From positions 1 through 64,000 of the forward strand of contig NZ_FNFC01000005.1 of the NCBI RefSeq assembly GCF_900100385.1: 64,000 nt of DNA. The letters are read 5' to 3'. Below, piece after piece: positions 1 to 64,000 of the stretch (position 1 is its first letter; each line of letters begins with the position of its first letter). The position numbers were made by a program, and so were the translations under genes. The notes under the pieces are model-generated. The model made no database searches. It was not told the DNA's origin and was given only the letters and a program-made list of their open reading frames with translations. The stretch is from Halovenus aranensis (GTDB lineage Archaea; Halobacteriota; Halobacteria; Halobacteriales; Haloarculaceae).

Positions 1-697
1 GGTAGTGTTCAGATAAGCTGATTCCATGCGAAGGCAAACGATCTAAGCCAGTCGTCAGCTGTGTCTGCTTGTGCGTTGCTGAAACAGTTTGAAAAGCTAG
101 TGGTTCGACGTTTTACTTCTCGAAAGACACGTTCGACGCTGTTGCGATTTCCATTGCGTTCGTATCTGAAATCGAGGCCATGTCGTGAACAGGCGTCTTT
201 CAGTGAATGCGAGCCATCGATGAGAAACACCGCATCGTCAACGTTGTGTTTCTCGCGAAGTTCAGCAAAGAATGCATGAGCGATTACCTTGTTTGTTGTC
301 GGTTCAAGCTCTGTATGGAGTAATTCGTTTGTTTCGGGATCGACAGCAGCGTACAGCCAGTATTGCTCGTCATTGAGTTGGATCACAGTCTCGTCAACCG
401 CAACGTGATCCGGGTTTTGCCCATCTTCGGGCTGTAGATCTGCCTTATGAACCCAGTTATGAACAGTCGAACGCGCACGATCGACACCGAATATTTCAAG
501 AACAGAAACAGTATTCGAAAGCGATAGTCCTGCAAGATGCAACTGAATACTGAGCTTCATCAGAAATCGCGGTGTCGCTTCTCGTTCAATAAACTCTAAG
601 TTGATCTGGTCGATACTACCGCTGAGGCTAGCGTTTTCGGGCATGATCACTCAGAAAACGCTACGCCTCACTCTTCAATCCTTATCTGAACACCACC
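1..697. mobile_element. IS6-family insertion sequence (ISH15-like)
   Basis: The element is bounded by 17-bp terminal inverted repeats: GGTAGTGTTCAGATAAG at 1-17 and its complement, with one mismatch, at 681-697. It contains one complete transposase gene. The size of about 0.7 kb and single ORF fit haloarchaeal IS6 elements such as ISH14/ISH15. The left flank is outside the window, so the expected 8-bp target duplication cannot be checked. The right end stops 16 bp before the start codon of the HNH gene at 714. Confidence 0.88.
9..650 (-). CDS. IS6-family DDE transposase
   Basis: This 213-residue protein catalyses replicative cut-and-insert of its own element. The N-terminal third holds a helix-turn-helix (around LSLSNTVSVLEIFGVDRAR). 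The DDE catalytic core follows: first Asp in HVAVDETVIQL, second in AVFLIDGSH, Glu in NSVERVFREVKRR, which is the usual spacing for the family. The length matches intact haloarchaeal IS6 transposases and no frameshift is visible, so the copy is probably functional. A second in-frame ATG lies two codons downstream. It fills the element between its inverted repeats. Confidence 0.9.
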   Translation of the reverse strand: MIMPENASLSGSIDQINLEFIEREATPRFLMKLSIQLHLAGLSLSNTVSVLEIFGVDRARSTVHNWVHKADLQPEDGQNPDHVAVDETVIQLNDEQYWLYAAVDPETNELLHTELEPTTNKVIAHAFFAELREKHNVDDAVFLIDGSHSLKDACSRHGLDFRYERNGNRNSVERVFREVKRRTTSFSNCFSNAQADTADDWLRSFAFAWNQLI

Positions 698-713
698 GTT
701 CAGATGTCTACCC

Positions 714-1454
714 ATGGATAACCGATATCCAGATGATTGGTCGTCACGTAGCCGAGAAATCAAAAAGCGAGACGACTATACTTGTCAGAACTGTGGTGCA
801 AAAGGGGGACCAAAGGGAAATAATGAGTTACATGCCCACCACGTTGTCCCAATCAGTGACGGGGGTTCTCATAAGAAAACAAATCTAAAGACATTATGTA
901 AAGACTGCCATGATTCAATCCATCATAATGATAAAGTAGCACCGACCGGGAAAGTTGGATCGAATAATAGCACGTCTGATATTAGTGGTGACGCCGTTGC
1001 ACGTCTTTTTATCAGGTTCTTTGCTGGTTTATTTTTATTTGGTGGTGTTCTTTTGGCATATACTTGGCCATTAATAACTCTTGTCGGTCTTGGTGCCTCG
1101 TTCTATGATTTATTATATATCACTGATATTGTGTCAAACAGTAGTTTTCTATTTGTGACAGAAGATCCAGAAAGGCCTGTGATGGATTTCCTTCCAAGTA
1201 TTATCGGGAAAGAGTGGACACTATTATTGGAGAATATCATTACGTCTCTATTTATAATTCTGGGGGGTCTCATCTATTCCATCATGGGAATCGGTATGTA
1301 CAATCTAAGTCATATGGGAAAGTCTGATGAAGAAAAAATGAGATACTCGAAAGATAGTTTCCCGCTTAAACATTATATGTGGTGGTTCGAGAAATATTAC
1401 GAAATAAAAGGCAATACGGAAAACCAGCCAACAGGTAAGATAAGACAAGATTAA
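714..1454 (+). CDS. HNH endonuclease domain protein with C-terminal membrane segments
   Basis: Residues 1-75 form an HNH nuclease module: CQNCG, then HAHHVVP with the catalytic histidines, then an Asn in KKTNLKTLC and a second Cys pair in CKDCH. The rest is unlike ordinary HNH proteins: two or three hydrophobic spans near residues 98-140 and 170-205 suggest the nuclease head is held at the membrane, with a polar tail to residue 246. The gene is visibly AT-rich compared with core genes downstream, which suggests transfer. It begins 16 bp after the IS6 element, so its native promoter was probably displaced. Function is unknown; a role in defence or toxicity is inference. Confidence 0.75.
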   Translation: MDNRYPDDWSSRSREIKKRDDYTCQNCGAKGGPKGNNELHAHHVVPISDGGSHKKTNLKTLCKDCHDSIHHNDKVAPTGKVGSNNSTSDISGDAVARLFIRFFAGLFLFGGVLLAYTWPLITLVGLGASFYDLLYITDIVSNSSFLFVTEDPERPVMDFLPSIIGKEWTLLLENIITSLFIILGGLIYSIMGIGMYNLSHMGKSDEEKMRYSKDSFPLKHYMWWFEKYYEIKGNTENQPTGKIRQD

Positions 1455-1473
1455 CTGTAATCTATGTATAATG

Positions 1474-1951
1474 GCATCCGTCTTTAGCAAATTGCAGAAC
1501 CGCGTGACACCGATGTCTCTTCGGGGCTATTTTGCGAAGGGAGTGAGGAGGCAACGCTGTGCACACGGACGCCACCTCAGACATCACGGATGAAAAAGCG
1601 CACGACAGCACGGAGTTTGACACAGGATCGTGGCTGGAAGGCCGGTTAGCGTTGCTTGATCTTTGCTGCGTTATTGTCACTGGTGGTGAGTCTGGAGCTC
1701 CTCTCGATGATAATTGAACACGCAGACGATGCTGCTGTGTTCCCACCTGAACGCTGGGCGGCGACCCGGTCGCACGCCCAGCTCATCCTTGACCGTCTCC
1801 GTCAGTTTCTCGGCTACTCACCGCCACCCCTGTTAGATCGGCTGATCGAAGATGCCCGAAAAATCCATCAGCAGCGTCTCGTTCTTCAAGAACGACTGGC
1901 TACCAGTATCCAGCCAAGAACCGCAGAGGTGGCTTAGCTAAAGACGGATGC
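1474..1951. mobile_element. 478-bp inverted-repeat element (MITE-like or degenerate IS)
   Basis: A perfect 15-bp inverted repeat, GCATCCGTCTTTAGC at 1474-1488 and its complement at 1937-1951, bounds this segment. The trinucleotide ATG directly abuts both ends (1471-1473 and 1952-1954) and could be a 3-bp target duplication. No recognisable intact transposase lies inside. A herA-like gene remnant begins exactly at the right end, which supports insertion or deletion at this boundary. The family is not identified. Confidence 0.6.
1656..1937 (+). CDS. Hypothetical protein inside the inverted-repeat element
   Basis: This frame encodes 93 residues and is not recognised. The C-terminal two thirds have haloarchaeal protein-like composition (acidic/arginine-rich helices around RSHAQLILDRLRQFLGYSP and a Gln/Arg-rich tail), while the first 20 residues look like out-of-frame noise. 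A different open frame starting with GTG at 1559 runs into this one, so the pair may be one gene broken by a frameshift. It ends at the right inverted repeat. It may be a passenger or transposase remnant of the element. Confidence 0.3.
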   Translation: MIFAALLSLVVSLELLSMIIEHADDAAVFPPERWAATRSHAQLILDRLRQFLGYSPPPLLDRLIEDARKIHQQRLVLQERLATSIQPRTAEVA

Positions 1952-2222
1952 ATGCAGATCTAGATCCAGAACGATCAGAACGCATCAGGCAGTCCATCGA
2001 AAGTGCTGATGAAGACATCCTTGCAGAGTTACCTGGGCTGACGCCGGGGCAAACAGTTGTGGCAGGCGACGCAATGAATACGCCAGTGCTCGTGCGAATC
2101 CGTGAGCGACACATTCCTCATGATACTGAGAGCCCCGCAGCGCGCAGGACTGGTGCGACACCTGGGACGATGAACGGGATGACACTGGCGAGGTTGTCGA
2201 TCCCTTCGATGGTGAGAAATAA
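1948..2222 (+). pseudogene. C-terminal remnant of a HerA-like ATP-binding protein
   Basis: The first part (ELPGLTPGQTVVAGDAMNTP, then VLVRIRERHIPHD) matches the conserved C-terminal end of haloarchaeal HerA/DUF87-type hexameric DNA-translocating ATPases. After the SPAA motif the frame shifts; the ancestral ending CDTWDDERDDTG...DGEK is readable in another frame and stops at 2220-2222. The Walker motifs and body of the protein are missing, cut off at the right edge of the inverted-repeat element. It is not expected to be functional. Confidence 0.7.
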
Positions 2223-2316
2223 GTTGACGACACGCCGCTGTAGACTTCTAGTTATGAGACTCGGATAAAGCAGGGCAATCAGGATAGTTCATCACCGTCA
2301 ATGTCAGCACGGTCGT

Positions 2317-2411
2317 GACAGATTCTCAGGTTTGTCCTCGCGTTCGCGTCTTTCACCTTCTTCCACGTACCACTGTCGAAGGACAGATTCTCAGGTTTGT
2401 CCTCGCGTTCG
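2317..2411. repeat. 30-bp direct repeat pair
   Basis: An identical 30-bp unit beginning GACAGATTCTCAGG and ending CTCGCGTTCG occurs at 2317-2346 and 2382-2411, with 35 bp between the copies. Only two copies exist, so this is not a CRISPR array. No gene is convincing in the 2223-2906 interval; the repeats probably record a local tandem duplication in decaying DNA. Confidence 0.8.
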
Positions 2412-2607
2412 GGTTCAACCCATGTACTGGGAAGTTGGACTCTCTTAGTCACATTCTTCAGGGAATTCTGGGTAGCGGAAAGCGTCGATGAGTTCGTCGA
2501 TCCAGATAGCTTGAGTAACGTTGACTTGGGTTCCACAATCTGGGCTACTCGGCGTGCGCCGTCGGGGTGCCCTCCAGTGGTACGCAATTCGTTCTCTTCA
2601 GAAATTG

Positions 2608-2757
2608 TTTGGTATGAAAAAGTGGGGGGTCGTGTGAAACTACGAATCATGCACTGGTAGGAAACTCCAAGACCCTGTGATGTCCCTTTCTGGGCACTGA
2701 GTCTGCCGATTTGGTATGAAAAAGTGGGGTGGTATGGACGGGATGAAACAGTGGGGT
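2608..2757. repeat. G-rich direct repeats upstream of the recombinase-like gene
   Basis: A 20-bp unit, TTTGGTATGAAAAAGTGGGG, is present exactly at 2608-2627 and 2710-2729, and a third degenerate copy (GGATGAAACAGTGGGGT) lies at 2741-2757. All point the same way. The pattern of an A-rich or TGAAA core followed by a G string resembles binding-site iterons such as archaeal origin boxes, but no orc/cdc6 or rep gene is nearby. They may be protein-binding sites of the former element. Confidence 0.6.
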
Positions 2758-2906
2758 ACCGTGGCATGATATCCTAGCTGTGGAGTGGTGGGTGCATTGT
2801 CGTTAAGTAGTGGTGGGGTGAATACAGTGCTCCATGTCGGAGTGAAAATCCGTATTCTAGAGATAATTCCTAAAAATTACGTGTTGGTGAGTGTGAATTC
2901 GGAGTT

Positions 2907-3875
2907 ATGTCGATGGACGAGGATCCAGACGGGTTTGACGAGACAGTGCAAACGTATCTCCAGGGGCTTCGGGAGAATGTTGCTGATCGTGAGCGCGTGA
3001 ACCGGCACGTGGGAGTTGTAGAGGAGTTCGCGGAATGGTGCAGGCCGTTCGCCTCGTCACGAAACGATATTACTGCGCAGGCGGCGGCGTTCTTTCTTGA
3101 GCGGTTTTCTCAAGATGAGGTGGATCCACACGGTGAGTTGGACGAAGAAGACTACATCAAGCCTGCTCTCGGATTCGTGAGTTATGCTCAACGGATGGAT
3201 CGTGAGCTGGTTGGGGTGTATTTTTCAGAAGAGCGATTATGGAGTCAGTGGGCAGAAGCGAATGTGAATGATCCACCGATTCCACCGATTTCGCACTCGA
3301 AAATTCACGTCAGTTCCCAAGAGGACCTGCAAGCGTATCTTGATCGACTAGAAACACACGCATTTGGAACGCGCGATCATGCGTATGTGCTGTTAGTACT
3401 GGAAACGGGGGGAATGGTGTCGGTGCTTGATTTGACGCTGGAGCAGGTGGACCTCGAAGACACCGTTATTAGGATTCCAGTTTCGGATTCATTCATTGCG
3501 ACCGACGCAGGACTCCTCGACGAGTACGTGTTCCGGTTGAGTGAGCGCACAGAGCCAGCGGTACAAGAATACGTCCGTGAAAATCGCGTACCAACGGATG
3601 AAGATAACGCGATGGGAGGTGATTCATCGCCGCTTCTCACATCGCAACGCGGGGACACACTTACCGTGGAGGGAGTGCGGTCATCGCTTCAGAGGAGAGC
3701 GCGGTCTATCATCGAAGAAAGCGAAGAGTTCGCTACGCCCGAAGAATCGTTGTCCACACCTGAATTACGGGAGAAAGGTGTGTATTTCACGCCGAGTAAA
3801 CTGGAAAACACAGCGTCTGCCCCGCCAGCGGTCTCGTATCCACGTCAAGGATACTTCCAGCTTGATTCAGCGTGA
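2907..3875 (+). CDS. Tyrosine-recombinase-like protein lacking catalytic residues
   Basis: This 322-residue protein has an N-terminal SAM-like DNA-binding region (about 10-120) and a segment at about 165-195 that aligns by eye with the first part of the XerC/integrase catalytic domain: GTRDHAYVLLVLETGG followed by a LTLEQVDLED motif. At the place of the first catalytic arginine (family pattern GLRVSE) the sequence is GGMVSV, and no C-terminal HxxR or nucleophilic tyrosine motif is visible. It is probably a DNA-binding relic or accessory protein of the island rather than an active integrase. It lies just downstream of the G-rich repeats. Start chosen at the first ATG. Confidence 0.5.
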   Translation: MSMDEDPDGFDETVQTYLQGLRENVADRERVNRHVGVVEEFAEWCRPFASSRNDITAQAAAFFLERFSQDEVDPHGELDEEDYIKPALGFVSYAQRMDRELVGVYFSEERLWSQWAEANVNDPPIPPISHSKIHVSSQEDLQAYLDRLETHAFGTRDHAYVLLVLETGGMVSVLDLTLEQVDLEDTVIRIPVSDSFIATDAGLLDEYVFRLSERTEPAVQEYVRENRVPTDEDNAMGGDSSPLLTSQRGDTLTVEGVRSSLQRRARSIIEESEEFATPEESLSTPELREKGVYFTPSKLENTASAPPAVSYPRQGYFQLDSA

Positions 3876-4245
3876 TCTGGACTAGTCCTCACCTAGTCTG
3901 AAGAAGTGGGAGGTTGTGTCAGTGTGTGGGACATACAGTGGTTCAACGCAGTAATTCTCTACTACACTGTCGGGCTCGAAGAAGCTGTCCGAGTCGTCGA
4001 GATTTTCGACGATATCGATAATACGGTAGAGGACGTCTCCTCTCCAGCCACACTCACAAACTGCGGGCGCAGTGGCGCCATTGCTGGTGTCTGGTTCGAC
4101 GCGCCGCAGGCGAAGTTGCTTGTTGCATTCTGGGCATCGATCTTTAATTTGCGAATACACATCGCCACCGTGTACCTCGATTGTTTCCGGGAACGTTTGG
4201 TGTTCATTGAGTACCGATTCGAGTGCTGAAGAGATGTCGTCCATT

Positions 4246-5668
4246 CATTCGTTCTAGTTTAGGCGGTGAACCAGCAGACGAAGCTACGGAAATCGCTGAA
4301 GCTACGTGAGTAAGGAACCCGGTGGGAGATATGACCTACTCACCACCGGATTCGGTAGTAGTTGAGCGAATTCAAAGAGCGTTTCCCTCTGATGAATTGC
4401 GCGACCGCGGTCGCGCAATGATAGAACGTGAGCGGAAATTCGACTTTGTCGCACTGTTCTACACGCTCTCGTTTGGATTTGCTGCCGGGTCAGATCGGTC
4501 TCTTCAGGCGTTTCTTGAACGCTACGTGGAAATGGCTGACTGCGATTCCCTTTCGTATCCTTCCTTCTACGAGTGGTTCTCACCAGCGTTCGTTGCAGTT
4601 CTTCGAGAGATCCTCGATGACGCTATCGAGGATCTCGATCCCGGTAGAAACGACTTGAGAGGGCGTCTCGAACACTTTCGAGACGTTCTCATCGTTGACG
4701 CAACATTCATCTCACTCTACCAAGACGCTAAGGATGTCTACAGAGCAACTGGTGACGACCAAGCTGGGCTGAAGGTACACCTAACCGAGTCGCTTTCGAC
4801 TGGCCTTCCAACGCGGTTTCGAACCACCGATGGAGCGACCCATGAACGGGGTCAACTACCCACCGGCGAGTGGGTAGCTGACGCCCTCATCCTGTTCGAT
4901 CTCGGGTTCTACGATTTCTGGCTGTTCGACCGTATAGACGCCAATGACGGGTGGTTTGTCTCCCGCGTCAAGTCCAATGCTAACCCGAAGGTCGTCGACG
5001 AATTACGCACGTGGCGGGGCAACAGTATTTCGCTCGAAGGGAAGTCGCTGAAGGCCGTCCTCGACGACCGTCAGCGACAGGAGATCGACGTTCTCGTCGA
5101 ATTGGAGTTCGACCGCAAACGTGGTTCTTCAGCCACTGCAACACGTCAGTTCAGATTGGTTGGGCTGCTCAACGAAGACGAAGACGAGTACCATCTCTAC
5201 TTCACGAATCTGCCGCGTAGCGAGTACTCTGCGCCCGATATCGCGCAACTCTATCGGGCGCGGTGGGAAGTAGAGCTACTGTTCAAAGAGCTGAAATCGC
5301 AGTTCGGGCTTGACGAGATCAACACGACTAAACCGTTATCGAGGCATTGGTGATCATGGCGGCGATCTCGCTGATGATCAGCCGCGAGATTGTGGATGAA
5401 CTCCACAAGCTGGACGCGAAACGACGTGAGAGCGCGGACGCCGACGAGTCGGCGTCGCGGCTGCCTCGCCGTCGTAGTTCACCTGCGGTTGAGCGACATT
5501 CACATCTGATCCAATTGTACCTGATGCTGGAGTTGGGCTACGAACTGCCGGATTTAGATGAGTTGCTGCTGTGGGCGTCGCAGAATCCAAATCCACACAG
5601 GGAACGGTTACGCAGAGAGGTTGAATCGGGTGAGTTCGCCTTTGACCGTGATTAAACTAGAACGAATG
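4246..5668. mobile_element. ISH8-type (IS4 family) insertion sequence, 1423 bp
   Basis: Perfect 16-bp terminal inverted repeats (CATTCGTTCTAGTTTA at 4246-4261 and its complement at 5653-5668) enclose one transposase gene. Both flanks carry the 10-bp direct repeat GTCGTCCATT (4236-4245 and 5669-5678), the target duplication typical of ISH8. The intact duplication indicates that the insertion is fairly recent, although the transposase already carries a frameshift. Confidence 0.93.
4331..5655 (+). pseudogene. ISH8-type IS4-family transposase, frameshifted
   Basis: The first frame runs from ATG 4331 (a GTG at 4322 is also possible) to a stop at 5353. It contains a DDE catalytic core: Asp in VLIVDATFISLY, a second Asp in LILFDLGFYD, and the IS4 YREK signature in YRARWEVELLFK. 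The remaining about 100 residues continue in another frame to 5655 (IMAAISLMISREIVDEL...). At about 5334 the expected KPYVIEAL reads KPLSRHW, consistent with loss of about four bases. The enzyme is therefore probably truncated after its catalytic Glu, though mobility in trans by related copies remains possible. Confidence 0.85.
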
Positions 5669-5752
5669 GTCGTCCATTAATTGCTCTCGTTTCTCATCAA
5701 CTTCGGGGACGATACAGCCGTCTGCGATTACGATGAGTCTGTCACCTGGCAT

Positions 5753-6192
5753 AGTAACACAATTTCAATCTTCGGTCACATATAAGGGTTAGTGCGTAGA
5801 CAGGTGTGGTTCTGAGTTTGTTACGATAAACCAGTCAAACGGCGTGTTTTGGGGTGAAACGGTGTTGTTGAACGGAGGTTTTCGGAGATTATGATAACTG
5901 AGATTAAGTGGTAGTGAGTGGGAGTTCTGCACCGAGAGTAGATAGAAAATCATATTCTAATCATGAGTCTGTCATAGAAATCTTCGCGCGCTCTGCCCGT
6001 CTAAGTCTTGTCAAGACCCGCGTGCAAGATACAGGGCGCGAGTCTTGTACATCTGCCAGACGTGGGGTCAATGGACTTGCTGAACTCGTCTCCGAACATC
6101 GGGAGCGACGGCTGTGGTCAGTCTCGGCGACCGGTTTCTCGCTCAGAGAACCGCCCAGCGTATTTTAGATTGTGGGCAGACACGTAGTCGAT
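5753..6192. other. Non-coding or decayed stretch
   Basis: This 440-bp interval follows the 5' end of the split zinc-protein gene. It has no convincing gene; an 86-codon open frame at 5908-6168 has no recognisable protein features. A 13-nt hairpin-like palindrome, GTCTTGTCAAGAC, lies near 6006. The upstream part should include the promoter of the split gene. Confidence 0.5.
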
Positions 6193-6324
6193 ATGGACTG
6201 GCGTTCACAGCTTCCGAATCGTGACGTGCTCTGGGGACTGCTACTGATTGTAGTGGTGGTACTGTTGCTCTGGTTTTTCGGGATTGTTGAGTTCGATATC
6301 GGAGGCAGAGGCAGAGGGGGTTAG
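6193..6324 (+). CDS. Small single-pass membrane protein
   Basis: This 43-codon frame starts MDWRSQLPNRDVLWG, continues with one strongly hydrophobic helix (about residues 13-32, LLLIVVVVLLLWFFGIV) and ends in a short Gly/Arg-rich tail. The composition is that of a genuine one-helix membrane peptide. It is not recognised as a named family. Possible roles include a small membrane toxin or an anchor, but nothing adjacent supports either. Confidence 0.45.
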   Translation: MDWRSQLPNRDVLWGLLLIVVVVLLLWFFGIVEFDIGGRGRGG

Positions 6325-6825
6325 CGCCTGCTCACAGACTGGCCAGTTCATCCGCGTTATTGCCAGCATATCCAGCGGGACTGCCCGCAACACTGCATAC
6401 ATCCTCTGTATGTTGCATAGCAGATTGAGTACAATTTGAGACTGATAGATTAGGGGCTGACGTGGGAATGCACTGTTCGGCTGTGAAAGAGTCTATGACA
6501 CGCTGATCATTTTAACTGAGTGATTATTTCGGCGTCATTGCGACTAATACGTTCCCGAACTGGGCAAGAGAATTAATTCGCAGTATCTTGCGGTACACAA
6601 CCAGTCACTTGAATGGTTGTAGGGGTTGTCAATGTGTCGTGTGGTTCTTTGTTTTTCGTATGGACAGCAGTGGCTTCATCGCTTACGGAATTTCGTGTAT
6701 TGGGTGGCGGCGTAAGTGGGCTTGATATCTGAGGGTTCATGCAAGAATTCAGTTGAAGGAAGTGAATTCTAGGTGCAGTAGCTGGGTTGGTCTTCGAATC
6801 AACGAGTGTTTTGTTTCGGAAACTT
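6325..6825. other. 500-bp stretch without a supported gene
   Basis: This AT-rich interval separates the small membrane peptide from the truncated regulator. Open frames here have low-complexity or out-of-frame composition and no recognisable motif. Confidence 0.5.
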
Positions 6826-7228
6826 TCAGAACAGTTCGTCAAGTGTCCGATTGCCTTCGCCGTCTTCATTCAACACGTCCGGATCAGCAGGTGCGGCGTC
6901 GGCGTACAACGTCTGTTCTCGTAGCTCGCTGAGTGAAGTTGAGTCCATTGCTTCCTCCGGTTGGGTTGGTTCATCATATTTCAGTACTGTTGCGACTGAG
7001 TCCGGTAGGACTGGTCGAGGTGCGTCTTCGTGTCGTTTCACCGTTTCTGTTTTGTGGGTTGCGTCGTGGGCAGCACGCATGATCGGCAGCCCTCGCAGGT
7101 AGTTGTACTCTTCGAGCAGAGTGACGCCGAATGCTGTGAGACCCCAGAAATCAGCCGGGATGTCTCTGACGTCGGCGTTTGGCTCGTGGTGGTATTGCGT
7201 GAGTAGTTCGTGACTGGCCAGAACTCCT
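6826..7228 (-). pseudogene. 5'-truncated haloarchaeal winged-helix regulator (C-terminal part)
   Basis: The readable part matches the conserved C-terminal region of a haloarchaeal DNA-binding regulator family: FWGLTAFGVTLLEEYNYLRG, then an HDATHKTE motif and an APRPVLPDSV motif before an acidic tail. The N-terminal helix-turn-helix is missing and no good start codon remains (only a TTG at 7239). It ends head-to-head with the rightward regulator remnant at about 7228, so both probably lost their 5' ends in one event. Family identity is from memory of similar proteins and is moderate. Confidence 0.55.
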
Positions 7229-7919
7229 CTCACCGGCAACGATTCGCGTCTGCTGGTACCTCGATGAACCCCGCCGCATCACGGCAATCGCTGACCGACT
7301 AGGAATCACACGACAAGCCGTCCACAACTCCCTGGCACCACTCAAGAACCGGGCGATGTTAGTTCCATCGGGCCCAGATTACGCCCTTGCTGACGATCTC
7401 CAGTCGTTACTCGCCTTCAGTCACGAAGTCGTGACACATGAACACCGAACACGAGTTCGAGATCTCGCTTCAAGTGCGACCATCGAGTGGTGCGACCCGA
7501 ACCGTGCACTCGGCCAGGTGCAGACCGCAGAAGATACAGATGCACTCCAACACGCTTCCGAGTGGGATATGACCGGGTTGGCGCGGTTCCACGAGTATGG
7601 CCTGCAATTCTTTCTCGCAGGCGAACCGGCGTTCTGGTACGCACCAGATGATCCACTCACGCCTGCGGACGTTGTCTGCCACACACTCGTGCTTGAGGCG
7701 GGTTCACGGCGAGTGAGTTACGCGATGCTTCTCATTGAACAGGAGCAAATCAGCGCAGACGAATTGATTGAGACCGCAGAGTGGTACAGCATTGAGTCAC
7801 TTATTGAACACCTCTACCAGTTCATCGCGGGTGACTTCGGTACCGCTGACGATGCTGGAATCGGTTTTCCGAGTGCCCGGGAATACGCCGCGTTGAAAGC
7901 ACAGTACGGGGGCGCCTAA
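7203..7919 (+). pseudogene. HTH regulator/antitoxin-like protein missing its start
   Basis: The frame is open from 7203 and reads VVRDWPELLSPATIRVCWYL, then a clear helix-turn-helix (ADRLGITRQAVHNSLAPL), then a long conserved region ending YAALKAQYGG. No ATG, GTG or TTG lies upstream of the HTH in this frame; the first ATG (7356) lies inside the fold, so translation from it would give 187 residues without the HTH. It resembles haloarchaeal HTH proteins encoded upstream of a nucleotidyltransferase, and indeed a stub of such a gene starts at 7921. This was probably the antitoxin/regulator half of a TA-like operon. Confidence 0.6.
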
Positions 7920-7920
7920 T

Positions 7921-8007
7921 ATGACCGTGTTCACTGGCGGGGACGCAATCAAGGAGTTTCTCGCTGCGTTTGACGGGTGGCTTTCAGAATTGGTTGACTT
8001 GTTTTGA
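7921..8007 (+). pseudogene. N-terminal stub of a nucleotidyltransferase (TA-like) gene
   Basis: The 28 residues beginning MTVFTGGDAIKEFLAAFDG and ending VDLF match the start of haloarchaeal nucleotidyltransferase-like proteins, where a nucleotide-binding GG motif (as in LIGGTAM) should follow; here the frame stops instead. It begins one base after the HTH gene's stop, so the two were an operon. The catalytic body is gone, replaced by the AT-rich promoter of the MNT-HEPN locus. Confidence 0.5.
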
Positions 8008-8070
8008 TTGTGTACTCAATCCGCCATATCTTGGCGTGGGGTATGCAAGCCTGATAAACTATTCTCGGTT

Positions 8071-8088
8071 ATATATAAATTATATAAG
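8071..8088 (+). promoter_or_regulatory. TATA promoter of the MNT-HEPN operon
   Basis: The stretch ATATATAAATTATATAAG lies 24-40 nt upstream of the ATG at 8111. The spacing is that of an archaeal TATA box for a leaderless or near-leaderless transcript, and it supports choosing 8111 over the upstream in-frame starts. Confidence 0.65.
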
Positions 8089-8110
8089 TCCTGGCGAACT
8101 AGTACTCCGT

Positions 8111-8920
8111 ATGGGTACTCCAAGTTCAACAAATGAGGCGACAGAAGATTCTTCGTCAGACGAGTCCCGGGCACTCAGTCTTCCATTGCCTGTTCGGGAA
8201 GCAGACTTATTCAAACACGAAGCCACACCGCACATTCTCAACTTTCTCAGTGATAACCCCGAAATCAACCTCTCACTCCGGCAATTAACACAGGTGACAC
8301 CGGTGAGCGAACGCGCGACTCGGGAAGCCGTCAACGTCCTCGTCGCAAACGGGCTGGTCGAGTCATTTCACGAGGGAAACGCACGGCGAGTACACATCAA
8401 CAGGAACCGCCTCACGGACACAACCGATCCGCTTCTTGCTGTCCCTCAACCGCAATTCCAGGTGCCTGTCCGCGTTGCACGCCGATACATCGAGGAGGAA
8501 CTGGACGATGTCAAGGGGATAATTCTCTTTGGCAGTGTCGCGCAGGGGAACGCTGACCGCCGGTCGGATATCGACCTGTGGGTACTTGTTGCAGAGGATC
8601 ATCTGGAACAACGACATCGGGCAAACAAGCTAGCAAAACACCTAGGGGAGCTCAAAATCCCTCGGACGGTTTCTGTTCCAGATGTAGAAGCTGCGGATTT
8701 TGAGACTGATTGGGCAGAAATCAAGGACATACTGGAAAACAAGGACTCCCCGGCAGGCACGGCAGAACGATACTCGTTCCAGATTCTCGTCGAAACACCT
8801 CAGTCGATTATTGGGCAGGCAGACCGCGTTGAGGCTGAGAAGTTGTTCGGATACGGAATAACGTTGCTATCGACGGAGTTACTCGACCGGGTCAAGATGG
8901 AGGTGTTCAATAATGAGTGA
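8111..8920 (+). CDS. HTH-fused MNT-type nucleotidyltransferase antitoxin
   Basis: Residues about 30-110 form a winged helix (SLRQLTQVTPVSERATREAV). Residues about 120-200 form a minimal nucleotidyltransferase: GIILFGSVAQGNADRRSDID holds the GS motif and the DxD metal-binding pair of MNT proteins. In MNT-HEPN pairs the MNT protein neutralises the HEPN ribonuclease, in studied cases by adenylylating it. The fused HTH would allow operon autoregulation. The stop overlaps the HEPN start by 8 nt, the usual coupling of the pair. The length of 269 residues is complete. Confidence 0.8.
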   Translation: MGTPSSTNEATEDSSSDESRALSLPLPVREADLFKHEATPHILNFLSDNPEINLSLRQLTQVTPVSERATREAVNVLVANGLVESFHEGNARRVHINRNRLTDTTDPLLAVPQPQFQVPVRVARRYIEEELDDVKGIILFGSVAQGNADRRSDIDLWVLVAEDHLEQRHRANKLAKHLGELKIPRTVSVPDVEAADFETDWAEIKDILENKDSPAGTAERYSFQILVETPQSIIGQADRVEAEKLFGYGITLLSTELLDRVKMEVFNNE

Positions 8921-9422
8921 TCCTACCGAGTTACGAAAAGCGATTGAGGCAGCCGAAGATGCGTTCAGTCACGCTCATGGACAACCTGTATTTGAACCTG
9001 GACTGAATGCAGCCGCGGATGCCAGCGATGGGGAAGTACAGATACAGAAAGCCTGCCGATTACTCGAACTCGCACACAGAATCGATGACCTAGGTGAGTA
9101 CTATGGTGCAATCTTTGAACACTCACTGATTGCAATTGAACACACCTTTCAGGGGTATTTACTGGCGATGACCGGAGTAGACGAAGTAGAGCTTCGCAAC
9201 CATTCGTCACCGTATGCGTTTGCCAAGGGACAAGTGCCACTTGATGATGAGACAGTTGATGACCTGAAAAACCTCTATGATGCCCGTCGCACCGAGCACT
9301 ATTATGGGACGACAGTAACGACGAAAACTCAGGCAGAGCAAATCCGTACTGTTGCAGCGATTGTCCACGAATACATTGTAACGTTCGACCAGCAAACCGA
9401 GCAGTTCTGTCAGTGTGACTAA
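8913..9422 (+). CDS. HEPN-domain putative ribonuclease toxin
   Basis: This 169-residue all-alpha protein follows the MNT gene with an 8-nt overlap. The basic His-containing motif ARRTEHYYG near residue 125 sits where HEPN toxins carry their catalytic Arg/His motif, although the spacing is compact compared with the canonical RX4-6H. Upstream helices (EYYGAIFEHSLIAIEHTFQG) fit the HEPN dimer interface. Toxicity would come from RNA cleavage. This is the only TA-like pair in this part of the island with both genes full length. Confidence 0.75.
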   Translation: MSDPTELRKAIEAAEDAFSHAHGQPVFEPGLNAAADASDGEVQIQKACRLLELAHRIDDLGEYYGAIFEHSLIAIEHTFQGYLLAMTGVDEVELRNHSSPYAFAKGQVPLDDETVDDLKNLYDARRTEHYYGTTVTTKTQAEQIRTVAAIVHEYIVTFDQQTEQFCQCD

Positions 9423-9470
9423 TATGTAACCCCTTCGCTATAGAGTGGTTTACAACAGCCGCGTGTGTCC

Positions 9471-10067
9471 TCACAAGAACTCGTCGTGTTCCGTCTGGAA
9501 GTCCCGAACGATACGTCCAAGACTTGACTGAAGTGTGTGCGTTGCGTGTTCTTTCACTTCGAGGAGATGCTCGCGTTTCTTCCCGGACGCGTCTGCAGCC
9601 ATGCGTTCCAGTTCCTGTGCGAGTGCCTGAATGGTCTCCTCGTCTTCGAGTGAGTCGTACGTCCGAAACACGTCTTGGAGTGCACGGATTGCTGACTGTC
9701 GCACACGCCCGTCGTCGTCTGTCATGGTTTCAAGCAGAAATCCACAAAGCGTGTCAGTCTGCGTTCGAACCTCGTCAACGTTCGCGTCCAGCGAAGGTTC
9801 CCCAGCGTCGAGTGCAACGACAGCAGGAATGCCGGGCACGAGTTGTTCAGTGACACGGACGACTGCCTGCCGAACGTAGCCGTCATCGTGTTCGCGATAA
9901 ATAGCGACGAGGTCGTCGAAGTGGGTATTGAACAACACCATCCGCTCGTTCAGGTCCATGTCTTTGATGTCGTCGATTACGCCGTTTACCTGATCGGAGT
10001 CACTCGATTGAAGTGCGTCAGCGAACTCTTCCCACTGCTGGTCCAGAGGAGGGTTTTGGTCAGTCAT
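9471..10067 (-). CDS. HEAT-repeat-like acidic helical protein
   Basis: This 198-residue protein consists of acidic helices in repeated pairs, for example DDGYVRQAVVRVTEQL and DDGRVRQSAIRALQDV, which share the DDGxVRQ..R pattern of HEAT-type repeats. Such scaffolds bind protein partners. Its ATG at 10067 overlaps the end of the AbiEii stub by 8 nt, so it belongs to the AbiE operon and may be an accessory component. The start was chosen at MTDQNPPLDQQ because the upstream in-frame extension runs through the toxin stub in the wrong frame. Confidence 0.6.
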   Translation of the reverse strand: MTDQNPPLDQQWEEFADALQSSDSDQVNGVIDDIKDMDLNERMVLFNTHFDDLVAIYREHDDGYVRQAVVRVTEQLVPGIPAVVALDAGEPSLDANVDEVRTQTDTLCGFLLETMTDDDGRVRQSAIRALQDVFRTYDSLEDEETIQALAQELERMAADASGKKREHLLEVKEHATHTLQSSLGRIVRDFQTEHDEFL

Positions 10068-10209
10068 TGTCCTGATGTAGTACTGGAGCGATATCATCAA
10101 TAAGGTACGTATCGAGGGACTGGCGGACAGTTTCAAGTGGCGGTACATCCGCGACGAGTTCAGGTAGTGTTGTGTTCCAGTCTTCAGAGATAGCGGTGTC
10201 ATTTAGCAT
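10060..10209 (-). pseudogene. C-terminal stub of an AbiEii-like nucleotidyltransferase toxin
   Basis: The 49-codon frame starts ATG at 10209, overlapping the AbiEi stop, and reads MLNDTAISEDWNTTLPELVA, then DVPPLETVRQSLDTYL. The W...L..LV.DVP pattern is typical of the extreme C-terminus of COG2253/AbiEii proteins. The whole catalytic region (GGTxLxK, D-x-D) is missing, consistent with an in-frame internal deletion that joined the first codons to the tail. The antitoxin next to it is intact. Confidence 0.5.
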
Positions 10210-11029
10210 GTGTTGCTGGCAACTCCTCGTCAGAGACATTAATATACAACCGATACCTGCCGTCGTAACTTCCGTCTCCAGAGCGAGTCGGATCCAGTGG
10301 AGAGGCTCCCGACGTGAACTTCGCTGTCACCTCCTCTCGCTCCGGGACAGTAACTCCGTAATGATCCATGAGGTAGACAAGTCGTTTGAGCGCGGCACCG
10401 TTTTCGATTCGCAGCGCGTGCTCGATGAGTGTCGAAGGATCGTATCCGTCGGTTCCTTCCTGTATCCCCTTGGCGAGTTCGCGGATCCCGCCGCAGTGAT
10501 TTGGTTGGTCTGCACAATCTGCAAGTGTCTTTTCCGGCGTAGCGATGGGGACGGCCTGTCCGGCGACGGCATGATTTTGATGACCGAAGAGTTTCCGTTC
10601 TGCGAGCGTGACGAAGTGATATTCGACATCATGGACCGTTCGGTCAGGGAGGCGTTTGGTCGTTGCAACGTAGACTGACCGGGGGACCTGCTCGGTGAAG
10701 CCGTGGAAATTTAGTGCGCTCCAGTATCCGATGTACATCGGTTCGACGAGGTGGCTGGCGATGTGGTACTCGTGGGCAGTGTACTGTGAATCCTCACCGG
10801 CAGCTAATGGGACGACAAGGTAGAGCCCTGGCTTCAGTCGCGTGAGCCACCCGTTGTTGGCGAGTCGGGAGGCTGTCGTTTTCGCGGATTCGTACGTTGT
10901 GTCCAGGGCCTCGGCCAAGTCGTCTATTGTGAATATCTCGTTATTCTGGCTCGCCAGTAGCGAAAGCGCGCGACTCTCTCGTTCCGAGAGTCCACGTCGT
11001 ATATTTTGATTGCTATCTGTCGGAGTCAC
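10199..11029 (-). CDS. AbiEi-family antitoxin / transcriptional repressor
   Basis: The N-terminal winged helix (IDDLAEALDTTYESAKTTAS) is followed by the antitoxin_4-type region (RLKPGLYLVVPL, YIGYWSALNFHG, TPEKTLADC), the hallmark of AbiEi antitoxins of type IV AbiE systems. AbiEi represses its operon by binding repeats at the promoter. The frame has no ATG near its 5' end; a GTG at 11029 (MTPTDSNQ) is preferred and a TTG at 11041 is possible. The partner toxin is reduced to a stub, so this is an orphan antitoxin that may persist as a regulator. Confidence 0.75.
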   Translation of the reverse strand: MTPTDSNQNIRRGLSERESRALSLLASQNNEIFTIDDLAEALDTTYESAKTTASRLANNGWLTRLKPGLYLVVPLAAGEDSQYTAHEYHIASHLVEPMYIGYWSALNFHGFTEQVPRSVYVATTKRLPDRTVHDVEYHFVTLAERKLFGHQNHAVAGQAVPIATPEKTLADCADQPNHCGGIRELAKGIQEGTDGYDPSTLIEHALRIENGAALKRLVYLMDHYGVTVPEREEVTAKFTSGASPLDPTRSGDGSYDGRYRLYINVSDEELPATHAK

Positions 11030-11129
11030 GTTTACACACAATGAATGAAGTGTAGACGGAGCATATGCGTTGTGCCGATAGATAATTCATTGGGTGTAGC
11101 CTTACTGTTTACACTTATTGAATGAAGTA
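11030..11129. promoter_or_regulatory. Paired 23-bp repeats upstream of abiEi, candidate operator
   Basis: GTTTACACACAATGAATGAAG at its start position 11030-11052 and a related unit, GTTTACACTTATTGAATGAAG, at 11107-11129 share most positions in the same orientation. One copy abuts the AbiEi start and the other lies 77 bp further upstream. AbiEi proteins bind repeated sites in their promoters, so these are candidate operators. The following 11130-11360 shows no gene. Confidence 0.45.
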
Positions 11130-11360
11130 GATAGTTATGGAGATATCAATTCCACAGCTGGGATGGACCCCGAACTGAACGTCTGTACTATCCACTCCCG
11201 CCACCTCCTTCTAGAGAAAGGATTGTAATATAGGGTGATAGGTGTGTCAAGGTGAGAGTGCTGTCGCATCGTGGGGGTGGCGAAGGCTGTGCGGACAGAG
11301 CGGTGGTCTCTCATATGATTTCCTGGTCTTCTGACTCTCTTCGACGATAGAGTCGGTAGA

Positions 11361-11374
11361 GGGTTTAAATACCC
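11361..11374 (+). promoter_or_regulatory. TATA promoter of the DUF433/PIN-like operon
   Basis: GGGTTTAAATACCC lies 22-35 nt upstream of the ATG at 11396. The TATA core is flanked by inverted GGGT/ACCC arms, which could allow repressor binding over the promoter, as expected for an autoregulated TA operon. Confidence 0.55.
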
Positions 11375-11395
11375 TGGGGCGACTACTTTCTTTCA

Positions 11396-11686
11396 ATGGC
11401 TACACAGGAGTATCGTATCGTCTCTGGAGAGGAATCGGAGATACACAAAGAACCACATATCGAGGGAAGTCGAGTGACGGTACGAGACGTGTATGTCCGG
11501 GTGGAGCACCGAGGACTTAGTCCCGACCGAGTGGCAGAGCGGTACAATCTAGATATCGCTGACGTCTACGAGGCACTCGCGTACTATCACAACAATCCCG
11601 AAGAGATGCAACAGGTCGAGAAACGACACGAACGTGCTGGTGAGGAAGCGAAGCGGCGATCATCGCTAACGCCTCCTGAAAACTGA
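11396..11686 (+). CDS. DUF433-family antitoxin
   Basis: This 96-residue protein has the DUF433 signature: a short beta hairpin with HIEGSRVTVRDVYVR, then the helix-turn-helix part LSPDRVAERYNLDIADVYEA. DUF433 proteins are DNA-binding antitoxins commonly paired with DUF5615 PIN-like toxins, as here, 3 nt downstream. A TATA box lies at the leaderless distance. The C-terminal third is charged and probably wraps the toxin. Confidence 0.85.
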   Translation: MATQEYRIVSGEESEIHKEPHIEGSRVTVRDVYVRVEHRGLSPDRVAERYNLDIADVYEALAYYHNNPEEMQQVEKRHERAGEEAKRRSSLTPPEN

Positions 11687-11689
11687 CCG

Positions 11690-12034
11690 ATGGTGTATCG
11701 GCTTATTTTAGACGAGAACGTGGAGCATGAGGTCTTTCATCGGCTCGAAAACTACGGGCACGATGTCGAACACGTAGACTTCGTCCCCGAACTCGGGAAA
11801 GGAACGGACGATTATCCGATTGCCCAGTATTCCCTGGACACCGACCGAGTGATCGTCACGTACGACGATGACTTCGTACTGGAGGTTGACGAAGCGGACT
11901 ATCGCGCAGTATTGTATCTTCACGACGCTAGACTTCCCGTCAAGGAGGTTGCGGATATTGTCCACGCAGTCTCCCAACACTATCCACAAGAGGAGATACA
12001 GGGGCTCGAATATATCGGCGACGAGTGGCTCTGA
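11690..12034 (+). CDS. DUF5615 PIN-like toxin
   Basis: This 114-residue protein begins with the characteristic acidic strand LILDENVEHEVFHRL and continues with GTDDYPIAQYSLDTDRVIVT followed by YDDDF, the acidic residues forming the metal-binding site of Mut7-C/PIN-like nucleases. Members are predicted RNases of VapBC-like systems. The start lies 3 nt after the DUF433 stop, giving translational coupling. Full length for the family. Confidence 0.85.
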   Translation: MVYRLILDENVEHEVFHRLENYGHDVEHVDFVPELGKGTDDYPIAQYSLDTDRVIVTYDDDFVLEVDEADYRAVLYLHDARLPVKEVADIVHAVSQHYPQEEIQGLEYIGDEWL

Positions 12035-12156
12035 GCAGTTATTCGGCCAGTAAGCGTTGTGCTGATAGCCAGTTTTGCGTCTGCAACAACCCCCGTAATC
12101 AAATAATTGAATATTGCGAAATTATTTGCATCGACAGCCCGTAGCCGTTAATACAG

Positions 12157-12696
12157 ATGACAGACAGCCCTCCGCAACCGTGGACGGACGACATGAGTGG
12201 GCGCGAGCGTGTTCGTGCTGTCGTTGAGACGCTGGAGGGGCCAGCCACAGTTCAGGAAATCGCTGAGCAGGCGGACACCTCTCGGAACACTGCCGCCGAC
12301 GAGTTGGAACGCCTCGAACGGGACAAATGGGTGCAGGAAACAACGGTTGACGGGAAACAAGCCTACGATTTGTATCCGGTGCGGCTGTTCATGGACGAAG
12401 TCATCACGATGGCTGAAGACCACGACAAAGATGAATTGGAACGGCAACTCATCGAGTTGACCGAAGAACAAGAGACGTTGTGCGATGAATGGGACGTTGA
12501 CGGATTGGACGAGTTTCGGGAGGAGCTGGCGGAGGAAGACTTCACCGCAGCGGAATTGCGTGAGCGACGAAACGTGATTGACACGTGGAAGGCCACCGAC
12601 ACCGAGATTGATCTTGTTCGCCAGGCGCTCCAGTTGTATGACAAGGTCGAGGAGTTGCAGCCGACCGGTGACGGGACGCTTCCCCAGCACGCTTGA
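12157..12696 (+). CDS. Winged-helix regulator (haloarchaeal ArsR-like family)
   Basis: Residues 20-75 form a winged helix (TVQEIAEQADTSRNTAADEL). The C-terminal two thirds are acidic helices with coiled-coil character (LERQLIELTEEQETL). The family is common in haloarchaea next to small partner genes. An AT-rich TATA-like stretch around 12122-12130 precedes the start at the leaderless distance. The gene 7 bp downstream is TumE-like, so this may be the antitoxin half of the pair. Confidence 0.65.
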   Translation: MTDSPPQPWTDDMSGRERVRAVVETLEGPATVQEIAEQADTSRNTAADELERLERDKWVQETTVDGKQAYDLYPVRLFMDEVITMAEDHDKDELERQLIELTEEQETLCDEWDVDGLDEFREELAEEDFTAAELRERRNVIDTWKATDTEIDLVRQALQLYDKVEELQPTGDGTLPQHA

Positions 12697-12703
12697 GGTA
12701 TCT

Positions 12704-13222
12704 ATGGTTATCTTTTTCGCCAATCGGTCAAATCTGCAGGTCAGACGGCTTCACGCAGGGATCAAGAAGCGATGGAGAAAACATCTCTCGGAAGTACGTG
12801 TCACACGGGCCTCCGCTCGCGACCCGGGAATGTATCGAGTGATTGGTGAAGTCGATCCACGGTCGTTTCTCGACGACGAGTCGTATCCAGCCAGCGAGAC
12901 ACGAATCGAAATCGGGTTCAAATTGCAAACACCCGACCCGTACGAGTATTACTGGTTCAACTGGATCGACCCAGAACGGGAACTGATGGTCGGATGGCAT
13001 CAAGACGATGACCATAACGATCTCGGCCCGGTTCACCTCCAAGTGAACGATGGTACATCGGCAGTCGATCACCAACCAGCACATTTCCTTGATGCCCACC
13101 CGTACAGCGTTGTCGAACAACGGTTCGGGGAATTGTCAGCAGCCATTGCTGCTATCGAATGGGATGACTCGGGACGACCGAGCGGGTTCGATGTGTCGTC
13201 ACCAGTAATCGACACGACGTGA
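12704..13222 (+). CDS. TumE-like (DUF6516-type) putative toxin
   Basis: The core (IEIGFKLQTPDPYEYYWFNW, then MVGWHQDDDHNDLG and VHLQVN) resembles the compact beta-rich TumE/DUF6516 toxin fold, in which a HxDD..H-like cluster is conserved. The first about 40 residues from ATG 12704 are basic and may be unrelated to the fold; an internal ATG at MYRVIG is an alternative start. The gene lies 7 bp behind a winged-helix gene, the arrangement of TumE/TumA systems. The assignment rests on pattern and context. Confidence 0.5.
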   Translation: MVIFFANRSNLQVRRLHAGIKKRWRKHLSEVRVTRASARDPGMYRVIGEVDPRSFLDDESYPASETRIEIGFKLQTPDPYEYYWFNWIDPERELMVGWHQDDDHNDLGPVHLQVNDGTSAVDHQPAHFLDAHPYSVVEQRFGELSAAIAAIEWDDSGRPSGFDVSSPVIDTT

Positions 13223-13638
13223 TACCGATTGTTCTCACCATCTCAAGTAGATGACAATCATAATGGAGAGTAGAGTCTAGTTTTCAATTGGTACTGTCTG
13301 TAATTATACCACTGATATAACCCCTCATTTCTTTATATAGCTTGCCTGTGATTCCGAAACTCAAACGAACGATTTCCCCGAATCACCCCGGATCTGTAAT
13401 AAATGATCGCTATATCGGCACCCCCAATTCGATGCCTCAGAAATCGCCGGTGGGCAATCATCCGGGAGAACCCCCGACAGTTATATAGAACCCTTGCTGA
13501 GTCGGATTGTCGGCTTGGGCAATTAAGTGCTGTCCTTAAGTTTCTCGAGTCCCAACAACCGCTCACATGGTCGAAAACGGCCGTTTCAGGATCACGGGTG
13601 AAAACTCCTATAAAGAGTTTTCCCCGAGGGTGGGGGGC
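13223..13638. other. Gene-free right arm of the island with palindromes
   Basis: No gene is supported in these 416 bp. A perfect 12-bp palindrome, AAACGGCCGTTT, lies at 13575-13586. An 8-bp inverted repeat (GAAAACTC at 13600-13607 and GAGTTTTC at 13615-13622) surrounds a CTATAAA loop just upstream of the att core. A TATA-like GTTATATAGAAC is at about 13478. Proximity to the tRNA-derived attachment site makes recombinase arm-site or excision-control functions possible. Confidence 0.5.
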
Positions 13639-13682
13639 GCCCTCTCGAGGCAATGACCGGGGTTCAAATCCCCGCCGGAGCA
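13639..13682 (+). other. Attachment site: 3' half of a tRNA-Glu(CTC)
   Basis: The 44 nt fold as the 3' half of a tRNA: anticodon loop CTCTCGA (anticodon CTC at 13644-13646), anticodon-stem 3' side, T arm CGGGG-TTCAAAT-CCCCG (13658-13674), acceptor 3' strand CCGGAGC and discriminator A13682. The expected 5' acceptor strand GCTCCGG and the D arm are absent upstream, and the anticodon stem pairs only partly with what precedes it. This is the duplicated 3' end left by integration into a tRNA-Glu gene. Its orientation places the integrated island to the left. Confidence 0.75.
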
Positions 13683-13772
13683 CTCTTTTCGACGGTGACG
13701 TACTGTTCTAGACGGTATCTCATCAGATGTCGCCCACAGCCTTATCGACACAGAAACCTAAGTCGGGATACG

Positions 13773-14396
13773 ATGACACTCACGCCGACTGTTCTCCGAG
13801 AGTACGACAATCGGGCACCCACAGCGACCGAGACAGCTACGTTCGGGCTCGGTTGTTTCTGGGGACCGGACGCGCGCTTCGGTGCAATCGAGGGTGTCAT
13901 TCGGACGCGGGCCGGTTACGCGGGCGGAACGAAGCCGGACCCGTCGTATCGGACCCTCGGTGACCACACCGAAGTGGTCCAGGTCGATTACGACCCCGAG
14001 ACGGTGTCGTTCCAAAAGCTGCTTACGGTGGCCTTCGAAGAACACAGTCCACGCAATCAGACAGAGAAACGCCAGTACCAGAATATCGTCTTCACCGAGA
14101 GTGAGACACAGCGTGAGGCAGTTGGGACGTTTCTCGACACAAGCAATTACAGGGCCGACGAACTCGGCACCCGTTTTGAATCCCTGGAGACCTTTCATAT
14201 CGCCGAACCGTACCACCAGAAGTTCAACCTCAGCGACAAGCACTGGATTACCGGCCCGTTCGAGAAGGCGGGCTACGCCGAGGCCGACATCAGAGAGTCA
14301 CCCGCAGCCGCGAAGCTGAACGCCCACGTCGCCGGCCACGATGTCTCTGTGCCCTTTCTCTCTGACCGTGGTCCGCTGGCGTCTCGCTCCGAGTGA
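13773..14396 (+). CDS. msrA: Peptide-methionine (S)-S-oxide reductase MsrA
   Basis: This cytosolic repair enzyme reduces the S form of methionine sulfoxide in proteins. The MsrA signature GLGCFWGPDARF holds the catalytic Cys, followed by TRAGYAGGTKPDPSYR and VVQVDYDP of the active-site region, and EPYHQKFN near the C-terminal side. The start is the ATG at 13773 (MTLTPTVLREYD), since the upstream extension of the frame runs through the att site. It is the first core gene to the right of the island. Confidence 0.93.
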   Translation: MTLTPTVLREYDNRAPTATETATFGLGCFWGPDARFGAIEGVIRTRAGYAGGTKPDPSYRTLGDHTEVVQVDYDPETVSFQKLLTVAFEEHSPRNQTEKRQYQNIVFTESETQREAVGTFLDTSNYRADELGTRFESLETFHIAEPYHQKFNLSDKHWITGPFEKAGYAEADIRESPAAAKLNAHVAGHDVSVPFLSDRGPLASRSE

Positions 14397-14494
14397 GCGG
14401 CCGCTTGAGGGTGCTGTGGCTACCAAGTGTCGACTCCGAAAATCAAGTGCCGGTGCAAGTACAGACGAGACAGCGGGTAGCAGGGCGTCCGCTC

Positions 14495-16153
14495 TTACAT
14501 CATGCCGCCCATGCCGCCGCCCATACCGCCCATGCCGCCGCCCATACCGCCGGCAGGGCCGCCGTCTTCGTCAGAGTCGCCAGCCTGGATGATATCGTCG
14601 ATTTTGAGGACGAGGTTGGCTGCCTCGCTGGCAGAGGTCAGCGCCTGCTTTTTGGCGCTTGGCGTCTCGACGACGCCAGCCTCGAAGGTGTCTTCGATGT
14701 CGCCCGTGAAGACGTTCAGTCCAGCGTACTCGTCACCGTCGCTGTGGGCAGCGCGCAGACCAACGAGCGTGTCGATGCTGTCGAGACCAGCGTTCTCGGC
14801 GAGGACGCGGGGCACGACATCGAGTGCATCGGCGAACGCCTCGACGGCGAGCTGTTCGCGGCCGCTGACACTGTCAGCGTACTCGCGAAGGCGTGCAGCG
14901 ACCTCGACCTCGGGTGCGCCGCCACCGGGCAGCGCCTCGCCGCGGCTCATCGCGGTGCCGACCACGTCGAGCGCGTCTTCGACGCCGCGTTCGAGTTCGT
15001 CGACGACGTGCTCGGTCGAGCCGCGGAGAAGCAGCGTCACACCGTGGGAGGTCTCGTCGGTGCCCTCGATGTAGAACAGCTCTTCACTCTCGTCACGGCG
15101 GACGTTGCCGGTGCCGAGGAACTCTGCGGTCGCGGTGTCGAGATTGGAGACGACATCTGCACCGATAATCTCGCGGAGGAACTCCACGTCAGAGCGCTTG
15201 ACGCGTTTGAGTGCGAGGATGCCCTCTTTGGCGAGGTAGTGCTGGACCATGTCGTCGATGCCCTTCTGACAGACCACGACGTCTGCACCGAGGTCGACAA
15301 TCTGGTCGACCTTCTCGCGGAGTGCCTGTTCTTCCTGCTCGATGAAGTCCTGAAGCTGGCTCGGGTCGGTGATGCTTGCTTGCGTGTCAGCTTCGGCCTC
15401 GTCGAGTTCGAGTGGCTCGTCGATGACGAGGATGTTCGCGTCCTCTGCCTCGGACGGCATCTCCTCGTGAACAGGGTCCTTGTCGATGACAGCCCCTTCG
15501 AGCAGTTCCGACTCGCCGGCACCGCGGCCGGTCTGGGTCTCGACTTTCAGGAAGGCGAGGTCGACGATCGTCGAGCCGTCGTCGGCTTCGACGGTGACGG
15601 CCTCGGCACCGTCGACGATGAGGTCCGAGAGGTTCTCCTTGTACTGCTCGGCGCCTTTGCCCGTCATCGAGGTCTGGGCGATTTTCCGGAACGTCTCGCG
15701 GTCGTCACGGTCGACATCGATGGTGACGTCGTCGAGTTCTTCGCGGGCTTGGTCGGCGGCCATGTTGAAGCCCTTGATGATGGCCGTGGGGTGGATGTCC
15801 TGGTCGAGGAGTTCCTCGGCGTTTTTGAGGAGCTCGCCCGCGATGGCGACCGCCGTCGTCGTCCCGTCGCCGGCCTCGTCTTCCTGGGTTTCGGCGACTT
15901 CGACAATCATCTCGGCAGTCGGGTTGTCGATGTCCATCTCCTCGAGGATGGTGACGCCGTCGTTCGTGACGACGATGTCACCCAGCGAGGTGACGAGCAT
16001 CTTGTCCATCCCCTTCGGCCCGAGTGTCGACCGTACCGACTCGGCGACGGCCCGTGCGGCCGCGATGTTGTGTTCCTGCGCGCTCTTGTCTTTCATTCTC
16101 TCCGCGTCGTCACCCATAATAATCATGGGCTGACCCTGCATCTGCTGACTCAT
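14495..16153 (-). CDS. ths: Thermosome subunit (group II chaperonin)
   Basis: This 552-residue ATP-dependent chaperonin subunit folds cytosolic proteins in the hexadecameric thermosome. Visible motifs are [27 protein letters not shown], the phosphate-binding [15 protein letters not shown], and GGGAPEVEVA in the C-terminal ATPase half, plus the methionine/glycine-rich tail (GGMGGG repeats). The start is ATG 16153 (MSQQMQGQ), because the TATA box lies 21-37 nt upstream; the upstream ATG would put the promoter inside the gene. A paralogue lies at 56297-57982 on the same strand. Confidence 0.95.
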   Translation of the reverse strand: MSQQMQGQPMIIMGDDAERMKDKSAQEHNIAAARAVAESVRSTLGPKGMDKMLVTSLGDIVVTNDGVTILEEMDIDNPTAEMIVEVAETQEDEAGDGTTTAVAIAGELLKNAEELLDQDIHPTAIIKGFNMAADQAREELDDVTIDVDRDDRETFRKIAQTSMTGKGAEQYKENLSDLIVDGAEAVTVEADDGSTIVDLAFLKVETQTGRGAGESELLEGAVIDKDPVHEEMPSEAEDANILVIDEPLELDEAEADTQASITDPSQLQDFIEQEEQALREKVDQIVDLGADVVVCQKGIDDMVQHYLAKEGILALKRVKRSDVEFLREIIGADVVSNLDTATAEFLGTGNVRRDESEELFYIEGTDETSHGVTLLLRGSTEHVVDELERGVEDALDVVGTAMSRGEALPGGGAPEVEVAARLREYADSVSGREQLAVEAFADALDVVPRVLAENAGLDSIDTLVGLRAAHSDGDEYAGLNVFTGDIEDTFEAGVVETPSAKKQALTSASEAANLVLKIDDIIQAGDSDEDGGPAGGMGGGMGGMGGGMGGMM

Positions 16154-16173
16154 AATCAATTGAAAGTTTGCAT

Positions 16174-16190
16174 GTGGTTCTATATAAATG
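16174..16190 (-). promoter_or_regulatory. TATA promoter of the first thermosome gene
   Basis: Read on the plus strand, GTGGTTCTATATAAATG matches GTGATTCTATATAAAGG in front of the second thermosome gene at 15 of 17 positions. On the coding (minus) strand the TATA core lies about 30 nt upstream of ATG 16153. The extended identity beyond TATA suggests a shared regulatory element, possibly for heat induction. Confidence 0.7.
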
Positions 16191-16392
16191 TATGTGTTCG
16201 CGGCCGAGCTCAAAATAGGTTTGAAAACGGTTATTCGTCGGAATCGCAGTACGTGAGGCTATGAGAAAGACAGTCATGATGGTATATAGCATACGCCAAT
16301 CCACGCGTCTGTCTCGTTTTTATAATATAGATATCGCGGGAATCGGGCGACGCTGCGGTCGGAATAAAAGCAGTTGCTGTGGGGCGCAGGAA

Positions 16393-17262
16393 TCAGTTGT
16401 TCGAAGTCCACTCCGAGCAGGCGTCCATATCGTCCATCACGTCTTCGTGGAGCCCGCAGTAGGGAACGTACTCGTCGTCGACACTGACGTATCTGAAGTG
16501 GTCGCAGTTACCGCAGTAGGTGTCTGGTCGCCGGCGGGTCTTTGCCGATTCGAGGACGTCGTCTTCGATAGCGGGGTCGCCGGTGGTCGCAGCGCCGCCG
16601 TCGCTCGTCGGTTCGGCCATGACGACCGAGTCGTCTGTCGCGGCCGGGGCGGCCTGTGAGCCGTCGTTTGTCTGTGTCGGAACCGCCCCGTCGGGGTCGT
16701 TGCCGAACAGTCCGACGCTCCCAAAGCCAGGGATTCCGGGTGTCCCCGACTCGGTCGGCCTGATGACACGGACTTTTCCTTCTTCGGTGATTTCGACACG
16801 CGCGGTCCCGCCAGGGTCGTCGCGTGTCTTGAACGTCGCGACCGCGACGAACAGACACCAGAACGTGACGAGCGTGCCCGCCAGATAGAGCGCGATGGTG
16901 CCGAGGGCAAACTGCGGGTCGTTCGAGAGCCACTGGTCGGGATAGGCATAGCTGAACAACGCGACGCCGAAGACAGTGAGGCTCGCACCGATGGCGGCAG
17001 CAGCACGCGTCGTGTCACTCGCCGGGAGAACAACGAAGATGCCGACAAAGACCGCCGGGACACCAAGCCCCGCTAACACGCCGGCAGCCTGGCGCGCCTC
17101 GTAGAGGTCGAGCCCAAGCCACGACGACAGGTCTGTCGTCGCTATCGGAATCGCCCCCACGACGAGCACCGCACCGACAGCGAATACAGCCATCCCCAGC
17201 AGCCGCTGTTGCGGGTCCACGACCGTCCGTCCACCCTCGTACACGTCGGACAGGTCAGTCAT
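16393..17262 (-). CDS. Multi-pass membrane protein with C-terminal zinc-ribbon-like tail
   Basis: This 289-residue protein carries about four transmembrane helices in residues 20-145, a cytoplasmic linker including EITEEGKVRVIRPTESGTPG, a low-complexity acidic spacer, and a C-terminal CxxC...C pattern (YCGNCDHFRYVS, YCGLHED, DACSEW) likely to bind zinc. It resembles a haloarchaeal membrane family of unknown function (DUF7139-like). Nothing in the neighbourhood identifies its role. Confidence 0.7.
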   Translation of the reverse strand: MTDLSDVYEGGRTVVDPQQRLLGMAVFAVGAVLVVGAIPIATTDLSSWLGLDLYEARQAAGVLAGLGVPAVFVGIFVVLPASDTTRAAAAIGASLTVFGVALFSYAYPDQWLSNDPQFALGTIALYLAGTLVTFWCLFVAVATFKTRDDPGGTARVEITEEGKVRVIRPTESGTPGIPGFGSVGLFGNDPDGAVPTQTNDGSQAAPAATDDSVVMAEPTSDGGAATTGDPAIEDDVLESAKTRRRPDTYCGNCDHFRYVSVDDEYVPYCGLHEDVMDDMDACSEWTSNN

Positions 17263-17396
17263 GCATCTACGTTGGACGACAACTCACAAAACTACCCGTC
17301 AGACGGCCGTCAGACGGTCGCGCTCCGGCGAGAGTTACTCGTTGGTCTTCGAGCCGTGTCACAACAGTCAAATTGGCGGCGGGTAAACGTCCAGCT

Positions 17397-17696
17397 ATGT
17401 CAGACGAGGACGACTCCGGTATCGAGCTTGGCGAAGGAGAGCCAGTCGAGGGTGCGCCACTTGCCCGTGTCTCGGCACGGCTGATGTGGGGTATCGAGAA
17501 GAGTACTATCGTGGACAGAGAGGGTGAGACACAGATTCGGACGCCAGACGGCCCTCGGCCGCTCGCGGATATCCTCGACGAGGTCGACCGGACCTACTTC
17601 GACACACAGCAGACGTTCCACGACGCTGTCGAACCAGTCATCGGACACGGTGCGGTGCCAACAGCAGACAGCGACGAGACCGAACCGAGCGAGTAG
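17397..17696 (+). CDS. DUF5789-like small acidic protein
   Basis: This 99-residue protein is rich in Asp/Glu and contains VDREGETQIRTPDGPRPLAD and EVDRTYFDTQQTFHDAV, features of a conserved haloarchaeal family of unknown function. The ATG at 17397 is preferred over an upstream TTG. It ends 4 bp before the convergent kinase gene. Confidence 0.65.
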   Translation: MSDEDDSGIELGEGEPVEGAPLARVSARLMWGIEKSTIVDREGETQIRTPDGPRPLADILDEVDRTYFDTQQTFHDAVEPVIGHGAVPTADSDETEPSE

Positions 17697-17700
17697 TCTG

Positions 17701-18789
17701 TCACTCGAGGTCGGGAAGCAGAATGTTTACCCGCGTCCCGTCTCCGGACTGGTCGAAAGACAACTCACCGTCAAGACGAGTGAGACACCACTTGACAATC
17801 CAGAGCCCGATGCCGTTTCCGTGCAGGAGTTTTGTCTCACTGTTTTCGGTAATCGGTTTGAGTACCTCGCTGGGAATCTCGGAACCGTTGTCCTCGACAG
17901 AGAGTGCGCAGGCGTGTCGAGACTGTTCTGGCGTCTGAACGGCGACGGTGACCTCCGGCTCGGCGCCGTCGGTGTAGACAACCGCATTCTCGAGCAACTC
18001 GTTGAGTGCGTTCCAGAGGAGTTTCTTGTCGGTCGTGACGGTCGGAATCTCGTCGGGATAACTGGCCGAACATGACACATCCGTTCGCTCGTTGTACGCC
18101 TCAAGGATTGGCTCGACAAGCGAGTCAAGCGAGAACGTCGTCGGCTCCAGTGGCGTATCGATAGCGAGCTGTTCGAGCGCGCGCGCTTTGTCGGTCGTCT
18201 GTAGCAGTTCGTCGACGACAGACCGAATCTTCACGCCCGCCACCTCCGAGTCCTCGACATCGCCGTCGGCAAGCGAGTCAGCCGTCAGCCGTATCACGTT
18301 GAGTCTGTTCCGCAGGTCGTGTCGGAGTACCCGATTTAACACCTGATAGTACTGGTCTTGGAGTTGCTCTTTTGTCGGGTCTTCCGAAAGCAAGCCGAGC
18401 TGGCGAAACTTCGAGATTTCGTCAACCACGATAGCCAACTCGACAATCTCTCCGTCGACGATGCGATGAAACACTGCATACGGCTGTTCAATCGCGTCAT
18501 CTGTCGGTTCGACACCGTATGCCGAGTCAATCTGGTCGAGGGTTGCGGTGGCACGAATAGCAACCTGGTCGCCTTGGACGACAGTCTGTTCGACTGTCAT
18601 CTGTTCGGGGACGAACGTGCGGTCACTCTCCTCGATGAGCGCGATATATTCAGACCGTGACAGCCGCTCGCCGTTGATGATGACCGTTGCGTCCTCGGAC
18701 AGGAACTGCGTTGCTGCGGCTACCCGTGACGACTCGTTTGCCACGTTGATATACTCGTGAACGATTCGAACTTTCTCAGACACCACCAT
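17701..18789 (-). CDS. Histidine kinase with N-terminal SnoaL/NTF2-like domain
   Basis: Residues 1-130 look like a SnoaL/NTF2-type alpha+beta domain (FLSEDATVIINGERLSRSEY, VVQGDQVAIRATATLDQ), an unusual sensor for a kinase. From residue 148 a HisKA domain follows with phospho-acceptor His157 in RVLRHDLRNRLN. The HATPase has its N box (NALNELLENAV), a modified G1 box DNGSEIP instead of DNGPGIP, and G2 box HGNGIGLWIVKW. There is no transmembrane helix, so it is cytosolic. No cognate response regulator is adjacent. Confidence 0.8.
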   Translation of the reverse strand: MVVSEKVRIVHEYINVANESSRVAAATQFLSEDATVIINGERLSRSEYIALIEESDRTFVPEQMTVEQTVVQGDQVAIRATATLDQIDSAYGVEPTDDAIEQPYAVFHRIVDGEIVELAIVVDEISKFRQLGLLSEDPTKEQLQDQYYQVLNRVLRHDLRNRLNVIRLTADSLADGDVEDSEVAGVKIRSVVDELLQTTDKARALEQLAIDTPLEPTTFSLDSLVEPILEAYNERTDVSCSASYPDEIPTVTTDKKLLWNALNELLENAVVYTDGAEPEVTVAVQTPEQSRHACALSVEDNGSEIPSEVLKPITENSETKLLHGNGIGLWIVKWCLTRLDGELSFDQSGDGTRVNILLPDLE

Positions 18790-18947
18790 CGTTAATACAG
18801 CCGATTCCCGTCTGACCCCTCACCGACTCAGTCAACGTTTGACACAGGCAATCTTAACTGTTTTGCCTGTCGTCCCGTCGGTAGGCCGGCATGAGCGAAC
18901 ATACGCGTTTAGCAGTGGTTTATGACGGAGCGGAATCAATAGCCAGT

Positions 18948-19403
18948 ATGTCACTCCCAATCGACCCGACAGAGCTGAGCGAAGAAGACATCGGCGAACA
19001 CCGTGTCACGCTGGCGATGGACCACGAGGAGGCAGTCGAGTTCGTCCGCAAGTGCTGTGAAGAGACCGGCTTTGGCATCCCCGTCGAGTTCTCGCCCGCC
19101 GAGTTGCTCAACGAGAAAGTCGCCGCCGACCGAGACCCATACTACGTACTGGGTGCGTGCAATCCAAACGTTGCCGACAAGGCACTCGACGCCTCGGAGA
19201 AACAGATTGGTGGGCTATTCCCGTGTAACATGATCATCTGGGAACAAGAGCCGGGCCGCCAGCAGGTCTATCACGTCTCGATAATGCGGATTGCTCGACT
19301 CGTTGGGATGGCCCCCGACGACGAGGAGTGGGAGGATATCGTCGCGGAGACCGGGGAACTCGTCGGGGAGTGTTTCGAGCGCCTGCGCGCGAAAGCAGTC
19401 TGA
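18948..19403 (+). CDS. DUF302 family protein
   Basis: This 151-residue protein contains GFGIPVEFSPAELLNEKV, YYVLGACNPNVADKALDA, and a C-terminal core around FPCNMIIWEQEPGRQQVYHV typical of DUF302, a small alpha/beta domain of unknown biochemical function found in archaea and bacteria. ATG 18948 is chosen because a TTTATG TATA-like box lies about 28 nt upstream and family members start near it; an in-frame ATG at 18891 would add 19 residues. Confidence 0.8.
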   Translation: MSLPIDPTELSEEDIGEHRVTLAMDHEEAVEFVRKCCEETGFGIPVEFSPAELLNEKVAADRDPYYVLGACNPNVADKALDASEKQIGGLFPCNMIIWEQEPGRQQVYHVSIMRIARLVGMAPDDEEWEDIVAETGELVGECFERLRAKAV

Positions 19404-19454
19404 CACGGGCCAGCGAAGACAGGTTTTTATCACTCCCCTGCGAGTCCACTAGCA

Positions 19455-19745
19455 ATGGCGCGCTGGAAGTGTGCAATCGAGGGCGACGACGCCACGTTCG
19501 ACCGCGTCGAGGACCTGATGGTCCATCAGGCGGCCGAACACGAACGCATCAAATGCAACGTCTGCGGTGCGGTCATCCCGGACGGCTATTTCGCTATCCG
19601 ACACGCGTTCGACGAGCACTCGCGCGCGGAGTACGTTCGCGCTTACGATGCCTCTGCGGCCGAGGTCCGACGGCGAGAGAAGGTCAAAGAAGCCATCGAG
19701 GAGGTGGCCGACCTCCGTGAAGTCGTCGACCGACTCGACGAGTAA
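19455..19745 (+). CDS. Small zinc-finger-like protein
   Basis: This 96-residue protein begins MARWKCAIEG and carries CNVCGAVIPDGYFAIRHAFD, a Cys/His pattern resembling a degenerate C2H2 finger (Cys7, His near 29, then CxxC and HxxxxxH). The C-terminal third is a charged helix. It belongs to a haloarchaeal family of unknown function, probably nucleic-acid or protein binding. Confidence 0.6.
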   Translation: MARWKCAIEGDDATFDRVEDLMVHQAAEHERIKCNVCGAVIPDGYFAIRHAFDEHSRAEYVRAYDASAAEVRRREKVKEAIEEVADLREVVDRLDE

Positions 19746-19788
19746 CGACGCGATGCACTTTTGCTGGCACGGTGACTACACTCGCGCG

Positions 19789-20061
19789 ATGACGACTGCG
19801 CCGAGTCGATTCCATATCGGGCTGTACCTCGTCAGCGTCACCGGGCTCTCGGGACTCGCTATCGGCCTCTCGTATGCCGTGTTTGCCGCCGGCCTCACCG
19901 ATGGCGTCGAGTCGTTCCTCACGGACCCGTCTGGCACCGTGCTGGGCAACCCTGTCGGCGTTCTCGGTATTGCTGGTGTGTTTGGTACCCTGTTTTGTCT
20001 GTTTGTGGCCGTCATCGTCGGCGGTGCGCGATACGCTGACCAAAATCGGCAGCGGAAGTAA
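19789..20061 (+). CDS. Small two-helix membrane protein
   Basis: This 90-residue frame has two clear transmembrane helices (about residues 10-35 and 57-80) joined by an acidic extracytoplasmic loop (DGVESFLTDPSG). The end is basic (RYADQNRQRK), in keeping with a cytoplasmic tail. The function is unknown; similar small membrane proteins are conserved in haloarchaea. It lies just upstream of the foreign CHAT gene. Confidence 0.6.
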   Translation: MTTAPSRFHIGLYLVSVTGLSGLAIGLSYAVFAAGLTDGVESFLTDPSGTVLGNPVGVLGIAGVFGTLFCLFVAVIVGGARYADQNRQRK

Positions 20062-20195
20062 TGAACTCAGGCTCCTGTCGCTACGGACGCCACGTATCTC
20101 ATCGCGCTGTCGGGGCGACACTGTCCAGTTTCTGACAGAACGAGAGGCGGTGATTTGGGATAGGTATTTCCGAAATCAGGTAATATCAGCGTTTG

Positions 20196-22343
20196 ATGAG
20201 CCAGGATGGACTCGTATTTAACAAGCTGTCGGACACGGTTTTAGAGGTTCGAGACACCATCTCGAATCAACAATACCGTATCGAGAGTCCCGAGCCGATG
20301 GAGATAGGGCCGACCGAGTACGATGATTTCCCGGGACCAGTCACAGATACTATCGTGATTGATGCTGCTGAGCTTACAATACGCGGGGCGAGTGGGCCAA
20401 CAATCCGAGACGAAGACGGTCGTATGGAAGCACACATTGGAACGGATGAGCGAACATACACTTCCAGTGATGACAGTACATTTCTCGAACTCCATACCGT
20501 GGTAAAGACATATCTTCGGATTGACGGGCTGTTCGAATTTACGACTACAACTAATCAGGGTACTCTCAAAGCTCCAGAGGACACACGTGTAATCCTCGGG
20601 AGTCGTGCCTGGTGGTGTTATCCAACTGAGACAATCACTGTTTCTGAGTCAGTGACCGATCTTATAGATGCGGTTTCTCATTTCGGAGACTCAATCTTAG
20701 ACACATCTCCTGAACGGTCTTTTTCGACCATACGTGGCCATCCGCCACGACTACGTGTCGGAGAGTCACTGGATATCCCCGATTCAATTACAAAGCCTGA
20801 CTCTGGTATAACAATAACTGTACCCTCAACTATATCGGCAGTTCTCAGTGTCGCTCCACTCGCTTACTATTTGTCCGCAACGGTCGAACCCGGAGAAGAA
20901 TTTATTATTAGAACAGACTCTGGCTTCGCCTATCAACCTGAGTATGACTCACTTCATACTGCGGTGCAGTCTGTGCTAACCCAATGTTTTTATCTCGACT
21001 GTTTAATCAGGACCGAGGGCCTCTACCAGGTTGATTTACAAGAGCGACACGATTTTGAAGAGCGTGCCGAGACGGAGCTTGATTTTAAACATCTGTACGA
21101 ACAGACCCTCGCTAATCGGACTAAGGAATACTTGCAGATTGACTCAGATATCATTGAGAATATTACAACAGAGTGGCCGATAACAGCCGTTGTAGAACCG
21201 GGCACAAGTGCAATCGAGTCTCTGCCGTATCTAGCCTACGAACTTGCAAAAATTCGGCCGGAAAAACCACCTCGTTACACCGGTGATAAAGCCAAACGAT
21301 ATGCAATCAAATCATTCTCTAGAAGTCAGTCAGACACCCGTAGTACTACGCTCGTGTTTCAAAATGAGGCAGAATTTGTTGACGTTCCCGAGACAGAGAG
21401 CCACCAAACGATATGGGTTGGGGATGGCGTTCCACTGAATGCTATGAAGTTCGTTCGTGAGGGGTACAATCACGAGACAATTGGTAAGAAAACAGAGACA
21501 ATATTAGATGACGAAGGGGCGTCTTCATCTGAACTCGAAGTATCTGTAGTTTGCAACGGGGACACCATGGGACGAGAGCTACACGAGATTCAGAGTAGTT
21601 TGGCGCCGCGTGATGACTATTCCATTGACCTATCAATGTATTCCCAGACGTCGGCAGACGAACTCAAGCAGATCCTCGAACAAGGTGCTAGCTATTTACA
21701 CTTCATTGGCCACGCTACCCCTACTGGTTTAGAATGTACTGACGGGATGTTAGATGTCGCAACGATACATGAGAGTAACGTAACGACGTTTTTCTTGAAC
21801 GCGTGTCAGTCATATCAACAGGGCAAAGAACTCGTTAGACAGGGCAGTAGTGGCGGTATTGTTACATATAGCGATATCTCAGATAGGTTCGCGCTGGAAA
21901 CTAGTAGTTTGGTCATACAGTTGTTGAACTCAGGGTTTACCATTGGGTCCTGTCTCAATATCGTGAAAGGTACGACACCAATTGGAAGACAGTATACTAC
22001 TGTTGGCTCTCATAAGGCAAAGATAGTGCGAGCAGGAAGTATGATTCCGCACATTCGGCGTGTTTCGAAGAATGAGGAAGGATACAGTCTTAATATAATC
22101 ACAGATGGAATCTGTGGTCCCGAAGATACAGTTGGTGGACTGGTTACCCACTATATTGAGGATATGGACCGATATCGGGTCATACCTTCATCAACGACGG
22201 TCAATATCGAGACTGATGAGCTGAGGGAATTTCTGTCGGTAGATGATATCCCAGTGATTTATCAGGGGAAACTTCAGTCGAGAGCCGAGTTCTTCGAGAC
22301 GATTGAACAGGAGCCCTCCGGTAGCAATTCAAGCACTCGCTGA
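20196..22343 (+). CDS. CHAT-domain (caspase-like) protease with unknown N-terminal half
   Basis: This 715-residue protein ends in a CHAT peptidase: YLHFIGHATPTGLEC with catalytic His506, then TTFFLNACQSYQQGKELV with catalytic Cys537, and GSSGGIVTYSDISDRF of the substrate loop. The first about 400 residues are beta-rich and unrecognised, with no TPR repeats. CHAT proteases cleave partner proteins, often to trigger cell death in antiviral systems; no partner is evident nearby. The gene is visibly richer in A/T and in A/T-ending codons than its neighbours, a sign of recent transfer. Start at ATG 20196, with a TTG just before it. Confidence 0.8.
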   Translation: MSQDGLVFNKLSDTVLEVRDTISNQQYRIESPEPMEIGPTEYDDFPGPVTDTIVIDAAELTIRGASGPTIRDEDGRMEAHIGTDERTYTSSDDSTFLELHTVVKTYLRIDGLFEFTTTTNQGTLKAPEDTRVILGSRAWWCYPTETITVSESVTDLIDAVSHFGDSILDTSPERSFSTIRGHPPRLRVGESLDIPDSITKPDSGITITVPSTISAVLSVAPLAYYLSATVEPGEEFIIRTDSGFAYQPEYDSLHTAVQSVLTQCFYLDCLIRTEGLYQVDLQERHDFEERAETELDFKHLYEQTLANRTKEYLQIDSDIIENITTEWPITAVVEPGTSAIESLPYLAYELAKIRPEKPPRYTGDKAKRYAIKSFSRSQSDTRSTTLVFQNEAEFVDVPETESHQTIWVGDGVPLNAMKFVREGYNHETIGKKTETILDDEGASSSELEVSVVCNGDTMGRELHEIQSSLAPRDDYSIDLSMYSQTSADELKQILEQGASYLHFIGHATPTGLECTDGMLDVATIHESNVTTFFLNACQSYQQGKELVRQGSSGGIVTYSDISDRFALETSSLVIQLLNSGFTIGSCLNIVKGTTPIGRQYTTVGSHKAKIVRAGSMIPHIRRVSKNEEGYSLNIITDGICGPEDTVGGLVTHYIEDMDRYRVIPSSTTVNIETDELREFLSVDDIPVIYQGKLQSRAEFFETIEQEPSGSNSSTR

Positions 22344-22400
22344 CTCTGCCGGAGCTTAGCTTTCGACGGGTACACAATCCTGGAGCGGAAACCGGCGGCT

Positions 22401-23417
22401 ATGGAAATAGATGTCGAGCCTGTCGAGACGCTTGACGACATCGACACCGACAGCCTCGCTACCGGCGTCGATGCCGCCGAGTACGTCCTCTACGGCGGGA
22501 AAGGCGGCGTCGGAAAGACGACGATGGCCGCCGCGACGGCGCTTGCAAGCGCCAGCGACGGCACCGAGACACTCGTCGTCTCGACGGACCCCGCACACTC
22601 GCTGTCGGACACTCTGGAGACGGACGTTCCCGAGGAGCCGACACGGGTCCACGACGAGGTGCCGCTCTACGGCGCGGAAATCGACCCTGAGGCCGCGCTC
22701 GCGGACAGTCCGCTGGGAATGGAGGGCGGGAATCCGCTTGCCGGCATGCTCGGCGAGGACGTGGCCGACCCGCTGGCAGGGTCGATGCCCGGTGCCGACG
22801 AGGCCGCGGCCGTTCGCCTCTTGCTGGAATACCTCGACGACCCGCGGTTCGAGCGCGTCGTCGTCGACACCGCACCGACCGGTCACACGCTTCGCCTGCT
22901 GGAGTTACCCGAAATGCTCGACTCGATGGTCGGCAAGCTGATGACCGTCCGCGAGCGGATGAGCGGGATGTTCGACGTGTTCGGCGACGAGCCCGACGAC
23001 GAGGATATCGACAGCCTCAACGAGTTCTCGGCGCGCATCGAGCGGCTTCGCGACCTGCTCCGGGACCCCGCGCTGACGGATTTCCGTCTCGTGATGGTGC
23101 CCGAAGAGCTGAGCATCATGGAGTCAGAGCGGATGCTCGACCGCCTCGACGCCTTCGGCGTCCCCGTTGGGACTGTCGTCGTCAACCGCGTCATGCAGGA
23201 CCCCACGGAGGTGACCGACCTCGGTTCGGACTGGTTCGTCGCGCCCAATCACACCGACTGCGAGTTCTGTGCCCAGCGCTGGGAGGTCCAACAGCGCGCG
23301 CTCGCCCGGTCTCAGGATATCTTCCGCGGCCACGATGTCCGCCGGGTACCGCTACTGGCCGAAGAGGTCAGAGGCGAGAAACTGCTTCGTGTCGTCGCGG
23401 CCTGTCTGGCCGAGTGA
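22401..23417 (+). CDS. Get3/TRC40-like ArsA-family ATPase
   Basis: A deviant P-loop, YGGKGGVGKTT, at residues 31-41, the switch regions VSTDPAHSLSDTLE and VVDTAPTGHTLRLLELPEML, and a CxxC pair at Cys287/Cys290 (TDCEFCAQRW) identify a single-domain TRC40/Get3-type member. The CxxC motif, which in Get3 binds zinc at the dimer interface, favours tail-anchored-protein targeting over arsenite efflux, and no arsB or arsenic gene is adjacent. It is convergent with polC, 11 bp away. Full length for the family. Confidence 0.88.
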   Translation: MEIDVEPVETLDDIDTDSLATGVDAAEYVLYGGKGGVGKTTMAAATALASASDGTETLVVSTDPAHSLSDTLETDVPEEPTRVHDEVPLYGAEIDPEAALADSPLGMEGGNPLAGMLGEDVADPLAGSMPGADEAAAVRLLLEYLDDPRFERVVVDTAPTGHTLRLLELPEMLDSMVGKLMTVRERMSGMFDVFGDEPDDEDIDSLNEFSARIERLRDLLRDPALTDFRLVMVPEELSIMESERMLDRLDAFGVPVGTVVVNRVMQDPTEVTDLGSDWFVAPNHTDCEFCAQRWEVQQRALARSQDIFRGHDVRRVPLLAEEVRGEKLLRVVAACLAE

Positions 23418-23428
23418 GTGCAGAGCGG

Positions 23429-26400
23429 TCACATGAAATCGGCGATGCCTGACTGTTTGTTGGTGTCGTCTTCGAAGATACGCTCGATACGTGTTTCGAG
23501 GATTTCGAGGCGCTGTTTCGTGTACGGCCGACAGCCGAACTCCTCGGCGACGTGAATCGCGGTGTCCATGTACTTGTTGACCGACCCCTCGTGGACGGTC
23601 AGGTTGATATCGCCACCACACTCCGGGCAGTTCCCCGACAGCGGCGCACGCCTGTACTTCTCGCCACAGCCCAGACACCGGAACTCCTGGCTGGAGAAGG
23701 CCTTGAGATTCCCCAGCAGGTCTGGCAGGAAGTGGAACTCGATGATGCGCTCGGCCACGTCCGTCTGGTCGACCGCCCGGAGCTTGCGCGAGAGCGCGAG
23801 CTGGGCGTCCATCTTCTCTTGCATCGAGCCGAGCGTCTTGTATGCCGACAGGTCCGGTCCCGCCGCGAGGTCGGTCGTGTCGTGTGTATGGTCGAACCCG
23901 CTGTACTCGCGGTCGGTCCCCAGCGTCTCCTCTGCGATGGTCATCACGTCTTCGACCTCACCCGTCTCGGCGAGTTCCCGCGTCGCCTCGTAAAACGCCA
24001 GTGGATACTCGCGCATGATGTCGACGTTGTGTGCCTCGTCGTCTATCTCGGTCGGGTCGATACGCGAGGACATCACGAGCGGTGCGTCCATCTGGCCGCC
24101 TCGCTGGTCGGGCAGGAACGTCTTGCTGAAGTTCAGTAGCCCGTCGAGTAAGAGCATCACACAGTCCTCGTCACCGTCGCACTGACCGGCAAACACATCA
24201 TCTGCAACGAGGGTGTTGGTCTCCTCAACTGTGACACAGTACGTGTGGTCGATAGACGCTTCGATAATTTCCACGTCGACAACCTCGTCGAGCCATACAC
24301 CGCCTCCGTCACCGAAGAGACGCTGTGTCCGTGTCTCGATACTCTCCCGCGAATCCGAGAGCGTCTCAGATTTTCTCTCAGGATTGAGTCCCACGCGGTC
24401 CGCGAACCGAATCGCGTTCTGCGAGGTGACTTTCAGCACCCACCCCTCAGACGACTTGGGGCCGTCATAGAACTCCGCGACGGCGCCGGATTTTATCGTT
24501 TGTTCCTCTCGGTACACTTTCGTGGCGATACCGAACCGCTTGAGCGCAGCGACGAGGTCTGACTTGAGGTCGTTGCTGGCAGTGTGTGCCCGCACCCCGA
24601 CGCGGTCGCTCGCAGTGTTGCCGTCGCCCGAGAAGTACGCCGCGAGGAACGAACGCAACACGGAGTCGGGTCCAGAGAGCACACAGTCCGGGATACGCTT
24701 CGTTTCGGGTCGGCTCCCCGTGTCGAGGACATCTGTGAACAGGGTCGTCACGAGACGGCTGGAGACCGTAATTTTCCACTCGTTCTCCTCGAATGCCTCG
24801 ACGTTCAACGTCTCCGCGAGTATCTCAGTTAGCCTCGCCCGGGGTGTCTCGTCGGGGGGACAGACGGTCGTTTGGTAGAACGAGCCGTTTTCTCTCCGTG
24901 TAAATCCCTCCGCAGCGTAGTACCCGAGCAACGTGCCGACAGAGTTGTCTATTTCAAGGAAGCGGGAGACTTCCGCAGTGTCCCGTCTAACACCGAGAGT
25001 AACCGTATCTGGAACACGGTCGAGAACGGTCTTTCGGTCGAACAGGTCGAGGAGAACGTTCGCGGGGACGCTATCACGGGATACCCAACTGTACACCGTC
25101 GAGTCACTCAGGCCAAGGCGGTCCGCGACTGGTTGGAGATAGCCATCCGCGTCGGTTGCCTCGTCGAGCAGTTCCTTCAGGAGTGTCTCACCAATCCCCC
25201 GAATCATCAGGTCCTCGTCCGGGATAGAACCGGCGTCGAGGAACTCGGCAAGTAGATCAAACGTCTCGACCGAACCGTCGACGGAAATCTGCTTCGGAGC
25301 TGGTATCTCATCTCCCTCAGCGAGGGTGTTAGCTGTGACGTGCGCAACGTGGCCATCTTCCCAGCGTCGCATCGAGTGGTCCGGTGTTACGGTTAGTTCG
25401 CGGCCGCTCTTTGTCTGGACGCGCACCAGGTGGGCCGGCGACAGATGTTTCGAGACCGCTTCGACGCGCTGGAGCGTTTGGTCGCCGGTTTCTGTGACGG
25501 ACGGGACAAACACGTCGCCATCGAGATGTTGAACTAGTGCGCCGAAGTCATCCTCGTCCGCAATCTCGGGGTCAAGCCGCTCCTCGACGAGCGTCTCGAT
25601 AGAGTCGTAGTGCCAGTCGCCGCCCTCGTCCTCAAACCACACATTTGTCTCGGGATGGAAGCAGTTCCGGCGTTTCGCCGCGTGGAAGTACGGATGCGCG
25701 TAGCCAACGGCGGCGCTGGTAAATCCGACGACGCGTCCGACGACTGCCGCGCTCGTGTGAGGGGCCATCCCGAAGACGAGTTCGCCGACGAGGTCGTCAC
25801 GCTCCTCGAACTCGTAGTAGGAGTCGAGTCCGTAATACTGAGAGAGGAGGTCGTCGACGAAATCGGCTGTCTTGAGCATGTGTTCGGCCGCCCCGTCCGA
25901 GAGGACGATATCCTGGACGTTGAGCTCGACGAGCTGGTCGGGATGGCGAAGCTGGTCACCGTTGATGTCCTCGTGATATCCCAGTTCTCGGAACTGGTCG
26001 ACGGTCACGTCCAGTTCTGCCGGCCGGACCGCCGTGACGGGCAGGTCGGTCATGTCGTAGCGAATCGTGCCGTCTTTGAACGCCGATACGTCGTGTTTCG
26101 CCCGGAGAATCCCTTTCTCCAGTGGTTCCGGTGTCTTCTCCTCGGAGGTGAGTCCCTTGACGGCTTTCAGCTTCTCGAAGACGGCAGGCCGTTCGCCGAC
26201 GTTGTCCAGTGCCTGTTTGTACTCTTGCCGGAGGTGGATTGTCTCGGTCCGGGTTGGGTCGGCGAGAATTTCGCAGTCGGGACACTCCGCCCGCCCGGAT
26301 TCGTCAGGTTCGACCTCGCGGTCACAGTCCGGACAGACGTAGACCGCCTCGGCGATGTCGCCGCAGTCGGGACACCGCGCGCGGTAGGTTTGCTCCCCGC

Positions 26401-28468
26401 AGGCCCGACACTCGCGGCGGCCGACCTGTACGTCTATCTGGCCACGCGTTCCCTCGACCTCGTCGCCGTAATCGACGGCGTCGCCGACCGAGCGCTGGCT
26501 CCCGCCGGCCTCACCGATAGGGAAAAGCGTGTGAACCGCCGGCGAGAGTTCGCGTTCCTCGGATTTCTCGGGGCGGCCCATCCGGTTGCCGATACGGGTC
26601 GGGGCGCGTTCCCGGACCTGGAACGGCGCAATCTCGTTGATTGCCTCGATTGCGTTCTCGCCGTCGTCGTAGGTGCAAGCGCGCTCGCTTAACTCCGCGA
26701 GCGTCCAGGACCGCTCCAGGTCGGTATCGAACCCGAGCGTTCGGACTAACGGCTCCCACTCCGGAATCTCGATTGTGTCGTCGTGTTGGGTGTGTTCGAC
26801 GAGCAGCGTCTCCAGAGTTTGTCGGACGGTTTCCGTACGTGCGACGACCAGCGACTCGGCACGCGAGCGGGCATCCCTCTCCATCGCGCCGTCGGTCGCA
26901 ACCAGTTCTCCCGCTTCAATTGCCGTCGTGAGAGCGTCGACAGCCTCGACACTCACGTCGTGCCAGACGTAGGTGTATGCCGGATGCAAGGGCGCGTCGT
27001 ACTCGCGTGCCCACTCTAGGGCCTCTTCCGGTGTCGGTGATTCGAGGTCGACCTCGGTGCTGTCACGCATCGCCTGAACCGGCGCGCCCGCCTCGTCGAA
27101 CTCCTGTATCCACCACTCGAAGACGTAGGAGGCGGGCGCGAGCGGATGGTTGTTCTCGACGAACTCCCCGTAGTTGACGAGATACTCGCCCAAATCGAGG
27201 ATACGCTCGACGCCGTTGCAAATCTCTAGAGCCTCCTCGGCGTCGTCGATACGGCGGACTTCGCCGTTTGCGAGTCTGACCGTCGGTCCCTCGATGGTGT
27301 CGACCGGGACGACACCGGCGGCCTTCCCGGGTCGTTCGGTTTTTATCTGGGTGCCAGCGGCGAGGAAGTCATCGACCAGATGCATCGTCGCGGGGTGGAC
27401 CCCGGCGGTGGCGTGGCCGTGGTTGCGCGCCCGGCCGTATCGCAGTCGGAAGCCGCCGGACTCGCTCGGGTGTGAGAAGACCGGGCGGCCCGCAATGAGG
27501 TCCTGAAGGAACTTCTTCGAGGGGTCTGACCGTGGCGGCCCGGCAGGTTCCGGGCCCTCGTCTCCCTCGTCGTCCTCGTCGTCTTCCTCGGCCCCGTCCT
27601 CGTCGGCGCTTTCGTCTGTGGTGTCGTCGCTGTAGTTACCGTCGATGAGGTCTTGGAGCCAGGGCCAATCGATTTCGTCGAGGTTTCGGGTATAGCGCTG
27701 AATCTTGGGCGCCTTGAGCGCGATTCCCTCGCCGAAGACGAGACACATCCCACCCCGGGCCGAGTTCGTGTCGACCCGGTCGAGGTCTCGGAAGCCAGAG
27801 ACTTCCTCGTCACCGGTCGCCTCGCCGTCGAGCATGATAGGCATGTGCTCGGCAATGAACTTGGCTTCCTTCTCCTTGGGAGCGTACTGGAGGCCGGTCT
27901 CCTCGTCGTACAGCGCCACTTCCTCCGCGTAGCGGTTGATTTCGTCGTCGCGGGGTTTGTACTGGTCGATATCGAGCAGGGCGCGGGCGTAATCTGCCAC
28001 CAGCACCGACAGCGCCTGTGCGGTCCCGCCCGCCGAGCGGATTGGGCCGGCGTAGTAGATGTTGATGAACTCGGTGCCGTCGTCGTTTTCGAGTAACTCG
28101 ACGCGGTCGATACCCTCGATGGGTGCGGCCACGACACCTTCGGTGAGGAGAGCGACCGCTGTCCGGACTGCCCCTTCGATTTTGCCGGCGCGGGTCTCGT
28201 AGTCGCCGACGCTACCGTCGACGAAGTCGTCGACGAGTTCGAGCGCGGCTTCCTCGCGGGACATCTCCCCTTCGAGTTCGCGGACCCGCTCGGCGACTCC
28301 GTCGATGCCGAGGATGTTCTCGACCCGGTCAGCCATGTCCTTGGCGACCGGAATCTCGACCTCGGTCGTGGGGTCGCCGCCCCGCTCTCGGGCTGCGTTT
28401 GCGACATCGAACGCCGCATCGAGTTCGCGTTCGAGGCGCTCGAAGTAGCGTTCGTCGTCGGCGTTCAT
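23429..28468 (-). CDS. polC: DNA polymerase D large subunit DP2 with intein
   Basis: This is the catalytic subunit of the archaeal replicative polymerase D, which works with the DP1 exonuclease subunit. The precursor has 1679 residues, of which 494 are intein, leaving 1185 for the mature subunit, the usual length. Features include a zinc-ribbon block (CRACGEQTYRARCPDCGD, CPDCDREVE), the DP2 signature TVDQFRELGYHEDINGDQL, the active-site NC/DGDEDC segment split by the intein, and a C-terminal zinc finger (CLGCGEKY...CPECGG). The start lies directly after the stop of the PPC-domain gene, making an operon. Confidence 0.96.
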   Translation of the reverse strand: MNADDERYFERLERELDAAFDVANAARERGGDPTTEVEIPVAKDMADRVENILGIDGVAERVRELEGEMSREEAALELVDDFVDGSVGDYETRAGKIEGAVRTAVALLTEGVVAAPIEGIDRVELLENDDGTEFINIYYAGPIRSAGGTAQALSVLVADYARALLDIDQYKPRDDEINRYAEEVALYDEETGLQYAPKEKEAKFIAEHMPIMLDGEATGDEEVSGFRDLDRVDTNSARGGMCLVFGEGIALKAPKIQRYTRNLDEIDWPWLQDLIDGNYSDDTTDESADEDGAEEDDEDDEGDEGPEPAGPPRSDPSKKFLQDLIAGRPVFSHPSESGGFRLRYGRARNHGHATAGVHPATMHLVDDFLAAGTQIKTERPGKAAGVVPVDTIEGPTVRLANGEVRRIDDAEEALEICNGVERILDLGEYLVNYGEFVENNHPLAPASYVFEWWIQEFDEAGAPVQAMRDSTEVDLESPTPEEALEWAREYDAPLHPAYTYVWHDVSVEAVDALTTAIEAGELVATDGAMERDARSRAESLVVARTETVRQTLETLLVEHTQHDDTIEIPEWEPLVRTLGFDTDLERSWTLAELSERACTYDDGENAIEAINEIAPFQVRERAPTRIGNRMGRPEKSEERELSPAVHTLFPIGEAGGSQRSVGDAVDYGDEVEGTRGQIDVQVGRRECRACGEQTYRARCPDCGDIAEAVYVCPDCDREVEPDESGRAECPDCEILADPTRTETIHLRQEYKQALDNVGERPAVFEKLKAVKGLTSEEKTPEPLEKGILRAKHDVSAFKDGTIRYDMTDLPVTAVRPAELDVTVDQFRELGYHEDINGDQLRHPDQLVELNVQDIVLSDGAAEHMLKTADFVDDLLSQYYGLDSYYEFEERDDLVGELVFGMAPHTSAAVVGRVVGFTSAAVGYAHPYFHAAKRRNCFHPETNVWFEDEGGDWHYDSIETLVEERLDPEIADEDDFGALVQHLDGDVFVPSVTETGDQTLQRVEAVSKHLSPAHLVRVQTKSGRELTVTPDHSMRRWEDGHVAHVTANTLAEGDEIPAPKQISVDGSVETFDLLAEFLDAGSIPDEDLMIRGIGETLLKELLDEATDADGYLQPVADRLGLSDSTVYSWVSRDSVPANVLLDLFDRKTVLDRVPDTVTLGVRRDTAEVSRFLEIDNSVGTLLGYYAAEGFTRRENGSFYQTTVCPPDETPRARLTEILAETLNVEAFEENEWKITVSSRLVTTLFTDVLDTGSRPETKRIPDCVLSGPDSVLRSFLAAYFSGDGNTASDRVGVRAHTASNDLKSDLVAALKRFGIATKVYREEQTIKSGAVAEFYDGPKSSEGWVLKVTSQNAIRFADRVGLNPERKSETLSDSRESIETRTQRLFGDGGGVWLDEVVDVEIIEASIDHTYCVTVEETNTLVADDVFAGQCDGDEDCVMLLLDGLLNFSKTFLPDQRGGQMDAPLVMSSRIDPTEIDDEAHNVDIMREYPLAFYEATRELAETGEVEDVMTIAEETLGTDREYSGFDHTHDTTDLAAGPDLSAYKTLGSMQEKMDAQLALSRKLRAVDQTDVAERIIEFHFLPDLLGNLKAFSSQEFRCLGCGEKYRRAPLSGNCPECGGDINLTVHEGSVNKYMDTAIHVAEEFGCRPYTKQRLEILETRIERIFEDDTNKQSGIADFM
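24182..25663 (-). other. DP2 intein with LAGLIDADG homing endonuclease
   Basis: The intein occupies precursor residues 936-1429. It begins at Cys936 (CFHPETNVWFEDEGG) directly after RRN and ends VFAGQ before the +1 Cys of CDGDED. Splicing block B is visible (VTPDHSMRRWEDG), as are two LAGLIDADG-like helices, VGTLLGYYAAEGF and FLAAYFSGDGN. The last residue is Gln and the penultimate one Gly, instead of the usual His-Asn. Terminal Gln is known in archaeal DP2 inteins that still splice. The insertion splits the catalytic aspartate motif, so the polymerase needs splicing to be active. Confidence 0.9.
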
Positions 28469-28891
28469 CTACAGCGGCCAGAGGTCGAGGTCAGTGGTTT
28501 CGTCGTGTTCGCGTTCGAGGGTCGTCTCGAACTCGCGGACGTACAGTTCCCCGGCGAAGGTCGTCGCCGTATCGAGGTGGCCGGCCACGGTCGACCCGTC
28601 CTCACGCGAGAGGACGGCGTGCGTGTGCGCGAAGGGTTCGCCGTCGAGCATCGAGATGTTCCCGATAGCGGGCGTCATCTCGAAGTGCTCGTCGAACATG
28701 ATATCGTCGTATTCCTGGTCGTGCTGGTCGTAAAACAGCAGCGTCGCGTCAGAAACAGCCCCGATACCCATGAAAAATCCGGCCTCGATACCTTCTGTGG
28801 CCGCGAACGCCTCGATTTGGCCGCGCCAGTCACGCCCGTGTTCGAGTCGGGCGACGTACTCGCGTGCGCCGTCGACTTCCTGATAATCCAT
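28469..28891 (-). CDS. PPC/DUF296 domain DNA-binding protein
   Basis: This 140-residue protein matches the PCC/PPC (DUF296) fold: [20 protein letters not shown], then [19 protein letters not shown] and [19 protein letters not shown]. These small trimeric domains occur alone in archaea and fused to AT-hooks in plants. The start is ATG 28891 ([10 protein letters not shown]). Its stop is immediately followed by the start of polC, so the two are co-transcribed. Confidence 0.85.
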
Positions 28892-28979
28892 GTTCGAGCA
28901 AGACGAGCGGTGCGTAAAAAACTGTTTTGTCCACCGGGCAAACACCGCAGTTAAGACCCACCCAATCGACCTGGCGGAT

Positions 28980-29537
28980 ATGGAGCTGTTTGGAGTCGTA
29001 GTGACGGCCTTCTGGGCGATGTTGCCCGCTTACATCCCGAACAACGCGGCGGTACTCGCCGGCGGCGGCCGACCGATAGACGGCGGGCGAACGATGGGTG
29101 ACAGTCGCCTGCTCGGTGACGGCAAGACCTGGCGGGGAACCCTCGTCGGGTGGCTCGCTGGCGCGGCACTCGCTGTTGGACTGAACGCGCTCGAACCGGG
29201 CGTGAGTGACGCCGTCGGCATCGCCCTCCCGACGTTCCCGCTCGCGATTGCGCTCGCGCTCCCGCTTGGTGCGATGCTCGGCGACATCGGTGCCTCTTTC
29301 CTGAAACGCCGAAGCGGCCGCGAGCGGGGTGCGCCGTTCCCGGGCGTCGACCAGCTCGATTTCGTCGTCGGTTCGCTGTTGCTCGCCTCGATAGCCGATT
29401 TCGCCGCGTCACTCTCGTGGTTTGCCGACACGTTCACCGCCCCCGTTCTCGCCGTCGTGTTGCTAATGACGCCGATGTTACACGTCTCGACGAACGCACT
29501 GGCGTATGCCGTGGGTCTGAAAGACGAGCCGTGGTGA
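28980..29537 (+). CDS. carS: CDP-archaeol synthase CarS
   Basis: This membrane enzyme transfers CMP from CTP to digeranylgeranyl-glycerophosphate to make CDP-archaeol, the branch point to archaeal polar lipids. Motifs are [20 protein letters not shown], the conserved [36 protein letters not shown] and [11 protein letters not shown]. About four to five transmembrane helices span the 185 residues. The start codon ATG at 28980 is preceded by a short leader after the divergent PPC gene. Confidence 0.95.
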
Positions 29538-29696
29538 CAGGCAAAGAGTACAGCGGATATTGAAAACCAGAGTTATCGACGGGCTAGTGTCACGGCCCGC
29601 GTGAACGGGTGTCTCGCTTCCGCTGTGTGCGTTTCGTCTGGCTCGAACCACTCACGAACGACCTTATACCTCCTAAAACGGTCGATGCAAGATGAG

Positions 29697-29720
29697 TGGG
29701 TTCGGGCGGTTTCGAACCGC
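29697..29720 (+). repeat. 24-bp copy of the tRNA-Val 3' end
   Basis: The 24 bp from 29697 are identical to 29798-29821, the acceptor and T-arm end of tRNA-Val on the opposite strand, and lie about 78 bp beyond that 3' end. Such short duplications are typical scars of integration at tRNA genes. The 77 bp between the copies contain an imperfect inverted repeat (AACCCATTTGCCGC against its partner near 29803) and a GAGGAC/GTCCTC hairpin, but no gene. Confidence 0.7.
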
Positions 29721-29797
29721 GAGGACTTCGCTTCGCTCGTCCTCTGGGCCCGAAGCCACAAACCCATTTGCCGCTCACGGGTTGTTCGCGGCAGAAA

Positions 29798-29871
29798 TGG
29801 GTTCGGGCGGTTTCGAACCGCCGACCTCGGCCTTGTAAGGGCCGCGTCATAACCGGCTAGACCACGAACCC
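29798..29871 (-). tRNA. tRNA-Val (anticodon TAC)
   Basis: The minus strand folds into a full cloverleaf of 74 nt: acceptor GGGTTCG/CGAACCC, discriminator A, anticodon loop CTTACAA with anticodon TAC, T loop TTCGAAA. CCA is not encoded. It reads valine GUA/GUG codons. Confidence 0.93.
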
Positions 29872-29978
29872 TATCTGAACGAAGTCAACGCTGACGAATA
29901 ACGCTTACTTTCTTCGCCGACATTCCCCGCGCCGAGAGCAGTGGGATGTAAACGATTATTACCGGTGAGTGGATAGAG

Positions 29979-30266
29979 ATGGGCAACATGAACTTTCAGA
30001 ACGGTCGAGTGTTGACTGGTGGGCTCGGACTCGTCGCAGTGCTGGCGACTGCTCTCGTCGTCACAGTCGTCGGCGGCAGCGTCGAAGAGCTGGCTTACGC
30101 GTTCGCGGGCGGCATCGGCGTTTCGGTCGTCGTTATCGGCTCGTATGCCTACGGCGACCGCAAGGGGCTACCACATTCCCACAGCGTGGCCGTCGCGGGT
30201 ATCGCACTGGGTGTGCTCACGACTGCCGCTATCGTCGGTCGTCTGCTGACAGAATACGGCGCGTAG
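29979..30266 (+). CDS. Small membrane protein
   Basis: This 95-residue protein has three hydrophobic helices (about 13-32, 38-58, 68-90) with a charged loop DRKGLPHSHS. An in-frame ATG lies three codons in (MNFQNGR). It directly abuts the next gene, whose ATG follows the stop with no gap, so the two form an operon. It is not recognised beyond a haloarchaeal small membrane protein. Confidence 0.6.
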   Translation: MGNMNFQNGRVLTGGLGLVAVLATALVVTVVGGSVEELAYAFAGGIGVSVVVIGSYAYGDRKGLPHSHSVAVAGIALGVLTTAAIVGRLLTEYGA

Positions 30267-30953
30267 ATGGCACTCTCGTGGCTGAACAGTCTGTCTGGTC
30301 GGCGTGATATTCCTCTCCTGGCAGGTGTCACCGTCGTCGAGCTGTGTCTCTTGGCTGGCTATTTCCTTGTCCGTCCGGAGCGACCCACCGTGTTACGGTA
30401 CACGCTGTACCCGTTCATCTGGATAAATGTCGCCCTGCTGGCCGCACTCCACGTCGACGTGCCCGAGGCCTCCCGGCCGTACTCGCTGGCGGCAGCAGCC
30501 ATCGCGACGCTCTATTTCGGCGTGTTACTGTACCTGAGCGGTCTGCTCGGCGTTCCGAGCGACGACCTGTTACAGCTCTCCGGGCTGGTCGACATACAGG
30601 CGGGAACCCCAGGGACCGAGCGCCTCCATCTGGTCACCGAGGTCGGTTATGTCTCTATCATCCCCTACCGGACGGTCGGCTATCTGGTCCTCTCGTATCT
30701 CGTTTATGTCACCATTCTCGACCTGTCGGGCAGTCTTCTCGCGGGTGCGCTCGGCCTCTTTAGTTGCGTTGGCTGTGCGTTCCCCATTCTGGTCTCGCTG
30801 TCGGCCGGCCTGTTCGGCGGAACCGCAGTCGCCACCGCGGTCTACAGCGCGCAGTTCGACATCTCGACAGTCGTATTTGCCGTCGCCGTCGGGCTGTTGT
30901 ACCTGCGGCCTGGCGTCGACGGGACGCTCGGGGCTGTCGGGGACACGCCGTAG
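30267..30953 (+). CDS. Multi-pass membrane protein (DUF7546-like)
   Basis: This 228-residue protein has about six to seven transmembrane helices. Notable is a helix carrying FSCVGCAFPILVSL, a Cys-x-x-Cys pair within the membrane that could bind metal or take part in redox chemistry. Similar haloarchaeal proteins are found near respiratory or heme genes, but no such gene is adjacent here. It is co-transcribed with the small membrane protein immediately upstream. Confidence 0.65.
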   Translation: MALSWLNSLSGRRDIPLLAGVTVVELCLLAGYFLVRPERPTVLRYTLYPFIWINVALLAALHVDVPEASRPYSLAAAAIATLYFGVLLYLSGLLGVPSDDLLQLSGLVDIQAGTPGTERLHLVTEVGYVSIIPYRTVGYLVLSYLVYVTILDLSGSLLAGALGLFSCVGCAFPILVSLSAGLFGGTAVATAVYSAQFDISTVVFAVAVGLLYLRPGVDGTLGAVGDTP

Positions 30954-31034
30954 CCGACCCGATACCGTCGGTTACTTTCACTTTCACCGCGCCCATGGCT
31001 CGGCTTGATGTGTGCAGGGGCCGTCTCTACGAGT

Positions 31035-31193
31035 ATGCTAGACCAACTGGCCGCCACCTGTGAGAACGAGCGCTGTAACCGGCCGCTTACCGAAGAGGAG
31101 TGTATGCTCGTCTACCAGACGGAGTACGGCCAACGCCGCGCCTACGAGTGTCACTGTGGGACAGTCACCGTCACCGTCGGCCGGCGGGAGTGA
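31035..31193 (+). CDS. Small zinc-ribbon-like protein
   Basis: This 52-residue protein contains CENERCNRPL and YECHCGTVTV, two Cys pairs spaced as in a zinc knuckle. ATG 31035 is preferred to upstream in-frame starts at 31005/31008. It is co-directional with dph6, 40 bp downstream. Function unknown. Confidence 0.6.
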   Translation: MLDQLAATCENERCNRPLTEEECMLVYQTEYGQRRAYECHCGTVTVTVGRRE

Positions 31194-31233
31194 CGACCGA
31201 TAGTCGTTTACTCCCCGCCAAGCAACATAGCCC

Positions 31234-31947
31234 ATGACCGACGACGCGTGGGTAAGCCTCTTTTCGGGCGGAAAAGACTCCTCGTGGGCGCTGTATCAGG
31301 CACTGAACCGCGACCTGCCGGTCGAGCGACTGGTGACCGTTCACCCTCCCGAGGACTCGTATATGTATCACGTGCCAGCGACAGAGCTAGCCTCACTCGC
31401 AGCAGAGAGCATCGGCATCCCGCTGTTCGAGGTCGAGTCGTCGTTCGACGCGGCAGATGTGACAGACGCCGGCGAACAGGGCGACACAGAGATAGAGCCG
31501 CTCGAAACCGCGCTCGCGGAACTCGATGAAACCGTCGGCGGGCTGGCAGGCCTCACCGTCGGGGCAGTCGAGAGCGAGTACCAGAACTCTCGGGTCGGCG
31601 AGATGGCAGAGCGGCTCGGCGCCGACGTGTTTGCGCCGCTGTGGCAGCGCGACCCACGCGACCTCGGCGAGGCGATGCTCGACGCTGGCTTCGAAATCAG
31701 GATTATCAGAGCCGCCGCCGGCGGCCTCGACGAGGGCTGGCTCGGACGAACACTCGACCGCGAGGCGCTTGACGACCTCGAAGGACTCAACGAACGGTAC
31801 GGTGTCCACCTGCTCGGAGAGGGCGGCGAGTTCGAGACACTGGTCACGGATGGCCCACACATGGACCGACCGATTCGGCTCGAGTACGACACGGAGTGGG
31901 ACGGCACGCGTGGTCAGTTACAAATTACAGACGCCTGGCTCGATTAG
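31234..31947 (+). CDS. dph6: Diphthine-ammonia ligase Dph6
   Basis: This enzyme performs the last step of diphthamide formation on archaeal elongation factor 2, using ATP to amidate diphthine. The N-terminal PP-loop [15 protein letters not shown] activates the substrate with AMP. Conserved downstream motifs are [27 protein letters not shown] and [15 protein letters not shown]. The length of 237 residues is normal for the archaeal form. The 3' end overlaps the convergent nikR by 4 bp. Confidence 0.92.
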
Positions 31948-32363
31948 ACAATCGAGTCGATGCGGTCGACTGGCATCACCGAGTAATCGATAGAGAGCGT
32001 GTCCTCAGTCGCGCGAATCTTCCCGACGAACGTCGAAATGTCGTCGAGAGAGCCCTCCAGAATGAACAGCTCCATGCAGTAGTGGTTTCCGACGTGGTTG
32101 TGGACGTGGGAGGTGACGAGGGGTTCGTAGTTGTGCCGTAGCGTCATCATCTTGTGCTCTACGTCGGTCGACTCGTAGTTGAACAACACAGTCACCACCC
32201 CCATGAGCTCCCGGTCTTCGAGTTGCTTGTCGTCGAACTCGTTGAGCAGGTTCCGGGAAGCCTCACGCACGACCTCGCTCCGCCCGGTGTAGCCGTGCTC
32301 GTCGGCGAACGAATCGAGACGCTCCAATAACTCGTCTGGCATCGAGACGCTGACCACGGTCAT
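31944..32363 (-). CDS. nikR: Nickel-responsive regulator NikR
   Basis: This 139-residue ribbon-helix-helix repressor has the CopG-type N-terminus ([20 protein letters not shown]) and a C-terminal ACT-like nickel domain. The four ligands match E. coli NikR with a one-residue offset: His77, His88, His90 and Cys96 in [11 protein letters not shown]. It senses nickel and would repress nickel uptake genes, none of which is in the window. An AT-rich promoter lies just upstream. Confidence 0.92.
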
Positions 32364-32471
32364 ATATTAAGATAATCCGATTTGGTTAATAAGATTTAGC
32401 ATCTGCCGAGTGACAGGCTGGGTTGCCCGCACCAATAGAACTATATAGTGATGTGACAAAGGATACCATGT

Positions 32472-32648
32472 ATGGCGTCCGCACAGACTGATGACGACAT
32501 GTTCGACGAGTTCCTCGCCCAGCGCGGTCACGAGACCGGTGCAGCCGGATGGGAAGAAAGCTACAACAAAAAGCAGTGTCCCGACTGTGGAGGGCTCCAC
32601 GCGTCGGACGCAACAGAGTGTTCGGTCTGTGGCTGGTCCCCGGTATAG
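32472..32648 (+). CDS. HVO_0416-like small zinc finger protein
   Basis: This 58-residue protein shows the family pattern: acidic start, FDEFLAQRGHETG, WEESYNKKQCPDCGG, and ATECSVCGWSP, i.e. two CxxC pairs. Such small zinc-finger proteins are abundant in haloarchaea and implicated in regulation or swarming/biofilm phenotypes, but the role of this one is unknown. It ends 3 bp before the convergent downstream gene. Confidence 0.8.
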   Translation: MASAQTDDDMFDEFLAQRGHETGAAGWEESYNKKQCPDCGGLHASDATECSVCGWSPV

Positions 32649-32651
32649 TTC

Positions 32652-33086
32652 TCAGTAGTTAATCGGCTGTTCGTCGTCGGTATCCGTAGCCGACGGAGTG
32701 ACGACGCTGACGGCGTCTGTGACCGCTTCGACGAGTTCGAGTACCTCGGAAGTGCAGTCCTCTGCGGTCAGTGATTGGCCTTCGAGCAGTACCTCACAAC
32801 ACACCGTCTCGTCGGGAACCGGCTCGTCGGTTCCGTATCTATGCGACGACCGCATCATGAAATGGGCTTCTCGTCCGCGCCCGACAAAGACCCACATCCT
32901 GAAATCGAGCGGCGACGGGTCACGAGCGACGACGTAGGTGTCCTGGACGGTGTCTGAGTGGTCGGCATCGAACTGCCAGATTTTGTACTTGCCGTGGACT
33001 TCCGTCGGCTGCCCCCGCGGTTCCCGTGGCGCGGGGTCGTCGGGCGGAAGGTCGTGGCTGTCGCCGTAGCTGTCGAGGTCGGTCAT
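32652..33086 (-). CDS. Conserved haloarchaeal protein of unknown function
   Basis: This 144-residue acidic protein has a beta-rich centre ([32 protein letters not shown]) and an acidic Pro-rich N-terminus ([12 protein letters not shown]). No catalytic motif is evident. Start chosen at ATG 33086 (MTDLDSYGD); an upstream extension to 33176 lacks protein-like composition. Confidence 0.6.
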
Positions 33087-33210
33087 CGAATTGTGGTTAC
33101 CAATCGACGTGAATATAGTTTGTGTCCTGTCGGATTCGGGCAGATGGACCGGCAGTCTCGGCCGCACTAGTCGCAACGTGCAAGACCCTCCAGTGCGTCA
33201 CCCCTCAGTA

Positions 33211-34077
33211 ATGAACGTCGACGCAGTGGTACTCGATGTCGACGGCGTCCTCGTCGACGTCGCCGACTCCTACCGCCGGGCAATCATCGAGTCGCTCGAC
33301 CGCGTTCTCGGGGAGACTATCGACCGGACGAGCGTCCAGCAGTTCAAAGACGCTGGCGGGTTCAACAACGACTGGGAGCTGACCGACGCGGCGGCGCTGT
33401 TCCTGCTCGCGCGCAAGGAGGGGTGTGACCTCTCGCTCGACCAGTTCACGACCGATATCGAGGCGATGGGTGGCGGTCTGGGTGCCGCCCGGAGCATCGT
33501 CTCTGAGGAGCTGACGCCGGCGACACGCGAGCGTGTCTTCAGCAGATGGGACAGCGAACAGCTACAGGACGTGTTCCAGCAGCTGTATCTCGGAAGTTCT
33601 CTCTACCGTGACCTCGAAGGCAAAGAGCCGACCCTCGAAACACCGGGGTACATCCACGACGAACCAGTGTTGGCGACCGAGGAGACACTCGACAGGCTCC
33701 AGGCAGAGTACAACGTCGGCGTCCTCACTGGTCGTCCCGCCGCGGAGGCAGACATCGCACTGGAGCGGGCCGGCCTAGACATCCCGTCTGCACACCGGTT
33801 CACGATGGACGACTGGGAGGGCGGCAAGCCGGACCCGGATGCACTTCTTACGCTTGCAGAGCGGTTCGAGGCGGACGAACTCCTGTTCGCCGGCGACACG
33901 CTCGACGACGTGAAGACGGCGCTCAACGCACAGCGGGCCGACAGTCGTACGTACTACGGCGTGGGTGTGCTAACCGGCGGACTGAGCGGCGAGAGCGGCC
34001 GTAGCGCCTTCGAGCAGGTCGGCGCGACGACGGTCGTCGAGTCGGTCAACGACCTGCCGTCGCTGCTTGGCGGCTGA
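33211..34077 (+). CDS. HAD-superfamily hydrolase (TIGR01548-like)
   Basis: The HAD motifs are in order: motif [15 protein letters not shown] with the nucleophile Asp, motif II in VGVLTGRP, Lys in [10 protein letters not shown] (motif III) and [12 protein letters not shown] (motif IV). The length and insert match the archaeal HAD family associated with histidine biosynthesis regions; here hisB lies about 10 kb away. Its phosphatase substrate is unknown. Start at ATG 33211 (MNVDAVVLD), as the upstream extension has no homology-like features. Confidence 0.8.
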
Positions 34078-34113
34078 GCGCTGGGGCTGTCGGGATACGC
34101 CGTCCCAACCACC

Positions 34114-34710
34114 TCACTCCGCGTTTCGTTCCCACTCCTCGCGAGCGATGCTGTACCTGATAGAATCGCGGGGTTCGCCATCGATGACCAGGTCGTTCCG
34201 GATATGACCCTCCTTGCGACCGCCGAATCGTTCGACGTACTTCTCGATAGCACGCCGTGACTGGTCGTTTTCGGGGTCGTGTCTGACTGTCACAATCTCG
34301 AGGTCGAGGCGCTCGAAGGCCAGTTCGAGTATCCGCCCCGCGCGTTCTCCTGAGTAGCCCTTTCCCCAGAACGGCTTGCGTAGCCAGGTGCCGAGCTTTG
34401 CACTCCGCCGGTCCCAGTCGGGATGGAGGCTCGCGAGGCCCGCGAACTCGCCAGCGCGTTCACCCGCGGACGGACGAATCACGTACGTCACAGCGTCGCC
34501 GTCCTCGAACTGCGCGCCGCAGTGGTCTACCCAGTCGACGGCTTGCTTGGGGTGGTCGTACGGGTCCCAGGTGACGTATTCGGTAATCGCGTCGATACCC
34601 GGGGCATCCCGTTTGACGTGGCGATACAGCTCGAAGGGGTCGATATCGTCGGGATGGAGTCGCTCGTATCGGAGACGGTCGCTCTCCATCTCCGCCGGAA
34701 ACAGTGTCAT
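34114..34710 (-). CDS. GNAT-family N-acetyltransferase (RimJ/RimL type)
   Basis: The 198-residue protein has the ribosomal-protein acetyltransferase-like GNAT pattern: MESDRLRYERLHPDDIDPFE, GLASLHPDWDRRSAKLGTWL and the acetyl-CoA-binding loop PFWGKGYSGERAGRILELAF, followed by DPENDQSRRAIEKYVERFGG. The acceptor is unknown. Start at ATG 34710 (MTLFPAEME). Confidence 0.85.
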   Translation of the reverse strand: MTLFPAEMESDRLRYERLHPDDIDPFELYRHVKRDAPGIDAITEYVTWDPYDHPKQAVDWVDHCGAQFEDGDAVTYVIRPSAGERAGEFAGLASLHPDWDRRSAKLGTWLRKPFWGKGYSGERAGRILELAFERLDLEIVTVRHDPENDQSRRAIEKYVERFGGRKEGHIRNDLVIDGEPRDSIRYSIAREEWERNAE

Positions 34711-34813
34711 GACTGGTGCAACGATGTGGCCCTCAAAAGGTTTTGCTGGCGTGTGCCATCGAGACACATTCTCGGTCGACAGGTACAGGACGCCGCCATC
34801 CCAGAGACCAGGT

Positions 34814-35905
34814 ATGTACCGCTGTGTTGCCTGTGACCGGCGCTACGAGGAGCGCGCCGGGCCGTGGCGCTGTGAGTGTGGCCGTCCGCTGGATTTCGAC
34901 CGTGACCCGCTGCCTGCGCGCGGGCCACCAGAGACCCTCGACCGCGACCGTGGCCTCTGGGCGTTCGACTCGTTCCTGCCGGTCGACTGTCACGTGAGCC
35001 TCGGAGAGGGGTGGACGCCGCTGGTCGACGCCCCCGACTGGGAGTGTGCGTTCAAGCTGGAGTACTGTTTTCCGACGGGCAGTTTCAAAGACCGCGGCGC
35101 GGCGACGACGCTCTCTCACGCTGTCGAGTTGGGTGTCGACCACGTCGTTGAGGACTCATCTGGCAACGCCGGCGCAGCCATCGCGACCTACGCCGCCCGC
35201 GCAGGCGTCGACGCCGACATCTACGTCCCTGCTGACGCGAAGGCGAACAAAATCCGCCCAATCGAGCGAGCCGGTGCGACGGTTCGGCGTATCGAAGGCG
35301 ACCGCCAGGCCGTCACCGACGCCTGTATCGAGGCCGTCGAGGCCGGCGACGGCTGGTACGCGAGTCACGCCTACCAGCCCGCCTTTTTCGCCGGCACCGC
35401 GACCTTTGCGTTCGAACTCTGCGCTCAACGCGAGTGGAAAGACACATCGGGGTGGAGTGCCCCCGACGTGGTCGTGACGCCGTTGGGTCACGGGACACTC
35501 TTTCTGGGTGCGTATCGCGGCTTCCGAGCTCTCGACGCCGCGGGCTGGATAGACGACCTGCCACGGCTCTACGGCGTGCAGGCCGCCGGTGTCGCACCGA
35601 TTGCCACCGCACGGGGGGGCGACTCCGCCGAGAACGCCAACACCGCGGCAGACGGTATCCAGATAACTGAACCGCCCCGGCGAGGGCAAATTCTCGACGC
35701 TATCGAGACGACCGGCGGGGACGCCATCGCCGTCGACGCCGAGGAGACGAACGCAACACTCGACCGGCTCCACCGAGACGGCTTCTACACGGAGCCGACC
35801 TGTGCGGTCGCACCAGCCGGGCTCGAACTGCTCAGAGAACGCGGTGAGGTCGATGCTGGCGAGAGCGTCGCCGTTGCGCTCACCGGAACCGGGCTCAAGA
35901 AGTAG
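34814..35905 (+). CDS. thrC: Threonine synthase-like PLP enzyme
   Basis: This fold-type II PLP enzyme would convert O-phosphohomoserine to threonine. The N-terminal zinc-like motif (CVACDRRYEERAGPWRCECG) is typical of archaeal threonine synthases. The PLP lysine lies in TGSFKDRGAATTLSHAVE, followed by EDSSGNAGAAIATYAARAG and a phosphate-binding loop TPLGHGTLFLG. A generic PLP-dependent beta-family enzyme with another substrate cannot be ruled out. It is convergent with the prenyl synthase. Confidence 0.85.
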   Translation: MYRCVACDRRYEERAGPWRCECGRPLDFDRDPLPARGPPETLDRDRGLWAFDSFLPVDCHVSLGEGWTPLVDAPDWECAFKLEYCFPTGSFKDRGAATTLSHAVELGVDHVVEDSSGNAGAAIATYAARAGVDADIYVPADAKANKIRPIERAGATVRRIEGDRQAVTDACIEAVEAGDGWYASHAYQPAFFAGTATFAFELCAQREWKDTSGWSAPDVVVTPLGHGTLFLGAYRGFRALDAAGWIDDLPRLYGVQAAGVAPIATARGGDSAENANTAADGIQITEPPRRGQILDAIETTGGDAIAVDAEETNATLDRLHRDGFYTEPTCAVAPAGLELLRERGEVDAGESVAVALTGTGLKK

Positions 35906-35910
35906 TCGCG

Positions 35911-36975
35911 TTACGCCTCCCGTTCGATGACAAAGCGGGTGAACTCCCGGAGGTCTGACTCTGCCTCGGGTTCAAGCTCGAGGTCGTCGAGATGGCCTCG
36001 CGCGCTGGCCGCGAGCTCTCTGGCCCGCTCCCGGGCGTACTCCAGTGCATCTACCGACTGCATGATGTCGATAGCTTCGATGATTTCCTCGTCGGTGTTG
36101 TCCTCGGCCCAGAGAATCTCTTCGAGCCGGGCAACCTGTTCGGCCGGTGCGTGTTGCGCGGTGTAGATGACCATCAGCGTTTTCTTGCCTTCGCGGATGT
36201 CGTTGCCGAACTCCTTGCCGAACTCGCCGGCCTGGTCGAGCGTGTGCTCGATATCGAGGATGTCGTCGCCAATCTGGAAGGCAATGGACATCTCCTCGGC
36301 GTAGGCAGCCAGGTCGTGTTCGACCTCGTCGGGTTGGTCGGTGACAATCGCGGCAAGTCGGGCGACGATGCGCGCGAGACAGCCCGTCTTGCAGGCACAC
36401 ATCTCGTAGTAGCGCTGTTCGTTGACGGTCACGGCCTTCTGGTTGTGCCAGTAGATATCCATCCCCTGGCCGAGATGAGTGCGATTGAGTTCGTGGGTGA
36501 GCATTTCGTAGGCCTGCAGTCGCTGGCTGTCACTCAGCACATCGGCGTTGCGGTCGATGACCTTCAGCGGGATGAAGTACATCGCGTTGCCGGCGTTGAG
36601 CGCGATATCGGTGCCAAAGACCTGATGGAGTGCCTCCCGACCCCGGCGTTTCCGTGCGCCGTCCTCGACGTCGTCGACGATTATCGTCCCGTTGTGGAGA
36701 ATCTCGGGGATACAGGCAAAAGACAGGTGTTCCTCCGGGTCTTCACCCAGCGCCTCGACGATGACGAGCAAGAGGATGGCACGCCAGCGCTTTCCCCCGC
36801 GGTCGAGCAGGTCCCACAGCGGGTCAGCCAGCGCCGCCTGAATCGCCTCGGCCTGGTACTGGTAGGTCGCCTCGCCGAAGAACTCACCCAGATAGGTCTC
36901 CTCGACGACGCGGGGGACCAGGTCTTCGATAGCGTCGTCTATCCGCGGTCGCCACTCCACGAACCGTTCACGCAT
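35911..36975 (-). CDS. Polyprenyl (geranylgeranyl-type) diphosphate synthase
   Basis: This 354-residue trans-prenyltransferase condenses isopentenyl diphosphate with allylic diphosphates for lipid chains. The first aspartate-rich motif is HNGTIIVDDVEDGARKRRG and the second is FQIGDDILDIEHTL; GGKRWRAILLL and EGKKTLMVIYTA complete the family pattern. The product length (C20 or C25) cannot be read with confidence. Confidence 0.9.
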   Translation of the reverse strand: MRERFVEWRPRIDDAIEDLVPRVVEETYLGEFFGEATYQYQAEAIQAALADPLWDLLDRGGKRWRAILLLVIVEALGEDPEEHLSFACIPEILHNGTIIVDDVEDGARKRRGREALHQVFGTDIALNAGNAMYFIPLKVIDRNADVLSDSQRLQAYEMLTHELNRTHLGQGMDIYWHNQKAVTVNEQRYYEMCACKTGCLARIVARLAAIVTDQPDEVEHDLAAYAEEMSIAFQIGDDILDIEHTLDQAGEFGKEFGNDIREGKKTLMVIYTAQHAPAEQVARLEEILWAEDNTDEEIIEAIDIMQSVDALEYARERARELAASARGHLDDLELEPEAESDLREFTRFVIEREA

Positions 36976-37129
36976 ACATCTGCCTCCAGTCTGAGTTCGA
37001 CATCACTCACTTGCCTCAGTTCCGCAGTAGTACACGGATATTCAAAGCACCTGAATAAAAACCCACCGGGACGGCGAGTTCGGTCTCGGGGCCAACAAAG
37101 CCTATGTGTACACGGCACAGACGACGACC

Positions 37130-37420
37130 ATGCGCGAAGCAAGCCGGACGACACGAAAGCGGATGACCGACCGCTTGCGCGAGGAGGCGCTCTCCGCGAG
37201 CGCGCTCGCCCGTGAGTTCGAACTGCAGACGGCGACCGCGCTCACACACGTCGAACACATCGCTCAGACGCTGGACGGGACCGACGAAGAACTCTTGGTT
37301 GCGCCGCCAGCGTGTCGGGACTGTGGCTTCGACGGGTTCGACGACCTCATCAACCGCCCGAGCCGGTGTCCCGACTGCAAGAGCGAAGCCATCGAAGAGC
37401 CCGCGTTTCGGGTCGAGTGA
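37130..37420 (+). CDS. HTH and zinc-ribbon transcriptional regulator
   Basis: This 96-residue protein joins an N-terminal helix-turn-helix (ALSASALAREFELQTATALT, then HVEHIAQTL) to a C-terminal zinc ribbon with CRDCGF and CPDCKS. The architecture is common among small archaeal regulators. Start at ATG 37130 (MREASRTTRKRM). Target genes are unknown; it is divergent from the prenyl synthase. Confidence 0.8.
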   Translation: MREASRTTRKRMTDRLREEALSASALAREFELQTATALTHVEHIAQTLDGTDEELLVAPPACRDCGFDGFDDLINRPSRCPDCKSEAIEEPAFRVE

Positions 37421-37528
37421 GTGTCGCATTTCGCTGTCCGAGACGGTGAGAGCCACGGATTCACTACCGGGCCGTCGCTGCTGGGAATCGAAGGGCTTAA
37501 TCCCGGGACACTCATCTGAGCAAGATGC

Positions 37529-37599
37529 GGGACCGTGGGGTAGCGGTATCCTCGGCGCATGGGGTGCGTCGGACCTGAGTTCGAATCTCGGCGGTCCCA
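37529..37599 (+). tRNA. tRNA-Pro (anticodon GGG)
   Basis: The 71 nt fold as a tRNA with acceptor GGGACCG/CGGTCCC and discriminator A, anticodon loop ATGGGGT (anticodon GGG) and T loop TTCGAAT. CCA is not encoded. The following about 240 bp to 37841 contain no supported gene. Confidence 0.92.
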
Positions 37600-37841
37600 C
37601 TTTCCGTTTTGCCTCGTCGGTTTCCTCGCGAGCCTGCGGCTCACTGTGGGACCACCCCTCACGTGAGGAAAACTGCCGTGAGCCGCGTCTTCGGCGCGTC
37701 GCGGTGAAACACCTCGCGGCGTTCGGCGTATCAGGGGTGTCTGGTCGGAACGCAACTGAGCGACAGCGTATATGCCGACAGCTACCGATGCGACAGGCTC
37801 GCCGTGCTGGCATGGGCGTTCGTACTCCCGTCGAATCAGTG

Positions 37842-39065
37842 TCACTCCTCAGGTCTCGTTGCGGGGGTCTCGACACGCTCCTCGGGCACAGAGTCCCGTA
37901 CCCGAAAGCCACCCGTCTCGGCGCGCCCAGTGAGTTCGCGCTGTGGGTAGGGAATTTTGATATCAGCCTCTTCGAAGGCCGTTTTGACGCCGTGGACGAC
38001 AGACTCGACGGCGTACCAGCGATGCTGTGGCGTCGGTCGGTCGATCCAGAATCGCAATTCGAGGACGATAGCTGAGTCGCCGAACGCCTTCGAGACGACC
38101 TGTGGCGGTGGTGCGTCCGCGACCGCGTCGAGGCCCTTCATCGTCTCCAGCGCAGTCTCCTGTGCGTACTCGGGGTCAGCCTCGTAGTCGATACCAACCT
38201 CGAGGCGAGTCCGCAAGTGTCCCTGGCTGGTGCGGTTGGTTATCGCGCTGTTGCTGACAAGGTCGTTAGGGATGACGATGGCCTCGCCGTCGAAGTTCTT
38301 CAGCCGCGTGTTCATGATGGTGATGTTCGTCACGATACCCTCGTCGTCGCCGACTTCGACCCAGTCGCCAACGGTGAAGGGCCGAGAGAACATCAACACG
38401 AAGCCGGCAATCATCGACCCCAGCGTCTCCCTGGCAGCCATGCCGACAACGATACCGAGGAATCCCGCACCGACCAGCAGTCCCGAGAGGTTGATACCCC
38501 ACAGGGTGAGTACGCCTGTCACCGCAAAAGCCAACACACCGAGATGGCTGAGCCGGAGCAGAATCTCCTGTTGGTGGTCGGTGACGCGGTCAGCCTCCTT
38601 GCCGAACTGGTCTATCAGGTCGTTAAAGAGGTCCATCGCAATGTAGGCCCCCAGGAAGATGCCAGCCGAGATGGTAGCACTCACCAGAAACGGCAACGAG
38701 AGACCGGTAAATCGGACGACCGTCACTGCCGCGTCGACTAACCCCCAGACGATAAGCAGCGAGACAAGCGCCGCGAACAGGAGTCCAGCTTGGACGAGAC
38801 GTAACACAAGCCCACCGAGCGACGTCGGGATGTACGCGGCCACGGTGTCGACAGCGCCGACCATCCGGTCGTTCAGCAGTCTGTTACGAATCGCGTAGCC
38901 GAGAGTATGGACGACGTACGGGGCCAGAAAGAGCGCAACAACAGTTACAGCTACCAGCACTGCGGCGCTGACAGCCAGTCGGCCCTCTGTCGTGCCTAAC
39001 TCTTCGAGAAACGTCTGGGCCTCTGACAGCGAAGCTGGAACCATACCGGTCACTGTCAGTGCCAT
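37842..39065 (-). CDS. MscS-type mechanosensitive ion channel
   Basis: This 407-residue protein has five or so transmembrane helices; the last, pore-lining helix carries the Gly/Ala-rich LLVGAGFLGIVVGMAARETLG, then the MscS beta domain: FSRPFTVGDWVEVGDDEGIV, TRLKNFDGEAIVIPND. It would release solutes on hypo-osmotic shock. It starts 4 bp downstream of the 7TM histidine kinase stop, so the two form an operon. Start at ATG 39065 (MALTVTG). Confidence 0.9.
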   Translation of the reverse strand: MALTVTGMVPASLSEAQTFLEELGTTEGRLAVSAAVLVAVTVVALFLAPYVVHTLGYAIRNRLLNDRMVGAVDTVAAYIPTSLGGLVLRLVQAGLLFAALVSLLIVWGLVDAAVTVVRFTGLSLPFLVSATISAGIFLGAYIAMDLFNDLIDQFGKEADRVTDHQQEILLRLSHLGVLAFAVTGVLTLWGINLSGLLVGAGFLGIVVGMAARETLGSMIAGFVLMFSRPFTVGDWVEVGDDEGIVTNITIMNTRLKNFDGEAIVIPNDLVSNSAITNRTSQGHLRTRLEVGIDYEADPEYAQETALETMKGLDAVADAPPPQVVSKAFGDSAIVLELRFWIDRPTPQHRWYAVESVVHGVKTAFEEADIKIPYPQRELTGRAETGGFRVRDSVPEERVETPATRPEE

Positions 39066-39069
39066 ACCG

Positions 39070-40815
39070 CTACGAGCCACGCGACAAACTTGGATGTTGC
39101 TTCTCGGCCCGCGTGCGGTGGTCTGCAGTCGGTAGCCGTATCTCGACCCGCGTCCCGCCCAACTCGGTGTCGCAATCGAACGAGAGCGTCCCGCCAGATT
39201 TGTCGACCAACAACCGGACCATCCAGAGTCCGAGACCGGAGCCGTGTTGCAGTGCAGTCTCCTCGCCCGCTTCGAGGGTCGCTACCTCGGTCTCGCTGAT
39301 TCCTGGGCCGTTGTCCTCGACTGTGAGCACGCCCTGTGAGTCTGTCTCTGTGACAGAGACGCGAAGCCGCGTGTCCTCCCGCGCAGTGTGCATTACGGCG
39401 TTGTGCAGGAGCTCTCGAATCGCTCGGTGGATGTCCGGGTGAGCGCGAACGTGGACCGCGTCGTCTATCTGGCACGCCACGTCGACGGAGGGGTGTTCTG
39501 TGCGAAGCGTCGACAGCTCCTGTCGGGTCGCCGCTGTTAGCGTGCCAGGAACAGTCTCCGCGTCGGAGTCGATAATATCTCGGAGGTCAGTCGCCTTCTC
39601 GCTGTACTCCAGAAGCGTCTCTGCAGTCTCTCTGATTCGCTGTGTCTGTTCGTCGAAGGTGCCGTCGTCGCGGTCGGCAATGTCGAACGTCTGGCCTTTG
39701 AGGACTGTCAGCTGGTTGCGAATGTTGTGCCGGAGTACGCGAGAGTGAATCTGTTTGAGCAAATCGAGTTCTCGCTCGCGTTCACGAAGCTGTGTGACCT
39801 CTCGAAACACCAGCACCGAGCCAAACGTCGACCCGCTCTGCTCGATTGGACAGACATCGAGCGAAAAATGCCGTGGACCCGCATCGTCGAGCGTGATGTC
39901 TTCGCTGTGGCTCTCACCCGGCCGGACCATCGACACCAGCTCGGGGTAGCCCTGACAGAACGACGCCAGCGACACACCTGCTACGTCGTCCGAATCGACA
40001 TCGAACAGCCGACAGGCCGCGGGGTTGGCGTCGACTACAGTCTGGTTGGCATCGACGGCGATGACGGGGTCAGCCATCGTCTCGACAGTCGTTCGCCGAC
40101 TGACCGGGACCAGTCCAAACAGGTGATATCGAAACAGCGCCACCCCCCATAGCGTCGCACTCACGGAGAAGGCAAGCGGCGTCAGGTCGACGTAGGTAGG
40201 GATTGCTTCGAAGTTGCGAAACAGGTAAGTCTGGAGCGCACCCGGGAAACCGATGAGCCAGCCTGCCAGAAGCAAGAGGAGTTGGTTACGGTGTGCACCG
40301 TGGGCTGAAGCCACTTCGTCGACCAGAATACCGACTGGCGGGACGACGACGGCCACCGCATACGCGATAGAGACGAAATACCACGGTCCCGTATCGAGTT
40401 GGCTGATGCTGACAGGGTTCGCGGGCATATCTGGCCCGAGAACCAGTTCGTGTGCCGGATTCGTGACCGCGAGTACGAGCGTGACGAGTGGGACGACAAG
40501 CAGCGCAGCCACGAGCGAACGCGAGACAGTGACGCGCTCGCGGTTGCTGTACCCCCAGACCAACAGGAGCCAGCCAAACGCGACACAGAACTGAAACAGC
40601 TGACGGAGCCCCGTGTTCAGGTGAATCGGGAGCAGTTTGCCCGGCCAGGCCAGCAACGCGAGTTGAATCGACCAGCCGATAGCACCGACCTGACAGAGCA
40701 AGAATCCGCGAGCGCCCGGCTTCTCGAGGTTCCGGTAGCCGTAGGCGGCAAGGCCCAGCATCGGAGTGGCACAGACGAGCATCAGAATCGACATCGACTG
40801 CGCCGCCGTGCTCAT
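39070..40815 (-). CDS. 7TM-PAS sensor histidine kinase
   Basis: Residues 1-232 form a 7TM histidine-kinase N-terminal sensor. A PAS domain covers about 240-345 (MADPVIAVDANQTVVDANPA). HisKA carries His363 in SRVLRHNIRNQLT, and the HATPase has N box RELLHNAVMH, DNGPGIS and HGSGLGLWMVR. The kinase is complete and shares its layout with the protein at 58195-59907. It is co-transcribed with the MscS channel directly downstream, suggesting osmotic or envelope sensing. Start at ATG 40815 after a second ATG at 40836. Confidence 0.88.
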   Translation of the reverse strand: MSTAAQSMSILMLVCATPMLGLAAYGYRNLEKPGARGFLLCQVGAIGWSIQLALLAWPGKLLPIHLNTGLRQLFQFCVAFGWLLLVWGYSNRERVTVSRSLVAALLVVPLVTLVLAVTNPAHELVLGPDMPANPVSISQLDTGPWYFVSIAYAVAVVVPPVGILVDEVASAHGAHRNQLLLLLAGWLIGFPGALQTYLFRNFEAIPTYVDLTPLAFSVSATLWGVALFRYHLFGLVPVSRRTTVETMADPVIAVDANQTVVDANPAACRLFDVDSDDVAGVSLASFCQGYPELVSMVRPGESHSEDITLDDAGPRHFSLDVCPIEQSGSTFGSVLVFREVTQLRERERELDLLKQIHSRVLRHNIRNQLTVLKGQTFDIADRDDGTFDEQTQRIRETAETLLEYSEKATDLRDIIDSDAETVPGTLTAATRQELSTLRTEHPSVDVACQIDDAVHVRAHPDIHRAIRELLHNAVMHTAREDTRLRVSVTETDSQGVLTVEDNGPGISETEVATLEAGEETALQHGSGLGLWMVRLLVDKSGGTLSFDCDTELGGTRVEIRLPTADHRTRAEKQHPSLSRGS

Positions 40816-41039
40816 TGTCTTGATATGTGTTAACAACCAGTTAAGTCTATTCGTCTGTGACCGACAGTGTTCAGAGAAGACCCACTCAAACAGCCGGTCG
40901 CTGCCGGTTGAACGACCGAGTGCTAAGAGACTCGAAAGTCAAGAGGTTCGGCATCGTTACTGCGGGTAGCAGTGTACGTCTGAACACTCCCCGGTGACCC
41001 CCCACCAGGGTCGCCGTGCGGGGAAAAGCGTCGGCTGCG

Positions 41040-42005
41040 CTAGCTGTGGATACCCATCGCTTCGATTTGCTCTTGATACCGGTTACGAATGGTCACTTCG
41101 GTGACCTGCGCGACGTCGGCGACTTCGCGCTGTGTCTTTTTCTCGTTACACAGCAGCGACGCGGCATAGATGGCAGCAGCCGCGTATCCAGTTGGCGACT
41201 TGCCAGAAAGCAGTCCTTTCTCTGCGGTGGTTTCGATGATTTCGTTTGCTTTGGTCTGTACCTCTTCGGACAGGCTCAGTTCGGAACAGAAGCGTGGGAC
41301 GTACTTTTTCGGGTCGACTGGTTCCATCTCCAGGCCGAGTTCCTGAGAGATGTATCGATAGGTACGTCCAATCTCCTTTCGCTCGACGCGCGATACGTCG
41401 GAAATCTCTTCGAGACTCCGCGGAATCCCTTCTTTCCGACAGGCGGCGTACAGTGCGCTCGTGGCGACCCCCTCGATAGAGCGCCCCCGGATGAGGTCGT
41501 CTTTGAGCGCCCGCCGATAGATGACTGAAGCGACCTCCCGGACCGACCGGGGGACACCGAGTGCAGAGGCCATCCGGTCGATCTCTGACAGTGCGAACTG
41601 GAGGTTTCGCTCGCCCGCGTCTTTCGTACGGATGCGCTCTTGCCACTTGCGCAGACGGTGCATCTGGCTTCGTTTCTTCGAGGAGATAGAGCGGCCGTAG
41701 GCGTCTTTATCCTTCCAGTCGATGGTCGTCGTCAGCCCCTTGTCGTGCATCGTCTGGGTCGTCGGCGCGCCGACGCGAGACTTCTCCTGTCGCTCCTGAT
41801 GGTTGAACGCCCGCCACTCCGGTCCTGGGTCGATATTGCCTTCCTCGACGACGAGGCCACAGTCGTCACAGATGAGCTCCCCCCGGTCCGAGCTCTTGAT
41901 GAGGTTCTCGGACCCGCACTCTGGACAGTCTCGCACGTCCTCGGATTCCTCTTGTTCAGTTGTAGACTCACGCTCGCGCTCCCGCTGGCGGCTGGACCGT
42001 GTCAT
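41040..42005 (-). CDS. tfb: Transcription initiation factor TFB
   Basis: The archaeal TFIIB homologue bridges TBP-bound TATA DNA and RNA polymerase. The N-terminal zinc ribbon uses CPECG and CDDCG, followed by the B-finger/linker ([20 protein letters not shown]) and two cyclin folds ([40 protein letters not shown]) ending in the BRE-recognising helix [11 protein letters not shown]. Haloarchaea have several TFBs; which paralogue this is cannot be told. Confidence 0.95.
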
Positions 42006-42182
42006 CGCATTTTTATAGTAGTAAGATAGAGAAACTTAAACCCTTGGCAAGTATTTTGTGGTTTTTACTAAGACAAGATTGGGGCAGAACGCGCGAATCG
42101 CCCGACAGCGCAGTGTCGGAATTCTGTCGATGCAGAGAGAACCGAAACACATACAAGTGATTCGACGGTGAAGTAAGGGTCA

Positions 42183-42776
42183 ATGCCGGTTATCGAGTGC
42201 GACCCTACGCTGGCGCGCGAGCGACTGGAGACAGCGGGTATCGAGCCCGAATCGGGCAACACCGAACACGAGCGCTGGCGTGCTGAACGCGGGAACGCGA
42301 CTGCCGTAGCCTACGACGACAAGGTCGTCGTGCAGGGCGGCGATACCGCTCGTCTCGAGGGGCTTCTCAGAGACGGCGGCGGCCGCGCACACGTCTACTT
42401 TGACGGTGCATCACGCGGCAATCCCGGCCCGGCAGCGATTGGCTGGGTCATCGTCACCGGCGACGGTATCGCCACCGAGGGCAACAAACCCATTGCAGAC
42501 ACCACGAACAACCGGGCCGAATACGAGGGGCTCATCCACGCCCTCGAAGTGGCTGATGGGTACGGCTTCGAGGAGGTCGAAGTCCGTAGCGACTCGGAGC
42601 TTGTCGTCAAGCAGATTCGCGGCGAGTACGACGTGAACAGCCCAGAACTCCGAGAGAAACGCGTTCGGGCGATGGAGCTGTTCGCGGAATTTGATTCGTG
42701 GTCGCTCAAACACGTTCCGCGCGAACTAAACGAACGCGCCGACAACCTAGCAAACGAGGCGTTCGAGGATGGCTGA
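42183..42776 (+). CDS. rnhA: Ribonuclease HI (haloarchaeal type)
   Basis: This enzyme cleaves the RNA strand of RNA/DNA hybrids. The active site residues are Asp74 (VYFDGASRGNPGPAAIGWV), Glu113 (NRAEYEGL), Asp136 (RSDSELVVKQI) and Asp186 (NERADNLAN). The about 70-residue N-terminal extension before the RNase H fold is a known feature of the Halobacterium enzyme. The stop overlaps the next gene's start by 8 nt. Confidence 0.95.
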   Translation: MPVIECDPTLARERLETAGIEPESGNTEHERWRAERGNATAVAYDDKVVVQGGDTARLEGLLRDGGGRAHVYFDGASRGNPGPAAIGWVIVTGDGIATEGNKPIADTTNNRAEYEGLIHALEVADGYGFEEVEVRSDSELVVKQIRGEYDVNSPELREKRVRAMELFAEFDSWSLKHVPRELNERADNLANEAFEDG

Positions 42777-43371
42777 GAACCACAGCGACAGTGTCGACGA
42801 GGCGACCGACGAACAGCCGCTTCCGGCAGAGGTCGTCGACCAGGCAGAACAGCTCACCCGCCGGGCGCGCGAGGCGGTCGACGACAACGAAGCCACGGCC
42901 TACCGCGAGAGGCGAGCCGAGTTACTCACAGAGTACGACTACCGAGCACGAATCCGCAACGATGACGACGACGTGCTGGTGTTGTATCCCGACGAGTGGC
43001 TCACGGACGGCGTCGCACAGCTCGAGGCAATCGAGGACCTCGACCGCGGTATCGAACGGCCACTGGAGGGTGCCGGCGATGCCGAGCAGTGGCGCGCAAT
43101 CGAGGAACACAACCGCGACCTCGCAGACCGCGTCGAAGCCGCTCACGGCGAGGTCCACGGCGAGAACGCACACGCGCTTGCGGACTTCATGAGTAACCAC
43201 TACGCCAAGGAAATCGAGCGGGCGACCGGCGAGGAAGTCGCCGAGTTCCGCGAGGAGTACTTCCCACGTAACGCCTGGCCAAGCGACGAGCAGCAGGCGG
43301 CGATTGATGCCTCTCTCGAATACGTCTTCGAGTGTGCACAGACGGAACCGCCGGCCTGGCGGGAGAACTAG
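42769..43371 (+). CDS. Acidic haloarchaeal protein encoded with rnhA
   Basis: This 200-residue, strongly acidic protein of the DUF7108 type has features VDQAEQLTRRAREAVDDNEA and AHALADFMSNHYAKEIERAT. It overlaps rnhA by 8 nt and is thus translationally coupled to it, a conserved arrangement in haloarchaea suggesting a shared role in RNA/DNA hybrid processing. Function is not established. The 3' end overlaps the convergent PadR gene by 4 bp. Confidence 0.7.
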   Translation: MAENHSDSVDEATDEQPLPAEVVDQAEQLTRRAREAVDDNEATAYRERRAELLTEYDYRARIRNDDDDVLVLYPDEWLTDGVAQLEAIEDLDRGIERPLEGAGDAEQWRAIEEHNRDLADRVEAAHGEVHGENAHALADFMSNHYAKEIERATGEEVAEFREEYFPRNAWPSDEQQAAIDASLEYVFECAQTEPPAWREN

Positions 43372-43727
43372 TTTGCCTGTTCGACGAGCGTCTCGATGTC
43401 GTCTGCGCGCTCGGTGTCGACGACGAGGCGGTCGAACGTCCACTCAAGCTGGTCGAGCAGCGCGTCGTAGCCGTCCTCGGTCAGCGCGTACTGGTTCGTC
43501 CGCTTGTCGAGTTCGCTTTTCTCGACGAGCCCCATCTCGACGAGGTCGTCGAGGTTCGGGTAGAGACGGCCGTGGTTTACTTCGGTGCCGTAGTACGACT
43601 CAAGTTCCCGCTTGATAGCGAGACCGTACCGTGGCTCCTCTGCGAGAATCGTCAATATGTTCTGTTGAAATGCGGTCAACTCGCTAGCGATACCGGGGCT
43701 GTCAGCAACTGCTTGTGCCTCTGACAT
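43368..43727 (-). CDS. PadR-family transcriptional regulator
   Basis: This 119-residue protein has the PadR winged helix: TAFQQNILTILAEEPRYGLA, YYGTEVNHGRLYPNLDDLVE and NQYALTEDGYDALLDQL. PadR-like proteins typically repress a neighbouring transporter or their own gene. The start is ATG 43727 (MSEAQAVADS). An AT-rich partial palindrome lies directly upstream. Confidence 0.9.
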   Translation of the reverse strand: MSEAQAVADSPGIASELTAFQQNILTILAEEPRYGLAIKRELESYYGTEVNHGRLYPNLDDLVEMGLVEKSELDKRTNQYALTEDGYDALLDQLEWTFDRLVVDTERADDIETLVEQAN

Positions 43728-43734
43728 TACACGA

Positions 43735-43756
43735 AAGTATACCAGGAATACACTTA
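43735..43756. promoter_or_regulatory. Candidate PadR autoregulatory site
   Basis: AAGTATACCAGGAATACACTT is an imperfect inverted repeat (GTAT...ATAC arms) 8-29 bp upstream of the PadR start. PadR proteins often bind ATGT-N8-ACAT-like palindromes over their own promoter. This is an inference from position and symmetry only. Confidence 0.4.
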
Positions 43757-43938
43757 ACCGTTGGTAAACTAACTCTACGTTGTCAGTAGTTAACCGCAAT
43801 ACGTGAAGCCGGTACAGATGTATCTATCGCGGTGAGTGAAATGTTCACCGCCGCAGTACGAACCCTGGACCGTGTGCCTATGGCCGGTTACGGCTCAGAC
43901 CGAAAGTAGTTTTTGACCGACGGTCGGAGCGGAAGACG

Positions 43939-44472
43939 ATGGTAAACCTCTGGGAAGACCTCGAAACCGGACCGAACCCGCCCGAGGAGATATACGCAGT
44001 CGTCGAGTGCCTGAAAGGCGAGCGAAACAAATACGAGTACGACAAGGACGTGCCCGGCGTAGTGCTCGACCGTGTCCTGCACAGCAACGTCCATTATCCC
44101 TCGGACTACGGGTTCATCCCGCAGTCGTACTACGACGACGAGGACCCCTTCGACGTACTCGTGCTCGTCGAAGACCAGACGTTCCCCGGCTGTGTCATCG
44201 AAGCCCGCCCCGTCGCCCTGATGAAGATGGACGACGACGGCGAGCAAGACGACAAGGTCATCGCTGTCCCCAGCGAGGACCCACGGTACGACCACGTCGA
44301 GGACGTCGACGACCTCTCCCAGCAGACCCGCGACGAAATCAGCGAGTTCTTCGAGACCTACAAGAACCTCGAAGAAGGCAAAGAGACCGAAACGCTGGGC
44401 TGGGAGGACCGTCAGGCTGCGTTCGACGCTATCGAACACGCCCAGGACCTTTACGAAGAACACTTCGGCTGA
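43939..44472 (+). CDS. ppa: Inorganic pyrophosphatase (family I)
   Basis: This cytosolic enzyme hydrolyses pyrophosphate to drive biosynthetic reactions. Family signatures are GERNKYEYDKDVPGVVLDRV, SDYGFIPQSYYDDEDPFDVL (with the metal-binding Asp residues) and DDKVIAVPSEDPR. It has 177 residues with an extra-acidic surface as in halophiles. Complete and monocistronic. Confidence 0.96.
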   Translation: MVNLWEDLETGPNPPEEIYAVVECLKGERNKYEYDKDVPGVVLDRVLHSNVHYPSDYGFIPQSYYDDEDPFDVLVLVEDQTFPGCVIEARPVALMKMDDDGEQDDKVIAVPSEDPRYDHVEDVDDLSQQTRDEISEFFETYKNLEEGKETETLGWEDRQAAFDAIEHAQDLYEEHFG

Positions 44473-44548
44473 GGCGGCGTCTGTGGCCGGTCAGCGACAC
44501 ACGTGTCGACCGGCACCCGTTCAGCCACACGCCGTGAGTTGTGTTGTT

Positions 44549-45136
44549 CTACAGTTCGCCTTTCGTGCTCGGTGTAGCGCTGCGACGCTCGTCGAGACGC
44601 GTGGCGTCGTCGAGCGTTCGCGCCAGCGCCTTGAACAGCGCCTCTATCTCGTGGTGAGCGTTCGCGCCGTCGACGCTCACCTGTAGCGTTAGCCCGGCGT
44701 TCATCGCGAGTGAGCGACAGAAGTGGCGGGCCATATGGCTGGTCATCTCGCCGACGGTCTCCTGAGAGAAGTTCCCGTCGAACGAAAAGTGCGGACGGCC
44801 GCTGATATCGACGACGACGCCCGCCTGTGACTCGTCCATGGGGACGCGTCGGTCGGCGAATCGACGGATGCCACGCTTGTCTCCGAGTGCCTCTGCGAAC
44901 GCCTGTCCGAGTGTGATAGCGACATCCTCGACAGTGTGGTGGTCGTCGATGTCCAGGTCGCCGTCACACGAGACTGTGAGGTCGAACAACCCGTGTGTTG
45001 TGAACGATTCGAGCATATGGTCGAAAAAGCCGATACCGGTGTCGACGGTCGCGTCGCCGTCGCCGTCGAGTGCGAGGACGACCTCGATGTCGGTCTCGGC
45101 TGTCTCGCGCGTGACGGCTGCACTGCGGTCTGTCAT
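44549..45136 (-). CDS. hisB: Imidazoleglycerol-phosphate dehydratase HisB
   Basis: This enzyme catalyses the sixth step of histidine synthesis. Metal-binding motifs are [29 protein letters not shown], and [11 protein letters not shown] with [14 protein letters not shown]. The 195-residue protein is monofunctional, without the histidinol-phosphatase fusion found in enterics. No other his gene is in the window. Confidence 0.96.
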
Positions 45137-45176
45137 ACTGTCTGAGAGGGCGGCCGAGTACTTGGCGGTTGTGTCC

Positions 45177-45407
45177 TCACTCGACCCGCGTCACCAGTTC
45201 CGTCACGCGCCCCCCTTCGTACTCGACTGCCTCGATTGCCTTCTCGACCTCGTCGCCCTCGACTCCCGCGACGTTTCCCATCGGGACGACTCTAGTTCGG
45301 TCGTCGGCGGATTCGGCGAGGAGCACGTCGCCGACCAGTTTCACCGACTCACAGTCGAGTGTCTCGCTACCGTCCAGTGGCGTGTCGAGGTGCACGGTCA
45401 CGCTCAT
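45177..45407 (-). CDS. Small conserved hypothetical protein
   Basis: This 76-residue acidic protein has a beta-strand-rich pattern ([31 protein letters not shown]). It lies between hisB and the endonuclease V gene on the same strand and may share their transcript. Not recognised. Confidence 0.55.
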
Positions 45408-45449
45408 ACTGTGCAGTAATACGACGTACGACGTGATAAGCGTAGGCCT

Positions 45450-46184
45450 TCAACTGGTCAATTCGCCAGCGTATGCATCAGCCAGCCGTGTCGGCTCGGG
45501 CAGTTTGTACTCAGCGGCCTGGCGCGCCACCACATCAGCGGCAGTTTCGGCACTCACCCGGTGACCCGGGCTGACATACAGCGGATTGATGTGGCGCGAA
45601 TCGGAGTCGTACTGTCGCGTCTGAACCGCGTAGCCGATGACGGTCCCGTCGGGAGCGGTCACGTCCTCGTCTGCCTCGATTGCGACGCGCTCGCCCGCCC
45701 CAAGCGGTTCGTCGAGCGACTCTCGGGGCTGGCCACAGAGCAGGCTCTTTGCGACACCGATTGTCGGCACGTCGAGTGTCACGCCGATATGTGTCGCCAG
45801 TCCGGCCTCACGGAAGTGAATTCGACCGCTGCCGTCGACGAGCACGACATCGGGCTCGCGTTCGAGGCCTACGAAGGCGTCGAGAATCGCGCCACCTTCT
45901 CGAAAGCTCAGCAAGCCCGGAATGTACGGAATCGCTGTCGGCGCTGTCGCGTGGGTGCGCTTGATTACCTCGCCGCCCTGAATGAGCACGAGTGCGCTGG
46001 TCGCCGTGTCGCCGTCGAAAGCCTGGTCGACGCCGGCGACGACTGGTTGCTCGCCGAGCGCCGTCGGCTCGACAGCCAAGTCGTCGGTGAACGCTGCGGC
46101 GTCGGCGATGTCTGTCTGGCGTGTCTCCATCTCGGCACGCGAGAGCGACGGGTCGGGGACAAATTCGGGGCGTACAGGCTCCAT
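45450..46184 (-). CDS. nfi: Endonuclease V
   Basis: This DNA-repair nuclease nicks near deoxyinosine (deaminated adenine). The family motifs are VVAGVDQAFDGDTA (metal-binding Asp), PYIPGLLSFREGGAIL and VVLVDGSGRIHFREAGLATH, then TIGVAKSLL. Full length at 244 residues. It starts 2 bp after the rhomboid gene's stop on the same strand, forming an operon. Confidence 0.93.
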   Translation of the reverse strand: MEPVRPEFVPDPSLSRAEMETRQTDIADAAAFTDDLAVEPTALGEQPVVAGVDQAFDGDTATSALVLIQGGEVIKRTHATAPTAIPYIPGLLSFREGGAILDAFVGLEREPDVVLVDGSGRIHFREAGLATHIGVTLDVPTIGVAKSLLCGQPRESLDEPLGAGERVAIEADEDVTAPDGTVIGYAVQTRQYDSDSRHINPLYVSPGHRVSAETAADVVARQAAEYKLPEPTRLADAYAGELTS

Positions 46185-46186
46185 AG

Positions 46187-47113
46187 CTACGGTCGTCGGC
46201 CGGGACCACCCGGGCCAGGTGGACCGCGCCCCGGGCCGCCAGGGCCGCCGCCGAACCGATACTGTCCTGGCAGGCGAACGCGGTCTTTGACGCGCTGGCC
46301 GTAGGCGAGACCGAGGAGTACACCGACGAGGTGGGCCACGTGTGCGATACCGCCCGCCCCAGGTCCACCGGTGGCAATGAGCAACAGGCTAATCGCGATA
46401 GTGCCGCCGGTGATAATCCAGATCTGTAGCGGGATGATGAAGTAGAGATAGACAGTAAGGTCGGGTTTCAACACGGTGAGGACACCCATGAGCGCGAGGG
46501 CCGCCCCGCTCGCACCAACGACGCCGGGGCCACCGGACCCGAGCGCCATCTGGTAGAGGACCTGACCGGCTCCCGCGAGAACCCCGCTGACGAGGAACAG
46601 GATTGCGAACTCCTTCGAGCCGATGTACTGTTCGACCAGGCGGCCGAAAAAGTAGATGACGATACCGTTGAACAGGATATGGAGGAAGCTGCCCGGCGAG
46701 TGGGCGAAAATCGACGTAATCCACGTCCACACGAACAGCGGATTCTCCGGCGAGAAGACAAACAGCGTCTGGTGGGCGTCTTGGCCGAACGTAAATAGGA
46801 CCACGAGCTGGACTAGATACGTTACTGCCATCAACAGAAGCACGAGGTAGGTCATGTTCCCCCGGAAGTACGCGAGCGGCCCGCCGGGGCCGGTATCGAC
46901 ACCGAGACTCGCCAGCAGCCCATCGTCGTTTGTCTCGTCGATAACCGTATCGTCGAATCCACTGTCGAAGACGGGGCCGGAGTTGTCCCAGTTCTGGAGG
47001 CCAGTGCAGTCGTGGTTCTCCGGTAACCGGTGTTCCGCACAATAGGTCCCGTCACAGTGGCGACAGTGATACGGCATACTCTCTTCTTGGCCGCAAATGT
47101 CACACTCCGCCAT
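46187..47113 (-). CDS. Rhomboid protease with N-terminal AN1-type zinc finger
   Basis: Residues 1-40 form an AN1-like zinc finger (CDICGQEESMPYHCRHCDGT, YCAEHRLPENHDC). Six transmembrane helices follow with the rhomboid motifs: H145xxxN149 (HILFNG), the catalytic Ser202 in GASGAALALMG and His261 in AHVAHLVGVLLG. The tail is Gly/Pro/Arg-rich. It cleaves membrane helices within the bilayer. The gene leads the operon with nfi. The AN1-rhomboid fusion is a recurring haloarchaeal architecture. Confidence 0.9.
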   Translation of the reverse strand: MAECDICGQEESMPYHCRHCDGTYCAEHRLPENHDCTGLQNWDNSGPVFDSGFDDTVIDETNDDGLLASLGVDTGPGGPLAYFRGNMTYLVLLLMAVTYLVQLVVLFTFGQDAHQTLFVFSPENPLFVWTWITSIFAHSPGSFLHILFNGIVIYFFGRLVEQYIGSKEFAILFLVSGVLAGAGQVLYQMALGSGGPGVVGASGAALALMGVLTVLKPDLTVYLYFIIPLQIWIITGGTIAISLLLIATGGPGAGGIAHVAHLVGVLLGLAYGQRVKDRVRLPGQYRFGGGPGGPGRGPPGPGGPGRRP

Positions 47114-47331
47114 TATTCGACCATTGCACCGGCCGCGGGAAAGATATTGTGCTTGACACGGTCCCGATATTTATACCCGAAGACGACACCACTTTCCCTG
47201 TGACCTGAACGGAAGGCACGGAGCGCCTTACGGGAGTCCGGCACATCGCTCCGTGACTGCTGTCGTGCCGGCTGTTTGCCCCAAACGCCGAGAATCGTGC
47301 CCCTTTTGCGGGTTGCTGCCGTCGTCACCGT

Positions 47332-48432
47332 ATGAACGTCCGGGAAGGCTCCGTCGAACTCGTCGTTCCAGAGCAAGGAGAGGGTGCCGGGGACGAGGTG
47401 TTCTTCAACCCGGTTCAGGAACTCAACCGCGACCTCACCGTCGCCGTTCTTCGGGCGTACCGCGACCGAGAGCCGCGCGCGGAGATGTATCTCGACGCCA
47501 TGGCCGCGAGTGGCGCACGTGGGGTTCGTGCCGCGGCCGACGGCTGGGATGTCACCTGTTGTGACGTTGACAATGATGCCGTCGACCTCTGTCGGGAGAA
47601 CTTCGCGCGCAACGACCTCAACGGTGATGTGCGTAACCGAAATGTCAACGCACTGTTGCACGACGATTACTTCGATGTTGTCGACATCGACCCGTTCGGG
47701 ACGCCGATGCCGTTTGCCGACGCTGCATTCCAGGGGACACGAAATCTCCTGTGTGTGACCGCAACAGATACCGCACCCCTGTGTGGCGCACACTTCGAGA
47801 GCGGCGTCCGAAGTTACAGCGCCGTCCCACGGAACACGGAGTACCACGCCGAGATGGGCGTCCGGATTCTGCTGTCGGCCTTGGTCCGAACGGGCGCGCG
47901 ATACGATATCGCGCCGCGTCCGGTGCTGACACACGCCACGAAGCATTATGTCCGAACCTACCTCGAACTCGATCGCGGCGCGACCGTTGCGAACAACATG
48001 GTCGACAGACTGGGGTACGTCCATCACTGCGAACACTGCCTGTACCGCGAGAGCGAAGCCGGGCTGATTGCGGACCCGCCGTCGTCGTGTCCGCTCTGTG
48101 ACCACGGCATTCAGACGGCTGGCCCGGTCTGGCTCGACGGAACCTGTGACCCCGAGTTCGTCGCGGCTGTCCGTGACAGCGTGAGCGACGAGATGGGGAC
48201 GGCAGCGAAAATCGACGAGTTGCTCGCGACGCTTACAGGCGAGCTGTCGGTCCCGACTCACTACGACCAGCACCGACTCTGCAAGCGCTGGGGTCGACCT
48301 GCCACCTCGATGGACGGCTTTCTCGAACAGCTTCGGGAGGCAGGCCACGAGGTCTCGCGGACACATTACGGCGGGACGACATTCAAAACGACCGCGGCAG
48401 TCGACGAAATCCAGGCTGTAACCGGTGAATGA
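47332..48432 (+). CDS. trm1: tRNA (guanine-N2)-dimethyltransferase Trm1
   Basis: This methyltransferase makes N2,N2-dimethylguanosine at position 26 of tRNAs. SAM-binding and catalytic motifs are [20 protein letters not shown], the [16 protein letters not shown] motif, [14 protein letters not shown], and a C-terminal zinc cluster ([20 protein letters not shown]). 366 residues is standard for archaeal Trm1. Start at ATG 47332 ([10 protein letters not shown]). Confidence 0.94.
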
Positions 48433-48433
48433 C

Positions 48434-48832
48434 TCACCCGCCAGAGAGACTCTGGCCGATGCGACCAACAAGCGCGTGAACGACGCCGTAGGCTGGCGTC
48501 AGAAAGTAGTTCACCATCGCCACGAAGCCAGCAGCCCCGCCGAGTGACTGGAGTTCGACGCCCGTCGCATCGGGAAATGCGACGACGACACCAGCGCCGA
48601 GTGCAACCGCAATCCAGAGGTCCGGCGCATACTGACTGAGGTCGTAGTCAAGAACCGTCGGTGCCGTTGCGAGCGTCTCGCGCACGGCTGCAAACGCAAG
48701 AGCAGCGAGCGCAAGCACGACTGCAAACGGAACAGATGCACCGATACCGGCCAGCCCTGGCAGAATGAGGACGACACTGGTCACGAGCAGGACAGCCGTG
48801 ACCCGTCGTATTGCCACACGATACTCCTCCAT
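48434..48832 (-). CDS. Small four-helix membrane protein
   Basis: This 132-residue hydrophobic protein has about four transmembrane helices with few polar residues and an N-terminal basic stretch (MEEYRVAIRRVTAVL). It belongs to a conserved haloarchaeal membrane family of unknown function. Start at ATG 48832. It is convergent with trm1, one base apart. Confidence 0.65.
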   Translation of the reverse strand: MEEYRVAIRRVTAVLLVTSVVLILPGLAGIGASVPFAVVLALAALAFAAVRETLATAPTVLDYDLSQYAPDLWIAVALGAGVVVAFPDATGVELQSLGGAAGFVAMVNYFLTPAYGVVHALVGRIGQSLSGG

Positions 48833-49221
48833 ATGGGGACGTGGCCGTCGACTCTCTAATGGCTTTCGAGGAGAGACAGACAACCGAACAGTCGGACCGC
48901 GTCGCCACCGCCAGCCAGTCTATATACACGAGTCGGTCGTCGGTGACAGTGTGCCCCAAACCCGACACGTACCGTCGAACCATCTTCCGTCAGCGAGGGA
49001 ATCCCCCCTTTCTGTGAGTGACGAGTGTTCCGACCAGTCGGAACCGAGGAGCGAACAGGGGCATGGCAAGACCGGAGGTCTTGCTGTAAGCGAAAATCTT
49101 CGCTTTTCGAGGACGGGAGGGAATCGCGTAAGCTCTGTGTCGCAACCCACCGGCTACACCACTGTTGACTCCCCAATAATTTCTCACCATATGAATACCT
49201 TCTATACTCGCTCAAATTCAT
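48833..49221. other. Gene-free interval with three hairpins, left of the tnpB remnant
   Basis: No gene is supported. Three short perfect hairpins follow one another: TTCCGA/TCGGAA at 49028-49043, CAAGACC/GGTCTTG at 49067-49083 and AAGCGA/TCGCTT at 49088-49105. They may belong to the left end of the IS1341-type element, whose relatives use end hairpins, or to a lost structured RNA. The promoter of the membrane protein at 48832 must also lie here. Confidence 0.5.
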
Positions 49222-50438
49222 ATGGCAACTGTGGAGCTTCGACGTACTGCCGTCGTGAAACTCGACGTGGACGACGATGCTCACGCCTTCTCCAAGAGAC
49301 GATAGACCGCTTCAAACAGGCCGCTCAGATGGTTGCAGACGACGGGTGGAACGGCACGGAAGACGGCTACATCGTCACGTCGAAAACTGAGCTACACGAC
49401 CGGACATACAGCGAAGTACGCGAAGCGACCAACGAACTCAACGCTGACCGCGTATGCGCCGCTCGGAATCGAGCCGCCGACGCACTCGATTCCTGTGCCG
49501 AGAAACGCAAAGACGGCGAGAACCCCTCGAAACCATAATTCACGTCGGATTCGGTCGTCTACAACCTCAACGCGATTACCTACTACGACGCCTACGCCGC
49601 GCTTGCAACCGTAGACGGACGTATCGAAGCCGAGTACGTCCTGCCAGACGAGGACGTACCCGACAACCTACTTCTCTGAAGACTGGGAGAAGCGCGAAGC
49701 GACACTGCATCACCATGACGGCGACTACTACCTCCACATTGCTGTTGTCAAAGAGACGGACACAGAGCCGGAAGATGCCGAGTACGGAACGGTACTCGGC
49801 GTAGAGTTGAACGTGGACGGGCACCTTGCGGTCACTTCGACTGGCGGGGTCATCGGCAACGCCGACTACCTCAACCACAAGCGACGAGAATACGAGAAGC
49901 GGCGTGGACAGATGCAACAGACCGGAACGCGGTCGGCACATCTCACGATGAAATCACTCGGTGGGCGATTCGCCAACTGGAGCGAAGACTACCTGCATCG
50001 TGTCTCGAAGGCACTGGTGCAAGAAGCTCTCGCCCACGACTGTACCCACATAGCGTTCGAGAAGCTGAAACATATCCGCAACCGCATCTCGAACGCGAGC
50101 AAATTCCAGCAGTGGGCGTTCCGTCGCATCCAAGAGTACACCGAGTACAAAGCCGCGGAGTAGGCATTGCCGTCGAGAAAATCGCGCCACAGTACACTAG
50201 TCAACGGTGTAGTCACGTTGACTGTAGCTTTACCCACAAGGATAACCGCGACGGCGACGAGTTCTGTTGTCTCAAATGCGCCCGTGAATACCACGCTGAC
50301 TACAACGCCGCCAAAAATATCGCTCGGAAACTACTCCAGAACTGGCACAGGTCTGGTTCTGGAGGGGCAACCGGTCACCTTGTCCTCAAGTCAGGGAGCT
50401 TGAACGTGAACGGCATCTTCACGCCTACCACTGTCTAG
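49222..50438 (+). pseudogene. tnpB: Degenerate TnpB (IS1341-type RNA-guided nuclease)
   Basis: Pieces in different frames spell a haloarchaeal TnpB: MATVELRRTAVVKLD, then IDRFKQAAQMVADDGWNG, YFSEDWEKREATLHHHDGDY, the RuvC region, and a zinc finger (CSHVDCSFTH, CCLKCAREYHADYNAAKNIA). Lesions are a one-base loss near 49285, an in-frame TAA at 49536-49538, a frameshift near 49668 and another near 50162. In addition, the first RuvC Asp (normally LGVDLNVDG) reads LGVELNVDG. The second (AFEKLKHI) and third (HADYNAA) catalytic acids remain. It cannot make an active nuclease. Confidence 0.9.
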
Positions 50439-50492
50439 TGGTCAGAACGGGAGTCCACCGACAAGCTCCGCCTTTTACGGCGGAGAAGGTGA
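49222..50492 (+). mobile_element. IS200/IS605-group IS1341-type element, decayed
   Basis: The element consists of the tnpB pseudogene and a right end with a 7-bp stem hairpin (CTCCGCC at 50466-50472, GGCGGAG at 50479-50485) within the region that normally encodes the guide-RNA scaffold. No tnpA is present. The left boundary is uncertain and may reach into the hairpin-rich interval before 49222. The right end joins directly to a truncated YihY gene. Confidence 0.8.
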
Positions 50493-50495
50493 CTC

Positions 50496-51266
50496 GTGTT
50501 CTTTCCGTTGTACTACGTGTTCCCCGATAGCGAGGTCACGGTCCGCGAAGCCGTCCCGGGAACGCTCGTCGCGGCGGCAGGGTGGACGGTACTCGCCCTG
50601 CTGTTTGGCGTATACACCACCTACGCTGGTGGATTCCAGCTGTACGGTGTATTGGGTGGGATGCTTCTCTTGTTGCTGTGGTTCTATTTCGGCGCCGCTG
50701 TGTTGCTGGTCGGTGTCGCAGTCAACGTGGTGTTGGCCGACGGGCACGGAGACCGGCAACTACAACAGGTATCGGGTCGACAGCCTACACAACGAGCGAC
50801 TATGGGCGAAGCTGATGGGCCGACAGACGACGACACGACCGAGTCAGCCGACGACGGGAGCGCGTCGGACCGTCGCGAACAGACGAGCAGGGCACAGCAC
50901 GAGCGTCAGACCGTTACACGCGACGAACTGCGCGACCTCCAGGACCAACTCGAGGAGTTCGAGGCCGAAATCGAGGACCGGACAGTCCATCGTGAAGAAC
51001 TCGAACAGGACCTGAAGCAATACGTGCGTGGGCGAGTTCGGCGCGGTCACGCCACGGGCTGGGGGCCGTATCTCGTCTTGCTGTATGGAACCGCGATGAC
51101 TCTTGGGGCATTTTATTTCCTGGGTGGAGGGTGGGCAATCCTCGCGATGCTCATCGTCTGGCTATCGACACTCGGGCTGTACACGCTGATGGTGCTCGTC
51201 GGCGTAACAGTAAAGACAGTGAGAGCGCCCGGGCGAGTGCTTGACAAGCTGCGAAGCCTGCGGTAG
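50496..51266 (+). pseudogene. 5'-truncated YihY/BrkB-family membrane protein
   Basis: The frame opens with GTG at 50496 and reads FFPLYYVFPDSEVTVREAVP, GTLVAAAGWTVLALLFGVYT and LLLLLWFYFGAAVLLVGVAV, the last three transmembrane helices of YihY/BrkB proteins. A charged coiled-coil linker (LRDLQDQLEEFEAEIED) and two further helices follow. The first half of the family fold (about three helices) is missing; the sequence is joined to the right end of the IS1341-type element. The N-terminal half is not present on the other side of the element, so DNA was deleted. Confidence 0.75.
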
Positions 51267-51380
51267 CTCGTACGGCCGTTCGTGATTATGTTCGTGACCG
51301 TATCACGTCTCTCACTGCTTCAGGCAGCGAGGCGCGAGTGTTGCCCCCTCGATGGCGGTAATTAGCCACGGCCGACCGTA

Positions 51381-52736
51381 TCAGAACGTTTCGAGGTAGC
51401 GGTCGATTTCCCACTGGGAGACATCGACGAGGTAGTCCTGGAACTCCTGGCGCTTTGCCTCGAGGAACTTCTTGGACGTGTGTGGGCCGAGCGCGTCCAT
51501 GACAACCTCGTCGGCTTCAAGCGCGTCGACGGCCTCGCCGAGGTTGGCCGGAAGCGTCTCGATGCCGTACTCCTCGCGTTTCTGTTCGTCGAAGTCGTAG
51601 ATGTTCTCGCGGACGGGGTCGGGACAGTCCAGGTCGTTCTCGATGCCGTCGAGGCCGGCCTGAATCATCGCCGCCAGCGCGAGGTATGGGTTACACGAGG
51701 GGTCCGGCGAGCGGAGTTCGATACGCGAGGCAGCGGGGACGCGTGCTGCGGGCTTGCGGATGAGCGCCGAGCGGTTGACATCGCTCCAGGCGATGTAGAC
51801 GGGGGCCTCGTAGCCGGGGACGAGGCGTTTGTATGAATTGACTGTCGGGTTACAGACCGCGGTCAGGGCCGGTGCGTGCTCGAGGATACCAGCCAGGAAC
51901 TGTTTGGCAGTCTCGCTCAGGTCGAACTCGTCGTCGGCGTCGTGGAACGCGTTCTCGCCGTCCTCGGTGAACAGCGAGAGGTGCGTGTGCATCCCGGAGC
52001 CGTTGATGCGCGGAATCGGCTTCGGCATGAACGTGGCATGCAGGTCGTGCTGTGCAGCCAGCGCGCGGACCGCGACGCGGAACGTGGCGATGTTGTCGGC
52101 AGTGGTCAGCGCGTCCTCGTACTTGAAGTCGATTTCGTGCTGGCCCTCAGCGACCTCGTGATGGCTGGCCTCGACCTCGAAACCCATCTCGTCGAGTCCG
52201 TAGACGATGTCACTCCGAACGTCCTGAGCGAGGTCTTTGGGCGCCATGTCGAAGTAGCCGCCGCTGTCGTGGGTCTCGGTCGTCGCGGTCCCGTCCTCGT
52301 CTTCCTCGAAAAGGAAGAACTCGGGTTCGGGGCCAGCGTTGATGGTGTACCCCATCTCGTGGGCGCGGTCGATGGCGTTTTTCAGAACGCGCCGCGGGTC
52401 ACCGGAGAACGGTTCGCCGGTCGTGGTGTCGATAACGTCACAGATGAGCCGCGCGCTCGTCACCCGACCGTTGTTCCGCCACGGCAACACAGCGAACGTC
52501 CTGGGGTCCGGTTCGAGGCGCATGTCCGACTCCTGAATCCGGACGAACCCGTCTATCGAGGAGCCGTCGAAGTAGATACCTTCCGTGAACGCCTTCTCGG
52601 CCTGGTCGGCCGGAACGGAAACGTTCTTTACCGTCCCCAGAATGTCCGTGAACTGCAACCGGAGAAAGTCGACACCCTCTTCGTCGATGCGCTCGAGCAC
52701 TGCCTCCGCCTCGCTCGATATATTTTTACTTGTCAT
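51381..52736 (-). CDS. glnA: Type I glutamine synthetase
   Basis: This enzyme makes glutamine from glutamate, ammonia and ATP. Motifs are [50 protein letters not shown], the ATP-binding [13 protein letters not shown] and [19 protein letters not shown]. At 451 residues it is the archaeal/GSI-alpha type, and no adenylylation loop is apparent. It is divergent from an Lrp-type regulator with about 125 bp between the starts, which probably regulates it. Confidence 0.96.
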
Positions 52737-52827
52737 CTTTCGACACGAGAATCAGTGTTCTACACCTACTAAAACCCATCTATTCTGAGCAATCCTTGCA
52801 CGACGACGATAAAATTGTATATTCGTA

Positions 52828-52838
52828 AAATTATAATG
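52828..52838 (+). promoter_or_regulatory. TATA promoter of the Lrp gene
   Basis: AAATTATAATG lies 24-34 nt upstream of the ATG at 52862, a leaderless archaeal promoter layout. The shared glnA-lrp intergenic region would also carry Lrp-binding sites. Confidence 0.55.
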
Positions 52839-52861
52839 GGCCGCGCTCGTTTTTCGGGTTG

Positions 52862-53317
52862 ATGACGTACGAAAATTTAGACGAGAAATTGGTGAATGCA
52901 CTTCTGGGAGACGGGCGGGCAAGTCTGCGGAGTCTCGCAGAAGACCTCGACGTATCGGTGACGACTATCTCGAATCACCTCTCGGCGCTCGAAGACGAGG
53001 GAATCATTCAGGGTTACACACCCAAAATCGACTACGACGCGGTCGGGTACGACGTGACTGCTATTCTCCAGCTAAAAGTCGAGGGGAGCGCGCTGGTCGA
53101 GGTGACCGAGACGCTGAGTGACCACCCACAGATGGTGAGTGTCTACGAGACTACCGGCGACCACGATATCATCGCCATCGGGAAGTTCCGGAACACCGAC
53201 GACATGAACGACACCATCAAGAGTCTGCTCACCGACCCCGAAATCAAGGAATCGAACACGAGCGTCGTCCTCAACCCCGCCAAAGAACACGAGCAGTTCG
53301 AACTCAAAGGAAAATAG
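52862..53317 (+). CDS. lrp: Lrp/AsnC-family regulator next to glnA
   Basis: The N-terminal helix-turn-helix ([20 protein letters not shown]) is followed by the RAM ligand-binding domain ([40 protein letters not shown]). Haloarchaeal genomes keep an lrp gene divergent from glnA, and in Halobacterium the Lrp protein activates glnA. 151 residues from ATG 52862; a TTG just before it is not needed. Confidence 0.9.
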
Positions 53318-53349
53318 TACACGAACGACACAGACGCCGTTCGACTGTG

Positions 53350-54708
53350 CTACGGCGACTTCGTGATGAAGATTTCGTACTCTACGGCCTGCTCGCCGAC
53401 GCGGTTGATGTAGATATCGATGCCGCGCTGCCAGTACGCGTCGGTGATAGGGTCCGGCGGCATCTGCTGGTCGCTCACGAGTGGGCTGTCGTCCAGCCCG
53501 CCCAGCGCGGGCGAGGTGATTCGGAGCGTAAACCCCTGTTCAGTCGTCTGACACCGCACTGTACACTCTTCGCGGAGGTTGCCGAGTGTCGTGCGGAAGA
53601 TTTGCTCGACGAGCGTGACGACCGAGTCGTATCGCGCGTTGACGAGCGTATCGTCGCCGATTTCGAGCTGTGACGACTCTGAACGGGCAGTCCGTCTCCA
53701 GGCCTCACGGACGGCGTCTTCGACGGAGGCGCTGGCGGGTGTCTCTGAACTGTGGCCCGCAGAGAGCGTAGCCAGCCGCTCACGTGCCTGCGTCGCAAGA
53801 GCATACGCCTCGGCCACCGACTCGTCGCCGTGTGATTCGAGCTGGTCCCGGACAGAGTCGAGTTGTTCCAAGACCGCGTCGAACCGGGAGCTGTTGTGTG
53901 GGCCGACCCTATCGGCTGGCAAAATCAGGCCGAGAATTGCTGGCTCACCCCCGTACTCGACACGACTCCCGATGACCTCGACTGTCCGGTTGTCACCGTT
54001 CCGGCAGTGGATGTCGACGATATACCTGACGCGGTCGGCTTTCCCGCCCTCGCGGCGGTCGAGAGCCCGCCGGACGCGCTCGTGGTCGTATGAGGCGACC
54101 GTCTCCATCACTGGAGTCCCGACAAGTTCCTCGCGGCTGTACCCGAGCATGTCGGCAAATAGCCCGTTTGCCTCCTGATAGACCTGATTCTGTGAGAGGC
54201 CGACGCCGATGAGCCGCTGTTCGAACAGCTGGTAGTACCACTGCTCCGCGCGGAGACGGCGATAGTGCTCTCGACGGCGCGCGACGGCGTTTTCGATTCG
54301 GTTACAGAGGATATCGTACCGTTCTGCCCCCGAGCCTTTGCGGAGGTAGTCGGTTACGCCGGCCGAGATGGCGTCACTCGCAACTTTCTCGCTTCCCTTG
54401 CTCGTGAAGAGAATAAATGGCAGGTCAGGGAACTGTTCGCGGACCGATTCGAGCAGCACCAGCCCATTCATCTCCGGCATATCGTAGTCGCTGACAACGC
54501 AGTCGACGCGTTCACGATCGAGAAATGAGAGGACTTCTGAAGGGTCGGACAGCCCCGTCACGGTCATGTCGCTCCTCTCGCGTTCCAGCATCTCCACGTT
54601 GAGTTCGAGGGTCAGTTCGTCGTCGTCAACACAGAGTACGTGGATTTCTCCCTCGTGTGCGCCACGTGCGTGTGCAGTGGTCTCCCCCGAGCCCATCTGC
54701 TGTGCCAT
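53350..54708 (-). CDS. Response-regulator REC-PAS protein with degenerate kinase tail
   Basis: The N-terminal receiver domain has the acidic pocket VLCVDDDELT, the phosphorylated Asp74 in VVSDYDMPEMNG and LFTSKGSEKV. A PAS domain follows (LIGVGLSQNQVYQEANGLFA, ADMLGYSREELVGTPV). The C-terminal about 180 residues resemble a histidine-kinase-type region (QLDSVRDQLESHGDES) but lack a recognisable H box and the DNGPGIP motif. It may be a phospho-responsive regulator rather than a kinase. Its start is 94 bp from the divergent symporter gene. Confidence 0.8.
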   Translation of the reverse strand: MAQQMGSGETTAHARGAHEGEIHVLCVDDDELTLELNVEMLERERSDMTVTGLSDPSEVLSFLDRERVDCVVSDYDMPEMNGLVLLESVREQFPDLPFILFTSKGSEKVASDAISAGVTDYLRKGSGAERYDILCNRIENAVARRREHYRRLRAEQWYYQLFEQRLIGVGLSQNQVYQEANGLFADMLGYSREELVGTPVMETVASYDHERVRRALDRREGGKADRVRYIVDIHCRNGDNRTVEVIGSRVEYGGEPAILGLILPADRVGPHNSSRFDAVLEQLDSVRDQLESHGDESVAEAYALATQARERLATLSAGHSSETPASASVEDAVREAWRRTARSESSQLEIGDDTLVNARYDSVVTLVEQIFRTTLGNLREECTVRCQTTEQGFTLRITSPALGGLDDSPLVSDQQMPPDPITDAYWQRGIDIYINRVGEQAVEYEIFITKSP

Positions 54709-54801
54709 TACTAGTGTGCTTGTTACTCTCTATCTATTATTCTTTCTGAAACAGGTTTTTGTGAGTGGCACGGAAACATAGAGACCCGACGGCACACCGA
54801 C

Positions 54802-56196
54802 ATGAGAGGGCCAGGTATCGCCGACCGCCTCCGGTCGCTGTACGCGGGTGACGCCGAGTCTTTTTATACCGCAGACCGCCGTGTCGGCCTCCTGTTTGGG
54901 GCGATGAGTCTCACTGCGACACAGGTGAGCGCGGGGACACTCATCGGAACTATCGGCATCCACTACACCGTCGGTATCGGATTTGGACTCATCTGGCTCG
55001 GTATCTGGGCCGGGTGGCTGACCTCAATGCTGTTCGTCGGACCACAGCTCCGGGCCGAGGGCGGCTACACCGTCGCAAACTACCTCGCAAGTCGGTTTGG
55101 AACTGGAGACGGTCACGTCCGTGCAGTCGCCGCAGCCTTTATCGCCAGCATCTATCTCGTCTACACGACCGCACAGTACGTCGCCGGCGGTATCCTCTTC
55201 CGGGCCGTGTTCGGTATCGGCCAGTTTGTCGGTATCTGTCTCGTCGTTGCGCTTGTGCTGTCGTATACGGTCGTCGGCGGGATGCAGTTCAGCGTCTATT
55301 CAGATGTAATACAGGTAATGGTACTCGTCGGGGGATTGGGTCTCGCTACCGGCGCCGGCGTACTCGACATCGGTGGCCCGACCGCACTTACCGACGCGGC
55401 TACTGATATCGACCCACAGCTCCTCTCACCGGCCGCCGCACCAACACTGACCCTCGGCCTCGCGCTGTCGTTTGGCTTCGGTATCACTGTCGCACCCTTC
55501 GAGCTGTCGCGGGTGTACGCGATGCAGAACCCACAGACGGTTCGGCGTGCGATTCCCATCGCTGTCCTGATACAGGCGGTCATCGCGGTCTGTGTCGCGA
55601 CCCTCGGCCTTCTGGCGCGGGTCCGGTTCCCGGACCTCGGAACCCCCGATGCAGCTGTGACAGAGCTGGCGCTGGGGCTGTTCGGCCCGGTCGTTGGCGG
55701 GCTATTGTTACTCGCAGTCGTCGCCGCTATTCTGAGTACCGTCGATTCCGTGCTGCTTGTGACCTCCGCCTCAGTGTCCTCAGACCTGTATGCGAAGGCG
55801 CTGCCAGCGCTGGGTGTTCTCGACGCATCTCCTGATGACAGACAGCTCGCACGTGTCGGACAGGGCGCGACCGTACTGGCTGCAGTCGTCCCACTGGCCT
55901 TCGCGCTGTTTTCGGGCTGGCTCGGCGAACTGGTCCAGCGTATCGTGGCACTGTACACCTCTCTGCTCGCCGGGACGCTGTTCGTTCCGGTCGTCGGGGG
56001 ATTACATTGGTCGGCAGCCACGAAACGCGGCGCTCTCGGTGGGATGGTCGCTGGCTTCTGTAGCGTCGGAGCCTGGCAGGTGCTCAGAGTGTGGGGGATG
56101 GCAAACGACGTGACCCAAGCAGTCGACCCAGTCGTGCCCGGCCTGCTCTGTAGCCTCGTCACCTTCGTCTCTCTCTCGTGGCGTGCCGGCGGCTAA
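54802..56196 (+). CDS. Sodium:solute symporter family transporter
   Basis: This 464-residue protein has about 12-13 transmembrane helices. Features are the FGAMSLTATQVSAGTLIGTI helix, the YVAGGILFRAVFGIGQFVG region, the GFGITVAPFELSRVYAMQNP re-entrant motif and ILSTVDSVLLVTSASVSSDL, the sodium-binding region of the SSS family. The substrate cannot be assigned by inspection. It is divergent from the REC-PAS gene, which may control it. Confidence 0.9.
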   Translation: MRGPGIADRLRSLYAGDAESFYTADRRVGLLFGAMSLTATQVSAGTLIGTIGIHYTVGIGFGLIWLGIWAGWLTSMLFVGPQLRAEGGYTVANYLASRFGTGDGHVRAVAAAFIASIYLVYTTAQYVAGGILFRAVFGIGQFVGICLVVALVLSYTVVGGMQFSVYSDVIQVMVLVGGLGLATGAGVLDIGGPTALTDAATDIDPQLLSPAAAPTLTLGLALSFGFGITVAPFELSRVYAMQNPQTVRRAIPIAVLIQAVIAVCVATLGLLARVRFPDLGTPDAAVTELALGLFGPVVGGLLLLAVVAAILSTVDSVLLVTSASVSSDLYAKALPALGVLDASPDDRQLARVGQGATVLAAVVPLAFALFSGWLGELVQRIVALYTSLLAGTLFVPVVGGLHWSAATKRGALGGMVAGFCSVGAWQVLRVWGMANDVTQAVDPVVPGLLCSLVTFVSLSWRAGG

Positions 56197-56296
56197 GAAC
56201 ACAACGACACAACAGAGAGAACAGAAGAGGATATGTTTAGGCAGTACGAGCGGTCGGCAAATCAGCCGACAGCGAGGTAAAGATGTGTGGCCGAGC

Positions 56297-57982
56297 TTAC
56301 ATCGCGCCGCCCATGCCACCCATGCCGCCCATACCGCCCATGCCGCCGCCCATGCCACCGGCACCGGGCCCGCCAGCGGGCTCGTCGTCGTCATCGTCGC
56401 CCTGGCCACCCTTGAGGTCGCCGGCAGCGATGACATCGTCGATGCGCAGCAGCATCACGGCGGCTTCGGTTGCGGACTCGATTGCCTGAGTCTTGACGCG
56501 CAGGGGCTCGACGGCAACGTCGCTCATGTCGTCGACGGAGCCGCTGTCGGCGTCGAGACCGTAGTTGGTGTTGCCGCTGTCGTGCTCGCTGCGGAGCTCG
56601 ACGAGCGAGTCGATGGGGTCCAGCCCAGCGTTCTCGGCGAGCGTGCGGGGGATGACGTCGATGGCGTCGGCGAAGGCCTCGATAGCGAGCTGCTCGCGGC
56701 CACCGACACTGTCGGCGAAGTCACGCAGCTGGAGCGAGAGTTCGGTCTCGGGCGCGCCGGCGCCGGGGACGACCTTGCCGTCCTCGAGCGTCGCGGCGAC
56801 GACACCCAGCGAGTCCTCGATGGCGCGTTCGACCTCGTCGACGACGTGGTCGGTACCGCCCTGCAGGATGAGCGAGACAGCGCGGGCGTCGTCGACATCT
56901 TCGACGAAAATCTTCTCGTCGCCGGCGAGCTCTTTCTCGGTGACAGAGCCGGCGAAGCCGAGGTCGTCCTCGGTGATGTCCTCGATGTTCGAGATGATGC
57001 GGGCACCCGTGGAGCGGGCGAGCGCGCTGATGTCGGATTTCTTGGCGCGGCGCACGGCGAGGATGCCTTCCTCGGCGAGGTAGTGCTGTGCCATGTCGTC
57101 GATGCCCTTCTGGCAGAAGACGACGTCAGCGCCGGAGTCGACGATGCTGTCGACGAGCTGGCGAAGCTGCTCTTCTTCCTGGTCGAGGAACTCCTGAAGC
57201 TGGTCGGGGTCGGAGACGTTGACCTCGGTGTCGAGTTCCGTTTCGGGGACTTCGATAGCCGTATCGATGAGGGCGATGTCGGCGTCCTGCTTGAACTTGG
57301 GCATGTTCTCGTGGACGCGGTCTTTGCCCACGATGACGCCCTCGACGAGGCTGGACTCGTCGATGGAGGAGCCGACGACCGTCTCAATCTGGACGTTGTC
57401 GGTGTCGATGCCCTCGTCGTCGGCGACCGACTGGACGGCGCGGACGACGAGTTCGCCGAGGTGGTCTTTGGCGCTTTCGGCGCCTTTGCCGGTCATGGCG
57501 GTGCGGGCGACGCTTTCGAGAACGTCGGTGTCGTCTTCGTCGACCTCGATTGCGATGTCCTCGACGATGTTTTTCGCTTCCTCGGCAGCCTGGCGGTAAC
57601 CCTGTGCGAGGATGGTGGCGTGAATGTCCTGGTCGAGGAGGTTCTCGGCCTCGGAGAGGAGTTCACCGGCGATGACGACAGCCGTCGTCGTCCCGTCACC
57701 GACTTCGTCTTCCTGTGTCTGGGCGACTTCGACGACCATGTTTGCCGCCGGGTGCTCGATGTCCATCTCGTCGAGGATGGTGACGCCGTCGTTCGTGACG
57801 ACGACACTCCCCGAGGAGCCGACGAGCATCTTGTCCATGCCTTTCGGACCGAGTGTGGTCCGTACGGATTCGGCGACGGCGGTTCCCGCCGTGATGTTCA
57901 TCGACTGTGCGTCCTTACCTGACGTTCGCTGGCTCTCTTCCGAGAGAACGATGAGGGGCTGGTTGCCCATCTGCTGAGACAT
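56297..57982 (-). CDS. ths: Thermosome subunit (second paralogue)
   Basis: This 561-residue group II chaperonin subunit is similar throughout to the one at 14495-16153. Motifs are [59 protein letters not shown], and a GGM-rich tail. Different haloarchaeal subunits co-assemble in mixed rings. Start at ATG 57982 (MSQQMGNQ), placing the TATA box about 30 nt upstream; an ATG six bases earlier is also in frame. Confidence 0.95.
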
Positions 57983-58001
57983 AATCACTCGAAGATTGAA
58001 T

Positions 58002-58018
58002 GTGATTCTATATAAAGG
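58002..58018 (-). promoter_or_regulatory. TATA promoter of the second thermosome gene
   Basis: On the plus strand this reads GTGATTCTATATAAAGG, matching the block in front of the first thermosome gene at 15 of 17 positions at the same distance from ATG. Shared extended sequence suggests common control. Confidence 0.7.
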
Positions 58019-58194
58019 TTGTTGTTGCGAGTGTCGAGCGACTCTGTGTCCGGGGATAACACATGGTATTATATGGCATACGTCGACGGTTTAAATATGC
58101 TAGAATCGGCCGCACAGACTGCTGTCAGAAGGTGGTGTCGCTGTGAAAACTCGGCCGTGGCATGTAAATAGGAGGTGCGGTAATACTGTTTTTC

Positions 58195-59907
58195 ATGGGG
58201 TGGACAGTGTCGGTCGTCTCGGCAGTCGTGTTGACCGCGGGGGTACTCTGTGCCGGCATCGGCATAGTGGCACTCCAAAAGCGGCCGGACCCGGTGGCGA
58301 CTCCGCTTGCGGCACTGATGTTTTTCGGAACGCTGTGGACGATACCAGAAGCCATCAGTCTCGGCTTCGACACGCTCGACCAGATACTGTTCTGGAATAA
58401 GCTCTTGTTCCCGGGTGCGTCGCTGGTCCCGGTCGCGTACTTCGTGTTAGGACTGCGGTACGCAGGCTACGACCGGTGGCGGTCGTGGACGTTCTACGGC
58501 GGGCTCTGTGTCATCCCAGTAGTGACCGTTCTGGGCGCGTTGACAAACGACGTACACGGCCTGTTCTGGGAGTCTGTCGCCATCGAGCAGGTGGCTGGCG
58601 TCACTACGCTTGCTGGGGCGAATGGGCCGCTGCTGTGGCTCAATCTGGGTTACTCCTATCTGCTCATCGTCGTCGCCTGGGCGATATTCGCGGGGGTTGC
58701 CCTCAGGTCTCGGCCGCTGTACAGGAGACAGGCGCTGTTGATGCTAGTCGGCGGTGTAGCTCCGACAGTGCTCAACGTCATGTTTAACCTCGGGGTGGGG
58801 CCACTGCCAGCGCTCGATTTGACCTCGTCGTCGCTGGCGCTTTCGGGGACTGCCTTCGCGCTCGCGTTGTTCCGATACGAACTAATCGGACTCACGCCGG
58901 CAGCGTATCGGAGTGTCCCGGACCTGTTCGCCGACGGTGTGCTCGTCTTCGACGACGACCGGCGTGTCGTCGAGGCAAACGAACACGCCGAGCGCATTCT
59001 CGACACCGATATTACAGCCGGTACGGCAGCCACAGACCTGTTCGATTCGCCGCTGCGTAGCCTCGATGGGACGGTGTTGACCGTCGACAAACCGAACCCG
59101 CGCATGTACACTGTCCGGTACTCCGTGCTGTGTGACCAGCGCGACGACCCGGCCGGACACGCGGTCGTGATGCGCGAAGTGACAGAACTGAAAGAACACC
59201 AGCAACGGCTGAGTGTCACCAACCGCGTCCTGCGGCACAACCTCAGAAACGAACTCAACATCGTCCTCGGTGTCGCCGACCAGCTCGAAGGGGCTGACCT
59301 CGACGAGCGTGCCCGCAAGTCACTCGACCGCCTCCAGGCGGCTGCGGGCCGTCTGAACGACGTGAGCGAGAAAGCACGACACATCCAGGCGTCGCTACGC
59401 ATCGACCAGGAGGCCCTGCTCGCTATCGACCTCGTCGTGACTGTCGAGACGGTCATCGACCGGTATCGCACGGAGTTCCCCGAGGCCGAGATTCGCTACG
59501 AGGGACCTGACCGGTTGCTCGTCCGCGCGGCCGGGCGCGACACGCTCGAAACGGTCGTACGGAACGTCATCGAGAACGCACTGGAGCACAACGACAACGA
59601 GCAACCGACGGTCGAGGTTGCCGTCTCCGACCGAGGTGACGAAGCCGTCCTGACGGTGGCCGACGACGGTCCCGGAATCCCGGTCGACGAAGTCGAGATT
59701 CTCGACGAAACCGTCGAATCACAGCTCGAACACGGCAGCAGTCTCGGTCTGTGGCTCACACACTGGCTCGTCACTGCGATGGACGGACGCATCGAGTTCG
59801 CGTCGAACGAGCCACGCGGGTCGGTCGTGACTGTGCGCCTCCAGACGGCCGACGAAACTGTGAGTGCAAACCGACCGCGACGGCGGGCCGGAGCAGACGA
59901 CGACTGA
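58195..59907 (+). CDS. 7TM-PAS sensor histidine kinase
   Basis: Residues 1-230 are a 7TM sensor of the histidine kinase N-terminal type. A PAS region follows (LFADGVLVFDDDRRVVEANE). HisKA carries His348 in NRVLRHNLRNELN, and the HATPase has VIENALEHNDN, VADDGPGIPVDEV and HGSSLGLWLTHW. The layout matches the kinase at 39070-40815. No regulator gene is adjacent, as is usual in haloarchaea. Confidence 0.88.
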   Translation: MGWTVSVVSAVVLTAGVLCAGIGIVALQKRPDPVATPLAALMFFGTLWTIPEAISLGFDTLDQILFWNKLLFPGASLVPVAYFVLGLRYAGYDRWRSWTFYGGLCVIPVVTVLGALTNDVHGLFWESVAIEQVAGVTTLAGANGPLLWLNLGYSYLLIVVAWAIFAGVALRSRPLYRRQALLMLVGGVAPTVLNVMFNLGVGPLPALDLTSSSLALSGTAFALALFRYELIGLTPAAYRSVPDLFADGVLVFDDDRRVVEANEHAERILDTDITAGTAATDLFDSPLRSLDGTVLTVDKPNPRMYTVRYSVLCDQRDDPAGHAVVMREVTELKEHQQRLSVTNRVLRHNLRNELNIVLGVADQLEGADLDERARKSLDRLQAAAGRLNDVSEKARHIQASLRIDQEALLAIDLVVTVETVIDRYRTEFPEAEIRYEGPDRLLVRAAGRDTLETVVRNVIENALEHNDNEQPTVEVAVSDRGDEAVLTVADDGPGIPVDEVEILDETVESQLEHGSSLGLWLTHWLVTAMDGRIEFASNEPRGSVVTVRLQTADETVSANRPRRRAGADDD

Positions 59908-59979
59908 GCGGAGTCGCTGTACAGTACGCCCGCCGACTGTCGCTCGCTTACAAGAAAGGGAGGCTGAGCCGTGCCGAAG

Positions 59980-60789
59980 TCAGACGACGGTCTCGGTGTC
60001 GTACGACCCCAGGCGTCGGACCCAGCCGGCGTCTGCGAGGTCTTCGACGACAGCGAGCGCTTCGACGGTCCGGTTCTCGTAGAGCCCGGCCGCAACGTCG
60101 ATGTGGAAGACGTAATCGCCCAGTCGTTCGCCGCTGGGCCGTGATTCGACCCGCGTGAGATTGATGTCGCGCTCGGCAAACGGGTCGAGCAACTCCAGCA
60201 ACAGCCCGGGGTAGTCGCGGTTGGGGTAGACGATGAGCGAGGTCTTACTGCCGGCCCGGGACTGCTCGGCACTGGGCGCGACGACCAGAAACCGCGTCGC
60301 GTTCGAGTCGCGGGTCTGGATATCCTCGGCGAGTGTCTGGAGTGTCCCACCAGCGTTGTCGGGGTGGCCGATAGCCGCGAGTGTACCGTCTTCGCGCGCC
60401 CGTTCGACGCCGCGGGCGGTGCTGGCGACGGCTTCGAGGTCGGCCTCGGGGTAATTCGCCTCCAGATAGGACCGACACTGTGCGAGCGCTTGGGCGTGGC
60501 TGGCCACCAGTTCGAACGCCTCGTGCTGTGCGAGTAGCGCGTGGCGTATCGGTGTCACAATCTCTTGAACGACCGCCACGTCGTACTCGGCGAAGGCGTC
60601 GAGTGACTCTGTCACTGTCCCCTCGATGCTGTTCTCGACGGGGACGACCCCGCGGGCACTTCTCCCCTGCGCGACTGCCTCGACGATACCGGTCACAGAC
60701 TCGGTGAACTCGATGTCTCCGTCGTCGGCGACGGCACGCGCCGCCCGGTGAGAGTACGTTCCCGACGGCCCAAGCGTGAGTGTCTCCAT
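59980..60789 (-). CDS. pheA: Prephenate dehydratase PheA
   Basis: This enzyme converts prephenate to phenylpyruvate in phenylalanine synthesis. The catalytic domain has LGPSGTYSHRAARAV, GVVPVENSIEGTVTESLDAF with the conserved ENSxxG, and DSNATRFLVVAP with the catalytic Thr-Arg-Phe. The C-terminal ACT domain (ESRPSGERLGDYVFHIDVAA) gives feedback inhibition by phenylalanine. 269 residues, monofunctional, without chorismate mutase. Start at ATG 60789. Confidence 0.95.
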   Translation of the reverse strand: METLTLGPSGTYSHRAARAVADDGDIEFTESVTGIVEAVAQGRSARGVVPVENSIEGTVTESLDAFAEYDVAVVQEIVTPIRHALLAQHEAFELVASHAQALAQCRSYLEANYPEADLEAVASTARGVERAREDGTLAAIGHPDNAGGTLQTLAEDIQTRDSNATRFLVVAPSAEQSRAGSKTSLIVYPNRDYPGLLLELLDPFAERDINLTRVESRPSGERLGDYVFHIDVAAGLYENRTVEALAVVEDLADAGWVRRLGSYDTETVV

Positions 60790-60865
60790 ATCGCCGTGTT
60801 CCGGTGGCGATGACAAAAGGTTCGTGGTGGACACGGTTATACCGGCGGCGCTCCGGAACATCTGT

Positions 60866-61345
60866 ATGGTAGATGCTACTAGCTTACAGCCTGTAGACCG
60901 GACAGACAGTCGGTACGCCGAGTCGGTGCTGTCTGAGAGCGGCCTCCCGACAGCAGACCTGTCGGACCCACAGCTGTACGTCTATACTGTCGACGGCGAC
61001 CCAGTAGGTGTCGGCGGCATCGAGCGGTACGGAACCGTCGGCCTCCTGCGCTCGGTCGCCATCGAGGAGGCCGCCCGCGGTCAGGGGTACGGCACTGCGC
61101 TCACCGGCGCGCTTCTCGACCGTGGGCGCGCTGAAGGCATCACGGAGCTGTTCTTGCTCACGACGACGGCCGCCGACTTCTTCGCACGGCTCGGGTTCGA
61201 GCGAACCGACCGCGCGGCCGCCCCGGAACAGATTCGAGAGACGACCCAGTTTTCCGAGGTCTGTCCAGACACCGCCACCTGTATGCGACGGGAACTCGAC
61301 ACAGGAGACGACAGCGGCCGACAACGGAGTCCTACCGATGTCTGA
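60866..61345 (+). CDS. ArsN2-like GNAT acetyltransferase
   Basis: The 159-residue protein has the arsenic-resistance acetyltransferase pattern: LSESGLPTADLSDPQLYVYT, VGGIERYGTVGLLRSVAIEE, acetyl-CoA loop RGQGYGTALTGALLDRGRA and FFARLGFERTDR. ArsN-type enzymes acetylate organoarsenicals or related compounds, but no ars gene is near. The stop overlaps the start of the trans-sulfuration gene by 8 nt, so the two are translated together. Start at ATG 60866. Confidence 0.8.
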   Translation: MVDATSLQPVDRTDSRYAESVLSESGLPTADLSDPQLYVYTVDGDPVGVGGIERYGTVGLLRSVAIEEAARGQGYGTALTGALLDRGRAEGITELFLLTTTAADFFARLGFERTDRAAAPEQIRETTQFSEVCPDTATCMRRELDTGDDSGRQRSPTDV

Positions 61346-62510
61346 TGACACACCACGACAGTTCGACACGCAGGCGGTCTCGGCCGATGAAAAGCCCCAT
61401 CAACAGACGACCGGCGATGTCGTCACACCGATTCACCTGGCCTCGACGTTCACTCAACAGCGGGTGAGTGACTACCCGGAGTTTACCTACGCCCGAGACG
61501 GGAACCCGACGCGTGCGGCGCTCGAATCCCAGCTTGCCTCGCTCTCGGGAGGTACACAGGCGCTCGCGCTCTCGTCGGGAATGGGTGCTATCGGGACGAC
61601 CGCGATGACGCTCCTCGAACCCGGCGACCACGTCGTCGCGTTCCGGTATCTCTACGGCGGCACCCGCAAGCTCTTCGACGACATCTATCAGGAGTCGTTC
61701 GGGGTCGACGTCGAGTACGTCGACGCGACCTCGACCGCGGCCGTCGCCGACGCCGTCACCGACGAGACTGCCCTCGTCTGGGTCGAGAGTCCGACCAACC
61801 CATTGATGCGACTCTGTAACATCGGGGCAATCGCCGATATCGCCGAAGATGTTAATGCCACCCTCTGTGTCGACAACACGTTCGCCAGCCCGTACTTCCA
61901 GCGCCCGCTCGACCGCGGCGCAGATGTTGTCGTCCACAGCACGACCAAGTACATCAACGGCCACTCCGACTCGCTGGGCGGAGCTATCGTCACCCGGGAC
62001 GCCGAGTTCGCCGAGCGCGCCGAGTTCGTCCAGAAGTACGGCACCGGCTCCGTGCTCTCGCCGTTTGACGCCTACATGGTTCTCCGTGGACTGAAGACCC
62101 TGCCAGCTCGGATGGAGCGACACCAGCGAAACGCTCTCGCCGTCGCAGAGTTCCTCGACGCCCACGCGGCGGTCGAGGCTGTCCACTACCCCGGTCTCCC
62201 GACTCACCCCCAGCACGACCTCGCACGCGAACAGATGAGCGGCTTCGGCGGCATGCTCTCGTTCGAACTGGAGGGCGGCCACGAGGCGGCGGCGACGGCA
62301 CTCGGTCACCTCGAGGAGATACAACTCGCCGTCAGCCTCGGCGGTGTCGAGTCCCTCATCGCACACGTCCCGTCGATGACCCACGCCTACCTCAGCGAGG
62401 ACAAGCGCCGAGAGATGGACATCTCCGAGGGACTCGTCCGGATGTCAGTTGGTATCGAGAGTACCGAAGACATCATCCACGACCTCGAACGCGGCTTCGA
62501 CCAGCTCTAG
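61338..62510 (+). CDS. Trans-sulfuration PLP enzyme (cystathionine synthase/lyase family)
   Basis: This 390-residue Cys/Met-metabolism PLP enzyme acts in cysteine-methionine interconversion. Signatures are YARDGNPTRAALESQLASLS, the PLP-binding VVHSTTKYINGHSD with its lysine, VWVESPTNPLMR and VDNTFASPYFQRPL. Whether it is cystathionine gamma-synthase, gamma-lyase or O-acetylhomoserine sulfhydrylase cannot be decided by eye. Coupled to the GNAT gene by an 8-nt overlap. Confidence 0.9.
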   Translation: MSDDTPRQFDTQAVSADEKPHQQTTGDVVTPIHLASTFTQQRVSDYPEFTYARDGNPTRAALESQLASLSGGTQALALSSGMGAIGTTAMTLLEPGDHVVAFRYLYGGTRKLFDDIYQESFGVDVEYVDATSTAAVADAVTDETALVWVESPTNPLMRLCNIGAIADIAEDVNATLCVDNTFASPYFQRPLDRGADVVVHSTTKYINGHSDSLGGAIVTRDAEFAERAEFVQKYGTGSVLSPFDAYMVLRGLKTLPARMERHQRNALAVAEFLDAHAAVEAVHYPGLPTHPQHDLAREQMSGFGGMLSFELEGGHEAAATALGHLEEIQLAVSLGGVESLIAHVPSMTHAYLSEDKRREMDISEGLVRMSVGIESTEDIIHDLERGFDQL

Positions 62511-62618
62511 TGCGGGCGAGGTGCCAGAGAGTTCGTTTTACTCACCGTCTTCGCGCACAGCAGACAGTGCAATCGCCGGCAGAAATATGACAGCACGTGA
62601 GCGTTCGGCGAGAAGTCA

Positions 62619-62691
62619 CGCCGCCGCCAGGACTCGAACCTGGGACAACCACGTTAACAGCGTGGTGCTCTACCATCTGAGCTACGGCGGC
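62619..62691 (-). tRNA. tRNA-Asn (anticodon GTT)
   Basis: The minus strand gives a 73-nt cloverleaf: acceptor GCCGCCG/CGGCGGC, discriminator G, anticodon loop CTGTTAA with anticodon GTT, T loop TTCGAGT. CCA is not encoded. Confidence 0.92.
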
Positions 62692-62781
62692 CCACTTCCC
62701 GGTACAGCCATGAGTAAAATAGGCGTTTCGCTTCGGCCCCGCATCGACACGCTTTCACGTACTTGTCAGCAACGCCCCTGT

Positions 62782-64000
62782 ATGAGCGACGAGGACAGCG
62801 CGTTCGATGCGGTTGTCGCAGACGTTGCCGAGCGGGTCGACCCCGACGGAGCCGAGCGTCAGGCGATGGAGGAGGCGGTTCAGCGGCTCAGAGAACGCAC
62901 CGCAGCGGCGCTCTCGGAACTCCCCGTCGACGCCGAGGTCATGCAGGTAGGTTCGACCGCGCGGGACACCTGGCTCGCCGGCGAGCGCGATATCGACCTC
63001 TTCGTCTGCTTTCCAACTGCTATCGACAGCGACGAACTGGAACGGTACGGTCTCGATGTCGGCCACAGCGTCCTCCCCGACGGTCGCGAGGAGTTCGCCG
63101 AACACCCCTACGTCGTCGGCGAGGTCGACGGCTTCGACGTCGACCTCGTCCCGTGTTACGCCGTCGATTCGGCGAGTGACATTCGGTCCTCGGTCGACCG
63201 GACGCCATTCCACACCCGGTATCTCCGCGAGCGAATGACCCCCGCCCTCGCCAGCGACGTGCGCGTCTGCAAACAGTTCATGCGCGGCATCGGTGTCTAC
63301 GGCAGCGACCTGAAAACGAAGGGATTCTCGGGGTACCTGACCGAGCTGTTAGTCCTCGAACACGGCGGCTTTCGCGGACTCGTCGAGGCCGCCGCCGACT
63401 GGAGTCCGCCCGTCCGGTTCGACCCAGCAGACCACGGGACCGCCTCGTTTGCCGACCCGGTGGTCGTCATCGACCCGACCGACCCCGAGCGCAACGTCGC
63501 GGCCGTCCTCTCGCGCGAGAACGTCGCCCGGTTCCAGCATTTCGCCCGAGAGTTACTTGACGAGCCCCGCGACGGGCTCTTCCGCCGGGAGGAGGTCGAG
63601 CCGCTCTCGGCATCTGCGGTGCGGGAGAGGTTTACGACCCGCGGCACAACACCACTGGCGCTCCGTCTCGACCGCCCAGACATCGTCGAAGACCAGCTGT
63701 GGCCACAGCTCGAACGTTCCAAGGAAGGTATCGGCGACGAACTCGTCCGCCGCGGGTTCGATATCTTCCGGACCGACGCCTTCGCTGACGATGAGACGGT
63801 CGTCTTGCTGTTCGAGCTTGCCGTCGCCGAGCGGCCGGCAATCGAGCGCCACACCGGGCCGCCTGTCCACGTTCAGGCCCACGCAGGACGGTTCTACGAC
63901 GGCTACGCCGAAAGCGACGCATACGGCCCGTTCATCGAGGACGACCGGTACGTCGTCGAGCGCGAGCGAGCGTTTACCAGCGCAGCGTCGTTTCTCGACA
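62782..64000 (+). CDS. cca: CCA-adding tRNA nucleotidyltransferase (partial at window end)
   Basis: This archaeal class I enzyme adds CCA to tRNA 3' ends, needed here since none of the tRNA genes encodes CCA. The catalytic motif VMQVGSTARDTWLAGERDID contains the GS and DxD residues; VDLVPCY gives the third carboxylate; the central and tail domains continue (RVCKQFMRGIGVYGSDLKTK, GFSGYLTELLVLEHGGF). The frame is open at the right edge, with 406 codons visible and the C-terminus missing. Start at ATG 62782. Confidence 0.95.
   Translation, partial: MSDEDSAFDAVVADVAERVDPDGAERQAMEEAVQRLRERTAAALSELPVDAEVMQVGSTARDTWLAGERDIDLFVCFPTAIDSDELERYGLDVGHSVLPDGREEFAEHPYVVGEVDGFDVDLVPCYAVDSASDIRSSVDRTPFHTRYLRERMTPALASDVRVCKQFMRGIGVYGSDLKTKGFSGYLTELLVLEHGGFRGLVEAAADWSPPVRFDPADHGTASFADPVVVIDPTDPERNVAAVLSRENVARFQHFARELLDEPRDGLFRREEVEPLSASAVRERFTTRGTTPLALRLDRPDIVEDQLWPQLERSKEGIGDELVRRGFDIFRTDAFADDETVVLLFELAVAERPAIERHTGPPVHVQAHAGRFYDGYAESDAYGPFIEDDRYVVERERAFTSAASFLD

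Follow-up and report, generated by a model that had tools for sequence, protein, structure and literature searches.

The question raised by this locus is what function is served by a protein that has a recognisable His/Cys pair and an unrecognised N-terminal half in Halovenus aranensis, where an earlier note had read its gene as that of a lone, AT-rich CHAT protease which may execute antiviral cell death. The gene lies at 20196-22343 on the forward strand of the window, by which we mean the whole stretch of 64,000 nucleotides that was analysed, and it consists of an ATG-initiated reading frame that is uninterrupted over 715 amino acids. Its GC content is 47.0% as compared to 61.9% in the flanks, and the base composition is thus indeed unlike that of its neighbours. 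Four regions can be distinguished along the protein: residues 1-149 (20196-20642), a beta-rich region according to the modelled secondary structure, with no known fold by PDB match; residues 150-375 (20643-21320), an alpha/beta region which bears, as invariant alignment columns, the motifs SPERSxxTxRGHPP (172-184), APLAYYL (220-226) and LDCLxRTEGLY (267-277); residues 376-445 (21321-21530), a variable, low-confidence linker with pLDDT below 50 at 380-383 and 430-444; and residues 446-610 (21531-22025), the protease core as delimited by Pfam, the AlphaFold model and fold search.

Pfam matches of the window protein, Peptidase_C25 at E 0.004 and CHAT at E 0.27, were both sub-threshold and confined to residues 460-540, the CHAT score of 11.1 bits being below the curated cut-off of 24; the best Pfam CHAT match among 65 family members had an E value of 0.0015, and a comparison of the window protein with NCBIfam gave no match. 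The proposed CHAT-type identity was nevertheless supported by the predicted fold. An AlphaFold2 model of the 715-residue protein, built with 64 relatives, had a mean pLDDT of 86.9 and a pTM of 0.89, and Foldseek comparison of this model with the PDB returned 23 matches at E<=0.001, every one of which was SAVED-CHAT, gingipain R, separase or Csx29, placing the model within the caspase-haemoglobinase fold. As the matches at this threshold were exclusively of the CHAT/gingipain/separase type, the protease reading is considered sound. The model places the catalytic dyad where two successive core strands (498-508 and 529-537) end, and its residues, His506 (in HFIGH; codon at 21711-21713) and Cys537 (in LNACQS; codon at 21804-21806), are invariant across 65 aligned relatives, a conservation that is biased by the collection of this set partly through the two catalytic motifs. 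Greater weight is carried by a less biased sample of 33 further relatives, in which both residues were kept in 17, both were lost in 14 and one was lost in two. Conservation of the pair among homologues, which the earlier note had made decisive, accordingly holds for the main classes and fails for one paralogue class that has lost both residues, while in the class of the window copy the residues around His506 and Cys537 rank with the best conserved. We conclude that the window gene encodes an intact CHAT/separase-type cysteine protease, its activity being predicted from the model.

The N-terminal half is as unrecognised as had been claimed. Residues 1-392, although modelled with a pLDDT of 87.1 on their own, gave no match at E<=0.001 to Pfam or to PDB folds, the best fold match (E 0.015, with low TM-scores) and the single profile match among solved chains (E 0.25) both representing chance; no housekeeping family was matched that would overturn the earlier reading. 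The suggestion that a single protein combines sensor and protease stands in so far as a protease and an unrecognised N-terminal half share one polypeptide. In this respect the protein may be likened to SAVED-CHAT (PDB 8tl0), which joins sensor and protease in the same manner and scores best among the fold matches to the protease part (E 2.5e-07, with some 14-18% identity in the matched region); however, no SAVED domain was detected in residues 1-392 by Pfam, PDB profile or fold searches, and CRISPR genes are absent from the window locus. Csx29/TPR-CHAT of Craspase (PDB 7zoq; fold match E 1.2e-04) shares the His/Cys-dyad CHAT protease, but the window protein has neither a recognised TPR region nor a Cas7-11 partner. 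Separase, with fold matches down to E 4e-06, likewise carries an acid beyond the next strand downstream of the catalytic Cys, yet the window protein is far shorter, its N-terminal half is unrelated by the searches made, and the securin-like partner of separase has no known counterpart for it. Gingipain R (Peptidase C25) matches in fold at E 1.4e-06, with the weak, sub-cut-off Pfam match at E 0.004, and differs in being a secreted virulence protease.

The description of the gene as a lone one did not survive comparison with other genomes. Membership of a wider family was established over the full length of the window protein by the N-terminal motifs SPERSxxTxRGHPP and LDCLxRTEGLY together with the protease core, and the host itself was found to encode a paralogue (G000:C22:82650-84656) that is 32% identical to the window protein. 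Of the 146 genomes from the host's taxonomic family, 130 encode at least one family copy and some as many as nine. When 295 genomes were sampled across the phylum, members were found in 46 of the 53 belonging to the host's order (one to nine copies each) and, outside the order, in four from a single further archaeal family. Nearly every sampled haloarchaeon thus carries members. Some copies lie on large plasmids, where the usual annotation is hypothetical, with one entry labelled caspase family and another CHAT. Nor is AT-richness shared across the family, as the GC difference from the surroundings averaged just 0.005 across 84 family loci and exceeded 0.05 in only 8% of them. These proteins constitute a largely undescribed protease family that is near-universal among haloarchaea.

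Within this family the window copy occupies a particular position. In a FastTree tree, whose long branches make deep placements unsure, it clusters with six further copies from the Halovenus group (support of 99), while the host's second copy falls in a separate Haloarcula-type clade. Halovenus salina carries the protease at the same site, where it is 53% identical at the amino acid level as compared to 80-98% for six flanking genes; the protease has a dN of 0.37 with saturated dS (3.4), against a dN of 0.009-0.28 and a dS of 0.34-1.2 for the flanking genes. At the same site in H. rubra, between the membrane gene and arsA, only a decayed pseudogene remnant is left (L115 1101-1393), which matches residues 1-55 and 237-289 and contains an in-frame stop. 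The syntenic gene in H. salina and the remnant in H. rubra together indicate that the gene was present in a common ancestor and is dispensable, and they rule out a recent insertion. The downstream flank is a conserved ArsA-type ATPase gene (22401-23417, forward strand), assigned by Pfam and synteny. The window copy is best read from these data as an accessory member of the family that stands alone and diverges fast while occupying a stable chromosomal site. Upstream lies a small membrane protein gene (19789-20061, forward strand), the one further gene here that diverges fast, at 57% identity to H. salina. It adjoins the protease in four Halovenus genomes, in one of which (G108) the two genes are adjacent although those further upstream differ; its product as an obligate partner is unsupported, the gene occurring without the protease in other Halovenus.

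Such divergence is also what would be expected if the protein served in abortive infection, its N-terminal half sensing infection and its protease arresting or killing the cell, with the AT-rich, diverged copy as an arms-race version. Bacterial CHAT proteases act in CRISPR-linked defence (PMC9729208; 8tl0), and the low identity to H. salina relative to the neighbouring genes, the loss in H. rubra, the AT-richness in the window and the occurrence of family copies on large plasmids are all in keeping with this explanation. The synonymous sites are, however, also unusually diverged, so that replacement by a diverged allele explains the pattern as well as fast selection does and without an arms race. 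Moreover, PADLOC gave no match for the window protein, its neighbours are housekeeping genes, no clear defence genes were seen beside the sampled relatives, and a sequence search of viral contigs and phage records found no relatives; a viral structure library yielded two matches at E about 2e-4. That the family is near-universal, has a conserved member in most genomes and lacks AT-richness overall is likewise at odds with a defence gene. The antiviral reading of the earlier note is hence unsupported, and while a defence role of the window copy is possible, we consider it unlikely.

When the neighbourhoods of homologues were surveyed, as had been suggested earlier, the strongest signal was one of signal transduction. 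The commonest shared neighbour is DUF7504, a protein of approximately 240 residues which we read as an inactivated-KaiC-like family and which is encoded directly upstream on the same strand, with a median gap of about 50 bp, in 34 of 85 loci (32 by rule and two more with over-long ORF calls). The adjacency changes nine times on the tree. Since genomes of the window's genus contain just four to eight DUF7504 genes among what we take to be some 3,000 genes, the association is far above chance. REC-PAS proteins are encoded downstream of the host's second copy and of Haloarcula copies, and HalX response regulators adjoin Haloferax and Natrialbaceae copies, the Haloferax and Haloarcula links being partly shared by descent. 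In the Natrialbaceae loci L096, L097, L100 and L103 DUF7504 is followed by two tandem family copies, which in L096 are separated by a HalX gene. Elsewhere (L091) DUF7504 is fused C-terminally to a HalOD1 domain in one protein, which recalls the HalOD1/KaiC-like modules of haloarchaea, for which the passages located in PMC5847659 name no CHAT protease output. The window copy differs from these relatives in having no DUF7504, REC-PAS or HalX gene beside it, and this counts against a signalling model for the window copy itself.

We regard it as probable, though by no means assured, that the protein is a regulated CHAT protease, that the family serves haloarchaeal KaiC/two-component signalling and that the copy in the window is an accessory form which evolves fast. 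The N-terminal residues, some 390 in number, would form a family-specific regulatory half that keeps the protease inactive until a signal or the contact of a partner releases it, allosteric switching of the dyad having a precedent in TPR-CHAT (PMC9729208). Across the family the input would probably come from DUF7504 encoded just upstream, or from the adjacent REC-PAS or HalX regulators. Once activated, the protease may cleave a single host protein or a small number of them, with the cut most likely following a basic residue, as part of a stress or programmed response.

The paralogues that lack both catalytic residues bear on the role of the N-terminal half. All 14 retain it, with matches at E near 1e-100, which suggests at the level of sequence that this half has a function of its own. 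Paralogues of this kind (L133-L139, L166, L168, L171 and L173) are often accompanied by an active copy in the same genome. Such a pairing of an active with a dead form was read in four genomes belonging to one genus, and further genomes of that genus show the same pair of matches. No DUF7504 was found within the 4-7 kb examined beside any of the dead forms checked. If the N-terminal half did all the work, as a non-enzymatic scaffold or receptor, the protease would be dispensable, and the retention of this half in the 14 dead paralogues is consistent with such a role; the conserved surroundings of His506 and Cys537 in the window copy's class, and the status of the dead forms as a separate class co-occurring with an active copy in the four genomes checked, make it highly improbable. 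The dead copies perhaps regulate the active ones.

A preference for basic residues is suggested by position 560 (Asp560 in the window protein, codon at 21873-21875), a candidate substrate-pocket acid which lies after the strand following Cys537, placed there by motif only. Separase binds P1 arginine via the acid D2151, and a lysine is found at this position in TPR-CHAT (PMC9729208), whereas position 560 is acidic in 60 of the 65 aligned sequences (D in 40, E in 20), pointing to a basic P1 for the family. This bears on whether these proteins could be housekeeping or stress proteases that contribute to the caspase-like activity of haloarchaea. Haloferax volcanii is reported to show a high caspase-like activity that has no known gene and is tied to salt stress (PMC3615174), the family occurs in all 12 Haloferax records found and in one to nine copies per genome in the order, and the fold is caspase-related. 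The conserved acid would, as a mild argument, favour a basic and not an acidic P1, and proteasomes were also considered as a source of the activity by the authors of that work (PMC3615174); we therefore judge such a contribution to be very unlikely.

Haloarchaea possess a strong caspase-like activity with no assigned gene and a large KaiC-based apparatus whose outputs are mostly unknown, and a multi-copy, near-universal family that often follows an inactivated-KaiC-like gene and has dead as well as active members opens both questions to gene-deletion tests in Haloferax. What the window itself contributes is more limited, as it holds a single fast-diverging accessory copy. In its broadest form the signalling reading would be an order-wide network in which KaiC-like/HalOD1 and two-component hubs turn separase-like CHAT proteases on and off, dead paralogues regulate them, and self-contained accessory copies such as that of the window serve programmed dormancy or death as sensor-proteases that diversify quickly; this is speculative and, in our estimation, rather improbable.

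A sigma-70 promoter and terminator scan of the locus, with models that are ill-suited to archaea, gave results at chance level. Further out, the reverse strand carries the DNA polymerase II large subunit (PolD-type; 23429-28468, 1679 residues) with an apparent intein, as read from sequence, and a histidine kinase (17701-18789), conserved in H. salina, whose N-terminal domain is SnoaL-like.
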